NCBI GenBank assembly: GCA_913060875.1 | Contig: CAJXSL010000014.1 | Span: 1 to 64,000, forward strand | Source of the DNA: an uncultured Desulfobacteraceae bacterium | GTDB lineage: Bacteria; Desulfobacterota; Desulfobacteria; Desulfobacterales; UBA5852 | Length of the DNA: 64,000 nucleotides | Direction of reading: 5' to 3' | Part shown: piece by piece, positions 1 to 64,000 of the stretch | Layout of the letters: the number at the start of each line of letters is the position of its first letter | How positions within the stretch are numbered: the first letter of the stretch is position 1 | The notes under the pieces: model-generated | Database searches by the model: none | Told to the model about the DNA's origin: nothing | The model's input: only the letters and a program-made list of their open reading frames with translations | Translations under genes and position numbers: made by a program

Positions 1-77
1 ACCACCGAGCTTCCGGGGTGGCAACCACGATCGGTTGCCGGATACGCCGCTTTTCCCCAGTAGCTCAGTCGGCAGAG
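1..77 (+). repeat. Direct repeat, first copy (ends in 5' half of tRNA-Asn)
   Basis: Bases 1-77 are repeated exactly at 97-173, a 96-base period. The unit carries a short unique segment and then the first 24 bases of tRNA-Asn (54-77: acceptor 5' strand TCCCCAG plus D arm). In this copy the tRNA is not completed: after GGCAGAG comes a hairpin (TCCCGCC-gga-GCGGGA) and then AACCACCGAG, the 3' side of the anticodon stem. The second copy leads into the intact tRNA. It looks like tandem duplication at a tRNA gene. The window starts inside the unit, so more copies may lie upstream. Confidence 0.85.
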
Positions 78-105
78 TCCCGCCGGAGCGGGATTAACCA
101 CCGAG
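54..105 (+). pseudogene. tRNA-Asn fragment interrupted by a hairpin
   Basis: The acceptor 5' strand and D arm (54-77) match the intact tRNA at 150-173. The 5' half of the anticodon arm and the anticodon are replaced by an 18-base piece with a 6-7 bp GC hairpin (78-95). AACCACCGAG (96-105) then matches the tRNA again, and similarity stops. There is no T arm and no acceptor 3' strand, so this cannot be a functional tRNA. Confidence 0.7.
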
Positions 106-149
106 CTTCCGGGGTGGCAACCACGATCGGTTGCCGGATACGCCGCTTT

Positions 150-225
150 TCCCCAGTAGCTCAGTCGGCAGAGCAGGTGGCTGTTAACCACCGAGTCCGC
201 GGTTCGAGTCCGTGCTGGGGAGCCA
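150..225 (+). tRNA. tRNA-Asn (anticodon GTT)
   Basis: The 76-base cloverleaf is complete with an encoded CCA. The acceptor stem is TCCCCAG (150-156) with CTGGGGA (215-221), the discriminator is G222 and CCA is 223-225. The anticodon stem GGTGG/CCACC (176-180/188-192) closes the loop CTGTTAA with anticodon GTT at 183-185. The T arm contains GGTTCGAGTCC. It is followed at once by a rho-independent terminator. Partial copies of this gene lie on both sides. Confidence 0.96.
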
Positions 226-230
226 ATACT

Positions 231-266
231 AAAAGCCCTGCCGGCTATCCCGGCGGGGCTTTTTTT
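231..266 (+). terminator. Rho-independent terminator of tRNA-Asn
   Basis: AAAAGCCC.GCCGG pairs with CCGGC.GGGCTTTT around a CTAT loop and is followed by a T run. The ATG of the GIY-YIG gene begins directly after the T run, so that gene has no room for a Shine-Dalgarno site outside the hairpin. Confidence 0.85.
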
Positions 267-545
267 ATGACGCAATGGGTCTACATCATCCAAAGCGAGT
301 GCAACGGACGATACTATTGCGGCCAAAGTGCCAATGTCGAACAGCGGTTGAGACAGCACAACGACCCTAATTACCGCGGAAGCAAAACCACCAAGCGAAT
401 CCCTGGGCCATGGCGCCTCGTGTGGACCTGCCCCTGCCATGATCGCAGCCATGCAACCCTATTGGAACGCAAGATAAAGAAGCGGGGCATTGCGCGGTAT
501 CTTCATGACCAAAAGGAGGCAGAGTCCCGCCTTGGGCGGGATTAA
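267..545 (+). CDS. GIY-YIG nuclease family protein
   Basis: This 92-residue protein is a minimal single-domain GIY-YIG nuclease of the YhbQ/UPF0213 kind. The signature is visible as VYII (residues 5-8) and RYYCGQS about ten residues later, followed by the helix VEQRLRQHN and a late Glu in LLERKIKK, the expected metal-binding position. Small proteins of this kind usually have about 80-100 residues. The chosen ATG is the first in-frame Met giving the family start; an upstream extension would read through the tRNA and terminator. There is no proper ribosome site, because the ATG abuts the terminator T run. The C-terminal eight or so residues are encoded by a palindromic repeat that continues into a tRNA-Asn remnant. 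A truncated copy lies at 665. The substrate is unknown, and a link to tRNA-associated mobile DNA is inference. Confidence 0.75.
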   Translation: MTQWVYIIQSECNGRYYCGQSANVEQRLRQHNDPNYRGSKTTKRIPGPWRLVWTCPCHDRSHATLLERKIKKRGIARYLHDQKEAESRLGRD

Positions 546-623
546 CCACCGAGTCCGCAATGGTTGAGGCCTTGAGGCCGAAATGACGCCAGCGGCGTTA
601 TTCGAGTCCGTGCTGGGGAGCCA
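518..623 (+). pseudogene. tRNA-Asn 3' remnant with two palindromic inserts
   Basis: GGCAGAG, then a hairpin insert (TCCCGCC-ttg-GGCGGGA), then AACCACCGAGTCCGC matches the intact tRNA up to the variable region. A 42-base insert follows (561-602 approximately), containing a 9-bp hairpin AATGACGCC-agc-GGCGTTATT. TTCGAGTCCG and the acceptor 3' strand with CCA (to 623) then resume. Both inserts are palindromic and both interrupt tRNA sequence, so this copy cannot fold. Its 5' end overlaps the end of the GIY-YIG gene. Confidence 0.7.
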
Positions 624-628
624 ATACT

Positions 629-664
629 AAAAGCCCGGCCGGCTATCCCGGCGGGGCTTTTTTT
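629..664 (+). terminator. Second copy of the tRNA-Asn terminator
   Basis: The same GC-rich stem (AAAGCCCGGCCGG, loop CTAT, CCCGGCGGGGCTTT plus T run) as at 231-266, with one compensating difference near the loop. It is part of the duplicated block tRNA 3' end, terminator, GIY-YIG 5' end. Confidence 0.75.
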
Positions 665-856
665 ATGACGCAATGGGTCTACATCATCCAAAGCGAGTGC
701 AACGGACGGTACTATTGCGGCCAAAGTGCCGATGTCGCGCTGCTGCTCATCCAACACAATGATCCCATCGACTGCTTGACCAAACCACCAAACAATATGC
801 CGGACCACCAGTGGTTCGCCGACCAGATTCACACCAGCAAACAGATGCGGCCATGA
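665..856 (+). pseudogene. Truncated, diverged copy of the GIY-YIG gene
   Basis: The first 23 codons are nearly identical to the gene at 267 (MTQWVYII...YYCGQS). Similarity then falls to short matches (QHNDP, TK), and the frame ends after 63 codons, before the region that would carry the metal-binding Glu. It begins, like the first copy, right after a terminator. The near-identity of the 5' part against the decayed 3' part suggests recent duplication or gene conversion of the 5' block only. A product, if made, would lack half of the nuclease fold. Confidence 0.7.
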
Positions 857-936
857 AAAATTTAGACCTTCGCGGACTTTATAAAACACAACGATTCAAT
901 GCAAAAAGTGACCGCCACTTGATTTTTCGGCAAAAA

Positions 937-984
937 CCAGACATATTGTATCCACTTAATGATTAGTGGCAACAATATGTCTGG
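937..984. promoter_or_regulatory. Long interrupted palindrome, probable AbiEi operator
   Basis: CCAGACATATTGT (937-949) is the exact reverse complement of ACAATATGTCTGG (972-984). A second pair, CCACT (952-956) and AGTGG (965-969), is nested inside. The structure sits 9 bases before the ATG of the AbiEi-type antitoxin. AbiEi proteins of type IV toxin-antitoxin systems are known to repress their own promoter by binding inverted repeats, so this is a good operator candidate. It also argues against the GTG at 966 as start codon, since that lies inside the palindrome. Confidence 0.65.
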
Positions 985-992
985 AACTCAAG

Positions 993-1586
993 ATGAAAGA
1001 ACGACCTGAAGAAATTTTCCGCAAGCATGGTGGGCAGCTTCGAATGAGCGAGGCTATCAAACATGGCATCACCCGCTACATGCTCTATTCGCTCAGAGAC
1101 AAAGGCGTCATCACGCAAGTGAGTAGAGGTATCTATCGGCTGGCGGACCTGCCTCCAATCAGCAATCCCGACCTGGTGACGGTCAGCCTTCGCTTTCCAA
1201 ACGCCGTTATTTGTCTTGTATCCGCATTGGCCTATCATGATATCACGACACAAATTCCACACGTTGTTTTTGTCGCGGTGTCAAGAAACTCAAGGATGCC
1301 TTCGATAGACCATCCTCCCATCCAGGCCCACAGGTTCTCGATTGAAGCATACAAATCCGGCATTGAAACGCATCCGATTGATGGGATACCGGTTAAAGTC
1401 TACAGCCCCGAGAAAACCCTGGCCGACTGTTTCAAGTTCCGCCACAAAATTGGAATGGACGTGGTCCTGGAAGCACTGATACTCTATAAGACAAGAAAAA
1501 AATTCAATCCTGGAACACTGTTCAGATACGCCAAAATCTGCCGGGTCGAAAGGGTGATGCGCCCCTATCTGGAGGCGACGGTATGA
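993..1586 (+). CDS. AbiEi-family type IV antitoxin, toxin partner lost
   Basis: This 197-residue protein has an N-terminal winged-helix segment (about residues 1-55; KHGITRYMLYSLRDKGVITQ, then RGIYRL at the wing) and the C-terminal AbiEi antitoxin domain with the family pattern SALAYHDITTQIP and VYSPEKTLADCFKFRHKIG. AbiEi antitoxins repress the abiE promoter and counteract the nucleotidyltransferase toxin AbiEii without stable complex formation. The ATG at 993 is chosen because an in-frame GTG at 966 lies inside the operator-like palindrome. The stop overlaps by ATGA the start of a second gene that breaks off after 12 codons, so the antitoxin is now alone. It may persist as a neutraliser of incoming AbiEii toxins or simply be decaying. 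Confidence 0.8.
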   Translation: MKERPEEIFRKHGGQLRMSEAIKHGITRYMLYSLRDKGVITQVSRGIYRLADLPPISNPDLVTVSLRFPNAVICLVSALAYHDITTQIPHVVFVAVSRNSRMPSIDHPPIQAHRFSIEAYKSGIETHPIDGIPVKVYSPEKTLADCFKFRHKIGMDVVLEALILYKTRKKFNPGTLFRYAKICRVERVMRPYLEATV

Positions 1587-1621
1587 CGCCTCCCAAAAAC
1601 ATGGCCGCGTCCGTGAGATAA
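1583..1621 (+). pseudogene. abiEii toxin stub (12 codons)
   Basis: The frame begins ATGACGCC, overlapping the antitoxin stop by ATGA as expected for abiEi-abiEii pairs. It encodes MTPPKNMAASVR before a TAA. KN(I/M)AASV is the usual opening of AbiEii nucleotidyltransferases as I recall the family. Everything after Arg12 is missing, including the GSxxxR and DxD catalytic motifs. The deletion joins unrelated sequence from the next remnant. Confidence 0.65.
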
Positions 1622-1667
1622 GCCGGACATCATCGTTTCTTCCACAGCAGCACAGTGCGAGGTTGCC

Positions 1668-1841
1668 GTAGAGGTCAAACACGGTGGTAAGGGGTGGACA
1701 TTGCGACAGCTATAAAACGCATTGATAAACCAACTGGGCAATCGTTATTTGAAGCCATCCACCCGCCGACATGGTGTCCTTGTGGTAACATATCATGGGA
1801 AACGAAAATGGCCCTATAGAGGTAAAATGTTTCGGAATTAA
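1668..1841 (+). pseudogene. Decayed C-terminal gene fragment
   Basis: One frame reads VEVKHGGKGWTLRQL, a stop at 1713, then NALINQLGNRYLKPS, RRHGVLVVTYHGKRKW and a stop at 1839-1841. VEVK followed by an amphipathic helix and HGVLxVxYxG resembles the last strands of a restriction-endonuclease-like fold as found at the C terminus of large defence proteins; that is pattern recognition, not a search result. No start codon or upstream part remains. Together with the abiEii stub it shows that a deletion removed several kilobases of a defence-type region. Confidence 0.45.
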
Positions 1842-1921
1842 TGCGTCATAGCCGGCCAACGGCATTTCCATATCGAAAAAGATCGACAGGAAAATGACCG
1901 CAGCAGTCGAAAGGGATAACC

Positions 1922-3379
1922 ATGAAAATCGGACGCAATGCGCCCTGCCCTTGCGGCAGCGGGAAAAAATTCAAGAAATGCTGTCTGGGTAAAACGGCCA
2001 CACCTCCCCAGGCATTGTACTATCGGCGATTGTCCGAGGCCCATGACCGGCTCGTGGACCGTTTGGTGAGCTATGCGGCCCGGATCTTTGGCGAGGAGTC
2101 CGTTCATGTGGCCATGCATGAATTCCTGCTGTGGCCCGAAGCCGATGACGACATCAGCGAGGAGATGCTCGACCGGGCCGGCCCCCTGTTTTGGCCCTGG
2201 TTTGTGTTCAACTGGGAATACGATGAGATCGACGCCGAGGTGGCGCTTGCAGGCCCGCAGGGTCGGACTGTGGCCGAACTGTATGCTGAATCGCGCACCG
2301 GCAGACTCGATACCCTTGAGCGGCATCTGATCGAAAGCATCAACCGCAAACCATACAGTTTCTGGGAAGTGATGCGCGTTGACAAGGGAAAGGGGATGAC
2401 GCTTCACAACATTCTCAGCGGTGCGCGTATCGAGATCCAGGAACGCACCGGATCGGAATACGTCGAACCCGGCGATTTGCTTTTTGGCCGCGCCGTGTCG
2501 GTTGACGGCGTGGGAATGATCATTGGACTGAGCACGACCCGAATTCCTCCGGGCCGCAAACCGGATATAATCCAATTGAGAAAACGGCTACGCTCAATCG
2601 ATTCCACCGTCACAGACGATACCGTGTATGACTGGGACACGGAAATCCGGGAACTGTATTTCGACATCGACCGATCCTTGCATACCATGCCCCAGATGCA
2701 GAACACGGACGGCGATGCATTGGAATTTCACAAGCTGATCTATGAGGTTTCCTCAATCGATGCGGCTTTCCCAAAGCTCTGCGATCTGTGTGTGACCATG
2801 ACGCCGGAGGAACTGGCCGTTGATGTGGAGCGTGACGAGACGGGACGGATGGTGCGGGTTGAAATTCCCTGGGACCGCCCGGCGCACAAGAAAATGTCTG
2901 GTATGTCCAACACGATATTGGGTCGTGTTGTCATCGATGGCCGACGCCTGATTGCGGAGGTCAACTCAGCCGAACGGGCCACGACCTTGCGTCGGGAGAT
3001 CAATGCCCGTCTTGGTGACGAGGGCCGATTCATGGTGGACGAGATACAGGATCTGGATGCGATGATGAGCCGGCATGCAGCCGAATCGACTGAAAGCACC
3101 CCATCGTCAGAGCATGAAGAACTCATGCAGCACCCCGAGGTCCAGGCCCAGGTGGCGGAAATGTTCGGCCGGCACTGGGAAAGCTGGGTGGACCAGAAAA
3201 TACCGGCTTTGGGCGGAATTTCCCCGAGAGAGGCCGTCAAAACCGCTGATGGGCGCGAAGCGGTTGAAGCACTATTGATAGATGCCGAAAGAGGCCGGGG
3301 GCAGGACTCCTTCACGGCGGAAATCAACCGCAAGGGCATCCAACAGGTCAGAGAATGGCTCGGTTTGGATCATCGGTAA
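1922..3379 (+). CDS. SEC-C motif protein with C-terminal helical domain
   Basis: This 485-residue protein opens with a textbook SEC-C zinc-binding motif: NAPCPCGSGKKFKKCC at residues 6-21, with Cys9, Cys11, Cys20 and Cys21 as ligands. The middle (about 30-390) is unrecognised. Near residues 405-480 it has WVDQKIPALGGISPREAV followed by GREAVEALL, a pattern I associate with C-terminal segments of SEC-C and MbcA/ParS-like proteins, where such a W..PALGG.(T/S)PREA stretch recurs. The start is supported by AAGGGATAACC before the ATG. The following gene at 3445 is a truncated HEAT-repeat gene in the same direction, 65 bases on. SEC-C modules bind zinc and often tether proteins to nucleic acid or SecB-like partners. 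The role here is unknown. Confidence 0.7.
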   Translation: MKIGRNAPCPCGSGKKFKKCCLGKTATPPQALYYRRLSEAHDRLVDRLVSYAARIFGEESVHVAMHEFLLWPEADDDISEEMLDRAGPLFWPWFVFNWEYDEIDAEVALAGPQGRTVAELYAESRTGRLDTLERHLIESINRKPYSFWEVMRVDKGKGMTLHNILSGARIEIQERTGSEYVEPGDLLFGRAVSVDGVGMIIGLSTTRIPPGRKPDIIQLRKRLRSIDSTVTDDTVYDWDTEIRELYFDIDRSLHTMPQMQNTDGDALEFHKLIYEVSSIDAAFPKLCDLCVTMTPEELAVDVERDETGRMVRVEIPWDRPAHKKMSGMSNTILGRVVIDGRRLIAEVNSAERATTLRREINARLGDEGRFMVDEIQDLDAMMSRHAAESTESTPSSEHEELMQHPEVQAQVAEMFGRHWESWVDQKIPALGGISPREAVKTADGREAVEALLIDAERGRGQDSFTAEINRKGIQQVREWLGLDHR

Positions 3380-3444
3380 GGGATTGATTAAAAAAAACCG
3401 CATCAAATCAATGACAACGAAATGACGCAGATCGTGAGGAACAA

Positions 3445-3726
3445 ATGGGCCTAAAGATCTTAAGTGAAACGCCTCCTTGGGAATGGCCGGAAGAGGCCGG
3501 GAAAATGCTTCATGAAATACTTGCAAACGACCAGGCTGATGCTTCCGAACGCATTCTGGCGGCGGAACTGGCCGGGGACTACACCGTGATCAACGACGAA
3601 CTCGTAGATGACTTGCTCTCCATTCTCCAAGGTGAGAATGAATCCGAGGCGCTGCGCGGCAATGCGGCCATAGCCCTGGGGCCAGCACTTGATCATGCCG
3701 ATAATCGCAATTCTTGGCAGGTTTAA
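3445..3726 (+). pseudogene. 5' part of a HEAT-repeat protein gene
   Basis: The 93-codon frame starts after GAGGAAC with family-like sequence (WEWPEEAGKMLHEIL, ERILAAELAGDYTVINDELVDDLLSIL, LRGNAAIALGPALDHAD). This is the N-terminal part of a HEAT-repeat protein that normally runs to roughly 280 residues in relatives as I remember them. Homology ends at about codon 87, and the frame closes with an unrelated NRNSWQV tail. I read it as a 3' deletion. A shortened product could still be made, so this is a probable rather than certain pseudogene. The downstream 217 bases contain no other coding signal. Confidence 0.6.
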
Positions 3727-3943
3727 TTTGAAACGGATTATCGCAATCGATCTGCAGGTAAGTAATATTTTGGTTTTTGGCATAAGATCATAAATTTTGA
3801 CAATCCGCATCTCAATAGGATACCCTCCCCGGGCACATTAAGCAGGCCGTTGCGACCGCCTCGCAACTACGCTATCCATTCCCAGTTCGGTATACGGCAC
3901 AGCTGCAATTTTAGAGCGGCTATAGATTCAGGAGGGTGGACCT

Positions 3944-5380
3944 ATGAAATCTGTTCATTTCTGCATTTGCACCGCCATGATTCTTCTTCAAGCCATTTGG
4001 GGCTGTGCAAACGCTCCCAAGGCTGTCAATTCTGAAGGCAAAAGCGCCCGCCTCAACCGTATGGCAATCGTTGTTGGAAACAATGGTTATCAGCATTTCC
4101 GGAAATTAAAAAATCCTATTAACGACGCTGAAGACATGGCGAGAGCTTTAACCAGCTGTCATTTCAAAGTGAGCAAATTTATCAACGCTGACATTGATCA
4201 AATGCAACAGCTGGTCGATACCATTCAAGTGGAAAAAAAGTTAGATACGGTCCTATTTTTCTATGCTGGCCATGCGGTCCAAGTTAACGGACAAAACTTC
4301 CTTATCCCTGTCGACGCAAAAATATCAACCGATAAGGACGCAACAGAAACATTGCTGAATGTATCGTCCGTTTTATCTGCAATGAATCAATTGAATAGCA
4401 AAACGAATATCATTATTTTAGATGCATGCAGAGATAACCCATTCAATAATGGAGAAGTCAGCCATACCGCCCTATCTCAGGTTGCCCCTTCAAACGCCTA
4501 TCAATCTGCTGCCAATAACGACCTGAGGGGCATTGCGACAGTTGGTCTCGTAAAAATGAAAGCGCCGGATAAAACCCTATTGGTATATGCCACCTCTCCA
4601 GGAGCATCTGCAGCTGATGGTATCCATAGAAACGGCCTTTACACGTCCCAATTACTCAAGCACATTCTCACTCCGGGCCTACCGGTCGAGACACTATTAA
4701 AAAAGGTTCGTATTGGGGTGATAAAAGACTCTGATGGCCAGCAGGTTCCATGGGAGTCTTCATCCCTCACAGATGATTTCTTTTTTGTGGATCGAACGCC
4801 AAAACCTATTCAAAAACCAGAGTTTACAAATCACAGTTGGAAGTCGGTACAAAAAGGGGGGCAAGGCAAAATTGGGTTAAACGTCTCAGAAGTCATCTTG
4901 GAAACATCCTCTTCAAAAAAGGCTCTTCTTGGATTAAATTCGAAGTTCAAGCTCGAAAACGATTTTGATCTGCAAATTCAATTCGATCTCAGCAGGTGGC
5001 CCACAAAAACAAATCAAAGCGCCAATGGGTTGGAATTTGGAATTCAATTGGGTTCCAATGGTGCTGATCCACGTTGCATCATCGGAATCGTCAACAGCAA
5101 AAAGAGTCAAAATATCGTTTGTTTTTCAGGTCTCTATCGAAATGGACGGTGGTTTAGAGGGGGATCAAAAACAATTCATAATACGGTGGGAAATTTCAGA
5201 GTACAGAGAATATCGGGAAAAATTAAGACCTATATTGGAGAAGGTGATTCTTGGGCACTGATTGGCGATTTTTCACCCGAAGTTAAAGGAACCTATCCGG
5301 TATTTGTATACCTTGATAGCCTTAATGCTAATGACAGCACTGCCGCCAGGGTGGTTCTAAAAGACATTATTGTAAATTAG
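3944..5380 (+). CDS. Caspase-like (peptidase C14) lipoprotein
   Basis: This 478-residue protein has a short hydrophobic leader ending IWGC (Cys21), a plausible though Trp-containing lipobox, so it is probably anchored in the envelope. Residues 38-285 form a caspase p20-like domain. VGNNGYQ opens the first strand, the catalytic His110 lies in FFYAGHA and the catalytic Cys162 in ILDACRDNPF. Residues 295-478 form a separate beta-rich domain of LamG/concanavalin-like appearance, which I cannot place. A strong AGGAGG precedes the ATG. Base composition is clearly more AT-rich than the neighbours, consistent with transfer. A strong bidirectional hairpin follows. Bacterial metacaspase relatives cut after Arg or Lys; a role in cell death or envelope proteolysis is possible but not shown. 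Confidence 0.8.
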   Translation: MKSVHFCICTAMILLQAIWGCANAPKAVNSEGKSARLNRMAIVVGNNGYQHFRKLKNPINDAEDMARALTSCHFKVSKFINADIDQMQQLVDTIQVEKKLDTVLFFYAGHAVQVNGQNFLIPVDAKISTDKDATETLLNVSSVLSAMNQLNSKTNIIILDACRDNPFNNGEVSHTALSQVAPSNAYQSAANNDLRGIATVGLVKMKAPDKTLLVYATSPGASAADGIHRNGLYTSQLLKHILTPGLPVETLLKKVRIGVIKDSDGQQVPWESSSLTDDFFFVDRTPKPIQKPEFTNHSWKSVQKGGQGKIGLNVSEVILETSSSKKALLGLNSKFKLENDFDLQIQFDLSRWPTKTNQSANGLEFGIQLGSNGADPRCIIGIVNSKKSQNIVCFSGLYRNGRWFRGGSKTIHNTVGNFRVQRISGKIKTYIGEGDSWALIGDFSPEVKGTYPVFVYLDSLNANDSTAARVVLKDIIVN

Positions 5381-5419
5381 GTGGCGAATATAAGTCGTTA
5401 TCGGATCGCCAACAAACAA

Positions 5420-5455
5420 AAAAGGGGATAAAGATCATAATCTCTATCCCCTTTT
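5420..5455. terminator. Bidirectional terminator
   Basis: AAAAGGGGATA pairs perfectly with TATCCCCTTTT, with an additional AGAT/ATCT near the loop. A-rich and T-rich flanks make it usable from both sides. It separates the plus-strand caspase gene from the convergent chemoreceptor gene. Confidence 0.8.
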
Positions 5456-5508
5456 CTCCTATACCGCGCTAAAACGACATATCATGAACGGCTTCAGCCG
5501 TTGCCGGG

Positions 5509-7371
5509 TTATCCGTTCGCTTCCCCAAGCGGTACCTCTTCCGCGGCCATTGCCGGGTTTTCATACCCATGGTCATCGGTCGCCGCCATCTCAGGCGCAT
5601 CGGGTTCCGTCGACTGGGATGAGCGGCCCTCCACGAGGACAACCATGTCCCCGACGATCTGCTTCATCTGCTCCGCCCGATCACGCATTTCTTCCGAGGC
5701 CGAGGCTGATTCTTCGGCGGTGGCCGCATTGTTCTGGACCACATGATCCATCTCGGTCACGGCGTCATTGACCTGGGCGATCCCCTGGGCCTGTTCTTTG
5801 GAGGCAGCGGCAATTTCGGCCAGAAGGGAACCGACTTTGGCCGTAGATTCCTCGATGCCTTTGAAGGCATGACTCGTTTTCTCCACCAACTGGGATCCGT
5901 CCTTGATCCGGGTGGAGGTCCCTTCGATCAATGTTGACGTATTTTTAGCGGCCTCGGCGGCCCGCATGGCCAGATTGCGGACCTCGTCCGCCACCACGGC
6001 GAACCCGGCCCCGGCTTCACCCGCCCGGGCCGCTTCCACGGCCGCGTTCAAGGCCAACAGGTTGGTCTGGAAGGCGATCTCGTCAATCGTCTTGACAATT
6101 TTCTGGGTTTCTTCGCTGGCCGAGGTGATAGCATCCATCGAGGTGGTCAAATCATCGATGTCGCCACTGGCTTGGGCCACAACGGTATTCGCCTCGCCCA
6201 TGAGGGTGTCGGCGGCCTGCGCATTGCTGGAGTTCTGTTTGGTCATGGCCGCCATCTCTTCCAACGAGGCAGAACTCTCCTGGATCGAAGCGGCCTGTTC
6301 GGTGGCGCCGGACGAGAGATGCTGACTCGATCCGGCCATCTGCCCGGAGGCTGCGGCAACGGCATCGGCGGACTCGCTCAGGGCCCCGACCATACTATGG
6401 AGCCTGCGGGTCAATCGGGTCATGATGTAATAAACGACCGCAAGCATGAAGATGATGGACCCCAACCCCATTAAAATGCCAATCCAGCGGGTACGACTTG
6501 TGATTTCCAGATAGGCCGTATGGAAACTATCCGTGATCTTTTGCGCGGATTCGCCATTCATATGCCGCACCGCAGCCATGGTGTCGTCCATGCGCTGGTT
6601 CAGCTGGGTGGCAATAGTGCCGATGACGGCTTGAACCTGGTTCGTATTGTCCTCGATGAGGGCCTGGAAACGCTCTTCCACGGCCTGAATTCTTTTTTGG
6701 GAAGACAACTGGTTGGCAACCACCAGCACCGAACCCAGATTTTTCCCTTCCAGTGTCACGGATTTTTCAACGGCGACCACCTTGTCACTGGCACGGGCGG
6801 CCTGGATCAGCCGATCGATTTTTTTCTTGCCTTTGCCCTGGGCGATCAGGGCTTTGACCAGTTCATCCTTCCGGTTCATATAGCGCGTCATGGGTTTGCC
6901 GTCCGGTTTGAGATAGACCGCGAAGGCCACGTCCGGATTGGCGGTTGCCGATTTTACGTAGGATATCAGCGCCGTAAAATCGAAGGACAGCATGGCGCTC
7001 GGCGCCACCTGGGCCAAGAGCTGCGCCGTAGATTCGGTGTTCACGCGCAGGTTTTCTTGCCACTCACCTGCAATGATCTGTTTCTCCCGGTCCAGGGTTT
7101 CACTGGTCGACCCTTTGAGCTGGGCCGCCGCTGATGCTTCGACCGTCTTAAGGTAGTCATCCATCTCGCTGGTCGATTGATTCAAATTCGTCTGGATTTC
7201 CTGGGACGATGCCGTAATGACGTCGGCAAGCTGGCCCTGCATCCGGGACAACATACGCTGCTGCACCGAAATAACGGTAATCGCCAGGGCGGCAATGGAC
7301 AGAACCATGATGACGGTGATCGGCACCAGGATCCGCGTTTTCAAATTATTCGAAATCATCTTGTTCCCCAT
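5509..7371 (-). CDS. Methyl-accepting chemotaxis protein
   Basis: This 620-residue receptor has TM1 at about residues 14-35, a periplasmic part of about 260 residues, TM2 at about 296-317, and a cytoplasmic methyl-accepting domain whose hairpin tip is unmistakable ([20 protein letters not shown], then [13 protein letters not shown]). Little or nothing resembling a 50-residue HAMP linker lies between TM2 and the signalling helices; the helix runs on directly from [11 protein letters not shown]. The start is the ATG at 7371, preceded by GGAGAAAACC. The in-frame TTG at 7383 overlaps that ribosome site and is rejected. It lies 167 bases downstream of a PhnD-like binding protein gene on the same strand, so that protein may present its ligand to this receptor. 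The ligand is unknown. Confidence 0.92.
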
Positions 7372-7490
7372 GGTTTTCTCCAAGTCCGGCTTGGCGCCTT
7401 GCAGCGTCAGCCCTCAATACCTCTCCTGCAAAAATTACATCGCCGGCAAATTGATCGAACTCTTTTCGGAATGTCGACGGCCCGTTTATG

Positions 7491-7523
7491 CCAACCCGGC
7501 CCGCTGCCACCAGGCCGGGTTGG
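7491..7523. terminator. GC-rich hairpin between binding-protein and chemoreceptor genes
   Basis: CCAACCCGGCC and GGCCGGGTTGG form an 11-bp perfect stem with an 11-base loop. It follows the stop of the binding-protein gene on the minus strand. No T run follows, so it may reduce rather than end transcription into the chemoreceptor gene, or stabilise the upstream mRNA. Confidence 0.5.
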
Positions 7524-7538
7524 CCGACAAACACGATT

Positions 7539-8429
7539 CTATTTGGCTGCGTAGGCCCCCACGCTCAGCGTTTTTTGCAATGCTTCCACCGGACCGTAGT
7601 CCAGGGCATCCGTCCAGCCGATAACCTTGGCAGTCTTGGCCGCCGGATCGTCCTGGCTGAGGCCTTTCAAAGCAGCCACGACTTCCTGGGCAACGCCGGC
7701 CGGTGTTTTAGCCGTCTTGGCCAGGGGCCATTCCGGATACAGCGGCGTGCTGCAGACAAAGGGAAAATCCGCGTGATTTTTCTGGTTGACGATTTTGAAT
7801 TCTTCCAGATCGACGGTGCCTTCATGCGCCATACGCTCCAGGGTATCCGTGCGCACCGTTCCGGCCTCGACCACGCCGTTCTGAATGGCCAGGACGACAT
7901 TGTCATGTTTGCCGGCAAATTCAAACTGGGTGAAATCTTTGTAGGGATCGATACCGGCGTCGACCAGTTCCTTGTAGGCCATCTGCCATCCGCCAAAGGA
8001 TGATTTCTTGACCGCCATGAAACTTTTGCCCTTGAGATCACCGAGGGAATTGATGGCCTCATTGTCTTCGGTGGTAATGATGACTCCGCCGAACGATTTC
8101 AGCGGCTGTCCCTGGCGGGAATTGATCATGGTCGCAACCGCCTCGGCGCCGTAGCGAACTTCAGCCGTGACGAACATGGAGGAATTTACCAGAAAAAAAT
8201 CGACCTTGTTGCCTTCGATGGCCGGATTGACTTCATCAAAATCCAACGGAACGATCTCGAATGATTTCCCGTCGATTTTCGCGGTGAGGTAATCCCCGGT
8301 GGCTTTCCATTTGGCCAGCGCTTTGGCCGGGCCCCTTTTGGCCAGGACACCAATTTTGTAGACTTCGGCGGCATTGGCGGTAACCGCGAAACAGAGAACA
8401 CTGAGCAGGATGACGACTGTCTTTTTCAT
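7539..8429 (-). CDS. PhnD/SsuA-type periplasmic binding protein
   Basis: This 296-residue protein has a clear Sec signal peptide (KKTVVILLSVLCFAVTANA, cleavage near residue 20) followed by a PhnD-family periplasmic binding fold. Typical landmarks are YKIGVLAKRGP at the mature N terminus, FFLVNSSMFV, LKGKSFMAVKKSSFGGWQMAYKEL around residues 130-155 and DNVVLAIQNGVVEAGTVRTDTLERMA around 185-205. The family binds phosphonate, phosphite, phosphate or other small ligands. No permease or ATPase gene adjoins it. The only neighbour in the same direction is the chemoreceptor, so a sensing rather than uptake role is plausible (inference). PhnD-like solitary binding proteins also serve histidine kinases in other bacteria. 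Confidence 0.85.
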   Translation of the reverse strand: MKKTVVILLSVLCFAVTANAAEVYKIGVLAKRGPAKALAKWKATGDYLTAKIDGKSFEIVPLDFDEVNPAIEGNKVDFFLVNSSMFVTAEVRYGAEAVATMINSRQGQPLKSFGGVIITTEDNEAINSLGDLKGKSFMAVKKSSFGGWQMAYKELVDAGIDPYKDFTQFEFAGKHDNVVLAIQNGVVEAGTVRTDTLERMAHEGTVDLEEFKIVNQKNHADFPFVCSTPLYPEWPLAKTAKTPAGVAQEVVAALKGLSQDDPAAKTAKVIGWTDALDYGPVEALQKTLSVGAYAAK

Positions 8430-8850
8430 TTTGTCTCTTCCTTTACTGATTTGATGGTTTAACCAGAGTTACGCCAACAGCAGCTCTCGATGCATTTGGC
8501 GTGAAAAAATTATTTTAGCTGCACTATAAACAACCGACGATACTTGCTTTTACATAATGATATATGGGTCAAAAACCGGCCGGACTTTAGCCCTTTTGCC
8601 GAAAAATATCCCGACGACACCTCTAAAGGCGGAAATTTTCATTTAAATTCAAATAGATGAATGTTACAGGGGCGGCAAAAAAGGAGGCGGTTTGTATAGG
8701 TGGATTCAGCTTCGGACGGGAGGTTTTCGCGGTTAGCGGGTCGCAACGGCCGATCTACTAATCGCCAGGAAAGAACCTGTTAAATCAATCACCCCAATCG
8801 GTAGAACCTCTCCGGGTTCTCCACCAGAGGTGGCGGGTTTAGGTCAGGGC
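8430..8850. other. Intergenic region with one dispersed repeat
   Basis: No coding frame is convincing here. The part next to 8429 is AT-rich and should hold the minus-strand promoter of the binding-protein gene. Bases 8805-8841 carry a small repeat, ACCTCTCCGG followed by the hairpin CCACC-aga-GGTGG, which recurs at 27378-27414. The rest shows nothing I can interpret. Confidence 0.6.
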
Positions 8851-8893
8851 TAGCCCGGATATTTCACGCGTTCGCGATGAAATATTCGGGCTA
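8851..8893. repeat. Palindromic repeat, complete copy
   Basis: TAGCCCGGATATTTC pairs with GAAATATTCGGGCTA (15 bp, one G-T) around a 13-base loop. It overlaps the stop codon of the broken methyltransferase gene. Related full or half copies lie at 37664-37690, 38153-38172, 55161-55180, 56031-56054 and 59440-59462, always at gene ends or between genes. Confidence 0.75.
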
Positions 8894-9153
8894 AGGCTTG
8901 CGGGCGACAACCGCAAATTCGTGACCCGCCGGGTCGAATGCCGATCCGGCAACATCGCCATAAAAGCCTTCCACCTTAAATCCGCTTTCGGCAAATTCAT
9001 TCGCCAGCAGTTCCGGGCTGAAATACTGCAGCCAGTTGTAGACCGTGCGGGTGCGCGTTGATTCTACAATCGTATATTGGTCCAAAGATCGCTGGCCGTG
9101 TAAAAGGCAAAGGGTTCCGGGCGGGTGTTAATGGCTTCCAGTTTGGCGAACAT
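8891..9153 (-). pseudogene. Class I SAM-dependent methyltransferase, internally deleted
   Basis: The frame opens MFAKLEAINTRPEPFAFYTASDLWT, a typical start of a small SAM-dependent methyltransferase. After the next Asp the reading shifts and continues in another frame as DQYTIVESTRTRTVYNWLQYFSPELLANEFAESGF...FAVVARKP, a typical C terminus of the same family. The central 120 or so residues, including the glycine-rich SAM-binding motif I, are absent. The junction lies near 9065-9085, and the deletion also broke the frame. Nothing functional can be expected. Confidence 0.7.
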
Positions 9154-9190
9154 GGTTAGATCCTTTTCCCCGGGCCGACAGCGGTGGCCA

Positions 9191-10606
9191 TCAGGCGTCG
9201 CCCTCCGGCCGGCAGGCGGCGGCCTGCTGCCCGGCAATGCGGCCGAAAACCAGACACTCGGCCAGGGCGCAGCTGCCCAGACGGCTGGCACCATGGATGC
9301 CCCCACAGACTTCACCCGCGGCATAAAGGTGCGGAATGGCGCGTTGATCCAGATCGAGCACCTGGGCCTGCGCATTGATGCCGATGCCGCCGGCCGTATA
9401 ATGCACCTTGGGCCACAGGCGAATGGCATAGAACGGGGGCGCAGCCAGCAATTGGGCTCCCCGGCCAAGAGGTTTGCCGAACCGGTCCGTCCGGCCCTTG
9501 CCAATGGCATCGTTGTAGTGTTTTACCGTAGCCTCCAGACGGCCGTCCGGCATGTCGTATGCCGTCGCCAGATCGGACAGCGACTCAAAGGCTTTGACAT
9601 GACCGCGTTTGAGACTGGTCTCCAGGCTTGCCGCGGCGATGGACGCTCCACGGCTGTCCACAATCCCCACGCAGGCGTGGCCGGTATCCAAAATCGCATC
9701 GCTGCGGGTCCGGCGATCCGACCATTCGTTGACGATGCGTTCCCCGGTAACCGGGTCCACCAGGATACCGGAGGGGTACACGCTGTAGGAGGCAAAACTG
9801 GAAGCCCGGCCATAGCCTGCTTCATCGGCACAGGCCCAGGGGCCCAGTTGAATCCAGGACAGATGCACCGGCGCCGCGCCGATTTTCAAGGCCGCGATCA
9901 GCCCTTCGGCCGTCGCCCCCCGGTGATTTGTTGACCCGACGGATTCGTTCAGGGCGGGATTCTGGATCGAGCGGAAGCGAACGTCGCTGCCAAAACCGCC
10001 GGTGGCTAAAACAACCGCCTGGTTGGCGCCGATATGTTCGGCCACGCCGCTGTTGGCGTCCGGGAACTGATAGCCCGAACGGATGGCCACACCGCACACG
10101 CCCCCGCGATCATCGGTAAGCAACGCCGTCAAAAGACAGCCCGTGCGAACTTCAACCCCCATCGCTTCGAGTTTCTTCATTTGCGCCCGGGTGAAGTCGG
10201 CACCGGTGTGGTTCCGGGTGGTCAGGGCGCGCGCGGATGCATGCCCGCCGAAACGATCCAGGCGATCCAGGTATTCTACGCCCAAAACCTCGCGCGTCCA
10301 GTCCACGGATTCGGCTGCATTTGCGGTCACCACCTCGAGCAGATCGGGGTGATTGAGCCCCAGCCCGGCCGCCCGCATATCAGCGTAGAACTGCGCTTGG
10401 GAATCTTCGACACCCTTTTCTTTTTGAAGATAGTTGTTGGGCGCGGCGATCCCGCCATCGCTGATGCGGGTGTTGCCGCCGGTCACTTTCATCTTCTCCA
10501 GCACGACCACCGAAGCGCCGGCCGCCTTGGCTTCGATGGCGGCGGAAAGGCCCGCGATACCACTGCCGATGATGACAACGTCTTTGTGCTCATCCCAATT
10601 GGTCAT
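9191..10606 (-). CDS. FAD-dependent oxidoreductase, fumarate reductase/flavocytochrome c family
   Basis: This 471-residue flavoprotein has the dinucleotide-binding motif VVIIGSGIAGLSAAIEA at about residues 10-26, then the family hallmarks GGNTRISDGG, ATGGFGSD, an Arg-rich NEWSDRRTRSDA, HYTAGGIGIN near residue 412 and the C-terminal FAD segment LYAAGEVCGGIHGASRLG. It lacks a heme domain, a Tat or Sec signal and an FMN-binding domain, so it is a soluble cytoplasmic member. Relatives reduce the C=C bond of fumarate, urocanate or similar acids or dehydrogenate 3-keto compounds. The substrate here cannot be told from sequence. The gene stands alone on the minus strand between the broken methyltransferase and a GNAT gene. 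Confidence 0.85.
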   Translation of the reverse strand: MTNWDEHKDVVIIGSGIAGLSAAIEAKAAGASVVVLEKMKVTGGNTRISDGGIAAPNNYLQKEKGVEDSQAQFYADMRAAGLGLNHPDLLEVVTANAAESVDWTREVLGVEYLDRLDRFGGHASARALTTRNHTGADFTRAQMKKLEAMGVEVRTGCLLTALLTDDRGGVCGVAIRSGYQFPDANSGVAEHIGANQAVVLATGGFGSDVRFRSIQNPALNESVGSTNHRGATAEGLIAALKIGAAPVHLSWIQLGPWACADEAGYGRASSFASYSVYPSGILVDPVTGERIVNEWSDRRTRSDAILDTGHACVGIVDSRGASIAAASLETSLKRGHVKAFESLSDLATAYDMPDGRLEATVKHYNDAIGKGRTDRFGKPLGRGAQLLAAPPFYAIRLWPKVHYTAGGIGINAQAQVLDLDQRAIPHLYAAGEVCGGIHGASRLGSCALAECLVFGRIAGQQAAACRPEGDA

Positions 10607-10727
10607 GATTCAATCCCTGCGGTTAGTGGCCACAATGGCCGTTGCGCTACACACATACACATTATCGCTGTGGCGCTTTTTCCGCAAAACAGGAGGCGGC
10701 AGACAGCCCCACAGGAATATGTTTTGA

Positions 10728-10757
10728 TGCCTTTTCTTTTCCGGAAAAGAAAAGGCA
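10728..10757. repeat. Perfect 30-bp palindrome
   Basis: TGCCTTTTCTTTTCC is followed immediately by its exact reverse complement, with no loop. It lies between the stop of the GNAT gene and the start of the flavoprotein gene, both on the minus strand, and may act as an RNA terminator or insulator. A related but imperfect motif, CGTTTTCTTT...AAAGAAAATG, ends the structured repeat near 28970. Confidence 0.7.
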
Positions 10758-10769
10758 GATTTAAATCAT

Positions 10770-11198
10770 TCACACCAGATAGCCATTGGCTCTGGCCTTC
10801 GCCGGGTCCGGAAACCGTCCCATGCCGGTTTTTAAATCGCCGAAACCAAATTGCCGGTAGAAATCCTGTTTACCGGGCACCACGTGCATCAACACAAGCG
10901 TGCCGGGCGGAATCTTATCCAAAAGCGCCTTCATGATGGTTTTGCCCACCCCTTGATTTTGGTAGGCCGGCAATACAACCACATCGTAGATCGCTGACTG
11001 GTAGGCCCCATCCGACACGACGCGGCCAAAGCCGACGAGCCTTCCATTCGCATATGCGGAGCAGACCGTGTGACTGTTTTCAGCCGCTGTTCTCAGTTTT
11101 TCAGGGTCACGCGTACCCAGCGGTGCCTGGCGAATAACCTCGCACACCGCCCCCCAATCGATATGGTCGGTGCCGTAGCGTATCGTGATAGCTGCCAT
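10770..11198 (-). CDS. GNAT family N-acetyltransferase
   Basis: This 142-residue protein is a compact GNAT fold. The acetyl-CoA binding motif A reads VVVLPAYQNQGVGKTIMKALL (Q/R-x-x-G-x-G/A replaced by Q-N-Q-G-V-G), preceded by strand GRLVGFGRVVSDG and followed by PGKQDFYRQFGF, the usual C-terminal part. Length fits single-domain GNATs (about 140). Start choices are the Met codons at 11198 and 11210; longer versions add low-quality residues. I take 11198, with GGATGGCCCG upstream, but 11210 is equally possible. The acceptor substrate cannot be inferred. Confidence 0.82.
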   Translation of the reverse strand: MAAITIRYGTDHIDWGAVCEVIRQAPLGTRDPEKLRTAAENSHTVCSAYANGRLVGFGRVVSDGAYQSAIYDVVVLPAYQNQGVGKTIMKALLDKIPPGTLVLMHVVPGKQDFYRQFGFGDLKTGMGRFPDPAKARANGYLV

Positions 11199-11387
11199 CG
11201 GGCCATCCATCGTTGAGTGTATTCGGCGAATTGCCGCCAGGACAGAACGCTCTTCCCGATTGTTCAGAATAGAAGGGAAGACAGTCGAATTCACGGCGGC
11301 CACATTATTCCAGTGAAAGCCGATGTCTTTTGAACATAAAATATCGAAGATTCCGGATCAAGCCCGGACGGCCGGACAAAGGGATTA

Positions 11388-11891
11388 TTATGGATTTATC
11401 GCCTGTCCATGACCCACAGCTTCCGCCGCCGCCGGAATCGCGTGCTGATTGAAAACCCGGATGCCGTAGGCGCGCAGCAGGGCCGTGGTAACGCCGGCAC
11501 CGGGAATTTTCGTGCCGCCAAAGCGGCCATCGTAAATCATGCCGCTGCCGCAGGAAGGGCTTTTTTCGGCCAAAACAGCAATGCTGATGCCGTACTGCCG
11601 GCAGGCGTCAAGGGCCTGCTGCGCGCCGGCAATAAACGCAGTGGAAATGTCGGTGCCGTGGCGGTCCATCACTGCTGCCTTGCCGGCCAGAACCGCCCCA
11701 CCGTCCCCCCCGGCAATTTCGGCCGGTGGCCTGGGCACGGGGAGCCCGCCGGCCACTTCCGGACAGCAGATGATGATCCGCCCCTCCGCAAGCCACCGCT
11801 GCAAAATCGAACTTTCGACACCCAGGCCACGGCCATTGTAACGAACCGGTTTACCCAGCAAACAGGCACTGACAAGAATTTTCGGCATCAT
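11388..11891 (-). CDS. DUF523 protein (TudS-like)
   Basis: This 167-residue protein has the three conserved cysteine sites of DUF523: VSACLLGKPVRYNG at the N terminus, IICCPEVAGGLPVPRPP around residue 45 and KSPSCGSGMIYDG around residue 110. DUF523 includes TudS, the 2-thiouracil desulfurase that holds a [4Fe-4S] cluster on three cysteines, and these three sites match that arrangement. The function here could be tRNA-thiobase salvage or another desulfurisation. Length is normal for the short form without a DUF1722 fusion. Two adjacent ATG codons exist at the start. The gene stands alone on the minus strand. Confidence 0.85.
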   Translation of the reverse strand: MMPKILVSACLLGKPVRYNGRGLGVESSILQRWLAEGRIIICCPEVAGGLPVPRPPAEIAGGDGGAVLAGKAAVMDRHGTDISTAFIAGAQQALDACRQYGISIAVLAEKSPSCGSGMIYDGRFGGTKIPGAGVTTALLRAYGIRVFNQHAIPAAAEAVGHGQAINP

Positions 11892-12000
11892 TAGCGACGA
11901 TGAACTTTTTGCGGAGTGAGGTTCCTCACCAGAGAACAGGGCCTCATTTAGCTACCTCGTATGGCGCTTGAGAACGGTTTTTGTGATTTCGGTTTTCATT

Positions 12001-12117
12001 TTTCCCATTGTCCCGCGCCGAGCATCGGCGGGGCGGACGGATAAAAGCGCGCGGACTGTCTGAACCCGCCGTAGCCCAAGCGAAGGCGGGTGAGTTTCCG
12101 CGCGCTCCGGCCACGCC
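12001..12117 (+). repeat. Structured interspersed repeat, copy A
   Basis: Shares with 28808-28990 and 34131-34290 the conserved blocks CCGAGCATCGG, GACTGTCTGA and GAGTTTC. In this copy GCGCGCGGA (12047-12055) pairs with TCCGCGCGC (12097-12105), and inside it ACCCGCC (12064-12070) pairs with GGCGGGT (12085-12091), leaving the conserved unpaired blocks CTGTCTG and GAGT facing each other. It directly abuts the parC stop codon. It is not coding in any consistent frame across copies. Confidence 0.8.
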
Positions 12118-14406
12118 TCACTCCGGCTCAGCGGCGGTATCCGCAAGGGGCGCTCCCGGGGGCTGGAGGGCCTCCATGCGGTCCACGTTGCGAAACCCCC
12201 GCGGCAACTTGCGCCCGCGTCGTCCGCGCATGCCCACAAACGCTTCCAGGGTAGCGCCTTTCAGGGTGACATGGCGCTTGCCGGCATGCACCACCAAGCC
12301 GCATTCGGCCGGCAGGAGAAACAGTGTCGTGAGGTATTCTTCGTGGCTGCGGGCCCGCTCCTTGGGAATCTGGATAATCTTGTTGCCCTTGCCGCGCGCC
12401 AGTTCGGGAAGGTCTTTCAGCGGAAAAATCAACATGCGCCCCTCGTTGCTGACCGCCACCACGCTTTCCGTTTCCACGTCACCCACGGGCAACGGCACGA
12501 GCGGTGTGGCACCGGGGGGTAGCGTCAGGAGAGCCTTGCCGTTGCGGTTGCGGGTCACCATTTCGCCCAGCCGAACAACGAATCCGTAGCCGGCATCGCT
12601 GGCCAGCAGGAAGGGGGTCTGGTCGTCGCCCATCAGGGTGCTGATGAAGCGCTCACCGGTGCTGATGGTGAGCCGGCCGGTCAGGGGCTCGCCATAGCCC
12701 CGGGCCGAGGGCAAGTTGTGGGCCGGCAGGGCATAGCTCCGGCCGGTGGAATCCAGAAAGATGGCCTGCTGGTTGCTGCGGCCATGGGCGCAGGCCAGAT
12801 AGCCGTCGCCGGCCTTGTAGCTCAACCCGGTGGGGTCGATTTCGTGCCCCTTGGCCGAACGGATCCAACCGCTCTGGGAGAGAATCACGGTGATGTTTTC
12901 AACCGGCAGCATCTCCTCATGGGTGATGGCCTGGGCGGTCTCGCGTCGGACAATGGGGGAGCGTCGTTCGTCGCCGAATTTTTTGGCGTCGGCTTCGATC
13001 TCCTTGCGGATCAGGGTGCGCAGGCGTGTCGCTGACCCCAGGATGGTCTCCAGCTTTTTACGCTCGGCCGCCAGTTCCTTCTGTTCCCCGCGGATCTTGA
13101 TTTCTTCCAGCCGGGCCAGGTGGCGCAGCTTCATTTCCAGGATGGCTTCGGCCTGTTCTTCGCTGAGACCGAATCGCGCCTGCAGCACCGGTTTGGGTTT
13201 GTCTTCGGTGCGGATGATGTGGATGACCTCATCGATGTTGAGGTAGGCCACCAGAAGACCTTCGAGGATGTGCAGCCGCCGGGTGATCTTGTCCAGCCGG
13301 TGCTGCAGCCGGCGCCGCACGGTTTCCTGCCGGAAATCGAGCCATTCCTTCAACAGGGTGATGAGGTTCTTCACCTGGGGGCGGCCATTCAGGCCGATGA
13401 CGTTCAAATTGACCCGGTAGGTGCGTTCGAGATCGGTGGTGGCGTAGAGGTGGGCCAGCAGGACATCCCGGTCCACCCGGTTGGAGCGGGGCACGATCAC
13501 CAGCCGGGTGGGGTCCTCGTGATCGGATTCGTCCCTCAAATCCGCCACCATAGGCAGCTTTTTGGCCTGCATCTGGGCCGCGATCTGTTCCAGCACCTTG
13601 GCGCCGGACACCTGATGGGGCAGGGCCGTGATGACGATGTCACCGTTTTCGAATTCATGCCGGGCCCGCATGCGCAGACTGCCCGTTCCGTTGGCATAGA
13701 GCTGCCGGATGTCTTCCGAAGGGGTGATAATCTCCGCCCGGGTCGGGAAATCCGGCCCGGGCAGGTGTTCCATCAATTCGTCCAGAGTGGCCTTGGGGTG
13801 CTGGAGCAGGTGCGTGCAGGCCCGGGCCAGTTCCTTCAGATTGTGCGGCGGGATGTCGGTGGCCATGCCCACGGCGATGCCGGTGGTACCGTTTAAAAGC
13901 ACGTGGGGCAGCCGGGCCGGCAGCACGGCCGGCTCCTCCAGGGTACCGTCGAAGTTCGGGACCCAGTCCACGGTACCCTGTCCGGTTTCGGCCAGCAGCA
14001 GGTCGGCAAAAACCGACAGCTTGGCCTCGGTGTAACGCATGGCCGCAAAAGATTTGGGATCGTCCGGGGCCCCCCAGTTGCCCTGCCCGTCCACCAGGGG
14101 ATAACGGTAGGAAAAAGGCTGGGCCATCAGCACCATGGCTTCATAACAGGCGCTGTCGCCGTGGGGGTGGAACTTGCCGAGCACGTCCCCCACGGTGCGG
14201 GCGGATTTCTTGTACTTGGCCGTGGACTTCAGCCCCAGTTCGCTCATGGCGTAGATAATGCGCCGCTGGACCGGTTTGAGGCCGTCCCCCACATGGGGCA
14301 GGGCCCGGTCCAGAATGACGTACATGGCGTAATCGCGGTAGGCCTTTTCGGTAAATTCCGACAGGGCAATCTTCTCGGCACTTTCGTTGATCACGGTGGA
14401 ACTCAT
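12118..14406 (-). CDS. parC: DNA topoisomerase IV subunit A
   Basis: This 762-residue protein has the N-terminal breakage-reunion domain of Par[18 protein letters not shown] and [14 protein letters not shown] open it, the quinolone-region motif [12 protein letters not shown] follows, and the catalytic Tyr125 lies in AAMRYTE. Ser85 and Glu89 correspond to E. coli Ser80 and Glu84, so the site is wild-type. The C-terminal part (from about residue 500) is a short ParC-type beta-pinwheel, lacking the GyrA box; this and the parE neighbour identify it as parC rather than gyrA. Topoisomerase IV decatenates replicated chromosomes with ParE. The gene follows parE by 93 bases on the same strand, and its stop codon is abutted by a structured repeat. 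Confidence 0.95.
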
Positions 14407-14499
14407 GGCATGTTACCTTTAATTTCCGGCGCGCATCCAGGCGCTTGCATCATCAACGGCATAGGCAAGGCGGCCGTTGGTTTTAGGTATTCAATCACT

Positions 14500-16446
<1,947 letters not shown>

Positions 16447-16633
16447 TTAAATTGGCGCGTACCATACCGCATCTGTTTTTTTTTGCAATTCGAAAACAAA
16501 ATGCTGGATCGCGGCGGGCCATGCCATGGTGGCCACCCAGGAAATCAGGATCAGGGAACGGATGCCCCTGAATGCGATGATAGCCGGGATTATTGTGAAA
16601 ACGTGGCCGCCAACCACCGTTCCCGATAGCGGA

Positions 16634-17731
16634 TCAAGCCCCGGCCGGCGGCGGCGCAGTTGCTTTGTGGGCATCCTCTTTTTGCAGGTTGTGCGTCAAT
16701 ACCCGTATAACCGCCTGGCAGAGGGTGGCCAGCGGGATGGCGAACAACAGCCCCACGATGCCCCAGAAGCCCCCGAAAACCAGAACCGCCACAATGATGG
16801 CCACCGGGTGCAGATTGACCACCCGGGAAAGCAGCAGGGGAGCCAGCAGGTTGCCGTCGAAAATCTGGATGACGCCATAGGCCAGCATCACCCATAGGGT
16901 ATCGGCCGAGGCGCCCCACTGGAAGAAGGCGATCATGGCCACCGGAAAAAAGATCACGGTCACGCCGATATAGGGCACCAGCACCGAAAGGCCGGTGAGA
17001 AGGGCCAGCAGCATGGCAAACTGGAGGCCCATGGTCGCAAAAACGATATAGGTGACCACCCCGACAATGATGATCTCCATGATCTTGCCGCGCACATAGT
17101 TGGCGAACTGCAGGTTGACCTCGATCCAGACTTCCCGGGCCAGGCCGCGGTTGTCCGGCAGAAAGCCCTTGACCCAGTCCATGATCATCCGCTTGTCCTT
17201 CAGGAAAAAAAAGACCATCAGCGGCACCAGAATGAGGTAGATGATGGCGGCAATGAGACCGCGCACCGAGGCCAGGGAAAAGGACAGGATCTGCTGGGCC
17301 AGTCCGGTGATCTGGTTGCTCAGGGAGGCGGTGATCTGGCGAATCTGGGCTTCGGTGATATACCCCGGATATTTCTCGGGCAGCTGAATCAGCAGGCTCT
17401 GGCCTTTGGCAAACATGGCGGGAAGCTGCTGGAGCAGTTGGCCCACCTGGCGGGAGATCAGCGGCATCAGAATAATGAGCAGCGCCAGAAAACTCACCAT
17501 GAAAAAAACGAAAACGATGAGGACAGCGGCCTTGCGGGGCATGCGGCGTTTTTCCAGAAGATGGACCAGCCCTTCCAGGAGATAGGCAATGATGATGGCG
17601 GCCAGAACCGGCGCCAACATGTGCCCCAGGAACACCACCAGGGTAAACCCCAGAATCAGCAGGAACCACAGAATCAGGACCTGCGGATTGGAAAAATAGC
17701 GGTTGATCCATTCGCGAAAAAGCTGGTTCAT
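16634..17731 (-). CDS. AI-2E family transporter (PerM/YdgG type)
   Basis: This 365-residue membrane protein has about eight transmembrane segments: three near the N terminus (residues 18-90), a long amphipathic stretch with the YPGYITEAQIRQ region in the middle, then a cluster from about 150 to 340, ending with GIVGLLFAIPLATLCQAVIRVL. The GGFWGIVGLLFAIPLA segment is the most conserved part of the AI-2E transporter family. Members were named for autoinducer-2 export, but many act as Na+/H+ antiporters or have no known substrate, so the name should not be read as function. It stands alone on the minus strand. The 247 bases between it and parE show no credible gene. Confidence 0.88.
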   Translation of the reverse strand: MNQLFREWINRYFSNPQVLILWFLLILGFTLVVFLGHMLAPVLAAIIIAYLLEGLVHLLEKRRMPRKAAVLIVFVFFMVSFLALLIILMPLISRQVGQLLQQLPAMFAKGQSLLIQLPEKYPGYITEAQIRQITASLSNQITGLAQQILSFSLASVRGLIAAIIYLILVPLMVFFFLKDKRMIMDWVKGFLPDNRGLAREVWIEVNLQFANYVRGKIMEIIIVGVVTYIVFATMGLQFAMLLALLTGLSVLVPYIGVTVIFFPVAMIAFFQWGASADTLWVMLAYGVIQIFDGNLLAPLLLSRVVNLHPVAIIVAVLVFGGFWGIVGLLFAIPLATLCQAVIRVLTHNLQKEDAHKATAPPPAGA

Positions 17732-17894
17732 GCTCGGGTCATCCCATGGCCGTTGGCAAAATCGTCCGGCAGTCCCCCTGCCGTTTAAACTGCGGCAAAT
17801 TAAGACAAAACCGAAATCCTTGTCAAATGAATTAGAACGGAACGGCGGAACCTATCGGGCCCCTCCACCCGAAATGGCGCATTAAGATCTAAAC

Positions 17895-18701
17895 TCAGAC
17901 GGAAGTCTCTCCGGATTCCTGGGCATCCGGCCCCTTGACCACCAGACGTTCCCAATCCCCGGCGGTCCGATCCGAATCCCCGGCCAGCAGCCGGAAAAAA
18001 TCCTCCGGCAGCCGGCGGGACCGCAGGATGCGGCGCTGCTGCCCCGGAGGGTTGGGCAGGTCAAGCTCCCAGGCGTGCAAACCAAGGCGCGTAAAGCCGG
18101 CCCTTTCCCGCAGGTAGCGGAGGGATCGCGGCGATCCATAACGGCGGTCGCCCACCACCGGGTGTTTCGCCAGTTTGGTATGGCGGCGGATTTGATGCTT
18201 ACGGCCGGTCAGGGGAGCACAGGTTACCAGGGTATAATGCTCACTGTGTCCGATCACGTGAAACGCGGTTCGGCTGGCGACCCGTGGCCCCTTCCCGCCA
18301 GGGTGGGTCCGCCCGCCGGCGGCCCGGGTCAGCGGGAAAGACCAGGCGCCCCGGTCACCGGGCGCCCCCAGGCGGCCATGCAAAATGGCCAGATACCGTT
18401 TCGCCACCCGGTGCGTCTGAAACGCCCGGCCGTAGAACGTCAGGGCTTCCGCCGTAGAGCACACCAAAACCAGGCCGCTGGTATCACGATCCAGCCGATG
18501 GGGGGCATGCACCAGGGTCCCCGGTGTAAAGCCGGCCCTGCCGGCCAAATGGCGGTCCCTCGTCAGCAAGGCCTGCACAAGCGAGCAGACATCCCGTCCG
18601 GGATCATTGTGCACGCTGACACCGGAAGGTTTGTCGACCACCAGCCAACCCGGTCCTGTCGCCATCACGCTTTGGTCAATCTGTTCGGCAAAATTTGTCA
18701 T
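17895..18701 (-). CDS. RluA-family pseudouridine synthase
   Basis: This 268-residue protein has the RluA catalytic motif HRLDRDTSGLVL with the invariant Asp, preceded by WLVVDKPSGVSVH and followed by AKRYLAILHG and TGRKHQIRRHTKLAKHPVVGDRRYG, all standard. It lacks an N-terminal S4 domain. The ATG at 18701 is chosen for the ribosome site AAGGGATGAT; the upstream extension would overlap the divergent hydrolase gene and is not family-like. Enzymes of this family isomerise specific uridines in 23S rRNA or tRNA. The Q-I-R-R-H-(T) variant suggests an rRNA enzyme, but the target cannot be assigned. It is divergent from the YheT-like gene, with a 56-base gap. Confidence 0.9.
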   Translation of the reverse strand: MTNFAEQIDQSVMATGPGWLVVDKPSGVSVHNDPGRDVCSLVQALLTRDRHLAGRAGFTPGTLVHAPHRLDRDTSGLVLVCSTAEALTFYGRAFQTHRVAKRYLAILHGRLGAPGDRGAWSFPLTRAAGGRTHPGGKGPRVASRTAFHVIGHSEHYTLVTCAPLTGRKHQIRRHTKLAKHPVVGDRRYGSPRSLRYLRERAGFTRLGLHAWELDLPNPPGQQRRILRSRRLPEDFFRLLAGDSDRTAGDWERLVVKGPDAQESGETSV

Positions 18702-18757
18702 ATCATCCCTTGACCCCATCAATGACGGAAGGGTAAACCATTTCGCCAGGAAGCGCC

Positions 18758-19777
18758 ATGCCGATTGTTCAATCCACCAGCTACCGCCCTCCCCCCCTGA
18801 TGGCCAACGGCCATCTCCAGACCATTTTGCCCTCACTCCTGCGCCGCGTTGACGGGGTGACCTACCGGCGGGAACGCATCACGACTCCGGATGACGATTT
18901 TATCGATCTGGATTGGTCCTGCCGGGGCAGCCGCCATCTGGTGTTGCTCTGCCACGGCCTGGAAGGCAGTTCCCGCGCCCCCTACATACGGGGTATGGTG
19001 CAGGCCTGCAACCAGGCCGGCTGGGATGCCGTGGCCTACAATTACCGGGGCTGCAGCGGACAGATCAATCGTCAGCTGCGGGCCTATCACAGCGGGGCCA
19101 CGGATGACCTGGGCTTTGTCCACCGCCATATCGACGGCCGGAACATGTATCAGAGCCTCGGGTTTGTCGGATTCAGCCTCGGCGGCAATCTTGTCCTGAA
19201 ATACCTCGGCGAAAACAGCCCCGCCCTGCCCCCCGACCGCTACTGGGGGGCCGCGGTATCCGTACCCTGCGACCTTGCCGCCAGTGCACGGCAAATCGAC
19301 CGGGCCGTCAACAAGCTTTACAACTGGCGTTTTCTGCGCACGCTGATCCCCAAGGCCCACTGGAAAGCCCGACACTGGCCCGGTCGGATTGACCTGGAGC
19401 GGCTTAAGTCCGTCCGCTCCTTAAAGGCATTCGATGACCTTTATACCGCCCCGGCCCATGGTTTCAGGGATGCCGAAGATTATTGGCGGCAGTGCAGTGC
19501 CCTGGGCTTTCTGGATGGCATTCGAGTGCCGACCCTGCTCATCAACGCCCGGAACGATCCGTTCCTGGACCGGTCCTGTTTCCCCTACGCGTCGGCCCGC
19601 CGGAATGCCATGCTGTATCTGGAAACACCCGGCTCGGGGGGCCATGTCGGCTTCATTCCCCACAACCGGCGCGCGCCCTTCTGGCACGAAGCCCGTATCG
19701 TCCAATTTGCCCGCTCAAAGGGCTTCCTCCGCAAGGCTGCCGCCGCTCAATGTAAAACCGTTGACCTGCCAACATAA
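18758..19777 (+). CDS. Alpha/beta hydrolase, YheT family
   Basis: This 339-residue protein is a YheT-type alpha/beta hydrolase. MANGHLQTILPSLLRR near the N terminus is the family's N-terminal signature, LVLLCHGLEGSS carries the oxyanion strand, VGFSLGGNLVLKYLGE holds the nucleophile Ser, NARNDPFLD the acid and GSGGHVGFI the His. Length matches E. coli YheT (340). The native substrate of this family is unknown, although esterase activity is common. A GGAAG element precedes the ATG. The next gene follows after 36 bases in the same direction. Confidence 0.92.
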   Translation: MPIVQSTSYRPPPLMANGHLQTILPSLLRRVDGVTYRRERITTPDDDFIDLDWSCRGSRHLVLLCHGLEGSSRAPYIRGMVQACNQAGWDAVAYNYRGCSGQINRQLRAYHSGATDDLGFVHRHIDGRNMYQSLGFVGFSLGGNLVLKYLGENSPALPPDRYWGAAVSVPCDLAASARQIDRAVNKLYNWRFLRTLIPKAHWKARHWPGRIDLERLKSVRSLKAFDDLYTAPAHGFRDAEDYWRQCSALGFLDGIRVPTLLINARNDPFLDRSCFPYASARRNAMLYLETPGSGGHVGFIPHNRRAPFWHEARIVQFARSKGFLRKAAAAQCKTVDLPT

Positions 19778-19813
19778 ATTTGCCATTTTTCAGATTGCCT
19801 GGGAGGACTTGTC

Positions 19814-20380
19814 ATGGAACTGAATCTGAGAAAGATGCGCTTTTACAGCGGAGGCCACCAGGGTGCCGAAGCGGAATTCGGCCATCAGGCCGAACGCTAC
19901 GGCATTCGCGAAATCAATTTTGTCTACCACGGCCAAACCCCTGAACGCCAACGGGGGGCAACGATTCTCAGCGCGGAAGCCTTAAAGCGCGGTGACATCA
20001 GCATGGAAATCGTTTCCCTGCGCATGGGGCGAACCTATAGTCGGGAAACGGAAATACGCAAAGTCATCCAGACGATTTTCCACATGGTCAATATGGGCCA
20101 CCAGGTTTTTTCCGTGGGGTGGATCCAGCCCGACGACACGGTCCTGGGGGGCACCGGCTGGGCCGTGGAACTGGGCAAACTCTTCAAACGTCCCCTGAGC
20201 GTCTACGATCTCAACCAAACGCGCTGGTACACCTGGCAGGACGGCAAATGGCAACCGGACCTCCCCTGCATCGACCATCATACCTTCACCGGAACCGGCA
20301 CCCGCCGGCTTACCCAGGCCGGTCGCCAGGCTATTGTCGACCTGTTTCAGCGATCCTTCGGCAAACCTCCGGGAACTTGA
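19814..20380 (+). CDS. SLOG-like nucleotide-binding domain protein
   Basis: This 188-residue protein resembles small Rossmann-like SLOG proteins (the superfamily of DprA, TIR-associated SLOG and lysine-decarboxylase-like enzymes). RFYSGGHQGAEAEFGHQAERYGI is the usual first strand with its glycine-rich turn, and a second glycine element GGTGWAVELGKLFKRPLSVYD near residues 115-135 is where family members bind the phosphate of a nucleotide or nucleotide-derived ligand. YTWQDGKW and the C-terminal helix follow. No catalytic function can be assigned. GGGAGGACTTGTC precedes the start. It probably shares a transcript with the YheT-like hydrolase gene 36 bases upstream. Confidence 0.65.
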   Translation: MELNLRKMRFYSGGHQGAEAEFGHQAERYGIREINFVYHGQTPERQRGATILSAEALKRGDISMEIVSLRMGRTYSRETEIRKVIQTIFHMVNMGHQVFSVGWIQPDDTVLGGTGWAVELGKLFKRPLSVYDLNQTRWYTWQDGKWQPDLPCIDHHTFTGTGTRRLTQAGRQAIVDLFQRSFGKPPGT

Positions 20381-20681
20381 CACCCTCCTTTTCCCGCCAC
20401 GCACCACTCCGAAAATTATTGACATGATAAAATCAAATATGAGATTTTGCCTATTTTGATTTTTTTGCCCCACCCCATCGCATGGACTACGGGCGACGAC
20501 AAAACAGCAGGCGTCATCATTAAAAAATGCCAAATGGCCGATACCTGTCTGGCGAGAGGTATCGGCTGTTATGCGTTGATGCTTCCAATGACGGCGTACC
20601 CTGTGAAAGTGAAACCGGTGAAGGATCGCCGCTCAACCGGCCGGAATAACAACCGGCAATAACATACAGAAGGAAAGTCGC
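20381..20681. other. Leader region of the antiporter gene with a hairpin
   Basis: A 301-base gap with an AT-rich start (promoter-like TTGACA near 20419 followed by ATAAAATC and runs of T) and a perfect 10-bp hairpin, GCCGATACCT and AGGTATCGGC at 20537-20566. The rest up to the ribosome site AGAAGGAAAGTCGC contains no credible frame. Leaders of this length before ion-transporter genes can hold riboswitches, but I do not recognise a known class here. Confidence 0.5.
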
Positions 20682-22538
20682 ATGATAAAAAAATGGTTAC
20701 TCGCACTTACATTTCTCACCTTTCCATGTTTGGCATGGGCGGAAACCGGCCATCAGGCCGTGGCCGCCAGCGCATTGACCGGCACCTTCTGGGGCATTAC
20801 CGCCCTCGTCATTTTTGTATTGGCCTATTCGCTGGTCCCCCTCGAAAACAACATTCACCTGCGCAAAAGCAAACCGGTACTCCTGGCCGCCGGTCTTATC
20901 TGGGTCCTGGTAGCTGTCTGCTACACCCGCATGGGGGATACCCATACGGCCCACGAGGCCCTGAAGCACAGTCTGCTTGAATATGCCGAGTTGTTTCTCT
21001 TTCTCCTGGCGGCCATGACCTACATCAACGCCATGGAAGAACGCAACGTCTTCCAGACCCTGCGCGCCTTTTTGGTATCCCGCGGCTTCTCCCTGCAGAA
21101 AATCTTCTGGATCACCGGTCTCCTGGCCTTCTTTATCTCGCCCATCGCCGACAACCTGACCACCGCCCTGCTGATGGGGGCCGTGGTCATGGCCGTGGGC
21201 GGCCAAAACAAACGGTTTATCGCCCTGGCCTGCATCAACATCGTGGTGGCCGCCAACGCCGGCGGGGCCTTCTCGCCCTTCGGCGACATCACCACCCTCA
21301 TGGTGTGGCAGGCGGGCAAAATCGAATTTACCGAGTTTTTCCGCATTTTTGTACCCTCGGTCATCAACTGGCTGGTTCCTGCCGCCTGTATGAGCATTGC
21401 CATCGGCAAGGCCTCGCCGGAACAGCTCAATGAAACCATCCGGATGAAATATGGCGCCAAGATCATGATGGGCCTCTTTCTGCTGACCATCGTTACGGCG
21501 GTTTCCTTCCACAATTTCCTGCACCTGCCGCCGGCGGCCGGTATGATGCTGGGCCTGGGCTACCTGGGGGCTTTCTCTTACCACGTCAAACGGCACGAGG
21601 GACGTGTCACGAGCTATGACCGCATCCTGGGCGCGAAATTCAATCAACCCCTCGAAGCCATCGTTGCCCCCAGCCGCAAAGAAAACGCCATCACCAAGAT
21701 TATCGAGAACCAAACCCACGCCGCGTTCGCCATCGATACCAATCATAAAATCACCCACTGGAACAAGGCCATGGAAGAACTGACCGGGGTTTCGGCCGCC
21801 AAACGCGTGGGCACGAGCGAACAGTGGGCCCCTTTTTATGAAAAGAAACGCCGCATCCTGGCCGATCTGATCGTGGATGAAATGCCGGAAGAAGATTACG
21901 ACCGCCACTACCCCGGACGGCATCGGACCCGCGCCGAAACGGCAGCCGCCTGCGATGCCGCCGATTTCTTCCCCACCATCGGGGCGGAAGGCAAGTGGCT
22001 GACCTTTTCCGCCGCCCCCATCAAGGATGAAAACGGGCAAATCGTCGGCGCCATCGAGATCATCCGGGAGGTGGAGGAAAAACAGCGCGAAGTGGAACAT
22101 TTCGACCTGATGAAAAAAATCGCCCGGGCCGAGTGGGACACCCTGCTTTTCTTCTACGGGGTTATCCTCTGCGTGGGCGGCCTGTCCCAGTTCGGCTACC
22201 TGTCCATGCTCTCGGAATATGCCTATACCGGCCTGGGGGCCACCATCGCCAACACCCTGGTGGGCATCCTTTCGGCCATCGTGGACAACATCCCCGTCAT
22301 GTTCGCCGTGCTGACCATGGACCCGGCCATGTCCCATGGCCAATGGCTGCTGGCAACCCTGACGGCGGGTGTGGGCGGCAGTCTGCTCGCCATTGGTTCG
22401 GCCGCCGGCGTGGCCCTGATGGGAACGGCCCGGGGCACCTATACCTTCGGTGCCCACCTGAAATGGACCCCGGTGATCGCTCTCGGCTACGCGGCCAGCA
22501 TCATCTGCCATCTCTGGCTCAATGCCAGTCTGATGTAG
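20682..22538 (+). CDS. nhaD: NhaD-type Na+/H+ antiporter with internal PAS domain
   Basis: This 618-residue protein has a signal-like first segment, then an NhaD/ion-transporter superfamily membrane core in two halves. The N half (about residues 35-305) contains SPIADNLTTALLMGAVV and AANAGGAFSPFGDITTLMVW. The C half (about 485-618) contains SAIVDNIPVMFAVL and GVGGSLLAIGSAAGVALMG. The two DN(L/I) motifs and the GG(A/S)FSPFGD element are the ion-site hallmarks. Between the halves, residues about 340-470 form a PAS domain: HAAFAIDTNHKITHWNKAMEELTGVSAA, then TFSAAPIKDENGQIVGAIEIIREVEE. Ordinary NhaD proteins have about 400-480 residues without it. The insertion sits in the cytoplasmic central loop and may gate the transporter by a small ligand or redox signal (inference). 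A terminator follows. Confidence 0.88.
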   Translation: MIKKWLLALTFLTFPCLAWAETGHQAVAASALTGTFWGITALVIFVLAYSLVPLENNIHLRKSKPVLLAAGLIWVLVAVCYTRMGDTHTAHEALKHSLLEYAELFLFLLAAMTYINAMEERNVFQTLRAFLVSRGFSLQKIFWITGLLAFFISPIADNLTTALLMGAVVMAVGGQNKRFIALACINIVVAANAGGAFSPFGDITTLMVWQAGKIEFTEFFRIFVPSVINWLVPAACMSIAIGKASPEQLNETIRMKYGAKIMMGLFLLTIVTAVSFHNFLHLPPAAGMMLGLGYLGAFSYHVKRHEGRVTSYDRILGAKFNQPLEAIVAPSRKENAITKIIENQTHAAFAIDTNHKITHWNKAMEELTGVSAAKRVGTSEQWAPFYEKKRRILADLIVDEMPEEDYDRHYPGRHRTRAETAAACDAADFFPTIGAEGKWLTFSAAPIKDENGQIVGAIEIIREVEEKQREVEHFDLMKKIARAEWDTLLFFYGVILCVGGLSQFGYLSMLSEYAYTGLGATIANTLVGILSAIVDNIPVMFAVLTMDPAMSHGQWLLATLTAGVGGSLLAIGSAAGVALMGTARGTYTFGAHLKWTPVIALGYAASIICHLWLNASLM

Positions 22539-22565
22539 CGCCACGCTAAATAGCACACGAAAACA

Positions 22566-22597
22566 AAGGGGCTGCCGGTGCAGCCCCTTTTTTTTTG
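22566..22597 (+). terminator. Rho-independent terminator of the antiporter gene
   Basis: AAAGGGGCTGC pairs with GCAGCCCCTTT around a CGGT loop and is followed by seven or more T. Confidence 0.9.
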
Positions 22598-22662
22598 GTT
22601 TCATCGCGTTTCCATGCACGTCTCGGGCCGCTTTCCGCCCAAATTGGTCGTGTGGTTTTTGC

Positions 22663-22691
22663 TTGACAACCATATGAGCCATATCTTACAT
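22663..22691 (+). promoter_or_regulatory. Probable sigma-70 promoter of the gal operon
   Basis: TTGACA at 22663-22668 is followed by a 17-base spacer and TTACAT at 22686-22691. The -10 is weak, but its placement is right, and the LacI-type operator begins 8 bases further on, over the expected start point. Confidence 0.55.
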
Positions 22692-22699
22692 CGCAAACG

Positions 22700-22721
22700 A
22701 TACCGCAAACGTTTGCGGTAT
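22700..22721. promoter_or_regulatory. LacI/GalR-type operator
   Basis: A perfect 22-bp palindrome, ATACCGCAAAC followed by its reverse complement. The centre GCAAACGTTTGC matches the canonical operator of LacI-family repressors with a central CG. It lies just downstream of the promoter and 94 bases before galT. The LacI-type regulator is encoded in the same operon at 25207, so autoregulation together with control of the whole operon is likely. Confidence 0.85.
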
Positions 22722-22814
22722 GCTGTTTGGCAACGCTTTCCCCAAATGTCCCATCTGAAAATGCGGTTCATCTGCGGGGTCTTGAATCCCCCCCGGGTGC
22801 GAAAGCGTATCAGC

Positions 22815-23882
22815 ATGGCATTGACGCAAGCGCAACACGAACTGCCACCCAAGCCCCATCGCCGCTTCAACCCGTTGACCGGCGAGTGGATCCTGGTGTC
22901 GCCCCAACGGACCCGGCGCCCCTGGCAGGGCCAGGCGGAAAAGCCTGACCCGCTCGATCGGCCCGCCTACGATCCGGCGTGCTACCTTTGCCCGGGCAAC
23001 ATCCGGGCCGGGGGGCACAAAAATCCCGATTACTCGAAGCCCTACGTCTTTACCAACGACTTCCCGGCGTTGGAACCGGATGACGGCCATGACGGCCCGC
23101 CCTCCCCGGACCACCTGCTGAAAGTCGAACCCGAAACAGGGATTTGCCGGGTGATCTGCTACTCCCCCCGACACGATCTCTCCCTGGCGCGCATGACGGT
23201 TCGCGAAGTCCAACAGGTCGTCGACGCCTGGCAGGCCGAATATCGGGAACTGGGCGCGCGGCCGGATATCGGGCATGTGCAGATCTTCGAAAACCGGGGC
23301 GCGGCCATGGGCTGCTCCAATCCCCACCCCCACGGCCAGATCTGGGCCAACCGCTCCGTGCCGACCCTGCCGGCCACCGAGGGCCGCTGCCAGGCCGCTT
23401 ACCTGGCCGAGAAGGGCGACTGCCTGCTGTGCCGCTACCTGTCACTGGAAATCGCCCGGGGCGAACGGATCATCCTGCAAAATGAAACGTTTGTCGTCCT
23501 CGTACCCTTTTGGGCCTGCTGGCCGTTTGAAACCCTGATCTTGCCGCGACAGCATGGCGGCTCCATTGCCGAGCTCGATGCGGGCCAAAAACGGGATCTC
23601 GCCGAGGTTATGACCCGCTTGGCCATACGCTACGACAACCTTTTCCAGACCGCTTTTCCTTACACCATGGGACTGCACCAGCAGCCCACCGACGGGAAGA
23701 ACCATCCGGCCTGGCACTGGCATATCCACTACCTGCCGCCCCTCCTGCGATCCGGGTCCGTGAAAAAATTCATGGTGGGTTATGAAATGCTGGCCATGCC
23801 CCAGCGGGACCTGCCCCCCGAAGCCTGTGCCGACCGGCTGCGGTCCCTTTCGGAAACCCATTACCGGGCATCGGATCCTTAG
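22815..23882 (+). CDS. galT: Galactose-1-phosphate uridylyltransferase
   Basis: This 355-residue HIT-superfamily enzyme transfers UMP between UDP-glucose and galactose-1-phosphate in the Leloir pathway. RFNPLTGEWILVSPQR opens it, CYLCPGN supplies a zinc-site Cys pair, GCSNPHPHGQIWA holds the nucleophile His, and HWHIHYLPPLLRS is the second metal and structural motif. Length matches the family (about 345). I start at the ATG at 22815 (MALTQAQHEL); the frame remains open upstream through the operator and promoter, which rules out earlier starts. The ribosome site is weak. galK follows after 2 bases. Confidence 0.93.
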   Translation: MALTQAQHELPPKPHRRFNPLTGEWILVSPQRTRRPWQGQAEKPDPLDRPAYDPACYLCPGNIRAGGHKNPDYSKPYVFTNDFPALEPDDGHDGPPSPDHLLKVEPETGICRVICYSPRHDLSLARMTVREVQQVVDAWQAEYRELGARPDIGHVQIFENRGAAMGCSNPHPHGQIWANRSVPTLPATEGRCQAAYLAEKGDCLLCRYLSLEIARGERIILQNETFVVLVPFWACWPFETLILPRQHGGSIAELDAGQKRDLAEVMTRLAIRYDNLFQTAFPYTMGLHQQPTDGKNHPAWHWHIHYLPPLLRSGSVKKFMVGYEMLAMPQRDLPPEACADRLRSLSETHYRASDP

Positions 23883-23884
23883 CC

Positions 23885-25219
23885 ATGCACGATACGCCGG
23901 AAGCCTTTACTGCCGCCCTGAAGGAAAGCCGTATGGATGCCGTCCTGACATCCTTGTATGGCCAGGGGCAACTCCCGGCGCAAAAAAGACGCTACCTCCG
24001 GTTGCTGGAAGCCCTGACATCCCGCCTGGCCCCATCGGAGGCCATCGTCGTCAGCGCCCCGGGACGCACCGAACTCGGCGGCAATCACACGGACCACAAT
24101 CACGGCCGGGTGCTGGCCGCTGCGGTGCAGATGGACTGTGTGGCTGTGGCCGCCCCCAACCCGACACCTGAAGTCGTGATGCATTCCGTCGGCTACCCCG
24201 AACCGATCCGGGTGGATCTCACGGATCTGGCCCCCCGGACCGCCGAGCAGGGCCGGCCGGAAGCGCTCATACGGGGTGTTGCCGCCGCCCTGGCAGATCG
24301 GGGCGATCGTGTCGGCGGCTGGACCGCCTGCGTGGACAGCACCGTCCTGCCCGGATCCGGATTGAGTTCCTCGGCCGCCCTGGGCGTGGCATTGGGCGGC
24401 ATTTTCAATCACCTGTTCAACAAAGGCCGGCTGACGGCTTTAGAGCTGGCTCTCGTCGCCAAGCAGGCCGAAAATGTGTTTTTCGGCAAGCCCTGCGGAC
24501 TCATGGACCAGTTGACCAGTTCCCTGGGCGGCATCCTGCATATCGATTTCCAAAACCCACTCGCGCCCGGAATGGAAAATCTCGATTGCCATTTTTCAGA
24601 GGCCGGCTACCGGATCGCCGTCGTCAATACGGGCGGCAGCCACGCCGAACTGACACCGGAATACGCGGCCATCACAGAGGAGATGCACGCCGTGGCGTCA
24701 CTGCTGGGCCGGGATGTTTTGCGCGGCATGACCATGGAAAACATCATACGGTCCGTTCCCCGGCTGCGGGCCAAGGCCGGCGATCGCGCCATTCTGCGCG
24801 CCCTTCACTTCATCGAAGAAAATGATCGGGTTACAGCCATGGTCGCCGCCCTGCGCCGAAAACAGATGGACGCCTACCTGGATCTGGTGTCCGCCTCCGG
24901 GAACTCCTCCTGGCGCCTGCTGCAAAACAGCGCCCCCGCCGCGACCCCGCATGCCCAGGGCATCCCTCTGGCCCTGGCCCTGACCGAGCGCTTTCTGGAC
25001 GGCCGGGGGGCCTGCCGCGTGCATGGCGGCGGCTTCGCGGGAACCATCCAGACCTATGTACCCTATGCACAATTCCCTGCCTATCGGCAGTTCATGGATA
25101 CAATCTTCGGAACAGGGTCCGTCCAGCCCCTCAGGATTCGACGCCCCGGCCTGCTGCGGTTGCGACCGGACGGACGGGACCCCACCTTCAAAGAAACGGG
25201 CTCGTCATGCGCCATGTGA
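23885..25219 (+). CDS. galK: Galactokinase
   Basis: This 444-residue GHMP kinase phosphorylates galactose at C1 with ATP. The galactokinase signature reads APGRTELGGNHTDHNHGRVL (about residues 58-77; Glu-Leu-Gly-Gly-Asn-His-Thr-Asp), the ATP loop is LPGSGLSSSAALGVALG (about 156-172) and motif 3 is HGGGFAGTIQTYVP (about 380). GRTELGG replaces the more usual GRVNLIG, as in some Firmicutes-like galactokinases. It is slightly longer than E. coli GalK (382) because of an N-terminal extension of about 50 residues. The end overlaps the regulator gene by 13 bases, which indicates translational coupling. Confidence 0.92.
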   Translation: MHDTPEAFTAALKESRMDAVLTSLYGQGQLPAQKRRYLRLLEALTSRLAPSEAIVVSAPGRTELGGNHTDHNHGRVLAAAVQMDCVAVAAPNPTPEVVMHSVGYPEPIRVDLTDLAPRTAEQGRPEALIRGVAAALADRGDRVGGWTACVDSTVLPGSGLSSSAALGVALGGIFNHLFNKGRLTALELALVAKQAENVFFGKPCGLMDQLTSSLGGILHIDFQNPLAPGMENLDCHFSEAGYRIAVVNTGGSHAELTPEYAAITEEMHAVASLLGRDVLRGMTMENIIRSVPRLRAKAGDRAILRALHFIEENDRVTAMVAALRRKQMDAYLDLVSASGNSSWRLLQNSAPAATPHAQGIPLALALTERFLDGRGACRVHGGGFAGTIQTYVPYAQFPAYRQFMDTIFGTGSVQPLRIRRPGLLRLRPDGRDPTFKETGSSCAM

Positions 25220-26262
25220 CCATCAAAGATATTGCCCGGCGGCTGAAGTTATCCCCATCCACCGTTTCCCGGGCCCTTCGGGACCACCCGGACATCAGCC
25301 CGGCCACAAAAGACCGGATCCGGACCCTGGCCGTCCAGTTCAATTACCAGCCCAATCTCATCGCCAAAAGTCTTCAAACCCGGCGCAGCACCACCATCGG
25401 TGTCATCGTGCCGGAAATTCGCTATGATTTTTTCGCCATCACCATCAGCGGCATCGAAGAAGAAGCCCATCGTGCGGGCTACAGCATCATTGTGGCCCAA
25501 AGCAACGACAGATACCCGCACGAAGTCCGGAGCACCGCGGCCATGATCGCCAACCGGGTGGCGGGTCTGCTGGTGTCCGTCTCCCGGGATACCATCGATA
25601 CGGCGCACCTTGATAACGTCATGCGCCAGGGCATTCCGCTGGTCCTCTTTGACCGGACCGTCGACATACCGGCCGCCGGCAAGGTGGTGGTGGACGACCG
25701 GGAGGGCGCCTATGCGGCCGTTGTCCATTGTATCCGCTGCGGCTGTCGACGCATCGCCCACCTCGCAGGTTCACCGCATCTCTCCATCAGCCGCCTTCGG
25801 CAGGCAGGCTACGAACAGGCCCTGAAAGACAACGGCCTGGCGGTTGACCCGCGCCTCATCGTGGCCGGGGGCGGCCGGGAATCGGACGGCCGGTCGGGGG
25901 CCAAAACGCTAATGAATTTAGCCGATCCGCCGGATGCCATCTTTGCCTTCAACGACCCGGTGGCCATCGGCGCCCACGTCTATCTTAAAGAAACCGGACG
26001 GCGAATCCCCGACGATATCGCCCTGGTGGGCTTCTCCAACAACCCTGTTTCGGCGTTGATCGAGCCCCCTTTGACGACCGTTAATCAGCCCGCTTATGAA
26101 ATAGGCCGGACCGCCGCCGGCCTGCTGCTGAAACAGTTGGAAGACGATAAAACTTCATTGACCGAGGAGATCCGAATCCTGAAAACCGATTTAATCGTGC
26201 GGCAATCGACGTGCGGGCCCCCAAGCGTCCCTTCCGAGGAAAAATGCCATGGCGAAAGTTGA
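25207..26262 (+). CDS. LacI-family transcriptional regulator
   Basis: This 351-residue repressor has the LacI helix-turn-helix [35 protein letters not shown] (residues 4-38), the hinge helix [13 protein letters not shown] and a periplasmic-binding-like ligand domain ([25 protein letters not shown] onward), with [17 protein letters not shown] and [26 protein letters not shown] near the C terminus. It lies inside the operon it presumably controls; the perfect LacI-type operator lies at 22700-22721. It overlaps galK by 13 bases and the ATPase gene by 14. The inducer is likely galactose or the imported galactoside. Confidence 0.9.
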
Positions 26263-27337
26263 ACTGATCGGCGTCACCAAACGATTCGGGGCCACCGAAG
26301 TCGTCCACGGGGTGGACCTCCAAATCCGCGACAACGAGTTCATTGTGCTGGTGGGGCCCTCCGGCTGCGGCAAATCCACCATCCTGCGCATGATTGCCGG
26401 CCTGGAACCCCTCAGTGACGGGGAGATCAGGATCGCCGACCGGACGGTCAACCAGGTGCCGCCCAAAGAACGCAACGTGGCCATGGTCTTCCAGAACTAT
26501 GCCCTCTACCCCCACATGACGGTTTACGACAACATGGGGTTCAGTCTGAAGATGCAAAACCGCCCCATGGAAGAGCGCGACAAAAAAGTGCGGGCGGCCG
26601 CCGAAATTCTCGAACTGGCCCCCTTCCTGGACCGCAAACCGGCCGCGCTGTCCGGCGGCCAGCGCCAGCGGGTGGCCATGGGCCGGGCCATTGTCCGTCA
26701 ACCGGACGTCTTTCTCTTCGACGAGCCCCTTTCCAACCTGGATGCCCAACTGCGCACCCAGATGCGGATGGAGCTGAAAAAACTGCACCTGCAGATGAAG
26801 ACCACCACGATTTATGTCACCCATGACCAGATCGAAGCCATGACCCTGGCAGACCGCATCGTCGTTCTCAAGGACGGCGACATCCAGCAGGTGGGCACGC
26901 CCATCGATGTCTTCGAAAAACCGGACAATGTTTTCGTGGCGCGCTTTATCGGCAACCCCCCGGCCAATATCCTGAGCGGTGTGGTTCAGCGCGAAAACGG
27001 ACAGGCGGCGGTGGCAACAGGAGGGCTGACCTTGCCCATCCCCAGGGATATTCGACTGGAGACCGGTCGCGAAGTGCTGGTGGGTATTCGGCCGGATGCC
27101 ATCAAGGCCGGGGAAGCCGCAGCCGGCCTGCCCGAATCCTGGCGGTTCGGGGCAACCGTGGTCGTGTCGGAAACGGTGGGTGCCCAGTCGCTCCTGGAAT
27201 TCGACCTGCGGGGCCATCCCATGATCGCCGAACTGGAAGGGCGGCTTCTGTTCAGCCCTGGCGCCGACATCGACCTGGGCTTCGATCTCAACCGGATCCT
27301 GCTGTTCGACCCGCAGACGGAACAGGCACTGCGGTAA
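26249..27337 (+). CDS. Sugar ABC transporter ATPase (MalK/UgpC/MsmK type)
   Basis: This 362-residue ATPase shows Walker [12 protein letters not shown]-loop [17 protein letters not shown], the ABC signature [15 protein letters not shown], Walker [17 protein letters not shown] and the switch His in [17 protein letters not shown]. The C-terminal TOBE/OB regulatory domain (about 240-362) places it in the CUT1 family of MalK-like subunits. It energises the two permeases encoded at 29137 and 30256. The start overlaps the regulator by 14 bases. A downstream gap of 113 bases holds a small repeat and the strong ribosome site of the binding-protein gene. Confidence 0.93.
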
Positions 27338-27377
27338 AAAAATGAAGGGACAATTCTGCCGCAAAAGATCGGAGTGG

Positions 27378-27414
27378 TAAACCCTCTCCGGATGCACCAC
27401 CAGAGGTGGAGAAC
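27378..27414 (+). repeat. Small dispersed repeat, copy 2
   Basis: AACCCTCTCCGGATGCA followed by the hairpin CCACC-aga-GGTGG, related to 8805-8841. It sits in the 113-base spacer between ATPase and binding-protein genes, where it would lie in the operon mRNA and could influence the relative expression of the binding protein. Confidence 0.55.
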
Positions 27415-27450
27415 ATCGAACCAAACCACATCAAATGAAGGGAGGACATA

Positions 27451-28716
27451 ATGAAACGGAAGTGTATCCGACGGATGGCCCTTATCGGTATTGCCATCCT
27501 GGTACTCCTGCCAATGACGTCCGCAGGGGCCAGGGATCTGTCCGGCGATCTGGAAATTTTTTCCTGGTGGGCGGGTGACGAGGGGCCGGCTCTGGAAGCC
27601 CTGATCGCCCTGTATAAAGCGCGCCATCCCAGCGTCAACGTGATCAATGCCACCGTCACGGGCGGATCCGGTGTCAATGCCAAAGCCGTTCTGAAAACCC
27701 GCATGCTGGGCGGGGAACCGCCCGACAGCTTCCAGGTGCATGCCGGCCAGGAGCTGATCGGCACCTGGGTCAAAGCCGACCGCATGGAGGACCTGACCTT
27801 CCTGTTCGACGAACAGGGCTGGAACAAGGTCTTTCCCGAAGGTCTGGTCAAATTGATCGGCACGGACAAGGGCATCTGGTCGGTGCCCGTCAACATCCAT
27901 CGGTCCAACGTATGCTGGTATATCCCCGCCAACCTCAAGAAATGGGGGATCGAGGCGCCGGCGTCCTGGGATGACTTTTTCGCCGTCGCCCCCAAGCTTA
28001 AAGCCAAAGGCGTGGTGCCGCTGTCCCTGGCCCAGAACTGGACCGCCAATCATCTGTGGGAATCGGTGGCCCTGGCGTCCCTGGGTCCGGATCAGTGGGA
28101 TGCCCTGTGGACCGGCAAGCTGGCCTTCGACAGTGCCGGAGGTGTCAAAGCCTGGGAACTCTTCGGCAAGGTGCTCGAATTCACCAATGACGATGCGTCT
28201 TCCCTGTCCTGGCAGCAGGCCACCGACATGGTGGTGGACGGCCGGGCCGCCTTCAACGTCATGGGGGACTGGGCGGCGGGCTACCTGAGCACCACCAAGA
28301 AACTGGCGCCGGGCAAAGGGTTCGCGTGGGGGGCGTCCCCGGGCACCGCCGGCCGGTTCATGTTTCTGGCCGACTCCTTCGGCCTGCCCAAGGGTGCGCC
28401 CCAGCGGGACAATGCCATTGCCTGGCTGGCGCTGTTGGGTTCCCGCGAGGGCAGTGATGCCTTCAACCCGCTGAAAGGATCCATTTCCGCCCGCACGGAC
28501 AGCGATTTGGCCAAATACAATGACTACGCCAAATCCGCGGCGGCCGATTTCGGCCAGGATCGCATCGTCGGTTCCCTGGCCCATGGTGTCACGGCCAACG
28601 AAGGCTTCATGAACGACTTTGCCGCGGTGATGGAGATGTTCCTGAAATCCCGCAATGCCCAGGCCGCCGCCAAGGCCGCCCAGCAGATTGCGGTCAAAAA
28701 CGGGATCGGTAAATAG
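27451..28716 (+). CDS. CUT1 sugar ABC transporter substrate-binding protein
   Basis: This 421-residue protein has a Sec signal (MALIGIAILVLLPMTSAGA, cleavage near residue 27) and a cluster B/D sugar-binding fold. LEIFSWWAGDEGPALEALIALYK at the mature N terminus is typical of glucose/mannose-type binding proteins (Thermus GBP and Pseudomonas GtsA relatives), followed by MLGGEPPDSFQVHAGQEL, VPVNIHRSNVCWYIP and FMFLADSFGLPKGAPQ. The strong ribosome site AAGGGAGGACATA supports high expression. It delivers sugar to the permeases downstream. Given galK and galT in the operon, galactose or a galactoside is the likeliest cargo, while the fold itself suggests an aldohexose. Confidence 0.88.
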   Translation: MKRKCIRRMALIGIAILVLLPMTSAGARDLSGDLEIFSWWAGDEGPALEALIALYKARHPSVNVINATVTGGSGVNAKAVLKTRMLGGEPPDSFQVHAGQELIGTWVKADRMEDLTFLFDEQGWNKVFPEGLVKLIGTDKGIWSVPVNIHRSNVCWYIPANLKKWGIEAPASWDDFFAVAPKLKAKGVVPLSLAQNWTANHLWESVALASLGPDQWDALWTGKLAFDSAGGVKAWELFGKVLEFTNDDASSLSWQQATDMVVDGRAAFNVMGDWAAGYLSTTKKLAPGKGFAWGASPGTAGRFMFLADSFGLPKGAPQRDNAIAWLALLGSREGSDAFNPLKGSISARTDSDLAKYNDYAKSAAADFGQDRIVGSLAHGVTANEGFMNDFAAVMEMFLKSRNAQAAAKAAQQIAVKNGIGK

Positions 28717-28807
28717 AGGGGGGGGCTCATTCCGCAACGAGGAAAGACGATGGTCGCCATCTTCCTCGAATAAGGAGTGAAAACAGCTGTTGATTTTATG
28801 GTTTTGG

Positions 28808-28990
28808 TTTTCCCATTGTCCCGCGCCGAGCATCGGCGGGGCGGACGGGATAAAGCGCGCGGACTGTCTGAGCCCCGCTGCAAGCGGGGTGAGTTTCCGC
28901 GTGCTCCGGCCGCACCGACGACGCGCAGGATCAAGCGGGGCACGGGCGTTTTCTTTTGCTTCGTTTTCTTTCCACGTGAAAGAAAATGAA
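28808..28990 (+). repeat. Structured interspersed repeat, copy B
   Basis: Closely matches copy A through CCGAGCATCGG, GACTGTCTGA and GAGTTTC. GCGCGCGGA pairs with TCCGCGTGC (one G-T instead of G-C), and inside it GCCCCGC pairs with GCGGGGT. After the core follow a GC-rich tail and the motif TTTTCTTTCCACGTGAAAGAAAAT, an interrupted palindrome. It occupies most of the 420-base gap between the binding-protein and first permease genes, so it is transcribed within the operon. No other gene is visible in the gap; a run CCTCCACTATAAGCGGAGG at 29039-29057 forms another small hairpin. Confidence 0.8.
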
Positions 28991-29136
28991 GAAACTCTTT
29001 TAGGAAAACTCCCCTGAGCGAAAGAGCCTTTCTGAATCCTCCACTATAAGCGGAGGGTTTAAAATAGAATAAATAAATTCACGGCACCGGCCGGTTACAA
29101 CCGCCGGTGCCATACCCATCCACCCGGAGATTTATT

Positions 29137-30255
29137 GTGGGGGACATGTCCAAAGACCGGCTCAAAGCCTTTTTGATGCTCCTGCCGTCCATCCTTCTTA
29201 TCGGGCTCTTCGTCTACGGCTTTATCGCCCACACCTTCTGGATATCCCTGACGGACTGGGGCGGGGTGGCCGCCCTGGCGGAGAACCCGGTCAAACAGTT
29301 TACCGGTCTGCAAAATTATGTCGAGTTGTTCACCGGTTTTCTGGGCGGCGGGTTCCGGCAGGACCTGGTCAACGCGGTTTACTATTCCGTCATGCTGTTG
29401 GCTGGCGCCATCGGTCTGGGGATGTTCATCGCCATCCTGCTGGACTGCAAACCCCGGGGCGAAGACATCTTCCGCACCATTTTCCTCTATCCCATGTCCC
29501 TGAGCTTTATCGTCACCGGCACCATCTGGCGCTGGATGCTGGCGCCCCAGGGAGGGGTCAACCTGTTGCCCACCTTTCTGGGCGGCGAGCCCCTCGGATT
29601 CCGATGGCTTACCAGCACCCGGGCCATCTGGGAGTTCAACTGGCAGAATCTGTTCCTGATCGTTGTTTATCTCGTTGCCGCCGGGTTGCTGCTGATCGGC
29701 CTGGGAACGCTCCGCAGCAATCCTTCCAGGGCCTGCAAACGCTGGCTGCTGCCCGGGGTCGGCGTCGGCCTGTTCGCCTGGCTGGGGGCCGACCTCATCC
29801 CCCGGGCCCTTTTCATGGAAGAAATCCACGGGTTCAACCTGGCCGCCCTGGGCATCATCCTGGCCACCGTCTGGCAATACGCCGGCTACACCATGGCCCT
29901 GTATCTGGCCGGGTTTACGGGCATCTCCCAGGATCTGCGGGATGCGGCCATGCTGGACGGGGCCGGCGATCTCCGCTACTACCGCCATGTGGCCCTGCCC
30001 ATGCTCAAACCCATCACCATCAGCGCCGTGATCATCCTCTCCCATATTTCCCTGAAAATGTTCGACCTGATTTTCGCCATGACCGGTCCGGACAATGCCG
30101 AAACCGGTCACCCGGCGCTCACCATGTATTTGACCACCTTCCGGGCCAATGACTTTGCCAAGGGGGCGGCCATCGCCATCGTGCTCTTCCTGGTGGCCGC
30201 CACCTTCATCATTCCCTACCTGGTCAGCAGCTACCGCCGGAAGGGGGCCCGCTAG
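29137..30255 (+). CDS. CUT1 sugar ABC transporter permease 1
   Basis: This 372-residue permease has at least six transmembrane segments; the first is LMLLPSILLIGLFVYGFIAH. The ATPase-contacting EAA loop is DLRDAAMLDGAGDLRYYRHVALPML near the C terminus. It is longer than the usual 290-310 residues because an extra segment of about 60 residues (LVAAGLLLIGLGTLRSN ... RWLLPGVGVGLFAWLGADLI) lies in the middle. That insertion is known in glucose/mannose-type CUT1 permeases as I recall them, and it agrees with the binding-protein type. The start is the GTG at 29137, with GGAG seven bases before it; the ATG at 29146 is an alternative. Confidence 0.88.
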   Translation: MGDMSKDRLKAFLMLLPSILLIGLFVYGFIAHTFWISLTDWGGVAALAENPVKQFTGLQNYVELFTGFLGGGFRQDLVNAVYYSVMLLAGAIGLGMFIAILLDCKPRGEDIFRTIFLYPMSLSFIVTGTIWRWMLAPQGGVNLLPTFLGGEPLGFRWLTSTRAIWEFNWQNLFLIVVYLVAAGLLLIGLGTLRSNPSRACKRWLLPGVGVGLFAWLGADLIPRALFMEEIHGFNLAALGIILATVWQYAGYTMALYLAGFTGISQDLRDAAMLDGAGDLRYYRHVALPMLKPITISAVIILSHISLKMFDLIFAMTGPDNAETGHPALTMYLTTFRANDFAKGAAIAIVLFLVAATFIIPYLVSSYRRKGAR

Positions 30256-31080
30256 ATGACGCGCAAACTGCCCTTCGGCCCTTTTCTGCTCTACGCGGCC
30301 CTGATCCTGCTGGCGCTGGCCTATCTGCTGCCGGCCTACATGACGGTGGTGACGGCCCTGAAGCTTCCCGCCGACATCAGTCTGCCCCGGTCATGGGATC
30401 TGCCGGCCGCGCCCAACTGGAGCGGCTTTTCCGAGGCGATGGCCCTGCTGAAGCCTAATTTGATCAACTCCATCGTTCTCACGGTTTGCGCGACCCTCTT
30501 GTCCACGGTGTTGGGGTCCATCAACGGCTATGTCTTCTCCAAATGGCAATTCAGGGGCAGCGAGATTGTCTTCATCCTCTTTCTCTTCGGCATGTTCATT
30601 CCCTACCAGGTCATCCTGATCCCGCTGTTCCAGACCCTGCGGGCCATCAATCTCTACGGCGGCCTGCCGGGGCTTATCCTAGCCCATGTGGTTTACGGGC
30701 TGCCCATCACAACCCTCATTTTTCGGAACTTCTACGCCCAGATTCCCGACGCCCTGATGGAATCGGCCATGCTGGACCATGCCGGTTTCTTCGCCATCTA
30801 CAAAGAGATCGTTTTTCCCCTTTCCATCCCGGGCTTCGTGGTCACCAGCATCTGGCAGTTTACCCAGATCTGGAATGAATTCCTGTGGGGCATCACCCTC
30901 ACCCGCCACACCGCCAACCCCATCACCGTCGGCCTGGCCCAGCTGGCCGGCGGCCAGGCCGTGAGCTGGAACCTGCCCATGGCCGGCTCCATCTTGGCCG
31001 CCCTGCCCGTGCTCCTGATCTACATCTTTCTGGGGCGCTATTTTATCCGCGGCCTGCTGGCCGGGTCGGTGAAGGAATAA
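30256..31080 (+). CDS. CUT1 sugar ABC transporter permease 2
   Basis: This 274-residue MalG-type permease has six transmembrane segments, the N-terminal pattern [13 protein letters not shown], the conserved [27 protein letters not shown], and an EAA loop reading [26 protein letters not shown]. The usual Asp-Gly-Ala of that loop is Asp-His-Ala here, a small departure at a site that contacts the ATPase. It starts immediately after the stop of permease 1. It is the last gene of the gal operon; a partial repeat and then the GntR promoter follow. Confidence 0.9.
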
Positions 31081-31132
31081 AAACAATCCCACAGGCAGAA
31101 AGAGGGTTCGGGGATCCAAGGGGCCAAGTTCG

Positions 31133-31170
31133 TATGAAAAAACGCCAAGCTCAAAGCGTCAAGCTGAAAG
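31133..31170 (+). repeat. MITE-like repeat, 5' fragment
   Basis: ATGAAAAAACGCCAAGCTCAAAGCGTCAAGCTGAAAG matches the left part of the elements at 32103, 33951 and 38774, and stops before the GACGCTTCGCGTC hairpin found in those copies. Confidence 0.65.
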
Positions 31171-31246
31171 CCCCGTGAGGATAAAATCAATTTTCCCGGA
31201 TCGGTTGGACCTCTCCGGCGTCTGCCTGCCATCTCCCCACACTTCC

Positions 31247-31276
31247 TTGACAACCGTCAGACGACGCTGCTATATT
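31247..31276 (+). promoter_or_regulatory. Sigma-70 promoter of the GntR-family regulator
   Basis: TTGACA at 31247-31252, an 18-base spacer, and TATATT at 31271-31276. The operator at 31277-31291 adjoins the -10 box, so bound repressor would block it. Confidence 0.75.
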
Positions 31277-31291
31277 ATTGGTCGAACCAAT
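31277..31291. promoter_or_regulatory. FadR-type GntR operator, site 1
   Basis: ATTGGT-CGA-ACCAAT is a perfect inverted repeat with a 3-base centre, the TGGTnnnACCA form typical for FadR-subfamily GntR regulators. It lies directly after the -10 box and 35 bases before the regulator gene. An identical site lies at 32078-32092. Confidence 0.82.
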
Positions 31292-31326
31292 TTTTATCCA
31301 AAAACATTTATAACAGCCCAAGAAAA

Positions 31327-32049
31327 ATGACCAACAACGCCAACACCAGGCCCTCCCGTGCGAACGAGCACGTGACCCGGATCCTGCTCCGGCAGATCAT
31401 CCGAGGCACGATTCCCGTCGGCGCCAAACTGCCCACCGAACGTGCCCTGGCCGCTGAATTCCAGGTCAACCGGGCCACGGTGCGGGAAGCGCTGCGCTAT
31501 CTGGAGAACCTCGGCCTGGTCGCAATTCGTCAGGGGGATGGGGCCTATGCCTGCCATTTTCTGGACAGCGCCAACCTGGAAACGGCCAAGGCGCTGATGC
31601 ACGTGGATGCGGCCATGCAGCACGAGGTCCTGGGCGCCCTTCTGGAAGTCCGGCGCATCAACAGCCCGGAAGTGGCCTACGCCGCCGCCCGGCACCGCAC
31701 GACCGACCATCTGCAACAACTCGAGGAAGTTGCTTTTAACCGTCACGAAAGCCCTGTCATGGAGCGGGACAAGGCTCTCCACCGTATCATCGGGCAGGCC
31801 AGCGGCAATATTCTCCAGATCCTGATGACCAATTTCTTCGAGGATTTCTTTGATCAGTTCGGCCACTTCTATTTCCAGAATGACCAAAACATCCGGCGCT
31901 CGGAGGCGTTTCACGGCGACATCTATTACGCCATCCGCGACCAGAAGGCCGGGGTGGCCCGGGAAATCATGCGGGATGTGCTGCACTACGCCGAAAAGGC
32001 AGTTTTCGAGGAAATCGACAGGGTGTCAACCACCCGTGGCAGCCGTTGA
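31327..32049 (+). CDS. FadR-subfamily GntR transcriptional regulator
   Basis: This 240-residue regulator has the GntR winged helix (residues 10-75; TRILLRQIIRGTIPVGAKLPTERALAAEFQVNRATVREALRYLENLGLV) and an all-helical FCD-type effector domain with conserved metal-site residues (Asp in ERDKALHRIIGQAS, later His in FHGDIYYAI). Such regulators respond to small organic acids. Two identical 15-bp operators flank the gene, one over its own promoter and one before the GlpD-like gene, which fits autoregulation plus control of the downstream glycerol-phosphate module. Effector candidates are lactate-like or phosphoglycerol-type acids (inference). The ribosome site is weak. Confidence 0.88.
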   Translation: MTNNANTRPSRANEHVTRILLRQIIRGTIPVGAKLPTERALAAEFQVNRATVREALRYLENLGLVAIRQGDGAYACHFLDSANLETAKALMHVDAAMQHEVLGALLEVRRINSPEVAYAAARHRTTDHLQQLEEVAFNRHESPVMERDKALHRIIGQASGNILQILMTNFFEDFFDQFGHFYFQNDQNIRRSEAFHGDIYYAIRDQKAGVAREIMRDVLHYAEKAVFEEIDRVSTTRGSR

Positions 32050-32077
32050 TGAAAGAGGGGATTGGGAGCAAGCTTTT

Positions 32078-32092
32078 ATTGGTCGAACCAAT
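32078..32092. promoter_or_regulatory. FadR-type GntR operator, site 2
   Basis: The same 15-bp ATTGGT-CGA-ACCAAT as at 31277-31291. It lies after the regulator gene and 208 bases before the GlpD-like gene. No strong promoter is visible next to it. The exact repetition of a 15-bp palindrome within 800 bases is unlikely by chance. Confidence 0.8.
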
Positions 32093-32102
32093 ATGGCGCA
32101 TT

Positions 32103-32203
32103 ATGAAAGAAGGGCCAAGCTCAAAGCGTCAAGCTGAAAGGGCGACGCTTCGCGTCGACATCGAAATGCCAAACACGACCTCAGCGGAAGGCGCTATTGT
32201 CAT
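32103..32203. repeat. MITE-like repeat, full copy
   Basis: Starts ATGAAAGAAGGGCCAAGC and ends GGCGCTATTGTCAT, imperfect terminal inverted repeats. Internal parts shared with the other copies are TCAAAGCGTCAAGCTGAAAG and the hairpin GACGC-ttc-GCGTC. The stretch after it (32233-32272, GATTTTCTAATTTC...) is itself repeated at 34082-34115. Confidence 0.7.
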
Positions 32204-32299
32204 AAAATATACGGGATAGGGCATTGTGATAGAGACGATTTTCTAATTTCCCATTTTCTTATTTTCTACAAATAAACCTTTGAGCCAGGATCTCAATCC

Positions 32300-33943
32300 A
32301 TGCAACGCTACACCGCGCAAAGCGAAGAAAAATCCTTCGATGTCATCGTCATCGGCGGCGGCATTTCCGGGGCGGCCATCGCCTATGAAGCCGCCACCCG
32401 GGGGCTGCGCGTGGTCCTCTTCGAGAAAGGTGATTTTTCCGAGGCCACCTCGGCGGCCTCTTCCAAAATGATTCACGGCGGGCTGCGCTATTTGTCCAAC
32501 ATGGAGTACGGTCTGGTGCGCGAATCCCTGCGGGAGCGCCGCATTCTGGAGAATATCGCCCCGAACTTCGTCTATCCCTGTCCCATGCTGTTTCCCCACT
32601 ACCGTTCCCAGCTCAAGAGCAACAAGTGGCTCGTCAAGATCGGCCTGACCCTCTACGACCTGCTGGCCTTCGACAAGGGCCGCACCTGGGATACGGGCAA
32701 AAAAATCCCCAACCACACCACCCTTTCGGCCCGCAAGGCCTTGCAGGTTCAACCGGTATTGAGGCGGGAAGGCCTCACCGGGGCCTCGCTTTTCTACGAC
32801 TGCCTGAACATCTTCCCCGAACGCCTGGCCCTGGCGTTTGTCCGGTCGGCCATGACCCATGGCGCCCGGGCCGCCAACTATGCCAAGGTTACCGGTTTTC
32901 TGATGGATCGCAAGGGAGCGACCGTGCAGGGGGTGACCGTGCACGACCGGATCCACGACCGCGCCTACGAAGTGCGCGGTACGGTCACACTCAACTGCGC
33001 CGGCCCCTGGGTGGACAGTGTGCTCGCCATGGCCCGCGGCAGGCGGGAGGGTCTTCACATGCGGCGCTCGGAAGGCATCCATATCATCACCAAAGCCCTC
33101 ATTGAGGAAAACAGCATCGTCAGCGCCATTACCCCCGCCGGACGCCACTGCTTCCTGATTCCCTGGCGCGGTCACACCCTGATCGGCACCACGGACCAAC
33201 CCTACGAAGGGCATCCGGACGATTACCGGGTGACCCGCCGGAGTATCGAGGACCTGATCGCAGCGGTCAACGCCTCCTTTGAGGGTTTGGCCATCACCTA
33301 CGCCGACGTACGCCACTGCTACGGCGGCCTGCGCCCGCTGGTGGAAACCCAGACCGAAGAGACCTACACATCCTCCCGCAAATACGAAATCCACGACCAC
33401 CAGCAGGATGGGCTGGACCACCTGATGACCGTGGAAGGCGGCAAATGGACCACCAGCCGACACCTGGCGGAAAAAGTGATCGATCGGGTGCGGGAAAAGA
33501 CCGCCCTGCCCATACCGCCATCGGTCTCGGAGCGTAAATATCTCAAGGGATCCCGGATCAGGGACATGAATGCCTTTCTTCAACGCAGCAAGGCTGCCCA
33601 CCCTGACTTTTCCGAAAGTACGGTGGCCTATCTGGGGCAGATCTACGGCACCCAATTCAATGCCGTTCTGGAATTGGCCCGGCAAGACGCCGCCCTGGCC
33701 GCGCCGATGAACGCCCAGGGCGACATCCTGGCCCAGGCCGTGTATGCTGCCCGCCATGAAATGGCGATTACCCTGAAAGATATCGTCCTGCACCGTACCG
33801 GCATCGCCACCCTCGGCAATCCCGGCGAAGATATCCTGCAGCGGGTAGCCCGGGCCGTGGCCGACGATCTCGGCTGGGACCAAAAACGTGTTCAACAAGA
33901 AGTGGAACAAACCAATGTGATGCTGCAAATACCGGTGGATTGA
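32300..33943 (+). CDS. glpD: Glycerol-3-phosphate dehydrogenase/oxidase (GlpD/GlpO family)
   Basis: This 547-residue flavoprotein has the FAD motif DVIVIGGGISGAAIAYEAATRG at about residues 14-35, then ATSAASSKMIHGGLRYL (the GlpD signature T(S/N)xxSxKxxHGGxRYL), LNCAGPWVD, the substrate-site region HCFLIPWRGHTLIGTTD, and GGKWTTSR at about 380. A C-terminal helical domain completes the GlpD length (about 500-560). The enzyme oxidises sn-glycerol-3-phosphate to dihydroxyacetone phosphate and gives electrons to quinone at the membrane. It stands between two MITE-like repeats, probably under the GntR-type regulator. Substrate preference for plain glycerol-3-phosphate is likely but not certain, given its unusual partners. 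Confidence 0.87.
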   Translation: MQRYTAQSEEKSFDVIVIGGGISGAAIAYEAATRGLRVVLFEKGDFSEATSAASSKMIHGGLRYLSNMEYGLVRESLRERRILENIAPNFVYPCPMLFPHYRSQLKSNKWLVKIGLTLYDLLAFDKGRTWDTGKKIPNHTTLSARKALQVQPVLRREGLTGASLFYDCLNIFPERLALAFVRSAMTHGARAANYAKVTGFLMDRKGATVQGVTVHDRIHDRAYEVRGTVTLNCAGPWVDSVLAMARGRREGLHMRRSEGIHIITKALIEENSIVSAITPAGRHCFLIPWRGHTLIGTTDQPYEGHPDDYRVTRRSIEDLIAAVNASFEGLAITYADVRHCYGGLRPLVETQTEETYTSSRKYEIHDHQQDGLDHLMTVEGGKWTTSRHLAEKVIDRVREKTALPIPPSVSERKYLKGSRIRDMNAFLQRSKAAHPDFSESTVAYLGQIYGTQFNAVLELARQDAALAAPMNAQGDILAQAVYAARHEMAITLKDIVLHRTGIATLGNPGEDILQRVARAVADDLGWDQKRVQQEVEQTNVMLQIPVD

Positions 33944-33950
33944 ATTCTCC

Positions 33951-34020
33951 TGAAAAAAGCGCCAAGCTCAAAGCGTCAAGCTGAAAGGGCGACGCTTCGC
34001 GTCGACACCGAAATAGGGAA
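33951..34020. repeat. MITE-like repeat, 5' part
   Basis: TGAAAAAAGCGCCAAGCTC, TCAAGCTGAAAGGGCGACGC and the TTCGCGTCGACACC hairpin match 32103 and 38774; the right end is replaced. It follows the glpD stop by 8 bases. The rest of the 417-base gap to 34361 holds the AT-rich GATTTTCTAATTTC repeat (34082-34115) and structured repeat C, with no gene. Confidence 0.7.
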
Positions 34021-34130
34021 TGCCTGAAGCCACGATTGGGCCTGAAAGGCAAACGTGGGGATTAGAGGTATTATGATCGAACCGATTTTCTAATTTCTTA
34101 TTTTCTCATTTTCAATGGTTTGAATTTTTG

Positions 34131-34290
34131 ATTTTCCCTTTGTCACGAGGCCGAGCATCGGAGGTGCGGCCGAAAAAGACGCGGCGACTGTCTGAGCCCC
34201 GCGATAAGCGGGGCGAGTTTCGGCGCGTCCGGCCGCAGCCCCGACGCGCAGGCGGACCCGAAGGGCTCGTGGCAGGGCGCCTTCTTTTGG
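34131..34290 (+). repeat. Structured interspersed repeat, copy C
   Basis: The most diverged of the three copies, yet CCGAGCATCGG, GACTGTCTGA and CGAGTTTC are kept. The outer helix is ACGCGGCGA against TCGGCGCGT (one G-G mismatch) and the inner helix GCCCCGC against GCGGGGC, so most substitutions relative to copies A and B keep pairing. It lies 70 bases before the FAD-oxidase gene, in its leader if transcription starts upstream. Confidence 0.78.
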
Positions 34291-34360
34291 TCATAAAAAT
34301 GATATCGATGTTATCGTCCTTGGACATGAGGATAAACGGGCGCAATTAAGGAGGTCTTGC

Positions 34361-36076
34361 ATGAGCGTGACAAAACCGTTCCGTCCCGACTGGAGCGAAG
34401 TCCCCCCTGCCGACGGCACCTACCGGGCCATCTTCAAATATGGCGATCCCCACCGGTTCAAGCACCCCAGCGACAACTGGTACGCCATGCTGAAGGCGGA
34501 ATTCGGAATGACGGACGCGGATTTCCGCCGCAAGCAGCCCGAAGGCCGCGAGCCGGTCGCACTGGATCGCCCGTCACAGTTGTCCGCCGGTCAGGTGGAC
34601 GCCCTGGCGGCCATCGTCGGCACGGAAAATATCTCCAGTGACGTCTTCCAGCGAACCCGCTTCGCCTACGGGAAGACCACGGAAGAAATGATGGAACTGA
34701 GCCGGGGCACGGTCCGGGAAATCGCCGACCTGGTAGTCCACCCCCGCGACAAGGAAGACGTCCGCCGCATCGTGGCGTTCTGCCATGACGAAACCATACC
34801 GGTCTACGTCTTCTCGGGGGGCTCGTCGGTCAACCTGGGGCTGCGGCCCGCCCGGGGCGGGGTCACCCTGGTGATGAGCACCCACATGAACAAAATCCTC
34901 GCATTGAACGAAACCAACCAGACGGCCCGGGTACAGCCCGGCATGTTCGGTCCGGCGTACGAGGCCGCCCTCAACCAGGCACCGGAGCGGTTTGGCACCA
35001 AAAGGCGTTTTACCGGCGGCCACTTCCCCCAGTCCTTTGAATATTCCACCGTGGGGGGCTGGGTCGTGACCCTGGGGTCGGGCCAGGCCTCCACCTATTA
35101 CGGCGATGCCGCCGACCTCGTTATCAGCCAGGAATATGTCACCCCGACGGGCAGCATTCGCACCCTCGACTACCCGGCCACGGCCACGGGGCCCAAGGTC
35201 CACGACATGCTGAAAGGATCCGAGGGCACCTTCGGCGTCCTGGTGGAAGTCACCATGAAGGTCTTCCGCCACATGCCGGGCAACCGCCGCTATTTCAGTT
35301 TCATGTTCCCCTCCTGGGAGGCGGCCGTGGCGGCCAGCCGCAACATCAGCCAGGGCGAATTCGGCCGGCCGGCGGTCTACCGGATCAGCGACCCCGAAGA
35401 AACCGACCGGGGCCTCAAGCTCTACGGCATCCCTTCCCTGGTGGATCGTTTTCTGGTCAAACGCGGTTTTCACCCCGGGCAGCGCTGTCTCTGCCTGGGT
35501 ACCGTGGAAGGCGACGGGGACTACACCCGCCTGGTAAAGCGCAAAATCCGCCAAACCGCCCGCCGGCACGGCGCCATTTATCTCGGCGCCTACGGCAGCC
35601 GCAAATGGGAAAAAACCCGCTTTACCGAACCTTTCATGCGGGAGGACCTGCACGATTACGGCATCGTCATCGACACCCTGGAGGCTTCCGTCACCTGGGA
35701 CAACCTGCACGCCCTGCACCAGGGGGTGCGGGCCTATATCAAAAGCCGGCCGCAGACCATCTGCATGACCCACGCCTCCCATTTCTACCCCCAGGGCACG
35801 AATCTCTACTTTATCTTCATCGGCCGCTTCGAGCACGCCGAGGCCTACCGTGCCTTCCAGGGCGGCATCCTGGATCACATCCAAAAATTCGGCGGATCCT
35901 TGAGCCACCACCACGGCATCGGCCGCATGATCGCCCCCTGGATCGAGCATCACCTGGGTAAAGAGCAGATGGACGTCCTGCGGGCCCTCAAAAAACACTT
36001 CGACCCCCGCAACATCATGAACCCCGGGGGCCAGTTGGGCCTCGACCTGGACGAACCCCTGAAGAGGAAACCGTGA
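34361..36076 (+). CDS. FAD-binding oxidase, AGPS/GlcD (VAO) family
   Basis: This 571-residue flavoprotein has a PCMH-type FAD domain (about residues 125-310; PRDKEDVRRIVAFCHDETIPVYVFSGGSSVNLGL, then TGGHFPQSFEYSTVGGWVVTLGSG) and the C-terminal FAD-oxidase cap ending HHHGIGRMIAPWIEHHLG and FDPRNIMNPGG. The His-rich HHHG(I/V)G and the N-terminal ADP-like arrangement are those of alkyldihydroxyacetonephosphate synthase relatives; the length also fits AGPS better than GlcD (about 480). It could therefore act on a DHAP- or glycerol-phosphate-derived substrate. Ether-lipid synthesis and a plain 2-hydroxyacid oxidase are both possible. GGAGGTCTTGC precedes the ATG. Its stop overlaps the kinase start. 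Confidence 0.8.
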   Translation: MSVTKPFRPDWSEVPPADGTYRAIFKYGDPHRFKHPSDNWYAMLKAEFGMTDADFRRKQPEGREPVALDRPSQLSAGQVDALAAIVGTENISSDVFQRTRFAYGKTTEEMMELSRGTVREIADLVVHPRDKEDVRRIVAFCHDETIPVYVFSGGSSVNLGLRPARGGVTLVMSTHMNKILALNETNQTARVQPGMFGPAYEAALNQAPERFGTKRRFTGGHFPQSFEYSTVGGWVVTLGSGQASTYYGDAADLVISQEYVTPTGSIRTLDYPATATGPKVHDMLKGSEGTFGVLVEVTMKVFRHMPGNRRYFSFMFPSWEAAVAASRNISQGEFGRPAVYRISDPEETDRGLKLYGIPSLVDRFLVKRGFHPGQRCLCLGTVEGDGDYTRLVKRKIRQTARRHGAIYLGAYGSRKWEKTRFTEPFMREDLHDYGIVIDTLEASVTWDNLHALHQGVRAYIKSRPQTICMTHASHFYPQGTNLYFIFIGRFEHAEAYRAFQGGILDHIQKFGGSLSHHHGIGRMIAPWIEHHLGKEQMDVLRALKKHFDPRNIMNPGGQLGLDLDEPLKRKP

Positions 36077-37644
36077 TGACCACCAGCGGACAAGGCGACC
36101 TGATCCTGGTTTTCGATGCCGGCACCCAGTCCATCCGCGCGGCCCTGATCGACCTGCGGGGGAACCTCCGGCACATGGTCAAGACCCCCATCACCCCCTA
36201 CTTCTCCCGCCGGCCCGGCTGGGCCGAGCAGGACCCGGATTATTACTGGCAGCAATTCAGCGCCACGTCCCGCCGTCTGCTCGATGCCGACGGTGTCGAT
36301 ACCGACCGCATCGCCGGCGTGACCGTCACCTCCCAGCGCGCCACCATGGTCAACCTGGATAAAGACGGCGCCCCCCTGCGGCCGGCCATCCTCTGGCTGG
36401 ACCAGCGCAAGGCGGCCATGGCCACCCATCTCTCCCCGCTGATGACAGGCGCCCTGAAAGCCCTCAACCAGTATGGGGTGGTGGAAAAAGCCGTCCGGGA
36501 GTGCAAATCCAACTGGCTGCGCCAAAACCAGCCCGACATCTGGAATAAGACCCACAAGTTCCTTTTTCTCTCCGGCTTCTGGATTCACCGCCTGACCGGT
36601 GAATATCGCGATTCCGTGGGCAGCATGGTGGGCTATGTCCCCTTCGACTACAAACGGCATTGCTGGGCCGGACCGCGGGACCTCAAGTGGAAACTCTTCC
36701 CCATGGACGCCTCCCGCCTGCCGGAGCTCGTGCCGCCGGGGGATGTTCTGGGGCACATCACCCGGGAAGCCTCCCAGGAGACGGGCATCCCGGAAGGCCT
36801 GCCGGTGATCACCGCGGCCACGGACAAAGCCTGCGAAGTCCTGGGCGCCGGTTGCCGCTCCCCGGAAGTCGCCTGCCTGAGCTACGGCACCACGGCCACC
36901 GTGAACACGGCCAATCCGAAATACGTGGAAATCAAACCCTTCGTGCCGCCCTACCCCAGCGCCCTGCCCGGGGCCTACAACACCGAGGTCATGGTCTACC
37001 GGGGCTTCTGGATGGTGAGTTGGTTCAAGGAGGAGTTCGGCCTGCGGGAACAGCAGATCGCCGAGGAACGCGGGGTGGCGCCGGAGGTGCTTTTTGACGA
37101 ATTGATCCGGGACATCCCGCCCGGCTCCATGGGACTGACCCTGCAGCCCTATTGGTCCCCGGGTATCAACACCGATGCCGATGCCAAGGGCGCCATCATC
37201 GGCTTCGGCGACGTGCACACCCGGGCCCATATCTACCGGGCCATCCTGGAGGGCCTGGGCTACGGGTTGAAGGACGGCCTGCGGGCCCTGGAAAAACGCA
37301 ACAAAATCCCGGTTACGGCCCTGCGGGTCTCCGGCGGGGGTTCCCAGAGCGACGCCGCCATGCAGATCACCGCGGATATTTTCGGCCTGCCGGCCCAGCG
37401 GCCCCACACCTACGAAACATCCGCCCTGGGCGCAGCCATCGATGCGGCCGTCGGCCTCAGACTGCACCCCGATTTCGACAGCGCCATCAGTGAAATGACC
37501 CGGGTGTCCGACGTCTTCGAGCCCATCCCGGCCAACCGCGACCTCTACCAGGCGCTTTATGCCAGGGTCTACCGCCGGCTCTACGGCCGCCTGAAAAGCA
37601 TCTACAACGAGATCCGCCAAATCACCGGATACCCGGCCATGTGA
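36076..37644 (+). CDS. FGGY-family carbohydrate kinase
   Basis: This 522-residue kinase has the FGGY phosphate-1 motif ILVFDAGTQSIRAALIDLRGN, VTSQRATMVNLDKDG, LWLDQRKA, and the C-terminal LRVSGGGSQSDAAMQITADIFG. The order is that of glycerol, xylulose, gluconate and erythritol kinases. The N-terminal DAGTQS and the KEEFG insert are not typical of GlpK (DQGTTSSR), so I would not name it glycerol kinase. The ATG overlaps the oxidase stop as TGATG, so translation is coupled. With GlpD and the AGPS-like oxidase it could feed a phosphorylated polyol into triose metabolism (inference). Confidence 0.85.
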   Translation: MTTSGQGDLILVFDAGTQSIRAALIDLRGNLRHMVKTPITPYFSRRPGWAEQDPDYYWQQFSATSRRLLDADGVDTDRIAGVTVTSQRATMVNLDKDGAPLRPAILWLDQRKAAMATHLSPLMTGALKALNQYGVVEKAVRECKSNWLRQNQPDIWNKTHKFLFLSGFWIHRLTGEYRDSVGSMVGYVPFDYKRHCWAGPRDLKWKLFPMDASRLPELVPPGDVLGHITREASQETGIPEGLPVITAATDKACEVLGAGCRSPEVACLSYGTTATVNTANPKYVEIKPFVPPYPSALPGAYNTEVMVYRGFWMVSWFKEEFGLREQQIAEERGVAPEVLFDELIRDIPPGSMGLTLQPYWSPGINTDADAKGAIIGFGDVHTRAHIYRAILEGLGYGLKDGLRALEKRNKIPVTALRVSGGGSQSDAAMQITADIFGLPAQRPHTYETSALGAAIDAAVGLRLHPDFDSAISEMTRVSDVFEPIPANRDLYQALYARVYRRLYGRLKSIYNEIRQITGYPAM

Positions 37645-37663
37645 TGACGGCGGCGATACCCTA

Positions 37664-37690
37664 TCCTGAATATTTCATGAAATGTTCGGG
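37664..37690. repeat. Palindromic repeat, complete copy
   Basis: ATCCTGAATATTTCATG continues into AAATGTTCGGGT, a continuous palindrome with G-T pairs, homologous to 8851-8893. It lies between the convergent kinase gene and the small minus-strand gene and could terminate both. Confidence 0.7.
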
Positions 37691-38071
37691 TTAAGGCAGA
37701 TCCTTCTCGTCGCCCAAAGCCTCTTTGAATAGTTCCGCCGGGAACGATTCGGTCGTGCTTTCCCCGTCCTCGGTATCCGGGCCGAGCCGGGTAACCCGCC
37801 AGGCCACATCATCGTAGCCGGCATCGAACAGTTTGCCGGTAATGTTGACCACCCAGCCGGAGCCAAGCTCGTTGCGCGGCACCACTTTGGAAAACTTGAT
37901 ATAGGACCGCTGGCTGCCATCGGAGAGGATCGTCTTCCTGTACATGGTCTTGAATCCGGCCAGGTCTTCTTCGTCAGACAGGCGCTCGACAATCGCACGC
38001 GCTTCCGGTTCGGTGGTGTCTTCCGGGAACAGGGCAATCGCCGTCGCGCGAATCTTTTCCGTTTGATCCAT
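37691..38071 (-). CDS. Hypothetical protein (126 residues)
   Basis: An acidic 126-residue protein I do not recognise. It has an N-terminal helix with a Glu-rich stretch (DQTEKIRATAIALFPEDTTEPEARAIVERLSDEEDLAGFKTMY), a central beta-rich part with SYIKFSKVVPRNELGSGWVVNITGKLFDAGYDDVAWRV, and an acidic tail. No signal peptide, membrane segment or cysteine motif is visible. The codon pattern is compatible with a real gene, and the stop is followed by a palindromic repeat. It faces the kinase gene and is separated from the next features by an empty stretch. Confidence 0.5.
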   Translation of the reverse strand: MDQTEKIRATAIALFPEDTTEPEARAIVERLSDEEDLAGFKTMYRKTILSDGSQRSYIKFSKVVPRNELGSGWVVNITGKLFDAGYDDVAWRVTRLGPDTEDGESTTESFPAELFKEALGDEKDLP

Positions 38072-38403
38072 TCATTCCTCAACGTGTCGGGGTTAGGCAA
38101 TAATTTCCGTTTAGCTGAAATCATTTAATAAATAAGCCCCAATCTGTCAATCTAACCCGGATATTTCACGCGTTCAGGAGGTTCATTGGACGGCACCAGG
38201 GGTGCCGCTGTACGAATGCCACCCAAAGCCCCTGAAAACATCCTGCGCCCCCTTGCATTCCCCCGCCAAATCTGCCATAGGTCATTACAAGGCAGGTATA
38301 AGGCGCGGCACTGTCACTCCTTCCATGGAACCCTCCTCTTTCCAATAAGCCGGCAACCGTGACCGCCTGCCTTGCCCATATGCCACACAATCAGATTTTT
38401 GCC
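38072..38403. other. Intergenic region with a half palindromic repeat
   Basis: No convincing gene. 38153-38172 (TAACCCGGATATTTCACGCG) is the left arm of the palindromic repeat seen at 8851; the right arm is missing. The remainder is GC-rich and shows no conserved frame. Confidence 0.5.
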
Positions 38404-38560
38404 GGCTTAGTAAAACGTCCGAGATACGGTTTGCGAATCCAGAAGAATACCGCTGTCGCGGGTGCCGCAGGCAGCGTAGGCAACGTGCGTAGCAGTGACG
38501 AGGGATTCGCGTAACGCCGATCTTTAGTCCCCCCAGGGGAATTGGACGTTTTACGAAACC
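38404..38560. repeat. 157-bp foldback element with terminal inverted repeats
   Basis: GGCTTAGTAAAACGTCC (38404-38420) and GGACGTTTTACGAAACC (38544-38560) are 17-bp inverted repeats with two mismatches. A nested pair GCGAATCC (38433-38440) and GGATTCGC (38503-38510) lies within. The arrangement is that of a non-autonomous miniature element. The zinc-ribbon gene's ribosome site begins 10 bases after the right end, so its promoter may lie in the element. Confidence 0.72.
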
Positions 38561-38579
38561 GTCTTTATTGGAGGAGAAC

Positions 38580-38747
38580 GTGGAAACCGTCTGTCCCTAC
38601 TGCGACCGATTCATGGAAGTGCCCGACGAAATCGAAGGCACCCGCACCTTGTGCGAATTCTGTGGTCAAATCTTCACTGCCGATCGGGTGTTTGTCCTGT
38701 TCGCAGACCAAACCAACGAAATGGCGTGTCGGGAACAGGCGGGCTGA
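38580..38747 (+). CDS. Zinc-ribbon microprotein (55 residues)
   Basis: Starts with GTG after an excellent ribosome site, GGAGGAGAAC. Four cysteines in two CxxC knuckles, CPYC (residues 5-8) and CEFC (25-28), are separated by 16 residues, a classical zinc ribbon; the sequence after it, GQIFTADRVFVLF, forms the likely last strand. No other domain follows. The third-position bias is clear despite the small size. It is in a different frame from longer open frames over the same bases, and is preferred because of the start site and cysteine spacing. Its position just outside a foldback element and before a defence locus suggests an accessory role, but the function is unknown. Confidence 0.7.
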   Translation: METVCPYCDRFMEVPDEIEGTRTLCEFCGQIFTADRVFVLFADQTNEMACREQAG

Positions 38748-38773
38748 GGAATGAAGCTTCCCTATTCCCTCTT

Positions 38774-38860
38774 ATGAAAAAAGCGTCAAGCTGAAAGGGT
38801 GACGCTTCGCGTCGACACCAAAATACCAAACTCGCCCCGTGCAACAGGCGCTATTTTCAT
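38774..38860. repeat. MITE-like repeat, best-preserved copy (87 bp)
   Basis: Begins ATGAAAAAAGCG and ends CGCTATTTTCAT, terminal inverted repeats that match in 11 of 12 positions. Inside are GTCAAGCTGAAAGGGTGACG and the hairpin GACGC-ttc-GCGTC. Related copies lie at 31133, 32103 and 33951. It carries no coding frame. Confidence 0.75.
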
Positions 38861-39107
38861 GAATGATTAACCCGGCACCGTCGCTACAAGGCCAAATGCT
38901 TGTCTTGAAGAGTCTTGCAATGGCCACCACTTTTGAGATATAGCCAATTTCTGGCGTGTATCAGCAAGGACGTTGGCATCCTCCCAAACGGTACCCATCC
39001 AATCGCATATCGCTGGGGCAACTATGATCAAGTACCGTTTCAACGGGCATCCTTGCGACTGCTCTTCCCCTGCTGAACTCTAATCCGACAGGACGCGAGC
39101 ATTCCAA
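38861..39107. other. Intergenic region with a possible coding remnant
   Basis: On the minus strand one frame without a start codon (about 38871-39065) reads LKRYLIIVAPAICDWMGTVWED, then ANVLADTRQKLAISQKWWPLQD and ends TVPG before a stop. It could be the tail of a lost gene, but I do not recognise it. The plus strand should hold the promoter of the WYL regulator. Nothing else is visible. Confidence 0.3.
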
Positions 39108-40106
39108 ATGGCCTATACCGTCATCTATGAACGCTTCGTGTGGTTCGACCGTTGCGTGCGAAACGGCAGGTATCCCAATGCCAGCACCCTGGCCGAACGA
39201 TTCGAAATCTCCCGCAAGACCGCCCAGCGCAACATCGATTTCATGCGCGACCGACTTGGCGCCCCCCTGGCGTATGATGCCGCCCGACGGGGCTATTACT
39301 ACACGGACAACTCATTTCAGCTGACCCCCTTCCAGGCCAGTCAGGAAGAACTTTTGGCCGTGCTGACGGCCCGCAGTCTGCTGGCTCACGTTTCGGGCGG
39401 TTACCTGAGCCGGGAAATCGACCGGCTGGGGAACAAGCTTACGGCCTTGTGCGACGAAAGGATGGCATCCGAAAACCGCCTGCCCGCCTGTTTCTCCGCC
39501 TCCTGGCACGGCCACTCCCCGGTGGATGAGACCCTTTTCCGCACCACGGCCCAGGCCCTGATCGAACACCGGGTCATGGCCATCACCTACCATTCGCCGG
39601 CCTCGGGTCGCCTGACCCAGCGCGTCATCGAGCCCCACCATCTCCAGCACTACATGGCCTCTTGGGTCCTGATCGCCCGCTGCCGTCTGAAAAACCAGTG
39701 GCGCAAGTTCTTCCTGGCCCGCATCCGCGCTTTCGATCTAAAGCCGGAAACCTTCACCCCCCGCCCGGAGCGCGAATGGCGCCCCTTGGTCGAGGGCGCC
39801 TTCGGCATCTTCCAGGGCGAGGAGCGTATCCCGGTAACCTTGCGCTTCTCCCCTTTCCGCTCCCGCTGGATCCGCGAGCAGGTCTGGCACCCCAACCAGC
39901 AGATCCAGGAGCTCTTCGACGGCAGCCTGGAAATCACCTTCCCGGTAGCCGATTTTCGCGAGGTCAAAATGATGATCCTCCAGTTCGGGGCCGACTGCGA
40001 AGTGGTGACCCCGGAGGAACTGCGGCAGGAAGTGGTGGATGAGATCAGGCGGATGGAGGGAGTTTATATGGGAAGGTTAGATGATTCAAAACAGGTCGAT
40101 TCGTAA
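39108..40106 (+). CDS. WYL-domain transcriptional regulator
   Basis: This 332-residue protein has an N-terminal winged helix-turn-helix (about residues 8-65; GRYPNASTLAERFEISRKTAQRNIDFMRDRL), then a WYL domain (about 140-210; QALIEHRVMAITYHSPASGRLTQRVIEPHHLQHYMASWVLIARC) and a C-terminal WCX-like extension ending ELRQEVVDEIRRMEGVY. The W-Y-L motif is replaced in part by SWVLIAR, as is common. WYL regulators often control defence islands and CRISPR-Cas loci and bind nucleic-acid-like ligands. This one precedes the type I-C locus by about 1.1 kb and is a reasonable candidate for its regulator (inference). No operator can be named. Confidence 0.87.
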   Translation: MAYTVIYERFVWFDRCVRNGRYPNASTLAERFEISRKTAQRNIDFMRDRLGAPLAYDAARRGYYYTDNSFQLTPFQASQEELLAVLTARSLLAHVSGGYLSREIDRLGNKLTALCDERMASENRLPACFSASWHGHSPVDETLFRTTAQALIEHRVMAITYHSPASGRLTQRVIEPHHLQHYMASWVLIARCRLKNQWRKFFLARIRAFDLKPETFTPRPEREWRPLVEGAFGIFQGEERIPVTLRFSPFRSRWIREQVWHPNQQIQELFDGSLEITFPVADFREVKMMILQFGADCEVVTPEELRQEVVDEIRRMEGVYMGRLDDSKQVDS

Positions 40107-40126
40107 GATGACCGGAAGCGGGACCT

Positions 40127-40363
40127 TTATCCACCAAATGGGGCGGATATGTCATCCGGTAAAGGCTCGAAAAAGGATTCCGGAATTTCAAGGGTGCCCT
40201 TGGCCAGACCGATAGGCCTTGCGGTCTTGCGTTTGCAAGGAAGCCGCCTGATTTCAGCTATGGGCACATTGCGCTTGCACAGCAGTATCGTTTCGCCTTC
40301 AGCCAAGTTGGCCAGATAGCGCGAGAGATGGATTTTAACCTGACTCATGTTGATTCGCATCAT
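40127..40363 (-). CDS. Phd/YefM-family antitoxin, no toxin partner
   Basis: This 78-residue protein has a Phd/YefM antitoxin N-terminal DNA-binding part (MSQVKIHLSRYLANLAEGETILLCKRNVPIAEIRRL; the usual AKxxLSxLxxxVxxGExVxIxxxGxPVA(R/E)L pattern) and a C-terminal segment that would wrap the toxin (PIGLAKGTLEIPESFFEPLPDDI). Partners are usually PIN-domain VapC or Doc/RelE toxins encoded directly after the antitoxin. Here the downstream side is occupied by the convergent WYL gene, whose stop lies 20 bases away, so the toxin is missing. The start codon is uncertain, with ATG codons at 40363, 40360 and 40348. Confidence 0.72.
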   Translation of the reverse strand: MMRINMSQVKIHLSRYLANLAEGETILLCKRNVPIAEIRRLPCKRKTARPIGLAKGTLEIPESFFEPLPDDISAPFGG

Positions 40364-40460
40364 GATTTACAAATGGATCATCCCGTTGATGAAGTCAATA
40401 GCAGTAAAAATTGGAAAATTTTTAACATAGGTCATCCGATGTCCCACCAAGGATGCTAAA

Positions 40461-40982
40461 TTGGTAAAACGATTGCCAGCCATCGCCTTTGATTTGGAAA
40501 CCACAGGTTTGTCCCCCTTGAAGGGACATCGTGTTATCGAAATCGGGGCGGTCAGGATTGAAGCCGGCCAGCCTGGTGAAACGTTCCACAGTCTGGTCGA
40601 CAGCGGTCGGACTATTCCCCCAAACGTTCGGGAAATCAACGGAATCACCCAGGCCATGTTGCAGAACGGTCTTTCAACGGAGAAAGCTTTTCGTAATTTC
40701 CGAAAATTCTGTGGACACGCCACACTGGTGGCCCACAATGCCCCTTTCGACAAACTGTTCCTGCAATATGAATACAGCCGCTTCGGCTGGGGCCTGTCCA
40801 ACCAAATCCTCTGCACCTTGAAACTGAGCCGGCAAAAGCTGACTGATTTGCCAAACTATCAATTGGAGACGGTGGCTAAACATCTGCTGGGCGATACGGC
40901 AATCGAAAACATGAAACCCCACCGGGCTTTGGACGATGCAAGGCTGGTGGCACAAATCTGGCTGGCGCTGGAGGACAAATGA
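40461..40982 (+). CDS. DEDDh 3'-5' exonuclease (DnaQ/ExoX-like)
   Basis: This 173-residue protein is a single DEDDh nuclease domain: [10 protein letters not shown] (Exo I, Asp and Glu), [10 protein letters not shown] (Exo II) and [14 protein letters not shown] (Exo III, His and Asp) supply all five catalytic residues. It has no polymerase, GIY-YIG or Cas2 fusion. The start is TTG at 40461, with AAGGA about seven bases upstream. The stop overlaps by ATGA the start of a 37-codon cas3-like remnant, so the two genes once formed an operon. DnaQ-like nucleases trim prespacer 3' ends in type I-E adaptation, and some type I-E Cas2 proteins carry a DnaQ domain. A role in spacer acquisition is therefore plausible, though a repair function is equally possible. 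Confidence 0.85.
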
Positions 40983-41092
40983 ACGACTGGCCGAGCTATT
41001 ATCGCTATTGGGGAAAAACTGACCGAGAGGATCCTGATCGGTATCATCTGCTGGTCTATCACTGTCTGGATGTTGCTAAGGTGGAATCATAG
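40979..41092 (+). pseudogene. 5' remnant of a type I-E-like cas3
   Basis: The frame starts ATG, overlapping the exonuclease stop as ATGA, and encodes 37 residues including [21 protein letters not shown] and HCLDVAK before a TAG. The pattern YWGK then HLLxYHCLDVA is the N terminus of E. coli-type (I-E) Cas3, where the His belongs to the first HD-nuclease motif. The functional Cas3 of this locus, at 44949, opens quite differently, so the fragment comes from another CRISPR system. Everything after motif I, including all helicase motifs, is gone. The cas5 gene of the present type I-C system begins 93 bases further. Confidence 0.7.
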
Positions 41093-41106
41093 ATACGAGA
41101 TTAAGT

Positions 41107-41134
41107 TTTACAATTCAAAAACCATTAATATTTA
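41107..41134 (+). promoter_or_regulatory. Candidate promoter of the cas operon
   Basis: In an AT-rich gap between the cas3 remnant and cas5, TTTACA (41107-41112) is followed 16 bases later by TATTTA. The spacing is reasonable but the -10 is weak. It is the only candidate in the 93-base gap. Confidence 0.35.
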
Positions 41135-41185
41135 TCCCCTCTGCTACACACAAGAAGGCATGAAACCAGCCAACATGGAGAGCCT

Positions 41186-41833
41186 ATGAAACCTTACAAA
41201 ATCAAGTTGGAGATCGCAGGACAAACGGCAATGTGGACGAGGCCGGATACAGGAGACTGTCCTGTCAGTTATCCTGCGCCAACCTATTCATCTGTCAAGG
41301 GGATATTTGAGGCAATTCTCTGGGGGCCAGCGGTAGAAATTATGCCGTTCAGAGTTGAAATCTGTAAACCGCTGCGTTTTCACGGCTATGCCACAAATTA
41401 CAACGGACCTTTGCGTAAAAGCGGTACAAATGGGGCTTATCAGTTTTTAACGACGGTCCTGACAGATGTCTGCTACAGGATGTATGCCCATGTCTATCCG
41501 ACGCGTAATAAAAATATTTTGGGTGATAAAGCCAAGGCCTGGAATAGTAAAACGACTTCACCCGGACACGCGTATGCCGCGATATTTGAGCGCCGTCTAA
41601 AGGGGGGGCAGTGGTTCACGCTACCGTTTTTGGGATGGAAGGAGTTTACACCGTCCTATGTGGGGCCTTTCCGTGAGGAAACAAAGGTACAAGATGATAT
41701 CAGCACTGTTCTCCCTTCGATGCTGCGGGAAGTTTTTCCGGATGGATGCAACTCCAAAGTTCGGTTCACATATGACCAGAATGTTCGGATTGAGCATGGC
41801 GTTCTGCATTACAAATTGAAAGGGAGAAACTAG
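41186..41833 (+). CDS. cas5c: Type I-C Cas5 (Cas5c/Cas5d), pre-crRNA endonuclease
   Basis: This 215-residue RAMP protein opens KIKLEIAGQTAMWTRPD, the WTRP(D/E) signature of Cas5c, followed by SYPAPTYSSVKGIFEAILW and later YAAIFERRLKGGQWFTLPFLGWKEF, all family-typical. In type I-C, Cas5c takes over the job of Cas6 and cuts pre-crRNA at the base of the repeat hairpin, then stays bound to the crRNA 5' handle in Cascade. Consistent with this, no cas6 gene exists in the window. GGAGAGCCT precedes the ATG. cas8c starts 4 bases after its stop. Base composition is AT-richer than the flanks, as for the next three genes. Confidence 0.93.
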   Translation: MKPYKIKLEIAGQTAMWTRPDTGDCPVSYPAPTYSSVKGIFEAILWGPAVEIMPFRVEICKPLRFHGYATNYNGPLRKSGTNGAYQFLTTVLTDVCYRMYAHVYPTRNKNILGDKAKAWNSKTTSPGHAYAAIFERRLKGGQWFTLPFLGWKEFTPSYVGPFREETKVQDDISTVLPSMLREVFPDGCNSKVRFTYDQNVRIEHGVLHYKLKGRN

Positions 41834-41837
41834 GATC

Positions 41838-43997
41838 ATGATTAATGAATTGGCCAACGTCGCCGATGCAATGCGGAATACCGGGGTCGTTTCTGTTAAC
41901 TGGCATCCAAAACTAAAAATTATGCCGAAAGTCTCGAAAAACGCTCCATGCATAAGGGCCTGGTTAACAAATGATGGACATATCAAAAACTTGGAGTTGC
42001 TATCGAAAGAACATGTTGGAAAACTAAGGAAATATGAACCAGATTTAGGCAGAGCTTTGCCAGGTTTTAACGTGCGTCCACTTTACCGTATTGTAAAAAC
42101 TGATGAAGAGATCAAAGCAGCCCGACGAGGTCAAGCAGGTGAAAATCTAAAGCGAAAATGGATAAAAGAGTTCCTTTCATGTGATCCAACAGAACAGGAA
42201 AAATATGGTTTTTGGGAAAAAACTTGCGATGTCCTGTGTCGGTGTTTTGGCAGAGTAAATAATGAGTTAAAGTCAATGTGCATTAACAATTTAACATATG
42301 GTGAGACGCTTCATAAATTTTTCAATGCAGTCCAGGAGATTAATGTAAAACAATTCCATAAAGAGTATTTAAACGAGGTGTGTCATAAGATCAAAAATGG
42401 GGAATTCCCGCCATCAATAATGTTTTATTTTGTTACTAATGAAAAAAAACAAAAAGAGGATGCTGATTCAAAAGTTCCTGTTCCAAAAATTTCTGTTTTT
42501 TTAGACATCGAAGATTATAAAGATTATCCTTTTGCACATGAGGCAACCATATATAGGCTCAATGAATTGTTGATGAAAAATCAAGGGGAGAATCAATCTT
42601 CTTCCTATAAAGGTGATGAAAAAGATGCCTATGGTTTAGATGTTCAACAAATTAATGAAAAGTTTCCCAGCGTTTCCTTGTCTTTTTTGGGTGGAGTAAT
42701 TCTTCGCTCCCAAGCGAAAACAATACCAGCACAAAGACGTTATAATCAGTGTGAAAGTAAAACTTTTCCCGTCGGTTATGAAACACGCAAGCAAATAAAA
42801 GCAGCACTTGAATGGATTTCCAATCCTGAACGAAACGGAATAACTTATGGTATCGCAGGAGATAAAGAACTACTATTCGCCTATCCGCGTATTTTTCCAG
42901 ATAAAAAAATTCCACTTGCCAAAATGTTTGGCGCACAGGAGGGCAACTCCTATGAAAGAGAGGATACGTTTGAAAAACTCGCGAAGGCCGTTGTTGGGCA
43001 ATTAAAAGGGTTGGGGGGAAAAGTCGCCGATGCTGAACTTGAAATTTTTTCATTACGAAAAATGGATAAAGCCCGTACAAAGGTTGTCTATTATCACAAC
43101 ACCACAGTAGCTTCACTGGAAGAAGCATCCGCCAAATGGCATAAGGCCTGCCAGAATATTCCCAAATTGGATCTGCGGGATTGGAGTGAAGCTAAGAACC
43201 AAAAAACAGGAAAATCATACCCTGTTCCCGTGGAAAACCTGACTACATTTCCTATCAGACTCCATCGTTATCTTAACACGGTTTGGAAACGTGATGGAAA
43301 AGAGAAGAACAAAGGAGAGCAGGCAGGGAAAGTTAGAATTTTTGAACCGACAGACGGATTGAGCTTGTTGTTGGATAAACAAAACAATGCGTTAACAGCG
43401 CACATGATTGAACGATTTATGCAACATGCTCGTGGGTATTTCCTCACTTTATGCCGCAGTATGGCTAAAAATCAAATCGCGCCGCTGCCTGATAAAAAAA
43501 TTTATCCTAGCATATTGGGATTATTACTGAGCAAATTGGGGAAAAACAAGGAGGATTTCATGAAAGAAAGCGCGTTTCTGCTAGGGCGCTGCCTGCGGAT
43601 AACCGATGAGATACATCGGTTATACTGCGAGGTGGTGCGCAAGAAAGAGCTACCGCCTGAACTGTGCGGAAGCTCGTTGCTTGTAAGTATGATGGAGTCA
43701 CCGGTTACCACTATGAGTCAACTTGCCATGCGTTCGGCTCCTTATGTCAAATGGGCTTATGCATACCATGACGATAAGGCAGTTAAAAAAAGCATTGATG
43801 GTGCAGAAATAAAAATAATCGTGCTTGTCAAATCGTGGCGGAAACGTTGGTCTAAAATTGCCGATCAGCTACATCTTTTGGAATGGCCAAAACGTCTGAC
43901 GCCAGAGGAACGCGCGCAAGTGTTTCTTGGTTATCTAGCGTCTTTTCCAAAAAGCGAAAAACTAAATGAAAGCAGTCACACTGGACCTATAAATTAG
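41838..43997 (+). CDS. cas8c: Type I-C Cascade large subunit Cas8c
   Basis: This 719-residue protein is the Csd1-type large subunit: MINELANVADAMR and the mid-protein ALEWISNPERNG, RIHRY-like and LLLSKLGKNKEDF regions, with the C-terminal helical bundle. It is longer than the usual 570-620 residues, mostly by extra material in residues 100-250. Cas8c recognises the PAM and recruits Cas3. A perfect internal ribosome site (AAGGAGG, 5 bases before ATG 43560) marks an internal start for Cas11c. AT-rich codon use departs from the housekeeping genes of this window, which points to transfer. cas7 follows after 20 bases. Confidence 0.9.
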   Translation: MINELANVADAMRNTGVVSVNWHPKLKIMPKVSKNAPCIRAWLTNDGHIKNLELLSKEHVGKLRKYEPDLGRALPGFNVRPLYRIVKTDEEIKAARRGQAGENLKRKWIKEFLSCDPTEQEKYGFWEKTCDVLCRCFGRVNNELKSMCINNLTYGETLHKFFNAVQEINVKQFHKEYLNEVCHKIKNGEFPPSIMFYFVTNEKKQKEDADSKVPVPKISVFLDIEDYKDYPFAHEATIYRLNELLMKNQGENQSSSYKGDEKDAYGLDVQQINEKFPSVSLSFLGGVILRSQAKTIPAQRRYNQCESKTFPVGYETRKQIKAALEWISNPERNGITYGIAGDKELLFAYPRIFPDKKIPLAKMFGAQEGNSYEREDTFEKLAKAVVGQLKGLGGKVADAELEIFSLRKMDKARTKVVYYHNTTVASLEEASAKWHKACQNIPKLDLRDWSEAKNQKTGKSYPVPVENLTTFPIRLHRYLNTVWKRDGKEKNKGEQAGKVRIFEPTDGLSLLLDKQNNALTAHMIERFMQHARGYFLTLCRSMAKNQIAPLPDKKIYPSILGLLLSKLGKNKEDFMKESAFLLGRCLRITDEIHRLYCEVVRKKELPPELCGSSLLVSMMESPVTTMSQLAMRSAPYVKWAYAYHDDKAVKKSIDGAEIKIIVLVKSWRKRWSKIADQLHLLEWPKRLTPEERAQVFLGYLASFPKSEKLNESSHTGPIN
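43560..43997 (+). CDS. cas11c: Cas11c small subunit, internal start within cas8c
   Basis: An ATG at 43560, in frame with cas8c, is preceded by AAGGAGG with a 5-base spacer, the best Shine-Dalgarno in the operon. The product would have 145 residues (MKESAFLLGRCLRITDEIHR ... to the cas8c stop), all helical, matching the Cas11c small subunit that type I-C systems are known to make from the 3' end of cas8c. Two copies of Cas11 line the belly of Cascade and hold the displaced DNA strand. Evidence here is the ribosome site plus knowledge of the subtype; expression was not shown. Confidence 0.8.
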   Translation: MKESAFLLGRCLRITDEIHRLYCEVVRKKELPPELCGSSLLVSMMESPVTTMSQLAMRSAPYVKWAYAYHDDKAVKKSIDGAEIKIIVLVKSWRKRWSKIADQLHLLEWPKRLTPEERAQVFLGYLASFPKSEKLNESSHTGPIN

Positions 43998-44017
43998 ACC
44001 AGATAAGGAGATGAAAA

Positions 44018-44947
44018 ATGGATGACGAAATTAAGCGTGTGACAGGTTTACTGATAATTGAGGCGGTTAATTCCAACCCGAACGGAAATCCCGATCAGGA
44101 AAGTGACCCGCGCGTTCGCGACAACGGGCAGGGTGAAATCTCTCCTGTTTCGTTCAAGCGAAAACTCCGCGACCTGATGGAACTGACGGAGGGGCCTGTT
44201 TATCAGACCGTAACCAAGGACTTAACGGATGGTATTGATGGATATAAGTTCAGGATATTAGAATCCCGAGGGCGTGACCGTACCATTTTAACCAAGGAAC
44301 TTGAAGAGGGACAGACGAAAAAAAAGAAAGGGAAAAAGGATGAGATAGACTTTAAACAATCAATTTTCCTGCAGAGCACTTTTGTCAAAAATTACTGGGA
44401 TGCCCGGCTCTTTGGAAACACATTTTTGGAAGAAGGCGGGAGTAAAGGTTTTATCAAAACCGGTATTGCACAATTTGGCATGGGACTTTCAGTTTCATCG
44501 GTCATTATTCAGCGGCATACCAATACAAACAAAGCTGGTGTACAGGAAGGCAAAAACCAAGGCATGGCGCCATTGGCCTACCGTGTGGTACAGCACGGCG
44601 TTTATGTAATGCCATTTTACATCAATCCCTCTCTGGCTAAAAATTCTGGATGCAAACCCTGTGATGTCGAATTACTGAAGCGTCTGATTCCCTACTCCTA
44701 CGACCATACGCGCTCAGCCATCCGTCCCGATGTGCGCATTCGCCATGCATGGTGGCTGGAACATAAAAACGCGCTCGGAAGTTGCCCGGACTACATGCTT
44801 ATTGATTCGCTAATGCCAAAACGCAAGGGAGACGACCCTATGGCTCCTTCTGAATCTTGGGCGGATTATGACGTGCCGGACAAGCTACCGGACTATTTAA
44901 AGGACAAGATCGCACCAATCAAAAACCTGGACTTGATGGGCGCATGA
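44018..44947 (+). CDS. cas7c: Type I-C Cascade backbone Cas7
   Basis: This 309-residue Csd2-type RAMP protein shows the family opening GLLIIEAVNSNPNGNPDQESDPRVRD, then SPVSFKRKLRD, IFLQSTFVKNYWDARLFG, and IKTGIAQFGMGLSVSSVIIQRHTNT. Several copies polymerise along the crRNA spacer to form the Cascade spine. A Lys-rich loop (EEGQTKKKKGKKDEID) around residues 95-110 is a thumb-like insertion. GATAAGGAGATGAAAA precedes the ATG. cas3 begins 1 base after its stop, unlike the usual type I-C order, where cas4 follows cas7. Confidence 0.94.
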   Translation: MDDEIKRVTGLLIIEAVNSNPNGNPDQESDPRVRDNGQGEISPVSFKRKLRDLMELTEGPVYQTVTKDLTDGIDGYKFRILESRGRDRTILTKELEEGQTKKKKGKKDEIDFKQSIFLQSTFVKNYWDARLFGNTFLEEGGSKGFIKTGIAQFGMGLSVSSVIIQRHTNTNKAGVQEGKNQGMAPLAYRVVQHGVYVMPFYINPSLAKNSGCKPCDVELLKRLIPYSYDHTRSAIRPDVRIRHAWWLEHKNALGSCPDYMLIDSLMPKRKGDDPMAPSESWADYDVPDKLPDYLKDKIAPIKNLDLMGA

Positions 44948-44948
44948 T

Positions 44949-47126
44949 ATGACCTATTACGCCAGAAGCGCATCTGATACCGCTCTTCGTCAGACATATC
45001 TGAATCATGTATTGCATGTACTGGTCCGAGGGCGGTGTTATTTGCGCAAAGTATTGCATTATGCACAGTGTTTGGACGCAAAGGCAATTCAACGAATCTA
45101 TGAACTCGCTGCTGAATACCACGACCTCGGTAAGCTCGATGATGAAAATCAAAAGATACTGGTAGGCGATAAGAAAGCTTGCCGTTTGCCAATACCACAT
45201 GCCGATGCAGGTGTAGCTCATTTGCTTGCGCAGGATGCCTTCACATCAGCACTTATGGTTGTTGCCCACCATGCTGGCTTGCCTGATTGCAATGCCATAG
45301 ACGACATGCGCAATAAGAAAATCCAGCAGCATGTGGATAACGTTTTGCAGGAATATTTGGTTCGGCATGAAACAAGTGTACGGCCAAACATTTTGGTCAA
45401 AAAACAGCCAAAAGATAGGCCAGATTTAAAACCGCCTGATGTCCGCGTGCTTTTTTCCTGCCTGACACACGCTGATCATGGTGACGCTGCTCGCGCCTCA
45501 ACTGAAGAACCGGGAAGGTTATATCACCCAAAGTTACGGGCTTCTGAACGTTTGGTGGCCTTACGGAATTATGTAAATGGTTTGAAATCTAAAAACGACG
45601 ATACCGAGCGTAATGGGCTACGCACAGCTTTTTTCTCGGCATGTGCCGAAAACCTGCAAGAAAGCCCTATCACCATCTGCGATGCGCCGGTTGGAACAGG
45701 TAAAACAACCGCCGTGATGGCAAGCCTGCTCTCCACTGCGGCTCGTCATAACCTGAGGCGAATCTTTGTCATTTTGCCGTTTACCAATATTATTTCACAG
45801 TCCGTACGTGTCTATCGCAAGGCGTTGGCATTGCCGGGGGAACGCGGTGAGGATGTGGTGGCGGAAATTCATCACCGTGCAGAATTTGAGGATGTAGCAA
45901 GCCGCAAACTCACCGCCCTGTGGGACGCGCCAATTGTGGTTACAACTGCCGTAGCTTTTTTCGAGACGCTGGCCTCTGCCACCCCGTCTACCCTACGACG
46001 ATTGCAGAACCTGCCTGGAAGCGCTGTTTTTCTGGACGAAGCCCATGCCATGTTGCCTGCAAAACTGTTGCCTCTTGCTTGGCAATGGATCCAGCACGCT
46101 GCTGCATGCTGGTCATGTCACTGGGTACTGGCTTCCGGTTCACTCTGCCATTTCTGGGAAATGGAGGAGTTCGGAGACGCAATCCGGTTGCCCAACATTA
46201 TTCCAATCAGAGAGAGGGATAAGTTACACGATTTCGAAGTTGTGCGCGTCAGACACAGTTTTCGCCCGAACGCCATGAACCTTGATGCTTTGGCTGAATG
46301 GCTGGTGACGTTGGGAGGCCCGGTAATTGTCGTGTTAAATACCGTGCACACAGCGGCGGCTGCGGCACAGGTTGCGGAAGCTGTATTTGGAGAAGGAAAT
46401 GTCCTGCACCTCTCAACATCTCTGACGCCTGGAGATCGTGAAACCACGCTTGCGTTGGTGCAGGAGCGGTTGCTCGACCGCACGGACACAAAATGGTGCC
46501 TGTTTGCGACCTCCTGTGTTGAGGCCGGCGTGGATTTATCGTTCAGGACAGGTGTGCGCGAATGCGCTTCCCTACTTTCATTGCTGCAACTTTCCGGGCG
46601 GGTGAATCGCAATTCGGAAGACAATGAGGCGGATGTCTGGACGATCATACTCAATGCCAATGATAGCGGCGTGACCAAGAATCCCGCTTTTGACATATCC
46701 TCACGCATCCTGCGTGATTTTTTTGATCAAAACACGACAATTTCACCGGCCTTATGTACGGAAGCCATGCTACGTGAAGTCCGTGAAAGCGCAAACATAT
46801 CCACAGAACTGGTAAAACAAGAAAGTGTTTATGGCTTCAAAACTGTCGAAAAGAAATTCAAGGTTATCGAAGACCAGTCACAACTGGCAGTAGTTGATAA
46901 GCAGCTCATTGAAAAGATACAAAATTTCGAAAACATTTCGTGGCGGGAGATCCAAAATAGTAGCGTGCGCATTCGAGAGAAAATTCTTCGGAAACTGAAT
47001 ATTCAGGAATCGCGTCGTTACCCCGGCGTTTTCCTTTGGACTGCCGAATATTCGCCATTTCTTGGATATATGGAGGCGGTGCTGAAGCTGGAAAAAATAG
47101 ATGAAGATGGTTTTGCACTCATATGA
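44949..47126 (+). CDS. cas3: Cas3 HD nuclease-helicase
   Basis: This 725-residue protein has an N-terminal HD nuclease domain (His58-Asp59 in AAEYHDLGKLDDENQ, His84 in PHADAGVAHLL, His107-His108 in VVAHHAGLPD; first His probably in YLNHVLHVL) and an SF2 helicase: Walker A DAPVGTGKTTAVM (245-257), DEAH at 363-366 in VFLDEAHAML, and motif VI LLQLSGRVNRNSED. Cas3 is recruited by Cas8c to the R-loop and unwinds and cuts the target. In canonical type I-C loci cas3 is the first gene; here it lies between cas7 and cas4. The short start (MTYYARSASDTALRQTYLNH) also departs from most I-C Cas3 proteins. A separate I-E-like cas3 stub lies at 40979. Confidence 0.93.
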   Translation: MTYYARSASDTALRQTYLNHVLHVLVRGRCYLRKVLHYAQCLDAKAIQRIYELAAEYHDLGKLDDENQKILVGDKKACRLPIPHADAGVAHLLAQDAFTSALMVVAHHAGLPDCNAIDDMRNKKIQQHVDNVLQEYLVRHETSVRPNILVKKQPKDRPDLKPPDVRVLFSCLTHADHGDAARASTEEPGRLYHPKLRASERLVALRNYVNGLKSKNDDTERNGLRTAFFSACAENLQESPITICDAPVGTGKTTAVMASLLSTAARHNLRRIFVILPFTNIISQSVRVYRKALALPGERGEDVVAEIHHRAEFEDVASRKLTALWDAPIVVTTAVAFFETLASATPSTLRRLQNLPGSAVFLDEAHAMLPAKLLPLAWQWIQHAAACWSCHWVLASGSLCHFWEMEEFGDAIRLPNIIPIRERDKLHDFEVVRVRHSFRPNAMNLDALAEWLVTLGGPVIVVLNTVHTAAAAAQVAEAVFGEGNVLHLSTSLTPGDRETTLALVQERLLDRTDTKWCLFATSCVEAGVDLSFRTGVRECASLLSLLQLSGRVNRNSEDNEADVWTIILNANDSGVTKNPAFDISSRILRDFFDQNTTISPALCTEAMLREVRESANISTELVKQESVYGFKTVEKKFKVIEDQSQLAVVDKQLIEKIQNFENISWREIQNSSVRIREKILRKLNIQESRRYPGVFLWTAEYSPFLGYMEAVLKLEKIDEDGFALI

Positions 47127-47144
47127 TGGAAAGGAAATGGATTA

Positions 47145-47789
47145 ATGTACACGGATGATGGATTAATCCCCATTTCCGCCCTAAACCATTTTTTATACTG
47201 TGAGCGCCGTTGCGCCTTGGTGCATATAGAACAGGTATGGCTGGAAAACCGCTTTACTGCAGAAGGACGGATCATGCACGAGCGGGTTGATTCGGGTAAA
47301 AGAGAGTCGCGGGGGGACTTTTGGTTTGCCTATTCCCTTCCTCTGCGGTCTCTTCGGCTTGGATTGGTGGGCAAGGCCGATGCAGTGGAGTTCCAGAAGG
47401 AAAAAAATAGAAGAGGGAGAATAATCGGGCAGCCATTTCCGGTTGAATACAAGCGTGGTAGGCCCAAAAAGGAAAATTGGGACAAGGTGCAGCTTTGCGC
47501 CCAAGCGCTTTGCCTTGAAGAGATGATGGATCTTGAGGTGTCGGCGGGCGCGTTGTTTTACGGCAAGACCCGGCGCCGGGTGGATGTGGTGTTTGACTAT
47601 AACCTGCGCAGCGAAACCGAAAACACCGCACACCGTTTGCACAGGCTGATTGCATCCCTGCAAACCCCGCCTCCGGTTTACACGAAGCGCTGCGACAAAT
47701 GCTCGTTTCTGGACCGCTGCCTGCCCAAGCTAGAAAAAAAGCGCCATTCGGTGCGTGACTATTTGAAGGGAGTGACCCGGATGCCATGA
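47145..47789 (+). CDS. cas4: Cas4 nuclease
   Basis: This 214-residue RecB-like protein contains the Fe-S ligands Cys19 in FLYCERRC and the C-terminal cluster CDKCSFLDRC (Cys183, Cys186, Cys192). The nuclease motifs are visible: GKADAVEF (motif II Asp), FPVEYKRG (motif III Glu-x-Lys) and QLCAQALCLEEM (the QxxxY-like element). In type I-C, Cas4 associates with Cas1 and Cas2, checks the PAM of prespacers and trims them. Its stop overlaps the cas1 ATG as ATGA. GGAAATGGATTA precedes its start. Confidence 0.93.
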   Translation: MYTDDGLIPISALNHFLYCERRCALVHIEQVWLENRFTAEGRIMHERVDSGKRESRGDFWFAYSLPLRSLRLGLVGKADAVEFQKEKNRRGRIIGQPFPVEYKRGRPKKENWDKVQLCAQALCLEEMMDLEVSAGALFYGKTRRRVDVVFDYNLRSETENTAHRLHRLIASLQTPPPVYTKRCDKCSFLDRCLPKLEKKRHSVRDYLKGVTRMP

Positions 47790-48817
47790 AGAAACACCTC
47801 AACACCCTGTTTGTCACGACCCAGGGCGCCTATCTGTCCAAGGAAGGCGAAACCGTGCGCGTGTCGGTGGAAAGGGAAAATCGCCTCCAGGTGCCGATCC
47901 ATACCCTTGGCGGCATTGTCTGCTTCGGCCGGGTCATGTGCAGCCCCTACCTGATGGGATTTTGCGCCGAGCAGAATGTGGGGTTGAGTTTCCTGTCTGA
48001 AAACGGACGGTTCCTTGCACGGGTGCAGGGGCCGGTTTCCGGCAATGTTCTGTTGCGGCGCGAGCAGTACCGCAAGGCCGATGCCCCGGATTTTTCTGCC
48101 GATATGGCCCGCTTTATCCTGACCGGCAAGGTCGCCAATTCTCGGACGGTTCTCCAGCGGGCCATCAGGGACCACGGGGAGAAAATCGCGACGGATGGAA
48201 TGAAGCGCTCCGTGATGCTGCTGGCCGACACGCTGACCCGGCTTCAGGATGAGCCATCCCTCGACGTATTGCGCGGCATCGAAGGGGAGGCGGCCCGGTA
48301 CTATTTCAGTATGTTCGACAAACTGATTACCCATCAGAAAAAAGCCTTTCGTTTCAACGGCCGCAACCGCCGTCCGCCAATGGACAAGGTCAACTGTCTG
48401 CTCTCCTTTATCTACACCCTGCTTTTGCATGATGTGCGCTCAGCCCTGGAAGGCGTGGGGCTCGATCCGGCCGTGGGATTTCTCCACCGCGACCGGCCCG
48501 GCCGGACCGGCCTGGCGCTTGACCTGATGGAGGAGTTCCGGCCGTTTCTGGCCGATCGTCTGGTGCTGTCCCTGATCAACTTGCGGCAGGTCAGTGCGAA
48601 GGGATTCAAAAAAACGGAAACGGGTGCGGTCTCCATGAGCGATGATACGCGCAAGGAAGTGATCATGGCCTACCAGAAGCGCAAGCAGGATGAGATCCAT
48701 CACCCGTTTCTGGATGAAAAGGTTTCGATCGGTATCCTTTTTCATGTCCAGGCGCTGTTGATTGCACGTTTCCTCAGGGGCGACCTGGACGGCTACCCGC
48801 CATTCATCTGGAGGTAA
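47786..48817 (+). CDS. cas1: Cas1 integrase
   Basis: This 343-residue protein is a type I-C Cas1: the N-terminal beta domain with LGGIVCFGRVMCSPYLMGFC, then the catalytic helical domain with Glu166 in GIEGEAARYYF, His234 in FLHRDRPGRTGLALDLMEEFRP and the acidic residues near 246-250 that complete the metal site. GRNRRPPMDKVNCLLSFIYTLL is the conserved dimer region. With Cas2 and Cas4 it inserts spacers at the leader end of the array. It overlaps cas4 by 4 bases, and cas2 starts 1 base after its stop. Codon use returns to GC-rich from here on. Confidence 0.96.
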   Translation: MKKHLNTLFVTTQGAYLSKEGETVRVSVERENRLQVPIHTLGGIVCFGRVMCSPYLMGFCAEQNVGLSFLSENGRFLARVQGPVSGNVLLRREQYRKADAPDFSADMARFILTGKVANSRTVLQRAIRDHGEKIATDGMKRSVMLLADTLTRLQDEPSLDVLRGIEGEAARYYFSMFDKLITHQKKAFRFNGRNRRPPMDKVNCLLSFIYTLLLHDVRSALEGVGLDPAVGFLHRDRPGRTGLALDLMEEFRPFLADRLVLSLINLRQVSAKGFKKTETGAVSMSDDTRKEVIMAYQKRKQDEIHHPFLDEKVSIGILFHVQALLIARFLRGDLDGYPPFIWR

Positions 48818-48818
48818 T

Positions 48819-49109
48819 ATGCTCGTTCTCGTCAGTTATGATGTCGCCACCAGCGACAAGGCCGGGCGAAAACGCCTGCGCCGTGTCGCCAAAACTTGCA
48901 AGAACTATGGGCAGCGGGTCCAGTATTCGGTTTTTGAATGCATGGTGGATCCTGCCCAGTGGGCCGTGCTGCGCAATCAGCTTTTAGAAGAAATCAACCC
49001 GGATAAGGACAGCTTGCGGTTCTATTTTCTAGGTGCCAACTGGAAGCGCCGTATTGAACACATCGGGGCCAAGGAAAATTATGATCAGGAAGGCCCTTTG
49101 ATTGTTTGA
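48819..49109 (+). CDS. cas2: Cas2
   Basis: This 96-residue protein has the ferredoxin-like Cas2 fold: VLVSYDVATSD with the conserved Asp8, RRVAKTCKNYGQRVQYSVFECMVDPAQW, and DSLRFYFLGANWKRRIEHIG. It forms the central dimer of the Cas1-Cas2 integration complex. GGAGGTAAT provides the ribosome site, overlapping the cas1 stop. No DnaQ fusion is present. The leader and the first CRISPR repeat follow 181 bases after the stop. Confidence 0.96.
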   Translation: MLVLVSYDVATSDKAGRKRLRRVAKTCKNYGQRVQYSVFECMVDPAQWAVLRNQLLEEINPDKDSLRFYFLGANWKRRIEHIGAKENYDQEGPLIV

Positions 49110-49290
49110 CCCTTCCGCGAACCTATAGCTTGCAGGCTTTCGCCGGAAGGTTCGCGATGCCACAACCTGCTGGAAATATGAAAACTCCTTTGATTGCTCT
49201 TTGAATATTTGTTGAAATTCATCTGAATGGAATCGGTTCGCGTTAATGTATTAAAAAAACCCACTATTTTAAAAAGATAAATGCAGTACA
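49110..49290 (+). promoter_or_regulatory. CRISPR leader
   Basis: The 181 bases between cas2 and the first repeat are AT-rich (ATGTATTAAAAAAAC, CACTATTTTAAAAAGATAAATG). They also contain an interrupted palindrome, CGCGAACC (49116-49123) and GGTTCGCG (49149-49156). No coding frame is present. The array's repeats are intact on this side and degenerate at the far end, so this is the leader side. Confidence 0.8.
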
Positions 49291-52200
49291 GTCGCTCCCC
49301 TCGCGGGAGCGTGGATTGAAACAAACCGTTTGGCCTCTCTGGCGATAAACGAGCGGAGTCGCTCCCCTCGCGGGAGCGTGGATTGAAACATTGTCGGCCT
49401 TAACGAAAAACAACCCATGGTGCCGTCGCTCCCCTCGCGGGAGCGTGGATTGAAACAATCCTTGTCCATGCCTTTGATATCAGCTATTGGGTCGCTCCCC
49501 TCGCGGGAGCGTGGATTGAAACATGGCTAATTACTCACCCCGCCAGAGCAATAGATGTCGCTCCCCTCGCGGGAGCGTGGATTGAAACTGTCAAATGTTG
49601 GCCTCCTACGCTTTTCTTTTCGTCGCTCCCCTCGCGGGAGCGTGGATTGAAACAATTACATTAGCATCGATGGTCAAATTGTTTGGGGTCGCTCCCCTCG
49701 CGGGAGCGTGGATTGAAACTAATCTGCGGTATCTCCTGGCCCTGTGTGAGTACGTCGCTCCCCTCGCGGGAGCGTGGATTGAAACACATTTCTTCCCGGT
49801 GATGATGTTACGGAGTGTTGGTCGCTCCCCTCGCGGGAGCGTGGATTGAAACACGATCCTTCATCATCTCACCCCGCTACATTCCGCGTCGCTCCCCTCG
49901 CGGGAGCGTGGATTGAAACCCGATTGCGGCGCTTAAGGGTGATCTGGAAGTTGTCGCTCCCCTCGCGGGAGCGTGGATTGAAACACGCTTATCGTTGTCT
50001 ACCTTGGCATCGATAGTTAGTCGCTCCCCTCGCGGGAGCGTGGATTGAAACCTCCAAAATGTTGTCTTGCACAAAGATTTAACTTTGTCGCTCCCCTCGC
50101 GGGAGCGTGGATTGAAACATCCCAGCGGATTCAAAGCCGGAATCAAAACCGCGTCGCTCCCCTCGCGGGAGCGTGGATTGAAACAGCGAACATCCACCGC
50201 CGCCGACATCCGCCTCTCGTCGCTCCCCTCGCGGGAGCGTGGATTGAAACAACACTTCGGCAATCGTGGTTAAGGTTTGATGCGGTCGCTCCCCTCGCGG
50301 GAGCGTGGATTGAAACCCTTTTAGCGGAGATCGTGGCCGACCTGGCCGCGGGTCGCTCCCCTCGCGGGAGCGTGGATTGAAACATTTTTTACATCTGCGG
50401 GTTGCTGGATATCGACCGTCGCTCCCCTCGCGGGAGCGTGGATTGAAACACCAATGCCACCGGCCCGAGCAGCGAGGGTGTGGCGTCGCTCCCCTCGCGG
50501 GAGCGTGGATTGAAACAAAGCTGGCCGCCACGGACTCGTAGTTGGTGTCCTGTCGCTCCCCTCGCGGGAGCGTGGATTGAAACAATCAGATCCTGGGCAT
50601 ATTCCTCCTGCCCCTGGCGTCGCTCCCCTCGCGGGAGCGTGGATTGAAACAGCTTTGCTGGCAAGCTCTGATACAAGATGGGATGTCGCTCCCCTCGCGG
50701 GAGCGTGGATTGAAACATAGCATCCCCGTCTTTACGCCAAAGGTTTCAGGTCGCTCCCCTCGCGGGAGCGTGGATTGAAACAGCATATTTAGACGCACCA
50801 CGCTCATAGACTTCAGTCGCTCCCCTCGCGGGAGCGTGGATTGAAACCACTTGGACAACACAGAATGCGAGAAGGAGGATGGGTCGCTCCCCTCGCGGGA
50901 GCGTGGATTGAAACATGTTTTTTGCTATCGGGTAACATTTTTGCCAAGTCGCTCCCCTCGCGGGAGCGTGGATTGAAACAAGCATTTCCGCCATGCGGTT
51001 TTGGGTATGTCCCGTCGCTCCCCTCGCGGGAGCGTGGATTGAAACTTCCAGTATCCGCACATCATAACGGTTGTAGCGCTGTCGCTCCCCTCGCGGGAGC
51101 GTGGATTGAAACAACCGTCAAAAGTTTCTTACCCTTGCGCTCCCGGTCGCTCCCCTCGCGGGAGCGTGGATTGAAACAGGTCCCGGCTGCGCTCGCGCAG
51201 GGCGGGCAGGTGTCGCTCCCCTCGCGGGAGCGTGGATTGAAACACCATCCGCAACGTCACGGACTGGGGATGGGAGGTCGCTCCCCTCGCGGGAGCGTGG
51301 ATTGAAACGGCCTATGGGTCGTACCAATCGGGCAAGGACCAGGTCGCTCCCCTCGCGGGAGCGTGGATTGAAACAGCGTCCTATGTGGGCGATCTGAGGC
51401 GCTCCAGGTCGCTCCCCTCGCGGGAGCGTGGATTGAAACAACGTCACCGTCACAGATGGCGTCGGGGTCAAAAGTCGCTCCCCTCGCGGGAGCGTGGATT
51501 GAAACCTGAATGATGCTGGCATCGGATGGGATGAACTATGTCGCTCCCCTCGCGGGAGCGTGGATTGAAACATGATCAACCGGGCGGCATCCGGCCTTTC
51601 CGAGGTCGCTCCCCTCGCGGGAGCGTGGATTGAAACCCTTTGCCATAGTTCGAAACGCCATAGGCAAACGTCGCTCCCCTCGCGGGAGCGTGGATTGAAA
51701 CAATGTCATCATCCTCCATCAATAACCGCGAAAGTTTTGTCGCTCCCCTCGCGGGAGCGTGGATTGAAACAGGTGCATTTTGATAATCTGTTGGGCTATA
51801 CCTCGGTCGCTCCCCTCGCGGGAGCGTGGATTGAAACAATGTGGATCATGCGGGGGTTTTGGAATGCCTTCAGTCGCTCCCCTCGCGGGAGCGTGGATTG
51901 AAACAACATCTCCATCTCCGGGAATGACAACGGCAGTGGTCGCTCCCCTCGCGGGAGCGTGGATTGAAACATGAAATACCCGGCCAGCGGCTTACGCCTC
52001 GCTGCGTCGCTCCCCTCGCGGGAGCGTGGATTGAAACACATCAACATCAAGGGGTGGATCATCCCACTGGAAATCGCTCCCCTCGCGGGAGCGTGGATTG
52101 AAACATCATGGTGCTGGCCGGCCAGGGCCGCAACGGCAGGTCGCTCCCCTCGCGGGAGCGTGGATTGAAACCCGGTAAAAACGGATGAGTCCGCACTGGT

Positions 52201-52349
52201 GGCCGTCGCTCCCCTCGCGGGAACGTGGATTGAAACTATTGGGGTTATACCCGTGCCCCTACCCTGCGCTGTCGCTCCCCTCGCGGGAGCGTGGATTGAA
52301 ACATTTCCAGAAGCAGGGCGTTTTCGGTGGCCATTTGTCGCTCCCCTCG
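49291..52349 (+). CRISPR. Type I-C CRISPR array, 46 full repeats
   Basis: I count 46 copies of a 32-base repeat beginning GTCGCTCCCC and ending GTGGATTGAAAC, the last full copy at 52271-52302, plus a broken terminal copy from 52337. Spacers are 33-37 bases long. The repeat contains the hairpin GCTCCC-ctcg-GGGAGC, and the ATTGAAAC end gives the crRNA 5' handle, as in other type I-C systems. The leader-proximal repeats are uniform. Variants cluster at the distal end: the copy at 52073 starts A instead of G, the copy at 52205 has GGGAACG, and the terminal copy stops after GTCGCTCCCCTCG. Many open frames across the array on both strands are repeat artefacts. Confidence 0.97.
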
Positions 52350-52523
52350 GGGAACCTAAAGGGGTCGGCTCTTAATTATTCATTATTCACGAAAACATCG
52401 AAACAAATCGCCTATGAATTTTAAGAAACAAGAATAGGACTTCTATCAAGTCGTTGCTGCGGACGTTTCCACTACACCAATACGCAGATTGGCTGAAACG
52501 TTTTCTACCTTCAAAAATGAACA
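52350..52523. other. Region after the CRISPR array
   Basis: Directly after the broken terminal repeat, GGGAACCTAAAGGGG starts an AT-rich stretch with no repeat, gene or terminator that I can support. Confidence 0.5.
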
Positions 52524-52718
52524 GTGAAAGCAAAAATATCCACCATAATTAGCACAAGTGAAAACAGGATGTGGGAGGAACTTCAAAAGGTCTCATCTCT
52601 CATGCATGTTGCTTCACCCATATTAAAGTTTAAGCCTCAAGAAGGCCATTCGATACCGGAGAGATGGTCTCTGGGAACCGAATACAAACTCAAGTTATCG
52701 TTTTTGGGTACGGAATAA
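52524..52718 (+). pseudogene. SRPBCC-family gene, truncated
   Basis: The 64-codon frame begins KAKISTIISTSENRMWEELQ and continues MHVASPILKFKPQEG and PERWSLGTEYKLKLSFLGTE before a stop. The N-terminal strand, the helix with W, then ASP(L/I)LxF and a W.xGxxYxxKLxxFG element are those of SRPBCC (START-like) ligand-binding proteins, which normally have 140-160 residues. The second half is missing. The stop overlaps the start of the next gene as TAATG. The shortened form cannot make the complete helix-grip fold, so I treat it as broken, although the frame may still couple translation. Confidence 0.55.
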
Positions 52719-53155
52719 TGGCGTTAGCAATCAGTCGCTATTTCCATCCAGCCTTCCAGATCGGCTTAATACGGCATTGGCTTTTGTCGATTCTTGGAAT
52801 TGCCCTGATTCTTTTTGGGGTGCCTTTTTTCATTATTTCAGTAAAATCGGTTTCGCGTGCATACAATGCTGATGCACTCGTCACCGACGGCATTTTCAGA
52901 TGCTGCCGCCATCCCTTGTATGCTTCATGGGTGGTTTTCATTGTACCTGGTATCGTCTTCCTGACAAAAAGTTGGATGGCACTTACAACACCGATATTCA
53001 TGTACCTGATATTGCGCAAACTGGTCCGAAAAGAAGAACTATATTTGGAGAATGTATTTGGTTCCGAATATATTGCGTATAAAAAAGAGGTGCCGGATAT
53101 TTTCCCGCTTGGTTGCCTATCCCGAAAATTTCACCCTCCAGTTGCGGCTGATTAG
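52718..53155 (+). CDS. ICMT/PEMT-like membrane methyltransferase
   Basis: This 145-residue protein has four hydrophobic segments and the C-terminal signature of isoprenylcysteine carboxyl methyltransferase and phospholipid methyltransferase relatives: LVTDGIFRCCRHPLYASWV (G.(F/Y)...RHPxY) and a later KEELYLENVFGSEYIAYKKEVP (the RxExxL...Y..Y pattern). These bind SAM and methylate membrane lipids or protein C termini; the substrate here is unknown. The ATG at 52718 overlaps the preceding stop; the longer frame from 52664 overlaps the SRPBCC remnant without family sequence. It is AT-richer than its downstream neighbours. Confidence 0.75.
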   Translation: MALAISRYFHPAFQIGLIRHWLLSILGIALILFGVPFFIISVKSVSRAYNADALVTDGIFRCCRHPLYASWVVFIVPGIVFLTKSWMALTTPIFMYLILRKLVRKEELYLENVFGSEYIAYKKEVPDIFPLGCLSRKFHPPVAAD

Positions 53156-53413
53156 CAACGCTACCCAGTCGCCCTCCGGAACAGCCCGATCGCAAATTCA
53201 CGGAACAATTGGCAACGACGTAAAATACGAGAGGGCCAGGTCTCAACTCTTAACAGCGCAAGCCAGAAGAAGCATAAAACGTCAGCTGACATACAAATAC
53301 CACAGCCAGCATATCGGCAATGGTTTTGACAAAGGGCGACGGCATAGCGATATTGGTTTATTCGTCCAAGCAGCCACATTCTGTATGGCTCCTAACCGGA
53401 TTGTCGAAACCCC
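53156..53413. other. Gap before the phosphatase gene
   Basis: 258 bases without a credible gene. Some open frames cross it on both strands, but none has a ribosome site or family-like sequence. It should contain the phosphatase promoter. Confidence 0.4.
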
Positions 53414-55012
53414 ATGAGCACGGAAGCCTACCCTTCACGGCAGGAACTCATCAACCAGGTGCACGACCTGAAACAGCAGGTCGCGGCGGCCGAGCAGCGT
53501 TTGGCCCGGCGGGAAGATGCGGCCGACGCCCGCAGGCATGCCGAACTGATCATCGACTACAGCCCGGCCATTTTGTTTCGCCGCCTGGCCGCCGACGATC
53601 TGGAAGGGCGGACCATGGTGTACGTGTCGCCCAACATATCCCGCTTCGGCTACAGCGCGGAAGACTTCATGACCAACCGCATCATGTTCCGCGACATCGT
53701 GCACCCCGATGATACCGAGCGGACCAAACGTGAAATCCAGGCCTATGTGCGCCGGAACGTGGACACCTACAAACAGGTCTACCGCATCATCACCAAAGAC
53801 GGGGCCGCACGCTGGATCGAAGACCATACCTCGGTGGTCGTGGATCCTGAATCCGGCGTCCGCTATCATCAGGGGATCGTGATCGACATTCATCGGCGCA
53901 AGGAGGCCGAGGACAAGCTGCGCCGAAGCGAGGCGAAATACCGCCAGATCGTGGAAACCACCGGCGAGGGTTTTTTGATGATGGACCCGTACTTTACCAT
54001 CATCGACCTGAACAGGGCCTTCGGCCGCATGACGGGCCATTCCCGGGAAAGCCTTATCGGCCGAACACTGCCCGATCTGATGACCGCCAGGCACCGCGCG
54101 CTGCTGTCCGCCAACCCGGACCTCCTGAGGCACAGCCGGCCGTACGACTATGAAGGGGAACTCGACACCGCCGACGGGGCCGCCGTTCCGGTGCTGATCC
54201 ACGGGAACCCCCTCCGTGACGAAGACGGCACCGTGATGGGAAACGTCGCCTTCATAACGGACATGACCGAACACAAGAAAGCGCTCGTCCTGGCCGGCGA
54301 GGTGCAGAAAAGCCTGCTTCCCCGCACCGCCCCCCAGCTTCCGGGGCTGGATATAGCCGGCAAGAATATATCGTGCGACGAGATCGGTGGAGACTATTTC
54401 GATTTCCTGGTGACACCCGGAAACCGGGACAGCCGCTGCGCAGTTGTGGTGGGGGATATCTCGGGCCATGGCGTCGCTTCGGCCCTGCTCATGACAACGG
54501 CACGCGCCTTTCTGCGGATGCGGGCCTCGCAGCCGGGCAGCGTGGCCGATATCGTCGCGGCCATGAATCGCCACTTGAGCCGGGATGTCCTGGACAGCGG
54601 CACATTCATGACCCTTTTCTACATGGCGGTCGATCCCGAGAGCAGATCCTTGGAGTGGGTTCGCGCCGGCCACGACCCGGCCTGGCTGTATGACCCGGAT
54701 TCGGACACCTTCGATGATCTCAAAGGGGCCGGCCTGGCCCTGGGCGTCGACGATGCCCATGTTTACCGATCGCACCGCCGCGACAGCCTGAAAAAGGGGC
54801 AGGTCCTGGTGGTTGGAACAGACGGCATCTGGGAGGGGCACAACCGGGCCGGCGACATGTTCGGCAAGGAGCGGCTCCGGGCCCTCGTCCGGCAGCACGC
54901 CCGGCACTGCGCCGAGACCATCGTCGAGAGCGTATTTCAAGAACACCGGAAATTTACACAGGACGCACCCGCCGAAGACGACCTGACCCTCGTCGTTGTC
55001 AAGTTTGTGTAA
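53414..55012 (+). CDS. PAS-PAS-PP2C (SpoIIE/RsbU-type) phosphatase
   Basis: This 532-residue soluble protein has an N-terminal coiled coil (about 8-45), a first PAS with PAC (about 45-165; IMFRDIVHPDDTER, YRIITKDGAARWIEDH), a second PAS (about 170-285; GEGFLMMDPYFTIIDLNRAFGRMTGH) and a PP2C-type SpoIIE phosphatase (about 300-532). The latter shows LLPRTAPQLPGLDIAG, DEIGGDYFDF, VVGDISGHGVASALLM, VLVVGTDGIWEGHN and a terminal EDDLTLVVVKF, with the metal-binding Asp residues in place. Such proteins dephosphorylate anti-anti-sigma factors. No STAS or RsbW partner is encoded nearby. The ligands sensed by the PAS domains are unknown. Confidence 0.92.
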   Translation: MSTEAYPSRQELINQVHDLKQQVAAAEQRLARREDAADARRHAELIIDYSPAILFRRLAADDLEGRTMVYVSPNISRFGYSAEDFMTNRIMFRDIVHPDDTERTKREIQAYVRRNVDTYKQVYRIITKDGAARWIEDHTSVVVDPESGVRYHQGIVIDIHRRKEAEDKLRRSEAKYRQIVETTGEGFLMMDPYFTIIDLNRAFGRMTGHSRESLIGRTLPDLMTARHRALLSANPDLLRHSRPYDYEGELDTADGAAVPVLIHGNPLRDEDGTVMGNVAFITDMTEHKKALVLAGEVQKSLLPRTAPQLPGLDIAGKNISCDEIGGDYFDFLVTPGNRDSRCAVVVGDISGHGVASALLMTTARAFLRMRASQPGSVADIVAAMNRHLSRDVLDSGTFMTLFYMAVDPESRSLEWVRAGHDPAWLYDPDSDTFDDLKGAGLALGVDDAHVYRSHRRDSLKKGQVLVVGTDGIWEGHNRAGDMFGKERLRALVRQHARHCAETIVESVFQEHRKFTQDAPAEDDLTLVVVKFV

Positions 55013-55160
55013 GGCACCTCCCGCCGAAACAATTAGGGTAAGTCTACATTTGACCTTAAACATTGTCTGTCGAAAATTTATCGGGCCTCAAAAAAACAGA
55101 TGCACAATCGATCGCTGGTATCAATTTATAAAAGTTGCTATAATCTTTTAGAATTATCTC

Positions 55161-55180
55161 GATGAAATATCCGGATAAGG
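55161..55180. repeat. Palindromic repeat, right arm only
   Basis: GATGAAATATCCGGATAAGG matches the right arm of 8851-8893. It lies 10 bases before the Fic gene. No left arm is visible. Confidence 0.45.
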
Positions 55181-55189
55181 TCTGAAACC

Positions 55190-55999
55190 ATGCCCCACTT
55201 CCTAACCGATCTCGACCCCGATCTCCAAAAAGCCCTGATGATACAACTCAGGAACCTGTGGACCCACACATCCACGGCCATCGAGGGCAACACCCTGACC
55301 CTCGGGGAAACCGCTTTTGTATTGGAAGAAGGCCTGACCATTGCGGGCAAGCCCCTGAAAGACCATGAAGAGGTGGTGGGGCATGCCAGGGCCATCGACC
55401 TGATATACGATTTGGTCAAGGAGGGCCAGGCGTTTAGCGAAACGGACCTGTTCGCCCTGCACCGGGCTGTTCAGACGGAAGTCATTGTTGACGTCTATAA
55501 ACCTGTCGGCGGCTGGAAAAAGGAACCCAATTCAACCGTCGGCGTTGTTGACAAAAAACAGGTGATTTTCGAATACGCACCGCCTGCCGATGTGCCTATA
55601 CTGATGGCGGACTGGTTTGATCTTTACCGCAATCTGAACGATCGCATCCAACCGGAGGACGACCGGAAAGCGCTTGATGCCTATGTGAAACTCCACATGA
55701 GCTTCGTTCGCATCCATCCTTTTTTCGACGGCAATGGCCGATTGGCCCGGCTGGTGGCCAACATCCCGGTGCTCAGGGCCGGCTTGCCGCCGATCATCAT
55801 TCCTCGCGAACATCGCAAGGCTTATATCGATGCCTTGTCCGCCTATCATTTTGCCGTTGGCCCGATTCATGTCGGCGATGAACTGTTGCCCCAGCCGGAA
55901 GCGCTGGAACCGTTTGCCGCGTTTTGCCGGCAGGCGTGGCAGGCCTCGATCGACCTGGTCGACGCCGCCAGGGAAAAACAGCGATCCAGGCCACGATAG
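55190..55999 (+). CDS. Fic-domain protein with N-terminal inhibitory helix
   Basis: This 269-residue protein has the Fic core motif HPFFDGNGRLAR (His176 as catalytic base), the preceding flap-like region KKEPNSTVGV and YAPPADVPILMADW, and an N-terminal inhibitory motif STAIEGN (residues 28-34, the (S/T)xxxE(G/N) form) whose Glu32 would obstruct ATP. This makes it a class II, self-inhibited AMP transferase. Fic proteins transfer AMP from ATP to hydroxyl side chains of targets. A separate antitoxin is not needed with this architecture. The end carries a hairpin (CGATCC-gccaaa-GGATCG, 56010-56027). The next gene is a DUF4143 ATPase on the same strand. Confidence 0.9.
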   Translation: MPHFLTDLDPDLQKALMIQLRNLWTHTSTAIEGNTLTLGETAFVLEEGLTIAGKPLKDHEEVVGHARAIDLIYDLVKEGQAFSETDLFALHRAVQTEVIVDVYKPVGGWKKEPNSTVGVVDKKQVIFEYAPPADVPILMADWFDLYRNLNDRIQPEDDRKALDAYVKLHMSFVRIHPFFDGNGRLARLVANIPVLRAGLPPIIIPREHRKAYIDALSAYHFAVGPIHVGDELLPQPEALEPFAAFCRQAWQASIDLVDAAREKQRSRPR

Positions 56000-56030
56000 G
56001 CAAAAAAGTCGATCCGCCAAAGGATCGCAC

Positions 56031-56054
56031 CCTAACCTGAACATTTCATGAAAT
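56031..56054. repeat. Palindromic repeat, left arm and centre
   Basis: CCTAACCTGAACATTTCATG then AAAT corresponds to the left arm and centre of the family at 8851 and 37664; the right arm has been lost. It lies between the fic and DUF4143 genes. Confidence 0.5.
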
Positions 56055-56109
56055 TTTTACCACACAGCCAATATTTGACAAATCTAAAGTTTAATTTAAT
56101 AATTGTCAT

Positions 56110-57294
56110 ATGAAATATTTCCAGAGAACCCTCGAAAACGAAATCACCAGGGCCGCGAAAGGCTTTCCGGCCATCCTGCTTACCGGTCCCAGGCGGTCCG
56201 GCAAGACAACGCTTTTGCGCCAGCTCTATCCGGAACATGAATACGTCCTGCTGGAAGACCCTGACGTGCTGGCCCGCGCAGGGGCCGATCCCAGGGCCTT
56301 TCTCGATGCCCTGTCCCTTCCCGTGATCCTCGACGAGATCCAGAATCTCCCCGGATTGTTTCCGTATATCCGCTCGCGGATCGACGCGGACCCCACCCAA
56401 AAGGGCCGCTGGTTTCTGACCGGTTCGCAGGAGGCACCGCTGATGCGTGGTGTTTCGGAATCCATGGCGGGGCGCGCCGCTGTTTTCTCCTTGCTGCCGT
56501 TGTCCTCCGAGGAATCGCCCTTGGTGTCCCCCTTTCTGGGTGGATTTCCCGAGGCCCTCACCGCGCCCGATGTCGCTGACATCTGGTTCCGCTCCTATGT
56601 GCTGACCTATTTGGAGCGCGACGTCCGTGCCATCGCCGCCATTCGCGACCTGGTCACCTTCCGCCGGTTTCTCGGCCTGCTCGCCACCCGCTGCGGCCAG
56701 ATGTTGAACAAAACCGATTTGGCCGCACCCCTGGGCGTCAGCGTCCCGACTCTCAGCCAGTGGCTGAGCATCCTTGAAATCACCGGACAGATCATCCTGG
56801 TGGCGCCCTGGTATGAAAACTACGGCAAACGGCTGGTAAAAACCCCCAAGCTCTATTTCACCGATTGCGGTCTGGCTGCCTCGCTCCTGGGCATCCGCGA
56901 TGAGGCTGCGCTGGCCCAATCCCCCTTTCGCGGCGCCTTGTTCGAAAGCCTGGTGGCCTCGGAGATCCTCAAGTACCGGCTGGGCCGCGGGCTTGAACGA
57001 GGGTTGTACTATTTCCGCGACCGACAGGGGTTGGAGGTGGATTTCATGGTGGATAACGGCAACAGGCGCATCGTTCTGATCGAAGCCAAAGCCACCCAGA
57101 CCCCCATGCCGAACGACGCCCGCCCGATTGCGCGCTTATGGCCGTCGCTTCCGGCCACCGTCCGCGCCCGGGCTTTTGTCGTCTGCGACCATGCCGCCAA
57201 CACCCCGGCCCCGCTCAGCCCGCAAGTCCGCGCTGTAAACTGGCGCGGGTTGTACCGAGCGCTTGCCGACGAGCAGGTGGGAAGAACACCTTGA
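56110..57294 (+). CDS. AAA-type ATPase with DUF4143 domain
   Basis: This 394-residue protein has a Walker A LTGPRRSGKTTLLRQL at about residues 24-39, a Walker B-like LPVILDEIQNLPGLFPYIRSRID around 72-95, sensor RWFLTGSQEAPLMRGVSESMAGR, and a C-terminal DUF4143 region (about 215-330; LYFTDCGLAASLLGI, GALFESLVASEILKY, LYYFRDRQGLEVDFMVD, VLIEAKAT). The last part resembles a PD-(D/E)xK nuclease-like fold. The family is widespread and its function is unknown. It follows the fic gene by 110 bases. The minus-strand gene after it is convergent. Confidence 0.9.
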   Translation: MKYFQRTLENEITRAAKGFPAILLTGPRRSGKTTLLRQLYPEHEYVLLEDPDVLARAGADPRAFLDALSLPVILDEIQNLPGLFPYIRSRIDADPTQKGRWFLTGSQEAPLMRGVSESMAGRAAVFSLLPLSSEESPLVSPFLGGFPEALTAPDVADIWFRSYVLTYLERDVRAIAAIRDLVTFRRFLGLLATRCGQMLNKTDLAAPLGVSVPTLSQWLSILEITGQIILVAPWYENYGKRLVKTPKLYFTDCGLAASLLGIRDEAALAQSPFRGALFESLVASEILKYRLGRGLERGLYYFRDRQGLEVDFMVDNGNRRIVLIEAKATQTPMPNDARPIARLWPSLPATVRARAFVVCDHAANTPAPLSPQVRAVNWRGLYRALADEQVGRTP

Positions 57295-57368
57295 ATGGGT
57301 AGCAGAGCAAGCCAAAAGGGTTCGCCCAAGGTTCGCATCCTAATGATGCCCTAATTGCATCAAAAACT

Positions 57369-59375
57369 TCACAGCAGTTTATTGATGACCTGACGCCGGT
57401 CCTTTAAAGACACGGCCGATCTCTCGAAGCCGATGGCATCGAGGGCTTTGCGCTTCCCGCCGAGAATGCGTGCCAATGTCCCCGCAACAGTGGCCTTGTC
57501 GTCGTCAAAGCCGCCATGGCTGCTCGATTGGGCGGCCTCGCGCAGTTGGGTTTTATTGTTGGGCGACAACACCCATTCGGCCACCTTGTCCTTCCGGAGT
57601 TTCTTCAAGTCGGGATCGTCAACGGCGAATTTCTCCATGCCCAGCAAAGGCACACCGGGCCACCTGGGGTTGATGGGTTGGAAGGCTTCCTCAAAGGCCT
57701 GGGAAACCAGGTAGAGAAGCGACTTGTGGTAGATATGGGCGCAGTGGTCGTCCCGTTCGGCCTGGTCCGACAGTATGTAAAGGGCGAAGGCCATGATTTT
57801 GCGGTTGGCCCCGGATAACAGGGGCAGGTAGTGCTTTTTGAAAAGATCCATCGTACAGGCCGGCGCCCACAGGGTCAGCGTCTGGATGGGGGCATAGGCC
57901 GCGATCCGGTTGACCAGGGGCGCCATGAAAATCGATCCGGCACTGTGCGCCGCCACGTGAATCTCATCGATCTTTCCATCGGCAACCAGCTTCTTGAGCT
58001 CCGCCGCCACGCGCCGGGCCCCGCCTTTGTTGTCCGTCGTGGCACGCAGGGCGTTTTCCTTCATCTCGTCCCACTGGCTTTTGCCGCCAATAAAACGGGC
58101 CAGCGGTTCGAGGGTATCATCCAGGCGGTCCAGCATGAAATCGGCCACATCATCGATCAGCCCCTCCGGTTTGCGCCGCCGGACCGCTTCGCCCAGGATA
58201 TTCTTCAGGGTCGACCAGAAATCGCTGTGCCAGACAAAGGCCAGGGGATAGACCTGCGCATCGAGAAGGGGCTGACGATAATCAGCCACCCGCTGAACCG
58301 CCCCTTTCTCGCCCACCAGTCCGCCGTGGGCATAGAGCAGCAACCGGCGTTTTTTCCATTTCTTCGTGATGCGGGGGATTTCTTCCTGAAGGATTTCCCG
58401 GATGTCATCGGCGGTGTTGCCGAAATCACCCTTGACGGTCGGAATCCCGTCATTGCCGAGACTGATGATATGGGGACGCAAATCGGCGAAACTGGCCGAC
58501 AAACTGGTTTGCGACACCGCGAACTGGTCGGAAGCGAAGGCCAGCGAGCTGTCGATCAAAACCGGCGCCCCCAGCCGGGCCACCCACACATCGGTGCCGT
58601 TCTTGAGCCAGTCCTCATAGCCCAGATGCCCGAAGCCGTCCTTGCCCCATCCGTCGCCCCAGGAGTTCTGGATCCAAAACCCATTCGCATTATACCCGAC
58701 GATCGCAAAGGCATGCCCGCCGATATTCTCTTCGCTGAACCTGATTTTACCGCTGGAAGAAACGCCGCGCCACCCCCGGTGCACCACGGCGGTGGCATAC
58801 AGAATGCCCACCTCGGATAGGGCACTGTGCATGGCCACGACATCCTTGTGGTTGACGCGATAGTAGGCGCCCAGGGGCCGGTGCCGGGCGTCTTCCAGGC
58901 GGGCACGCGTCAGGTTGCGATCGATCCGGCCGGACACATAGGGCCAGTTGTCGGCGGCACAGACACCGAATTTGTGCCACCCCTTCATCGCCCCCCGGGC
59001 GCTGGAGCCGGAATACTCCTCCCCCTCCCACTCGTCATACCGTTTGGCCATTTCGTAGAACATGCGGGGACTCACCCTGGTTTCGTCCGGCACGATTTCC
59101 CGGGTTCGCAGAAGATAGTTGGCCACGGCGGCCAGACCGAACCCCGTACAGGCCCCTTCGCGCTCCTGGTCCAGGACCGGATTTTCGAACTCCCGGTATT
59201 GCGCGAGGGGGCGGCGGGAAGGAACCTCCACCAGCGTGGGCTCATAGAGCTTGTCGCGGAAATCCACCGTGTCCGGGCGGGCGGTCAAAAAGTATCCGTC
59301 GATCTGGGGCACATTCTCGGGATTGCTACCGTCGCCAACCGGTTTCCGCTGGCTCTTCTTTTTTGCCTTTGCCAT
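57369..59375 (-). CDS. Papain-like peptidase fused to an alpha/beta hydrolase-like domain
   Basis: This 668-residue protein has two domains. Residues about 25-270 form a C1A papain-like peptidase with oxyanion Gln70, nucleophile Cys76 (QEREGACTGFG), His221 (IGGHAFAIVGYN) and Asn237 (WIQNSWGDGWGKDG). Residues about 310-560 look like an alpha/beta hydrolase: LLLYAHGGLVGE (HGG oxyanion strand, about 345-356) and HVAAHSAGSIFMAPLV with Ser478 in AHSAGS. The C-terminal 100 residues are unrecognised. The N terminus is Lys-rich and has no signal peptide, so the protein acts in the cytoplasm unless secreted by another route. AAAGGAGGCTGTC gives a strong start. Both sets of catalytic residues appear complete. 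The substrate is unknown. Confidence 0.85.
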   Translation of the reverse strand: MAKAKKKSQRKPVGDGSNPENVPQIDGYFLTARPDTVDFRDKLYEPTLVEVPSRRPLAQYREFENPVLDQEREGACTGFGLAAVANYLLRTREIVPDETRVSPRMFYEMAKRYDEWEGEEYSGSSARGAMKGWHKFGVCAADNWPYVSGRIDRNLTRARLEDARHRPLGAYYRVNHKDVVAMHSALSEVGILYATAVVHRGWRGVSSSGKIRFSEENIGGHAFAIVGYNANGFWIQNSWGDGWGKDGFGHLGYEDWLKNGTDVWVARLGAPVLIDSSLAFASDQFAVSQTSLSASFADLRPHIISLGNDGIPTVKGDFGNTADDIREILQEEIPRITKKWKKRRLLLYAHGGLVGEKGAVQRVADYRQPLLDAQVYPLAFVWHSDFWSTLKNILGEAVRRRKPEGLIDDVADFMLDRLDDTLEPLARFIGGKSQWDEMKENALRATTDNKGGARRVAAELKKLVADGKIDEIHVAAHSAGSIFMAPLVNRIAAYAPIQTLTLWAPACTMDLFKKHYLPLLSGANRKIMAFALYILSDQAERDDHCAHIYHKSLLYLVSQAFEEAFQPINPRWPGVPLLGMEKFAVDDPDLKKLRKDKVAEWVLSPNNKTQLREAAQSSSHGGFDDDKATVAGTLARILGGKRKALDAIGFERSAVSLKDRRQVINKLL

Positions 59376-59948
59376 GACAGCCTCCTTTTGCTCAGCCCGA
59401 TTGTTGCATGAATTTTTTCTGCATATTGGGCATCGCGAGCGCGTGAAATTTCCAGGTTAGGGATTGCTTTCGCCATCGATGATGGCCTTTCCATGCAGAT
59501 CGCTGCGGGCAGCACATGGCCGGAATCGGGACGCGCAATGGTTTCAGAAAGGACGGTCGAACTCAGGCACGCGGTCGCGGGACTGGGGCAGAAAGAGATG
59601 AATGCGGCGAAGTGTTGCACCGCGGCGCGCATCACGCTTTTCCAGTCGAACCGGAATGCCGGGAGAGCCCGTCCCGGGATGGCAAAGCCGGCCTGGCACC
59701 ACCCTATACAATTCAATGGCTATCGGCTAACGGCGTTGCCCGAAAAGAGCCGCAAATCGGCATGAAACGCCGCTAACCGTGATCCATATAAATATTGTTG
59801 GGCCGGCTTGAATGGGGGAATGCGATACGTGCAGTGAACAACACCTTAGTAAGGCTATATCGGAAGTTCAAGCCCTAAAAAAGGGACATCCGTATGGTTG
59901 GCCTGAAGGTTCAACAGGCCGTGACGCTGCCTGCGGATGGCTTCCAAG
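59376..59948. other. Intergenic region with a half palindromic repeat
   Basis: 573 bases without a supported gene. 59440-59462 (GCGTGAAATTTCCAGGTTAGG) is a right arm of the palindromic family seen at 8851. Open frames of 60-140 codons cross the region on both strands, but they lack ribosome sites, overlap each other and show no domain. The minus-strand promoter of the papain-hydrolase gene should lie near 59380-59450. Confidence 0.45.
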
Positions 59949-60794
59949 CTATTCCGCTTCTTTCGAAATGGATTCGATAACCTCCCCGAACCCCTCGAGC
60001 GAACGCGGCCCGCGAAACTTCTTGCGGTTGATAAAGACGGTCGGCGTGCCGCGCACGCCGGCGGCATTGCCTTCTTCCAGGTCCCGGCGGATGAGATCTT
60101 TGAGGGCCGGGTCGTTCATGCGGGCCTGGAACTGCTCGGCATCCAGACCGAGTTCCTGGCGGATCTCCTCCACCTTCTGGGCGTTCAGGTTATTATAATT
60201 CTGGAACAAGCGGTCGTGAAACGGCCAGAACTGCCCCTGGTCGTGGGCGGCCATGGCCGCCAGGGAGGCCTGGGCGGCAAAACGGTGCATCCGCAGCGGG
60301 AAATGCTTGAAGACGATGCGCAGGTTATCGGGATACTGCTGGTGCACCTGGTCCAGGAGGGATGCCAGTTGGGCGCAATAGGAACATTCGAAGTCGGTGA
60401 AAAGCGTCAGGGTAACCGGGGCATCGGCCGGCCCTTTGGATGGTGAACCCTCCACGGAAAAATCATACTGGAGGTTGATCCGGACAACCTCCAGGGTGCG
60501 TTTGGCCGGATTGGTGACCAGGAGAACGTCTTCCTGACGGCTTGTGGTAATACGCCGGGATCCTTCCGGCACCGCCACTGCGCCTTGTAATGCCCCGCTA
60601 TTGGAATAAATCCGGACATGGGCATCACCCGTCAGCACATAGATTCGGCGCCCGTCTTCGGATTCGGCCACGTCCAGTGGTTCCGCCTCCAATGGAATGC
60701 TGTTGAGCAGATCCAGGTCGACCTCGGCAAGGCAGGGCTGCCACGCGGTCATCACCAGCAGCATGACGGTCACAAAACCTATCGACTTTCTCAT
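59949..60794 (-). CDS. DsbA/DsbG-like periplasmic thioredoxin-fold protein
   Basis: This 281-residue protein has a Sec signal (RKSIGFVTVMLLVMTAWQPCLA, cleavage near residue 23), an unusual beta-rich insertion (about 35-110; IYVLTGDAHVRIYSNSG, then EDVLLVTNPAKRTLEVVRI) reminiscent of a short beta-propeller-like segment, and a thioredoxin-fold domain with LFTDFECSYCAQLASLLDQVHQQYPDNLRIVFKHFPL, active site CSYC (Cys137-Cys140), and cis-Pro loop RGTPTVFIN. AAGGAGAACCTT precedes the ATG at 60794. The protein probably oxidises or isomerises disulfides in the periplasm. It is the last gene in a row of exported-protein genes on the minus strand. Confidence 0.85.
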   Translation of the reverse strand: MRKSIGFVTVMLLVMTAWQPCLAEVDLDLLNSIPLEAEPLDVAESEDGRRIYVLTGDAHVRIYSNSGALQGAVAVPEGSRRITTSRQEDVLLVTNPAKRTLEVVRINLQYDFSVEGSPSKGPADAPVTLTLFTDFECSYCAQLASLLDQVHQQYPDNLRIVFKHFPLRMHRFAAQASLAAMAAHDQGQFWPFHDRLFQNYNNLNAQKVEEIRQELGLDAEQFQARMNDPALKDLIRRDLEEGNAAGVRGTPTVFINRKKFRGPRSLEGFGEVIESISKEAE

Positions 60795-61065
60795 AAGGTT
60801 CTCCTTGTCTAGCGTTTCAAATCCAACGGCTTTCCAACTGTTGAACAACAAGCATTTCAAGCATGGGAAGGAAACAACATCGATTACTTTAAGTCAACTC
60901 CATAGCCTTTGACAAGAGACAAGCTATTATCGGGCTGGCAAGGATTTTTTTTCTTTGAACTGGACGGATTGATGCCTTGCGTGTATCCGGGCCAGAAAAT
61001 GAAAGGCCGCCTGATGCGTTGCCATCAGGCGGCCTGACCGAAATGACCCTGTGTACGATTGACGC

Positions 61066-61809
61066 TTACTTGTCTTTACCCTTCCCGTTGCCGTTGTTGC
61101 CGTTGTTGCCGCTATTGCCTTTGCCGCTGTTGCTTTTGTCTTTGGATTGGCCCAAGCCACCGGCATTGCTGTTGCCTTGGCCTTTGCCGGCATTGGCCTG
61201 TCCAAAATTCTTGGCCCCGCCGGTTTTCAGATCCCGGGCAGTACTGCTCATCATATCCGCCTTTTTGCCGTGGCCATAACCGTGGGCGGCCTTGGTCTTT
61301 TCACGGAACTGGTTCTGGCGGCCGAATCTATTGCCCAGGCCCAGAACACTCGGATGGATGCCTTTTTCAATGGCAATTCGTCCCCACCCCATCTCCTGGC
61401 GCATCTCTTGAATTTCAGCGTACTCATCGTCCGTATCGGCCAGAGCCTCAGTCCGCGCGTTTTCCAATGCCTCCATGGCGTCTGCTATGGCGTCTTCGTC
61501 CCCTGCCGCTTTGGCGTCCGCAAGGTCTTGCATCGCCTGCTGCACGGCCGGGTCCTCTTTGACCGCAAGGGCATCGGCCAGATTCTGCGCTTTCTGGGCC
61601 TGGGTGGGATTGCTGAAGGCGGGTGCTTCGTCATCGTCCCCCGTGTCGTTTTCATCTTCACCAACGGGGTCATCACCCTCATCAGCGGGGGCTTCCATAT
61701 CCTGGGCCTGGACAGTTGACACAACTGCCGGAGCAGCCATGATACACATGACAGCCACCGCAATAATGAAAAACAGACTGGAATTGGGTAAAAAACCTTT
61801 CCGCCCCAT
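61066..61809 (-). CDS. Exported low-complexity protein, Gly/Asn/Lys-rich tail
   Basis: This 247-residue protein has a Sec signal (LFFIIAVAVMCIMAAPAVVSTVQA, cleavage near residue 36), an acidic stretch (EAPADEGDDPVGEDENDTGDDDE), an Ala-rich helical part (residues 65-120), and a conserved-looking segment EIQEMRQEMGWGRIAIEKG followed by IHPSVLGLGNRFG. The last 50 residues are Gly/Asn/Ser/Lys-rich with repeats such as GNSGNNGNNGNGKGKDK. I do not recognise the family, but the EMGWGxIAxxxGxHPS motif occurs in exported proteins of Desulfobacterota and related groups as I remember. AAGGAGACAATC precedes the ATG at 61809. It lies 28 bases after the TPR-OmpA gene, likely in one operon. Confidence 0.65.
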   Translation of the reverse strand: MGRKGFLPNSSLFFIIAVAVMCIMAAPAVVSTVQAQDMEAPADEGDDPVGEDENDTGDDDEAPAFSNPTQAQKAQNLADALAVKEDPAVQQAMQDLADAKAAGDEDAIADAMEALENARTEALADTDDEYAEIQEMRQEMGWGRIAIEKGIHPSVLGLGNRFGRQNQFREKTKAAHGYGHGKKADMMSSTARDLKTGGAKNFGQANAGKGQGNSNAGGLGQSKDKSNSGKGNSGNNGNNGNGKGKDK

Positions 61810-61837
61810 GATTGTCTCCTTAATATAAATCTTGCTG

Positions 61838-62881
61838 TTATTGACTGTTGCCGCTTGATTTCGCTGTAAAAAGTTTGATGGAAGCCTCAATGCTGCTGTT
61901 TCGTTTCCCGGCCTGGGTGGTTTCGGCCTGGCCAAACCAGCTGATACGCACCCGCCGGCTCACGATCTCAGGGAAATTTTCCGCGATATAGTCTTTGGCC
62001 GCTCGGGCCCGCCGGGCTGCCAGCTGTTCATTGTCCTTCACAAAGGCCACAATGTGCAGGACAACCTCATCCTGCGTCTGCACAAGCCGGCCGATCTCCG
62101 CCAGGGTTGCCGCCAGGGCAGGCGCCAATTCCGTACCCCCCGCCTTGAATCCCGGCGAAGGCCCCACGATGAAGCGTTTGCCCACCGGGAACGGGCGATA
62201 GCTGAAGTCGCCGATTCCGTTCAGATTGCGGGCCGCCTCGGCGGCCATCCGGTCCGTGCGGTGATGCTGTAAATACCGACGCCAGACGGCGCGCGCCTCC
62301 GCCTGCCGGTCCAAGGCATTGAGGGCCAGACCGGCATTGTAAAGCGCTTCTGCGTGCGCGGGCCTGGCCTGCAACACAGTGGTGTAATGCACCAGGGCTG
62401 TTTCCCATTGACCGCGGTCCAGTTGGTTGTGCCCGGCGTAGACATGGGCCGGCAGATAATTCGGATCGAGGGCCAGGGCCTTGTCGTAGGCGGCCAACTC
62501 ACGATCGAGGTCGAGGAGGGCCCAGTAATTGACCCCCAGCCAGAAGTAATAATCGGCGTTGCCCGGTTCCAGTTCCACTGCCCGGGTGAGATGGGACAAT
62601 GCACGGTCGGGATCTTCAAGAGCCAGATAGGTTCGCCCCAGATAATAAGCCATTTGGGGATCGTCCGGCTTCTGGGTCACGGCATTGCTCAGCACCTGCC
62701 GGGCTGCGCGAAAATCTCCCTTTTCAAAGAGCGCCACGCCGTCGGTCAGATCGGCTCCCATCAGCAGCAATCCGGCTGCCAAAATAACGATCAAGCCACC
62801 GATCGGCTTTAATAACAAATCGTTAAGGGGATTTTTCCCCATCACTAACGATGCTTTGGCAAATAAATTGGCTCTAATCAT
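61838..62881 (-). CDS. TPR protein with C-terminal OmpA-like domain
   Basis: This 347-residue protein has one hydrophobic segment near the N terminus (GGLIVILAAGLLLMGADL, about 28-45; signal anchor), five or so TPR repeats (about 48-210; FEKGDFRAARQVLSNAVTQKP, YLGRTYLALEDPDRALSHLTRAVELEP, and so on) and a C-terminal OmpA-like part (about 225-340; ELAPALAATLAEIGRLVQTQDEVVLHIVAFVKDNEQLAARRARAAKDYIAE then RVRISWFGQAE). OmpA-like domains hold peptidoglycan. Here the usual NxxLSxxRA element is DNEQLAARRARA. A scaffold for an envelope complex is likely. An alternative start is Met14 at 62842. Confidence 0.78.
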   Translation of the reverse strand: MIRANLFAKASLVMGKNPLNDLLLKPIGGLIVILAAGLLLMGADLTDGVALFEKGDFRAARQVLSNAVTQKPDDPQMAYYLGRTYLALEDPDRALSHLTRAVELEPGNADYYFWLGVNYWALLDLDRELAAYDKALALDPNYLPAHVYAGHNQLDRGQWETALVHYTTVLQARPAHAEALYNAGLALNALDRQAEARAVWRRYLQHHRTDRMAAEAARNLNGIGDFSYRPFPVGKRFIVGPSPGFKAGGTELAPALAATLAEIGRLVQTQDEVVLHIVAFVKDNEQLAARRARAAKDYIAENFPEIVSRRVRISWFGQAETTQAGKRNSSIEASIKLFTAKSSGNSQ

Positions 62882-62968
62882 CTATACGCTCGAACCATAA
62901 AGGTGGTCACATGTTTTTTTAGAGTCCACCGGCACACCGCATGACAGCGGCCGATGGGCCGACGAATC

Positions 62969-63763
62969 TTAATCCTTCCCCAGGGGGCCGGTTCGCAAAT
63001 TCCGACCGGTGAATCCCAGACGGGTGAGCAGATCGGCGGGTCCGCCGCCCGCCTGCAGGCGTTTCAGGGCCTCGCCACCGGTTTCCTCGTCGGGGACACC
63101 CTTCTGCCGGGCAATCACCACGATCTGGGGAAAATGCCGCCAGGCCGGATTGAGGGACTGCTGCGCAAGGCCTTCGGCAATGATTTGATCCGCCAGGTCC
63201 GGGGCGAACGCCAGTTGTTTCAACAGCGCCCGCATCTCTGCCGCCACAGCCGTCATGGCCAGCGGGGCATCATCGCTCTGCTGCAAGAGGGCGTCGAGTT
63301 CCGCCAGCGTCAGGCCCATTTCAAGGCCGTCGGCCAGGGACGCCACGGCAGTCTGATAGGTGGATGCGTCCATGTCGCGGCCATCCGGCAGGCGTTCGCT
63401 GACCTGGATCAGGCGCTCTAATCGCTCTTCCAGTGCCCGGGCGATGCGGGCCCCATCGATGCGCTTGGCAATGCCCTCATCGATGCGATCCCGGAAGGGC
63501 TGCAGTTCATATCCTTTTTGACGGGCCTCCGCCAGGACCGTAAGCGTGCGTGCCGCCGAAGCAGGATCAAAGCCGGCATCGTAGACCGTGGCCAAAACAT
63601 GGCTGATGAGCGGTTCCGACAGGCCGGCATCATGGGCGTGCGCCAGGGCGTCGGTCACCATGGGGCGGGGCTCGGCCCATACGGCAGGTCCGCAAAAAAG
63701 GACCGACCCTAACAGGCCGGTCACAATGCACCCGAATATGTGTTTAGATTTGGTTTTGGCCAT
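62969..63763 (-). CDS. Exported alpha-helical protein of unknown function
   Basis: This 264-residue protein has a Sec signal (IFGCIVTGLLGSVLFCGPAVWA, cleavage near residue 30) and then an almost wholly helical sequence with repeating 40-45-residue units (DALAHAHDAGLSEPLISHVLATVYDAG, ARTLTVLAEARQKGYELQPFRDRIDEGIAKR, and similar). No catalytic motif or known domain is visible. The start overlaps the end of the upstream E-set gene by 20 bases, so the two are translationally coupled and may work together. The next gene in the row follows after 88 bases. Confidence 0.6.
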   Translation of the reverse strand: MAKTKSKHIFGCIVTGLLGSVLFCGPAVWAEPRPMVTDALAHAHDAGLSEPLISHVLATVYDAGFDPASAARTLTVLAEARQKGYELQPFRDRIDEGIAKRIDGARIARALEERLERLIQVSERLPDGRDMDASTYQTAVASLADGLEMGLTLAELDALLQQSDDAPLAMTAVAAEMRALLKQLAFAPDLADQIIAEGLAQQSLNPAWRHFPQIVVIARQKGVPDEETGGEALKRLQAGGGPADLLTRLGFTGRNLRTGPLGKD

Positions 63764-64000
63764 TGGCGGTTGCGTAGACGATGGAATTTGGCGTACCGAA
63801 ACCGTTGTTGCGACGGAAGGCCGCCTGGGGATCGGGCACGATTTCCTGGCCATCCACCAGGAAGGCATATTCATAGCGGCCGGGGTCGACATCCACATGG
63901 AAAATCCACAGATTGCCCCGCTTTTCCGTTTTGACCTGCCCGTCGGGCATCCAACGGTTGAAGGTGCCGATCAGGGCCACTTGCCGGGCATGGGGATGCT
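63744..64000 (-). CDS. Glycogen-binding/E-set (CBM48-like) domain protein, partial
   Basis: Only the last 85 codons are in the window; the frame continues beyond 64000. VALIGTFNRWMPDGQ, then GNLWIFHVDVDPGRYEYAFLVDGQEIVPDPQAAFRRNNGFGTPNSIV is the CBM48/AMPK-beta glycogen-binding E-set: (G)xFNxW, WxxxxxLxPGxYxYxFxVDG, DP. This domain often forms the C-terminal part of exported or membrane proteins in Gram-negative envelope clusters as well as of glycogen enzymes. It overlaps the next gene by 20 bases. N-terminal architecture and length cannot be told. Confidence 0.8.
   Translation of the reverse strand, partial: HPHARQVALIGTFNRWMPDGQVKTEKRGNLWIFHVDVDPGRYEYAFLVDGQEIVPDPQAAFRRNNGFGTPNSIVYATANGQNQI

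Follow-up and report, generated by a model that had tools for sequence, protein, structure and literature searches.

The window, which is the first 64 kb of the 154-kb contig C14 of an uncultured Desulfobacteraceae bacterium (host genome 5.88 Mb, 30 contigs), contains three copies of a palindromic repeat, designated A, B and C. The motif GACTGTCTGA occurs exactly in each of them, at 12054, 28862 and 34186, on the plus strand each time. Copy A is located at the 3' end of a minus-strand topoisomerase IV A-type gene (PF00521), copy B between the genes for a solute-binding protein (PF01547) and a permease (PF00528), and copy C in front of a FAD-linked oxidase gene (PF02913). These domain matches refine the contexts given in a previous, sequence-only reading of this DNA, which had placed A at the parC stop, B in a sugar-transport operon and C in the leader of a FAD-oxidase gene. 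In congeners the gene context differs, and no empty counterpart of the copy B site was found there. The features of the three copies are listed in Table 1.

Table 1. Features of the three repeat copies in the window
Feature	Position	Strand
Copy A: left arm and palindrome tip, without the 3' outer arm and the second hairpin	12008..12112	+
Copy A: outer tip stem, 5' strand GCGCGCG	12047..12053	+
Copy A: conserved internal-loop strand GACTGTCTGA	12054..12063	+
Copy A: apical stem-loop ACCCGCC/GGCGGGT	12064..12091	+
Copy A: conserved internal-loop strand GAGTTTC	12092..12098	+
Copy A: outer tip stem, 3' strand CGCGCGC	12099..12105	+
Copy B: complete nested palindrome TTGTCCCGC...GCGGGGCAC	28816..28943	+
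Copy B: conserved tip (GACTGTCTGA, apical stem, GAGTTTC)	28862..28897	+
Copy B: T-rich tract TTTTCTTTT, very tentatively a triplex third strand	28949..28957	+
Copy B: second hairpin CTTCGTTTTCTTTC/GAAAGAAAATGAAG	28959..28991	+
Copy C: complete nested palindrome TTGTCACGAG...CTCGTGGCA	34140..34274	+
Copy C: conserved tip	34186..34221	+
Copy C: T-rich tract, degenerate second hairpin	34282..34288	+

The blocks that the sequence-only reading had described as common to the three copies were all found in place, and the inner helices (ACCCGCC/GGCGGGT in A, GCCCCGC/GCGGGGT in B and GCCCCGC/GCGGGGC in C) and the outer helix were as it had written them. The repeat that it had delimited at 12001-12117 is real but was understated, being only the tip of a longer nested palindrome. 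Likewise, GACTGTCTGA and GAGTTTC do face each other in an internal loop, but CCGAGCATCGG, also taken for an unpaired block, is mostly a stem arm, because in copy B the 5' segment TTGTCCCGC..CCGAGCATCGG pairs with the 3' arm CCGACGACGCGC..GCGGGGCA. Inward from these outer arms, copy B contains a 5'-side bulge, a stem of ~8 bp, the asymmetric internal loop and an apical stem-loop of a length that varies among copies. Downstream of its 128-nt palindrome lie a T-rich tract and a second hairpin, which together occupy 28949-28991. Copy A has lost the outer 3' arm and the second hairpin, and copy C retains an intact palindrome with a degenerate second hairpin. A profile search also detected solitary fragments of the palindrome-flanking sequences in the window (8768-8864, 10665-10739, 17823-17896 and 27369-27427), all on the plus strand, which probably are relics of the same larger element.

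We investigated the abundance of the repeat in the host genome. BLAST with copy A yielded 40 scored matches (103 candidates), and the pattern GACTGTCTGA-N(5-35)-GAGTTTC matched 45 times, or 55 times in a relaxed form; the reversed pattern matched 0 times, and a chance origin of the host matches was rejected on this control. Six host contigs (C8, C16, C18, C19, C22 and C30) have an end in a copy or only a few bases from one, suggesting that the true copy number is probably higher. Gene prediction with a home-made gene caller placed 49 of the 51 examined copies outside genes and two inside, at 79% coding. By the same caller, divergent gene pairs flanked 3 of 47 copies, versus 97 of 456 gaps of at least 100 nt. 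The flanking-gene contexts of these 47 copies relative to the element were ++ in 18, +- in 13, -- in 13 and -+ in 3, so that the upstream gene was codirectional with the element in 31, a mild excess. We extracted 44 host copies with their flanks and, once truncated and interrupted parts had been set aside, aligned 41 of the upstream and 38 of the downstream sequences. Flanking hairpins were common to many copies on both sides and were also found away from any pattern match. Five host contigs (C3, C6, C9, C10 and C12; 1.35 Mb) contained 0 pattern matches, with ~12.6 expected (Poisson 3e-6). Flank relics are still present in C3 and C12, and C3 may contain an origin, as its GC skew switches from negative to positive.

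A single strand of a complete copy can form a long nested hairpin that ends in a conserved loop. This loop is an asymmetric internal loop, GACTGTYTGA opposite GAGTTTC (in its looser form, TGTYTGA opposite GAGTT), which is capped by a variable apical stem and often followed by the T-rich tract and the second hairpin. To examine covariation, a 24-nt form of the core was searched for in 119 listed stretches, which resulted in 76 matches, 75 usable tips and, once near-identical stems were dropped, 33 distinct stems, among which the core is invariant by construction of the search. Standard pairs occupied 81.8% of the cells (shuffled mean 59.6%), 120 cells were changed on both sides (46.2 in shuffles) and the covariation score was 0.537 (0.149 in shuffles), with none of 500 shuffles as high on any of these three measures. 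Slid structures were at most 46.6% paired, and all four Watson-Crick pairs occurred at seven of the nine variable positions. The two remaining measures lay within the shuffles: 454 of the 500 shuffles had at least as many pairs with both partners changed as the 9 observed, and 485 had at least the 29 further pair types. The pairing-preserving stem changes claimed from the three copies thus extend, on three of five measures, over 33 distinct stems from several phyla. Template switching can keep the arms of a palindrome matched without a selected structure, and covariation of the arms alone is therefore no proof of function. What template switching leaves unexplained is the conserved asymmetric loop. 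Partner copies in Bacteroides contain looser cores (TGTYTGAGC..GCGAGTT), suggesting that the required part is probably smaller than the core used for searching.

A comparison with Rfam, which the sequence-only reading had asked for, returned no family matching the element: there was no match for the window at the gathering threshold, for copies A and B at E up to 5 or for 18 of the 119 other loci, and a search around copy B at E up to 5 gave weak matches only, outside the palindrome. A known RNA family was rejected on these results.

Scanning a sequence collection with the exact core yielded at least 119 stretches, for 80 of which titles are known. Among the matches listed were Nitrospirae, Desulfobacterales and other Deltaproteobacteria, Bacteroides, Dokdonia, Rufibacter, several Firmicutes, Propionigenium (Fusobacteria) and Gammaproteobacteria. 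Among these listed matches, one exact core form recurs in several phyla, on stems that differ. About two chance matches were estimated by hand for the whole collection, and a single match in an odd taxon therefore may be due to chance. The loop motif occurring in several phyla on stems that are nearly free suggests recognition by a widespread protein or RNA partner. The distribution is patchy: a pattern match was found in 9 of 40 relatives and in 11 of 296 genomes of the phylum, the host included in both counts, with six of the 11 containing at least three matches and the copy number differing greatly between genomes. The viral collection contained the exact core in 2 contigs, and in plasmids copy B had one partial match of 44 nt and the Thioalkalivibrio unit described below had none; a viral or plasmid element was rejected.

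We next consider the orientation of the copies. Using 60 host stretches, all but one of ~20 kb and most chosen around copies, we compared 51 distinct copies with the local GC skew. The written strand was the C-rich strand in 48 of the 51 (p=2e-11), and orientation agreed with third-codon skew in 43 of 47. Agreement with the majority local gene direction was found in only 23 of 51 (p=0.58), and a gene-direction effect was rejected as the source of the orientation. New here is that the orientation agrees with local GC skew and not with local gene direction; that all copies in the window lie on the plus strand, as had been claimed, fits this genome-wide replication-strand bias. The G-rich strand of a replicon is the template for lagging-strand synthesis. 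In the host, the strand assignment being by GC skew with the origin not located, the G-rich strand carries the reverse complement of the written sequence. Orientation was coherent within host contigs (44 of 46; hand count, with the majority orientation chosen per contig). In the congener G003, contigs with at least two listed copies were uniform (18 of 18; hand count, probability 0.0005), and on its contig C73 one partial copy detected by BLAST was opposite to the others. The single-contig relative G015, in which copies are ~200 nt long by eye, changes skew sign near 0 and 2.3 Mb and showed weak polarity, with 31 of 43 copies in agreement (hand count; p=0.005), or 28 of 40 when four near-tandem copies were taken as one. 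The best dnaA match in this genome (G015:C1:1232232) is near neither GC-skew switch and therefore provides no origin marker there. Polarity was not seen in the MAG G338, in which 7 of 12 copies agreed (12 of 13 matches tested; weak skew).

In Thioalkalivibrio and Bacteroides the copies occur as inverted pairs facing apart, an arrangement that is not the rule in the host. The Thioalkalivibrio genome G336 has 16 of its 17 pattern matches in eight pairs, in each of which a minus copy is followed by a plus copy at a distance of 332-414 bp, and the unit as a whole is therefore without polarity. This unit is ~790 bp long with inverted ends of ~275 bp; units have common ends at many places, and a sister genome contained 92 matches to it, whole and partial. 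We searched for empty sites by comparing the joined flanks of the eight G336 sites with 26 genomes, G336 included. At the site G336 C3:225 kb, one match spanned the joined flanks in G348 and in G354, and the flanks were 784-1092 bases apart in G343, G346, G352, G362 and G366. Re-alignment of G348 at this site showed the unit to be absent, with ~30 nt between what by eye seem to be two gene ends; at another site, a terminal relic of the unit remains in G346. Two of four candidate empty sites (L376 and L381) lay on the other strand and were not confirmed by a second alignment; nor did this alignment confirm G354 or a G360 site. The alignments thus support insertion or loss of the unit at one confirmed orthologous site. 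A target-site duplication was not definable from the empty-site matches, which were at most 78% identical. By eye, the inverted units in L359-L366 may sit between convergent gene ends, a simple ORF check being ambiguous.

A search for a mobilising enzyme around the copies found none. The most widespread neighbour protein family was found at only 9 of the 119 listed loci (up to 8 kb each), and as regards a parental element with the same ends, these loci of at most 8 kb showed no widely recurrent neighbour protein. Y1_Tnp had 8 matches in the host and was detected in 8 of the 11 element-bearing genomes tested, being absent from G333, G334 and G338 (two isolate drafts and one MAG). Of the 296 genomes of the phylum, 212 contain Y1_Tnp and 11 the pattern, so the presence of Y1_Tnp is uninformative. 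Examination of ~1.5 kb on each side of 24 Y1_Tnp loci revealed no credible element, only one chance-looking core string in L303, and a REP borne by a neighbouring Y1 gene was rejected.

Among known repeats, the element is closest in behaviour to REP sequences and BIMEs. In the literature, REPs are described as 20-40 bp long, tagged with GTAG or CGTC and present in 8 phyla (PMC3733652), or as 21-65 nt long with a tetranucleotide 5' of the foot (PMC6006769). The element resembles REP/BIME in its many, mostly intergenic palindromes, its inverted pairs in some groups, its unpaired stem bases and its taxon-specific stems. It differs in length, copy B measuring 128 nt and copies in relatives being longer, and in its 5' side, where the tetranucleotide before TTGTCCCGC is not a tag of the GTAG/CGTC type but CCCA in 27 copies, CCCT in 11 and TCCA in 1 (39 of 51 copies matched in this test). 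A REP-associated Y1 transposase gene is flanked by the repeat, whereas none of the 24 examined Y1 genes was beside the element. Because length, 5' tag and gene association all differ, we class the element among palindromic interspersed repeats and not as a REP. The sequence-only reading had considered three possibilities, namely a structured RNA, a selfish REP-like element and a protein-binding hairpin. The second of these fits best by behaviour: copies are numerous and mainly intergenic, occur patchily and, in two groups, as inverted pairs, and one orthologous site is confirmed to be empty. In REP length, the GTAG foot and the Y1 neighbour it does not fit. Like MITEs and other repeats with terminal inverted repeats, the element forms short non-autonomous inverted-repeat units, with ends of ~275 bp in Thioalkalivibrio; it differs in a tip motif common to several phyla. 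No parental insertion sequence was found in the loci of up to 8 kb, and no target-site duplication in the diverged empty-site alignments. It shares end hairpins with IS200/IS605 single-strand elements and their small derivatives, for which PMC6006769 reports insertion into the lagging-strand template, but no TnpA gene was found beside it. According to the same paper, IS608 and ISDra2 enter and leave the lagging-strand template, the transposase recognises their end hairpins, and REP sequences are structures similar to these hairpins (PMC6006769). No paper on the repeat was found in open-licence PMC text, a result that does not show the repeat to be undescribed.

The explanation that we favour, and to which we give about an even chance, is that the repeat is a non-autonomous element that acts as DNA and is inserted, or kept, with a polarity tied to replication. 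The element most likely works as folded single-stranded DNA. The hairpin would form when the template of the lagging strand is single-stranded, and one protein would recognise the conserved loop together with the shape of the stem, not its sequence, which would explain why stems differ between taxa and the loop is constant. By analogy with the end hairpins of IS608 and ISDra2 and with the bulge of the E. coli REP stem, the loop would be the recognised feature, and the protein that reads it would insert the element at intergenic sites, with the fork setting the polarity. The composite inverted unit of Thioalkalivibrio and Bacteroides would consist of two copies facing apart. A broader version is more doubtful: that these are pan-bacterial single-strand-DNA elements whose identity is the TGTYTGA/GAGTT loop on an arbitrary palindromic stem, and which a putative widespread recombinase inserts at forks by reading shape and loop. 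The strong GC-skew polarity makes it testable whether a single-stranded lagging-strand template drives insertion, and an enzyme, if found, would represent a further route for the spread of palindromic repeats in bacterial genomes.

Selection against one orientation gives the same bias as polar insertion, and the bias could be selective instead. The palindrome would then spread without orientation preference and the other orientation be purged, for example because a hairpin on the lagging-strand template, or the tract plus second hairpin, blocks replication or gets cut. We consider this unlikely, though it draws on the same polarity data and fits the strand asymmetry of the tail, in which a pyrimidine tract precedes a purine/pyrimidine hairpin. 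Skew agreement was equally high in host copies that have a close sister (23 of 25) and in the rest (25 of 26), with two of the three exceptions falling in the sister group, which weighs mildly against it.

Rather less probable is a structured RNA, acting in cis or in trans, that has its functional core in the GACUGUYUGA/GAGUUUC loop, where a tandem GA beside the apical stem may resemble kink-turn-like loops. The covariation around a conserved internal loop would suit such an RNA, as would the codirectional upstream gene in 31 of 47 copies. An RNA reading is disfavoured because orientation follows the replication strand and not gene direction; moreover, 16 of the 47 copies are not codirectional with the upstream gene, the 119 listed loci have no common neighbour gene, and Rfam gave no match.

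We regard it as improbable that a Y1 (RAYT-like) transposase mobilises the repeat in trans as an oversized REP/BIME. Y1_Tnp does occur in the host and in most of the tested element-bearing genomes, and the inverted pairs resemble BIMEs. According to PMC8266576, E. coli TnpA-REP relies for its activity on a mismatched bulge within the stem of the REP; earlier work had found this bulge to be needed, and it was less strictly selected in the assay of that study. The Y1 loci, apart from the string in L303, lack the core within ~1.5 kb, no GTAG precedes the palindrome, three of the 11 element-bearing genomes have no Y1 match, and Y1_Tnp is far more common in the phylum than the pattern. A polar chromosome mark useful to the host, such as sites steering segregation or repair, would account for polarity with GC skew but is very improbable, since most relatives have no match, copy number varies widely between genomes, and an orthologous site is empty in Thioalkalivibrio.

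Within the DNA element that we favour, the T-rich tract may conceivably form a triplex with its own hairpin. In 54 cross-genome cases the mirror match between tract and hairpin was 6.94, as was the direct match, and in 41 pyrimidine-rich cases the values were 7.61 and 7.34. The mirror match exceeded that of swapped partners in both sets (0 of 500), with no excess in the host copies (230 of 500 swaps as high). Mirror and direct values being close, the two symmetries are not separated. The intrastrand triplex motifs of bacteria described in PMC4666352 are likewise abundant repeats, and a T-rich tract adjoining a purine/pyrimidine hairpin could in principle form a triplex as they do, but that study dealt with a G/C-rich motif.

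A second fold-back of ~190 nt, of the type AACCGGTCGAT...ATCGACCGGTT, was observed in three host loci (L004, L011 and L028) and five congener loci (L074, L075, L082, L086 and L087). By eye, it seems to occupy the same point of the right arm in copies from different species, and it may represent an optional domain or a nested element.
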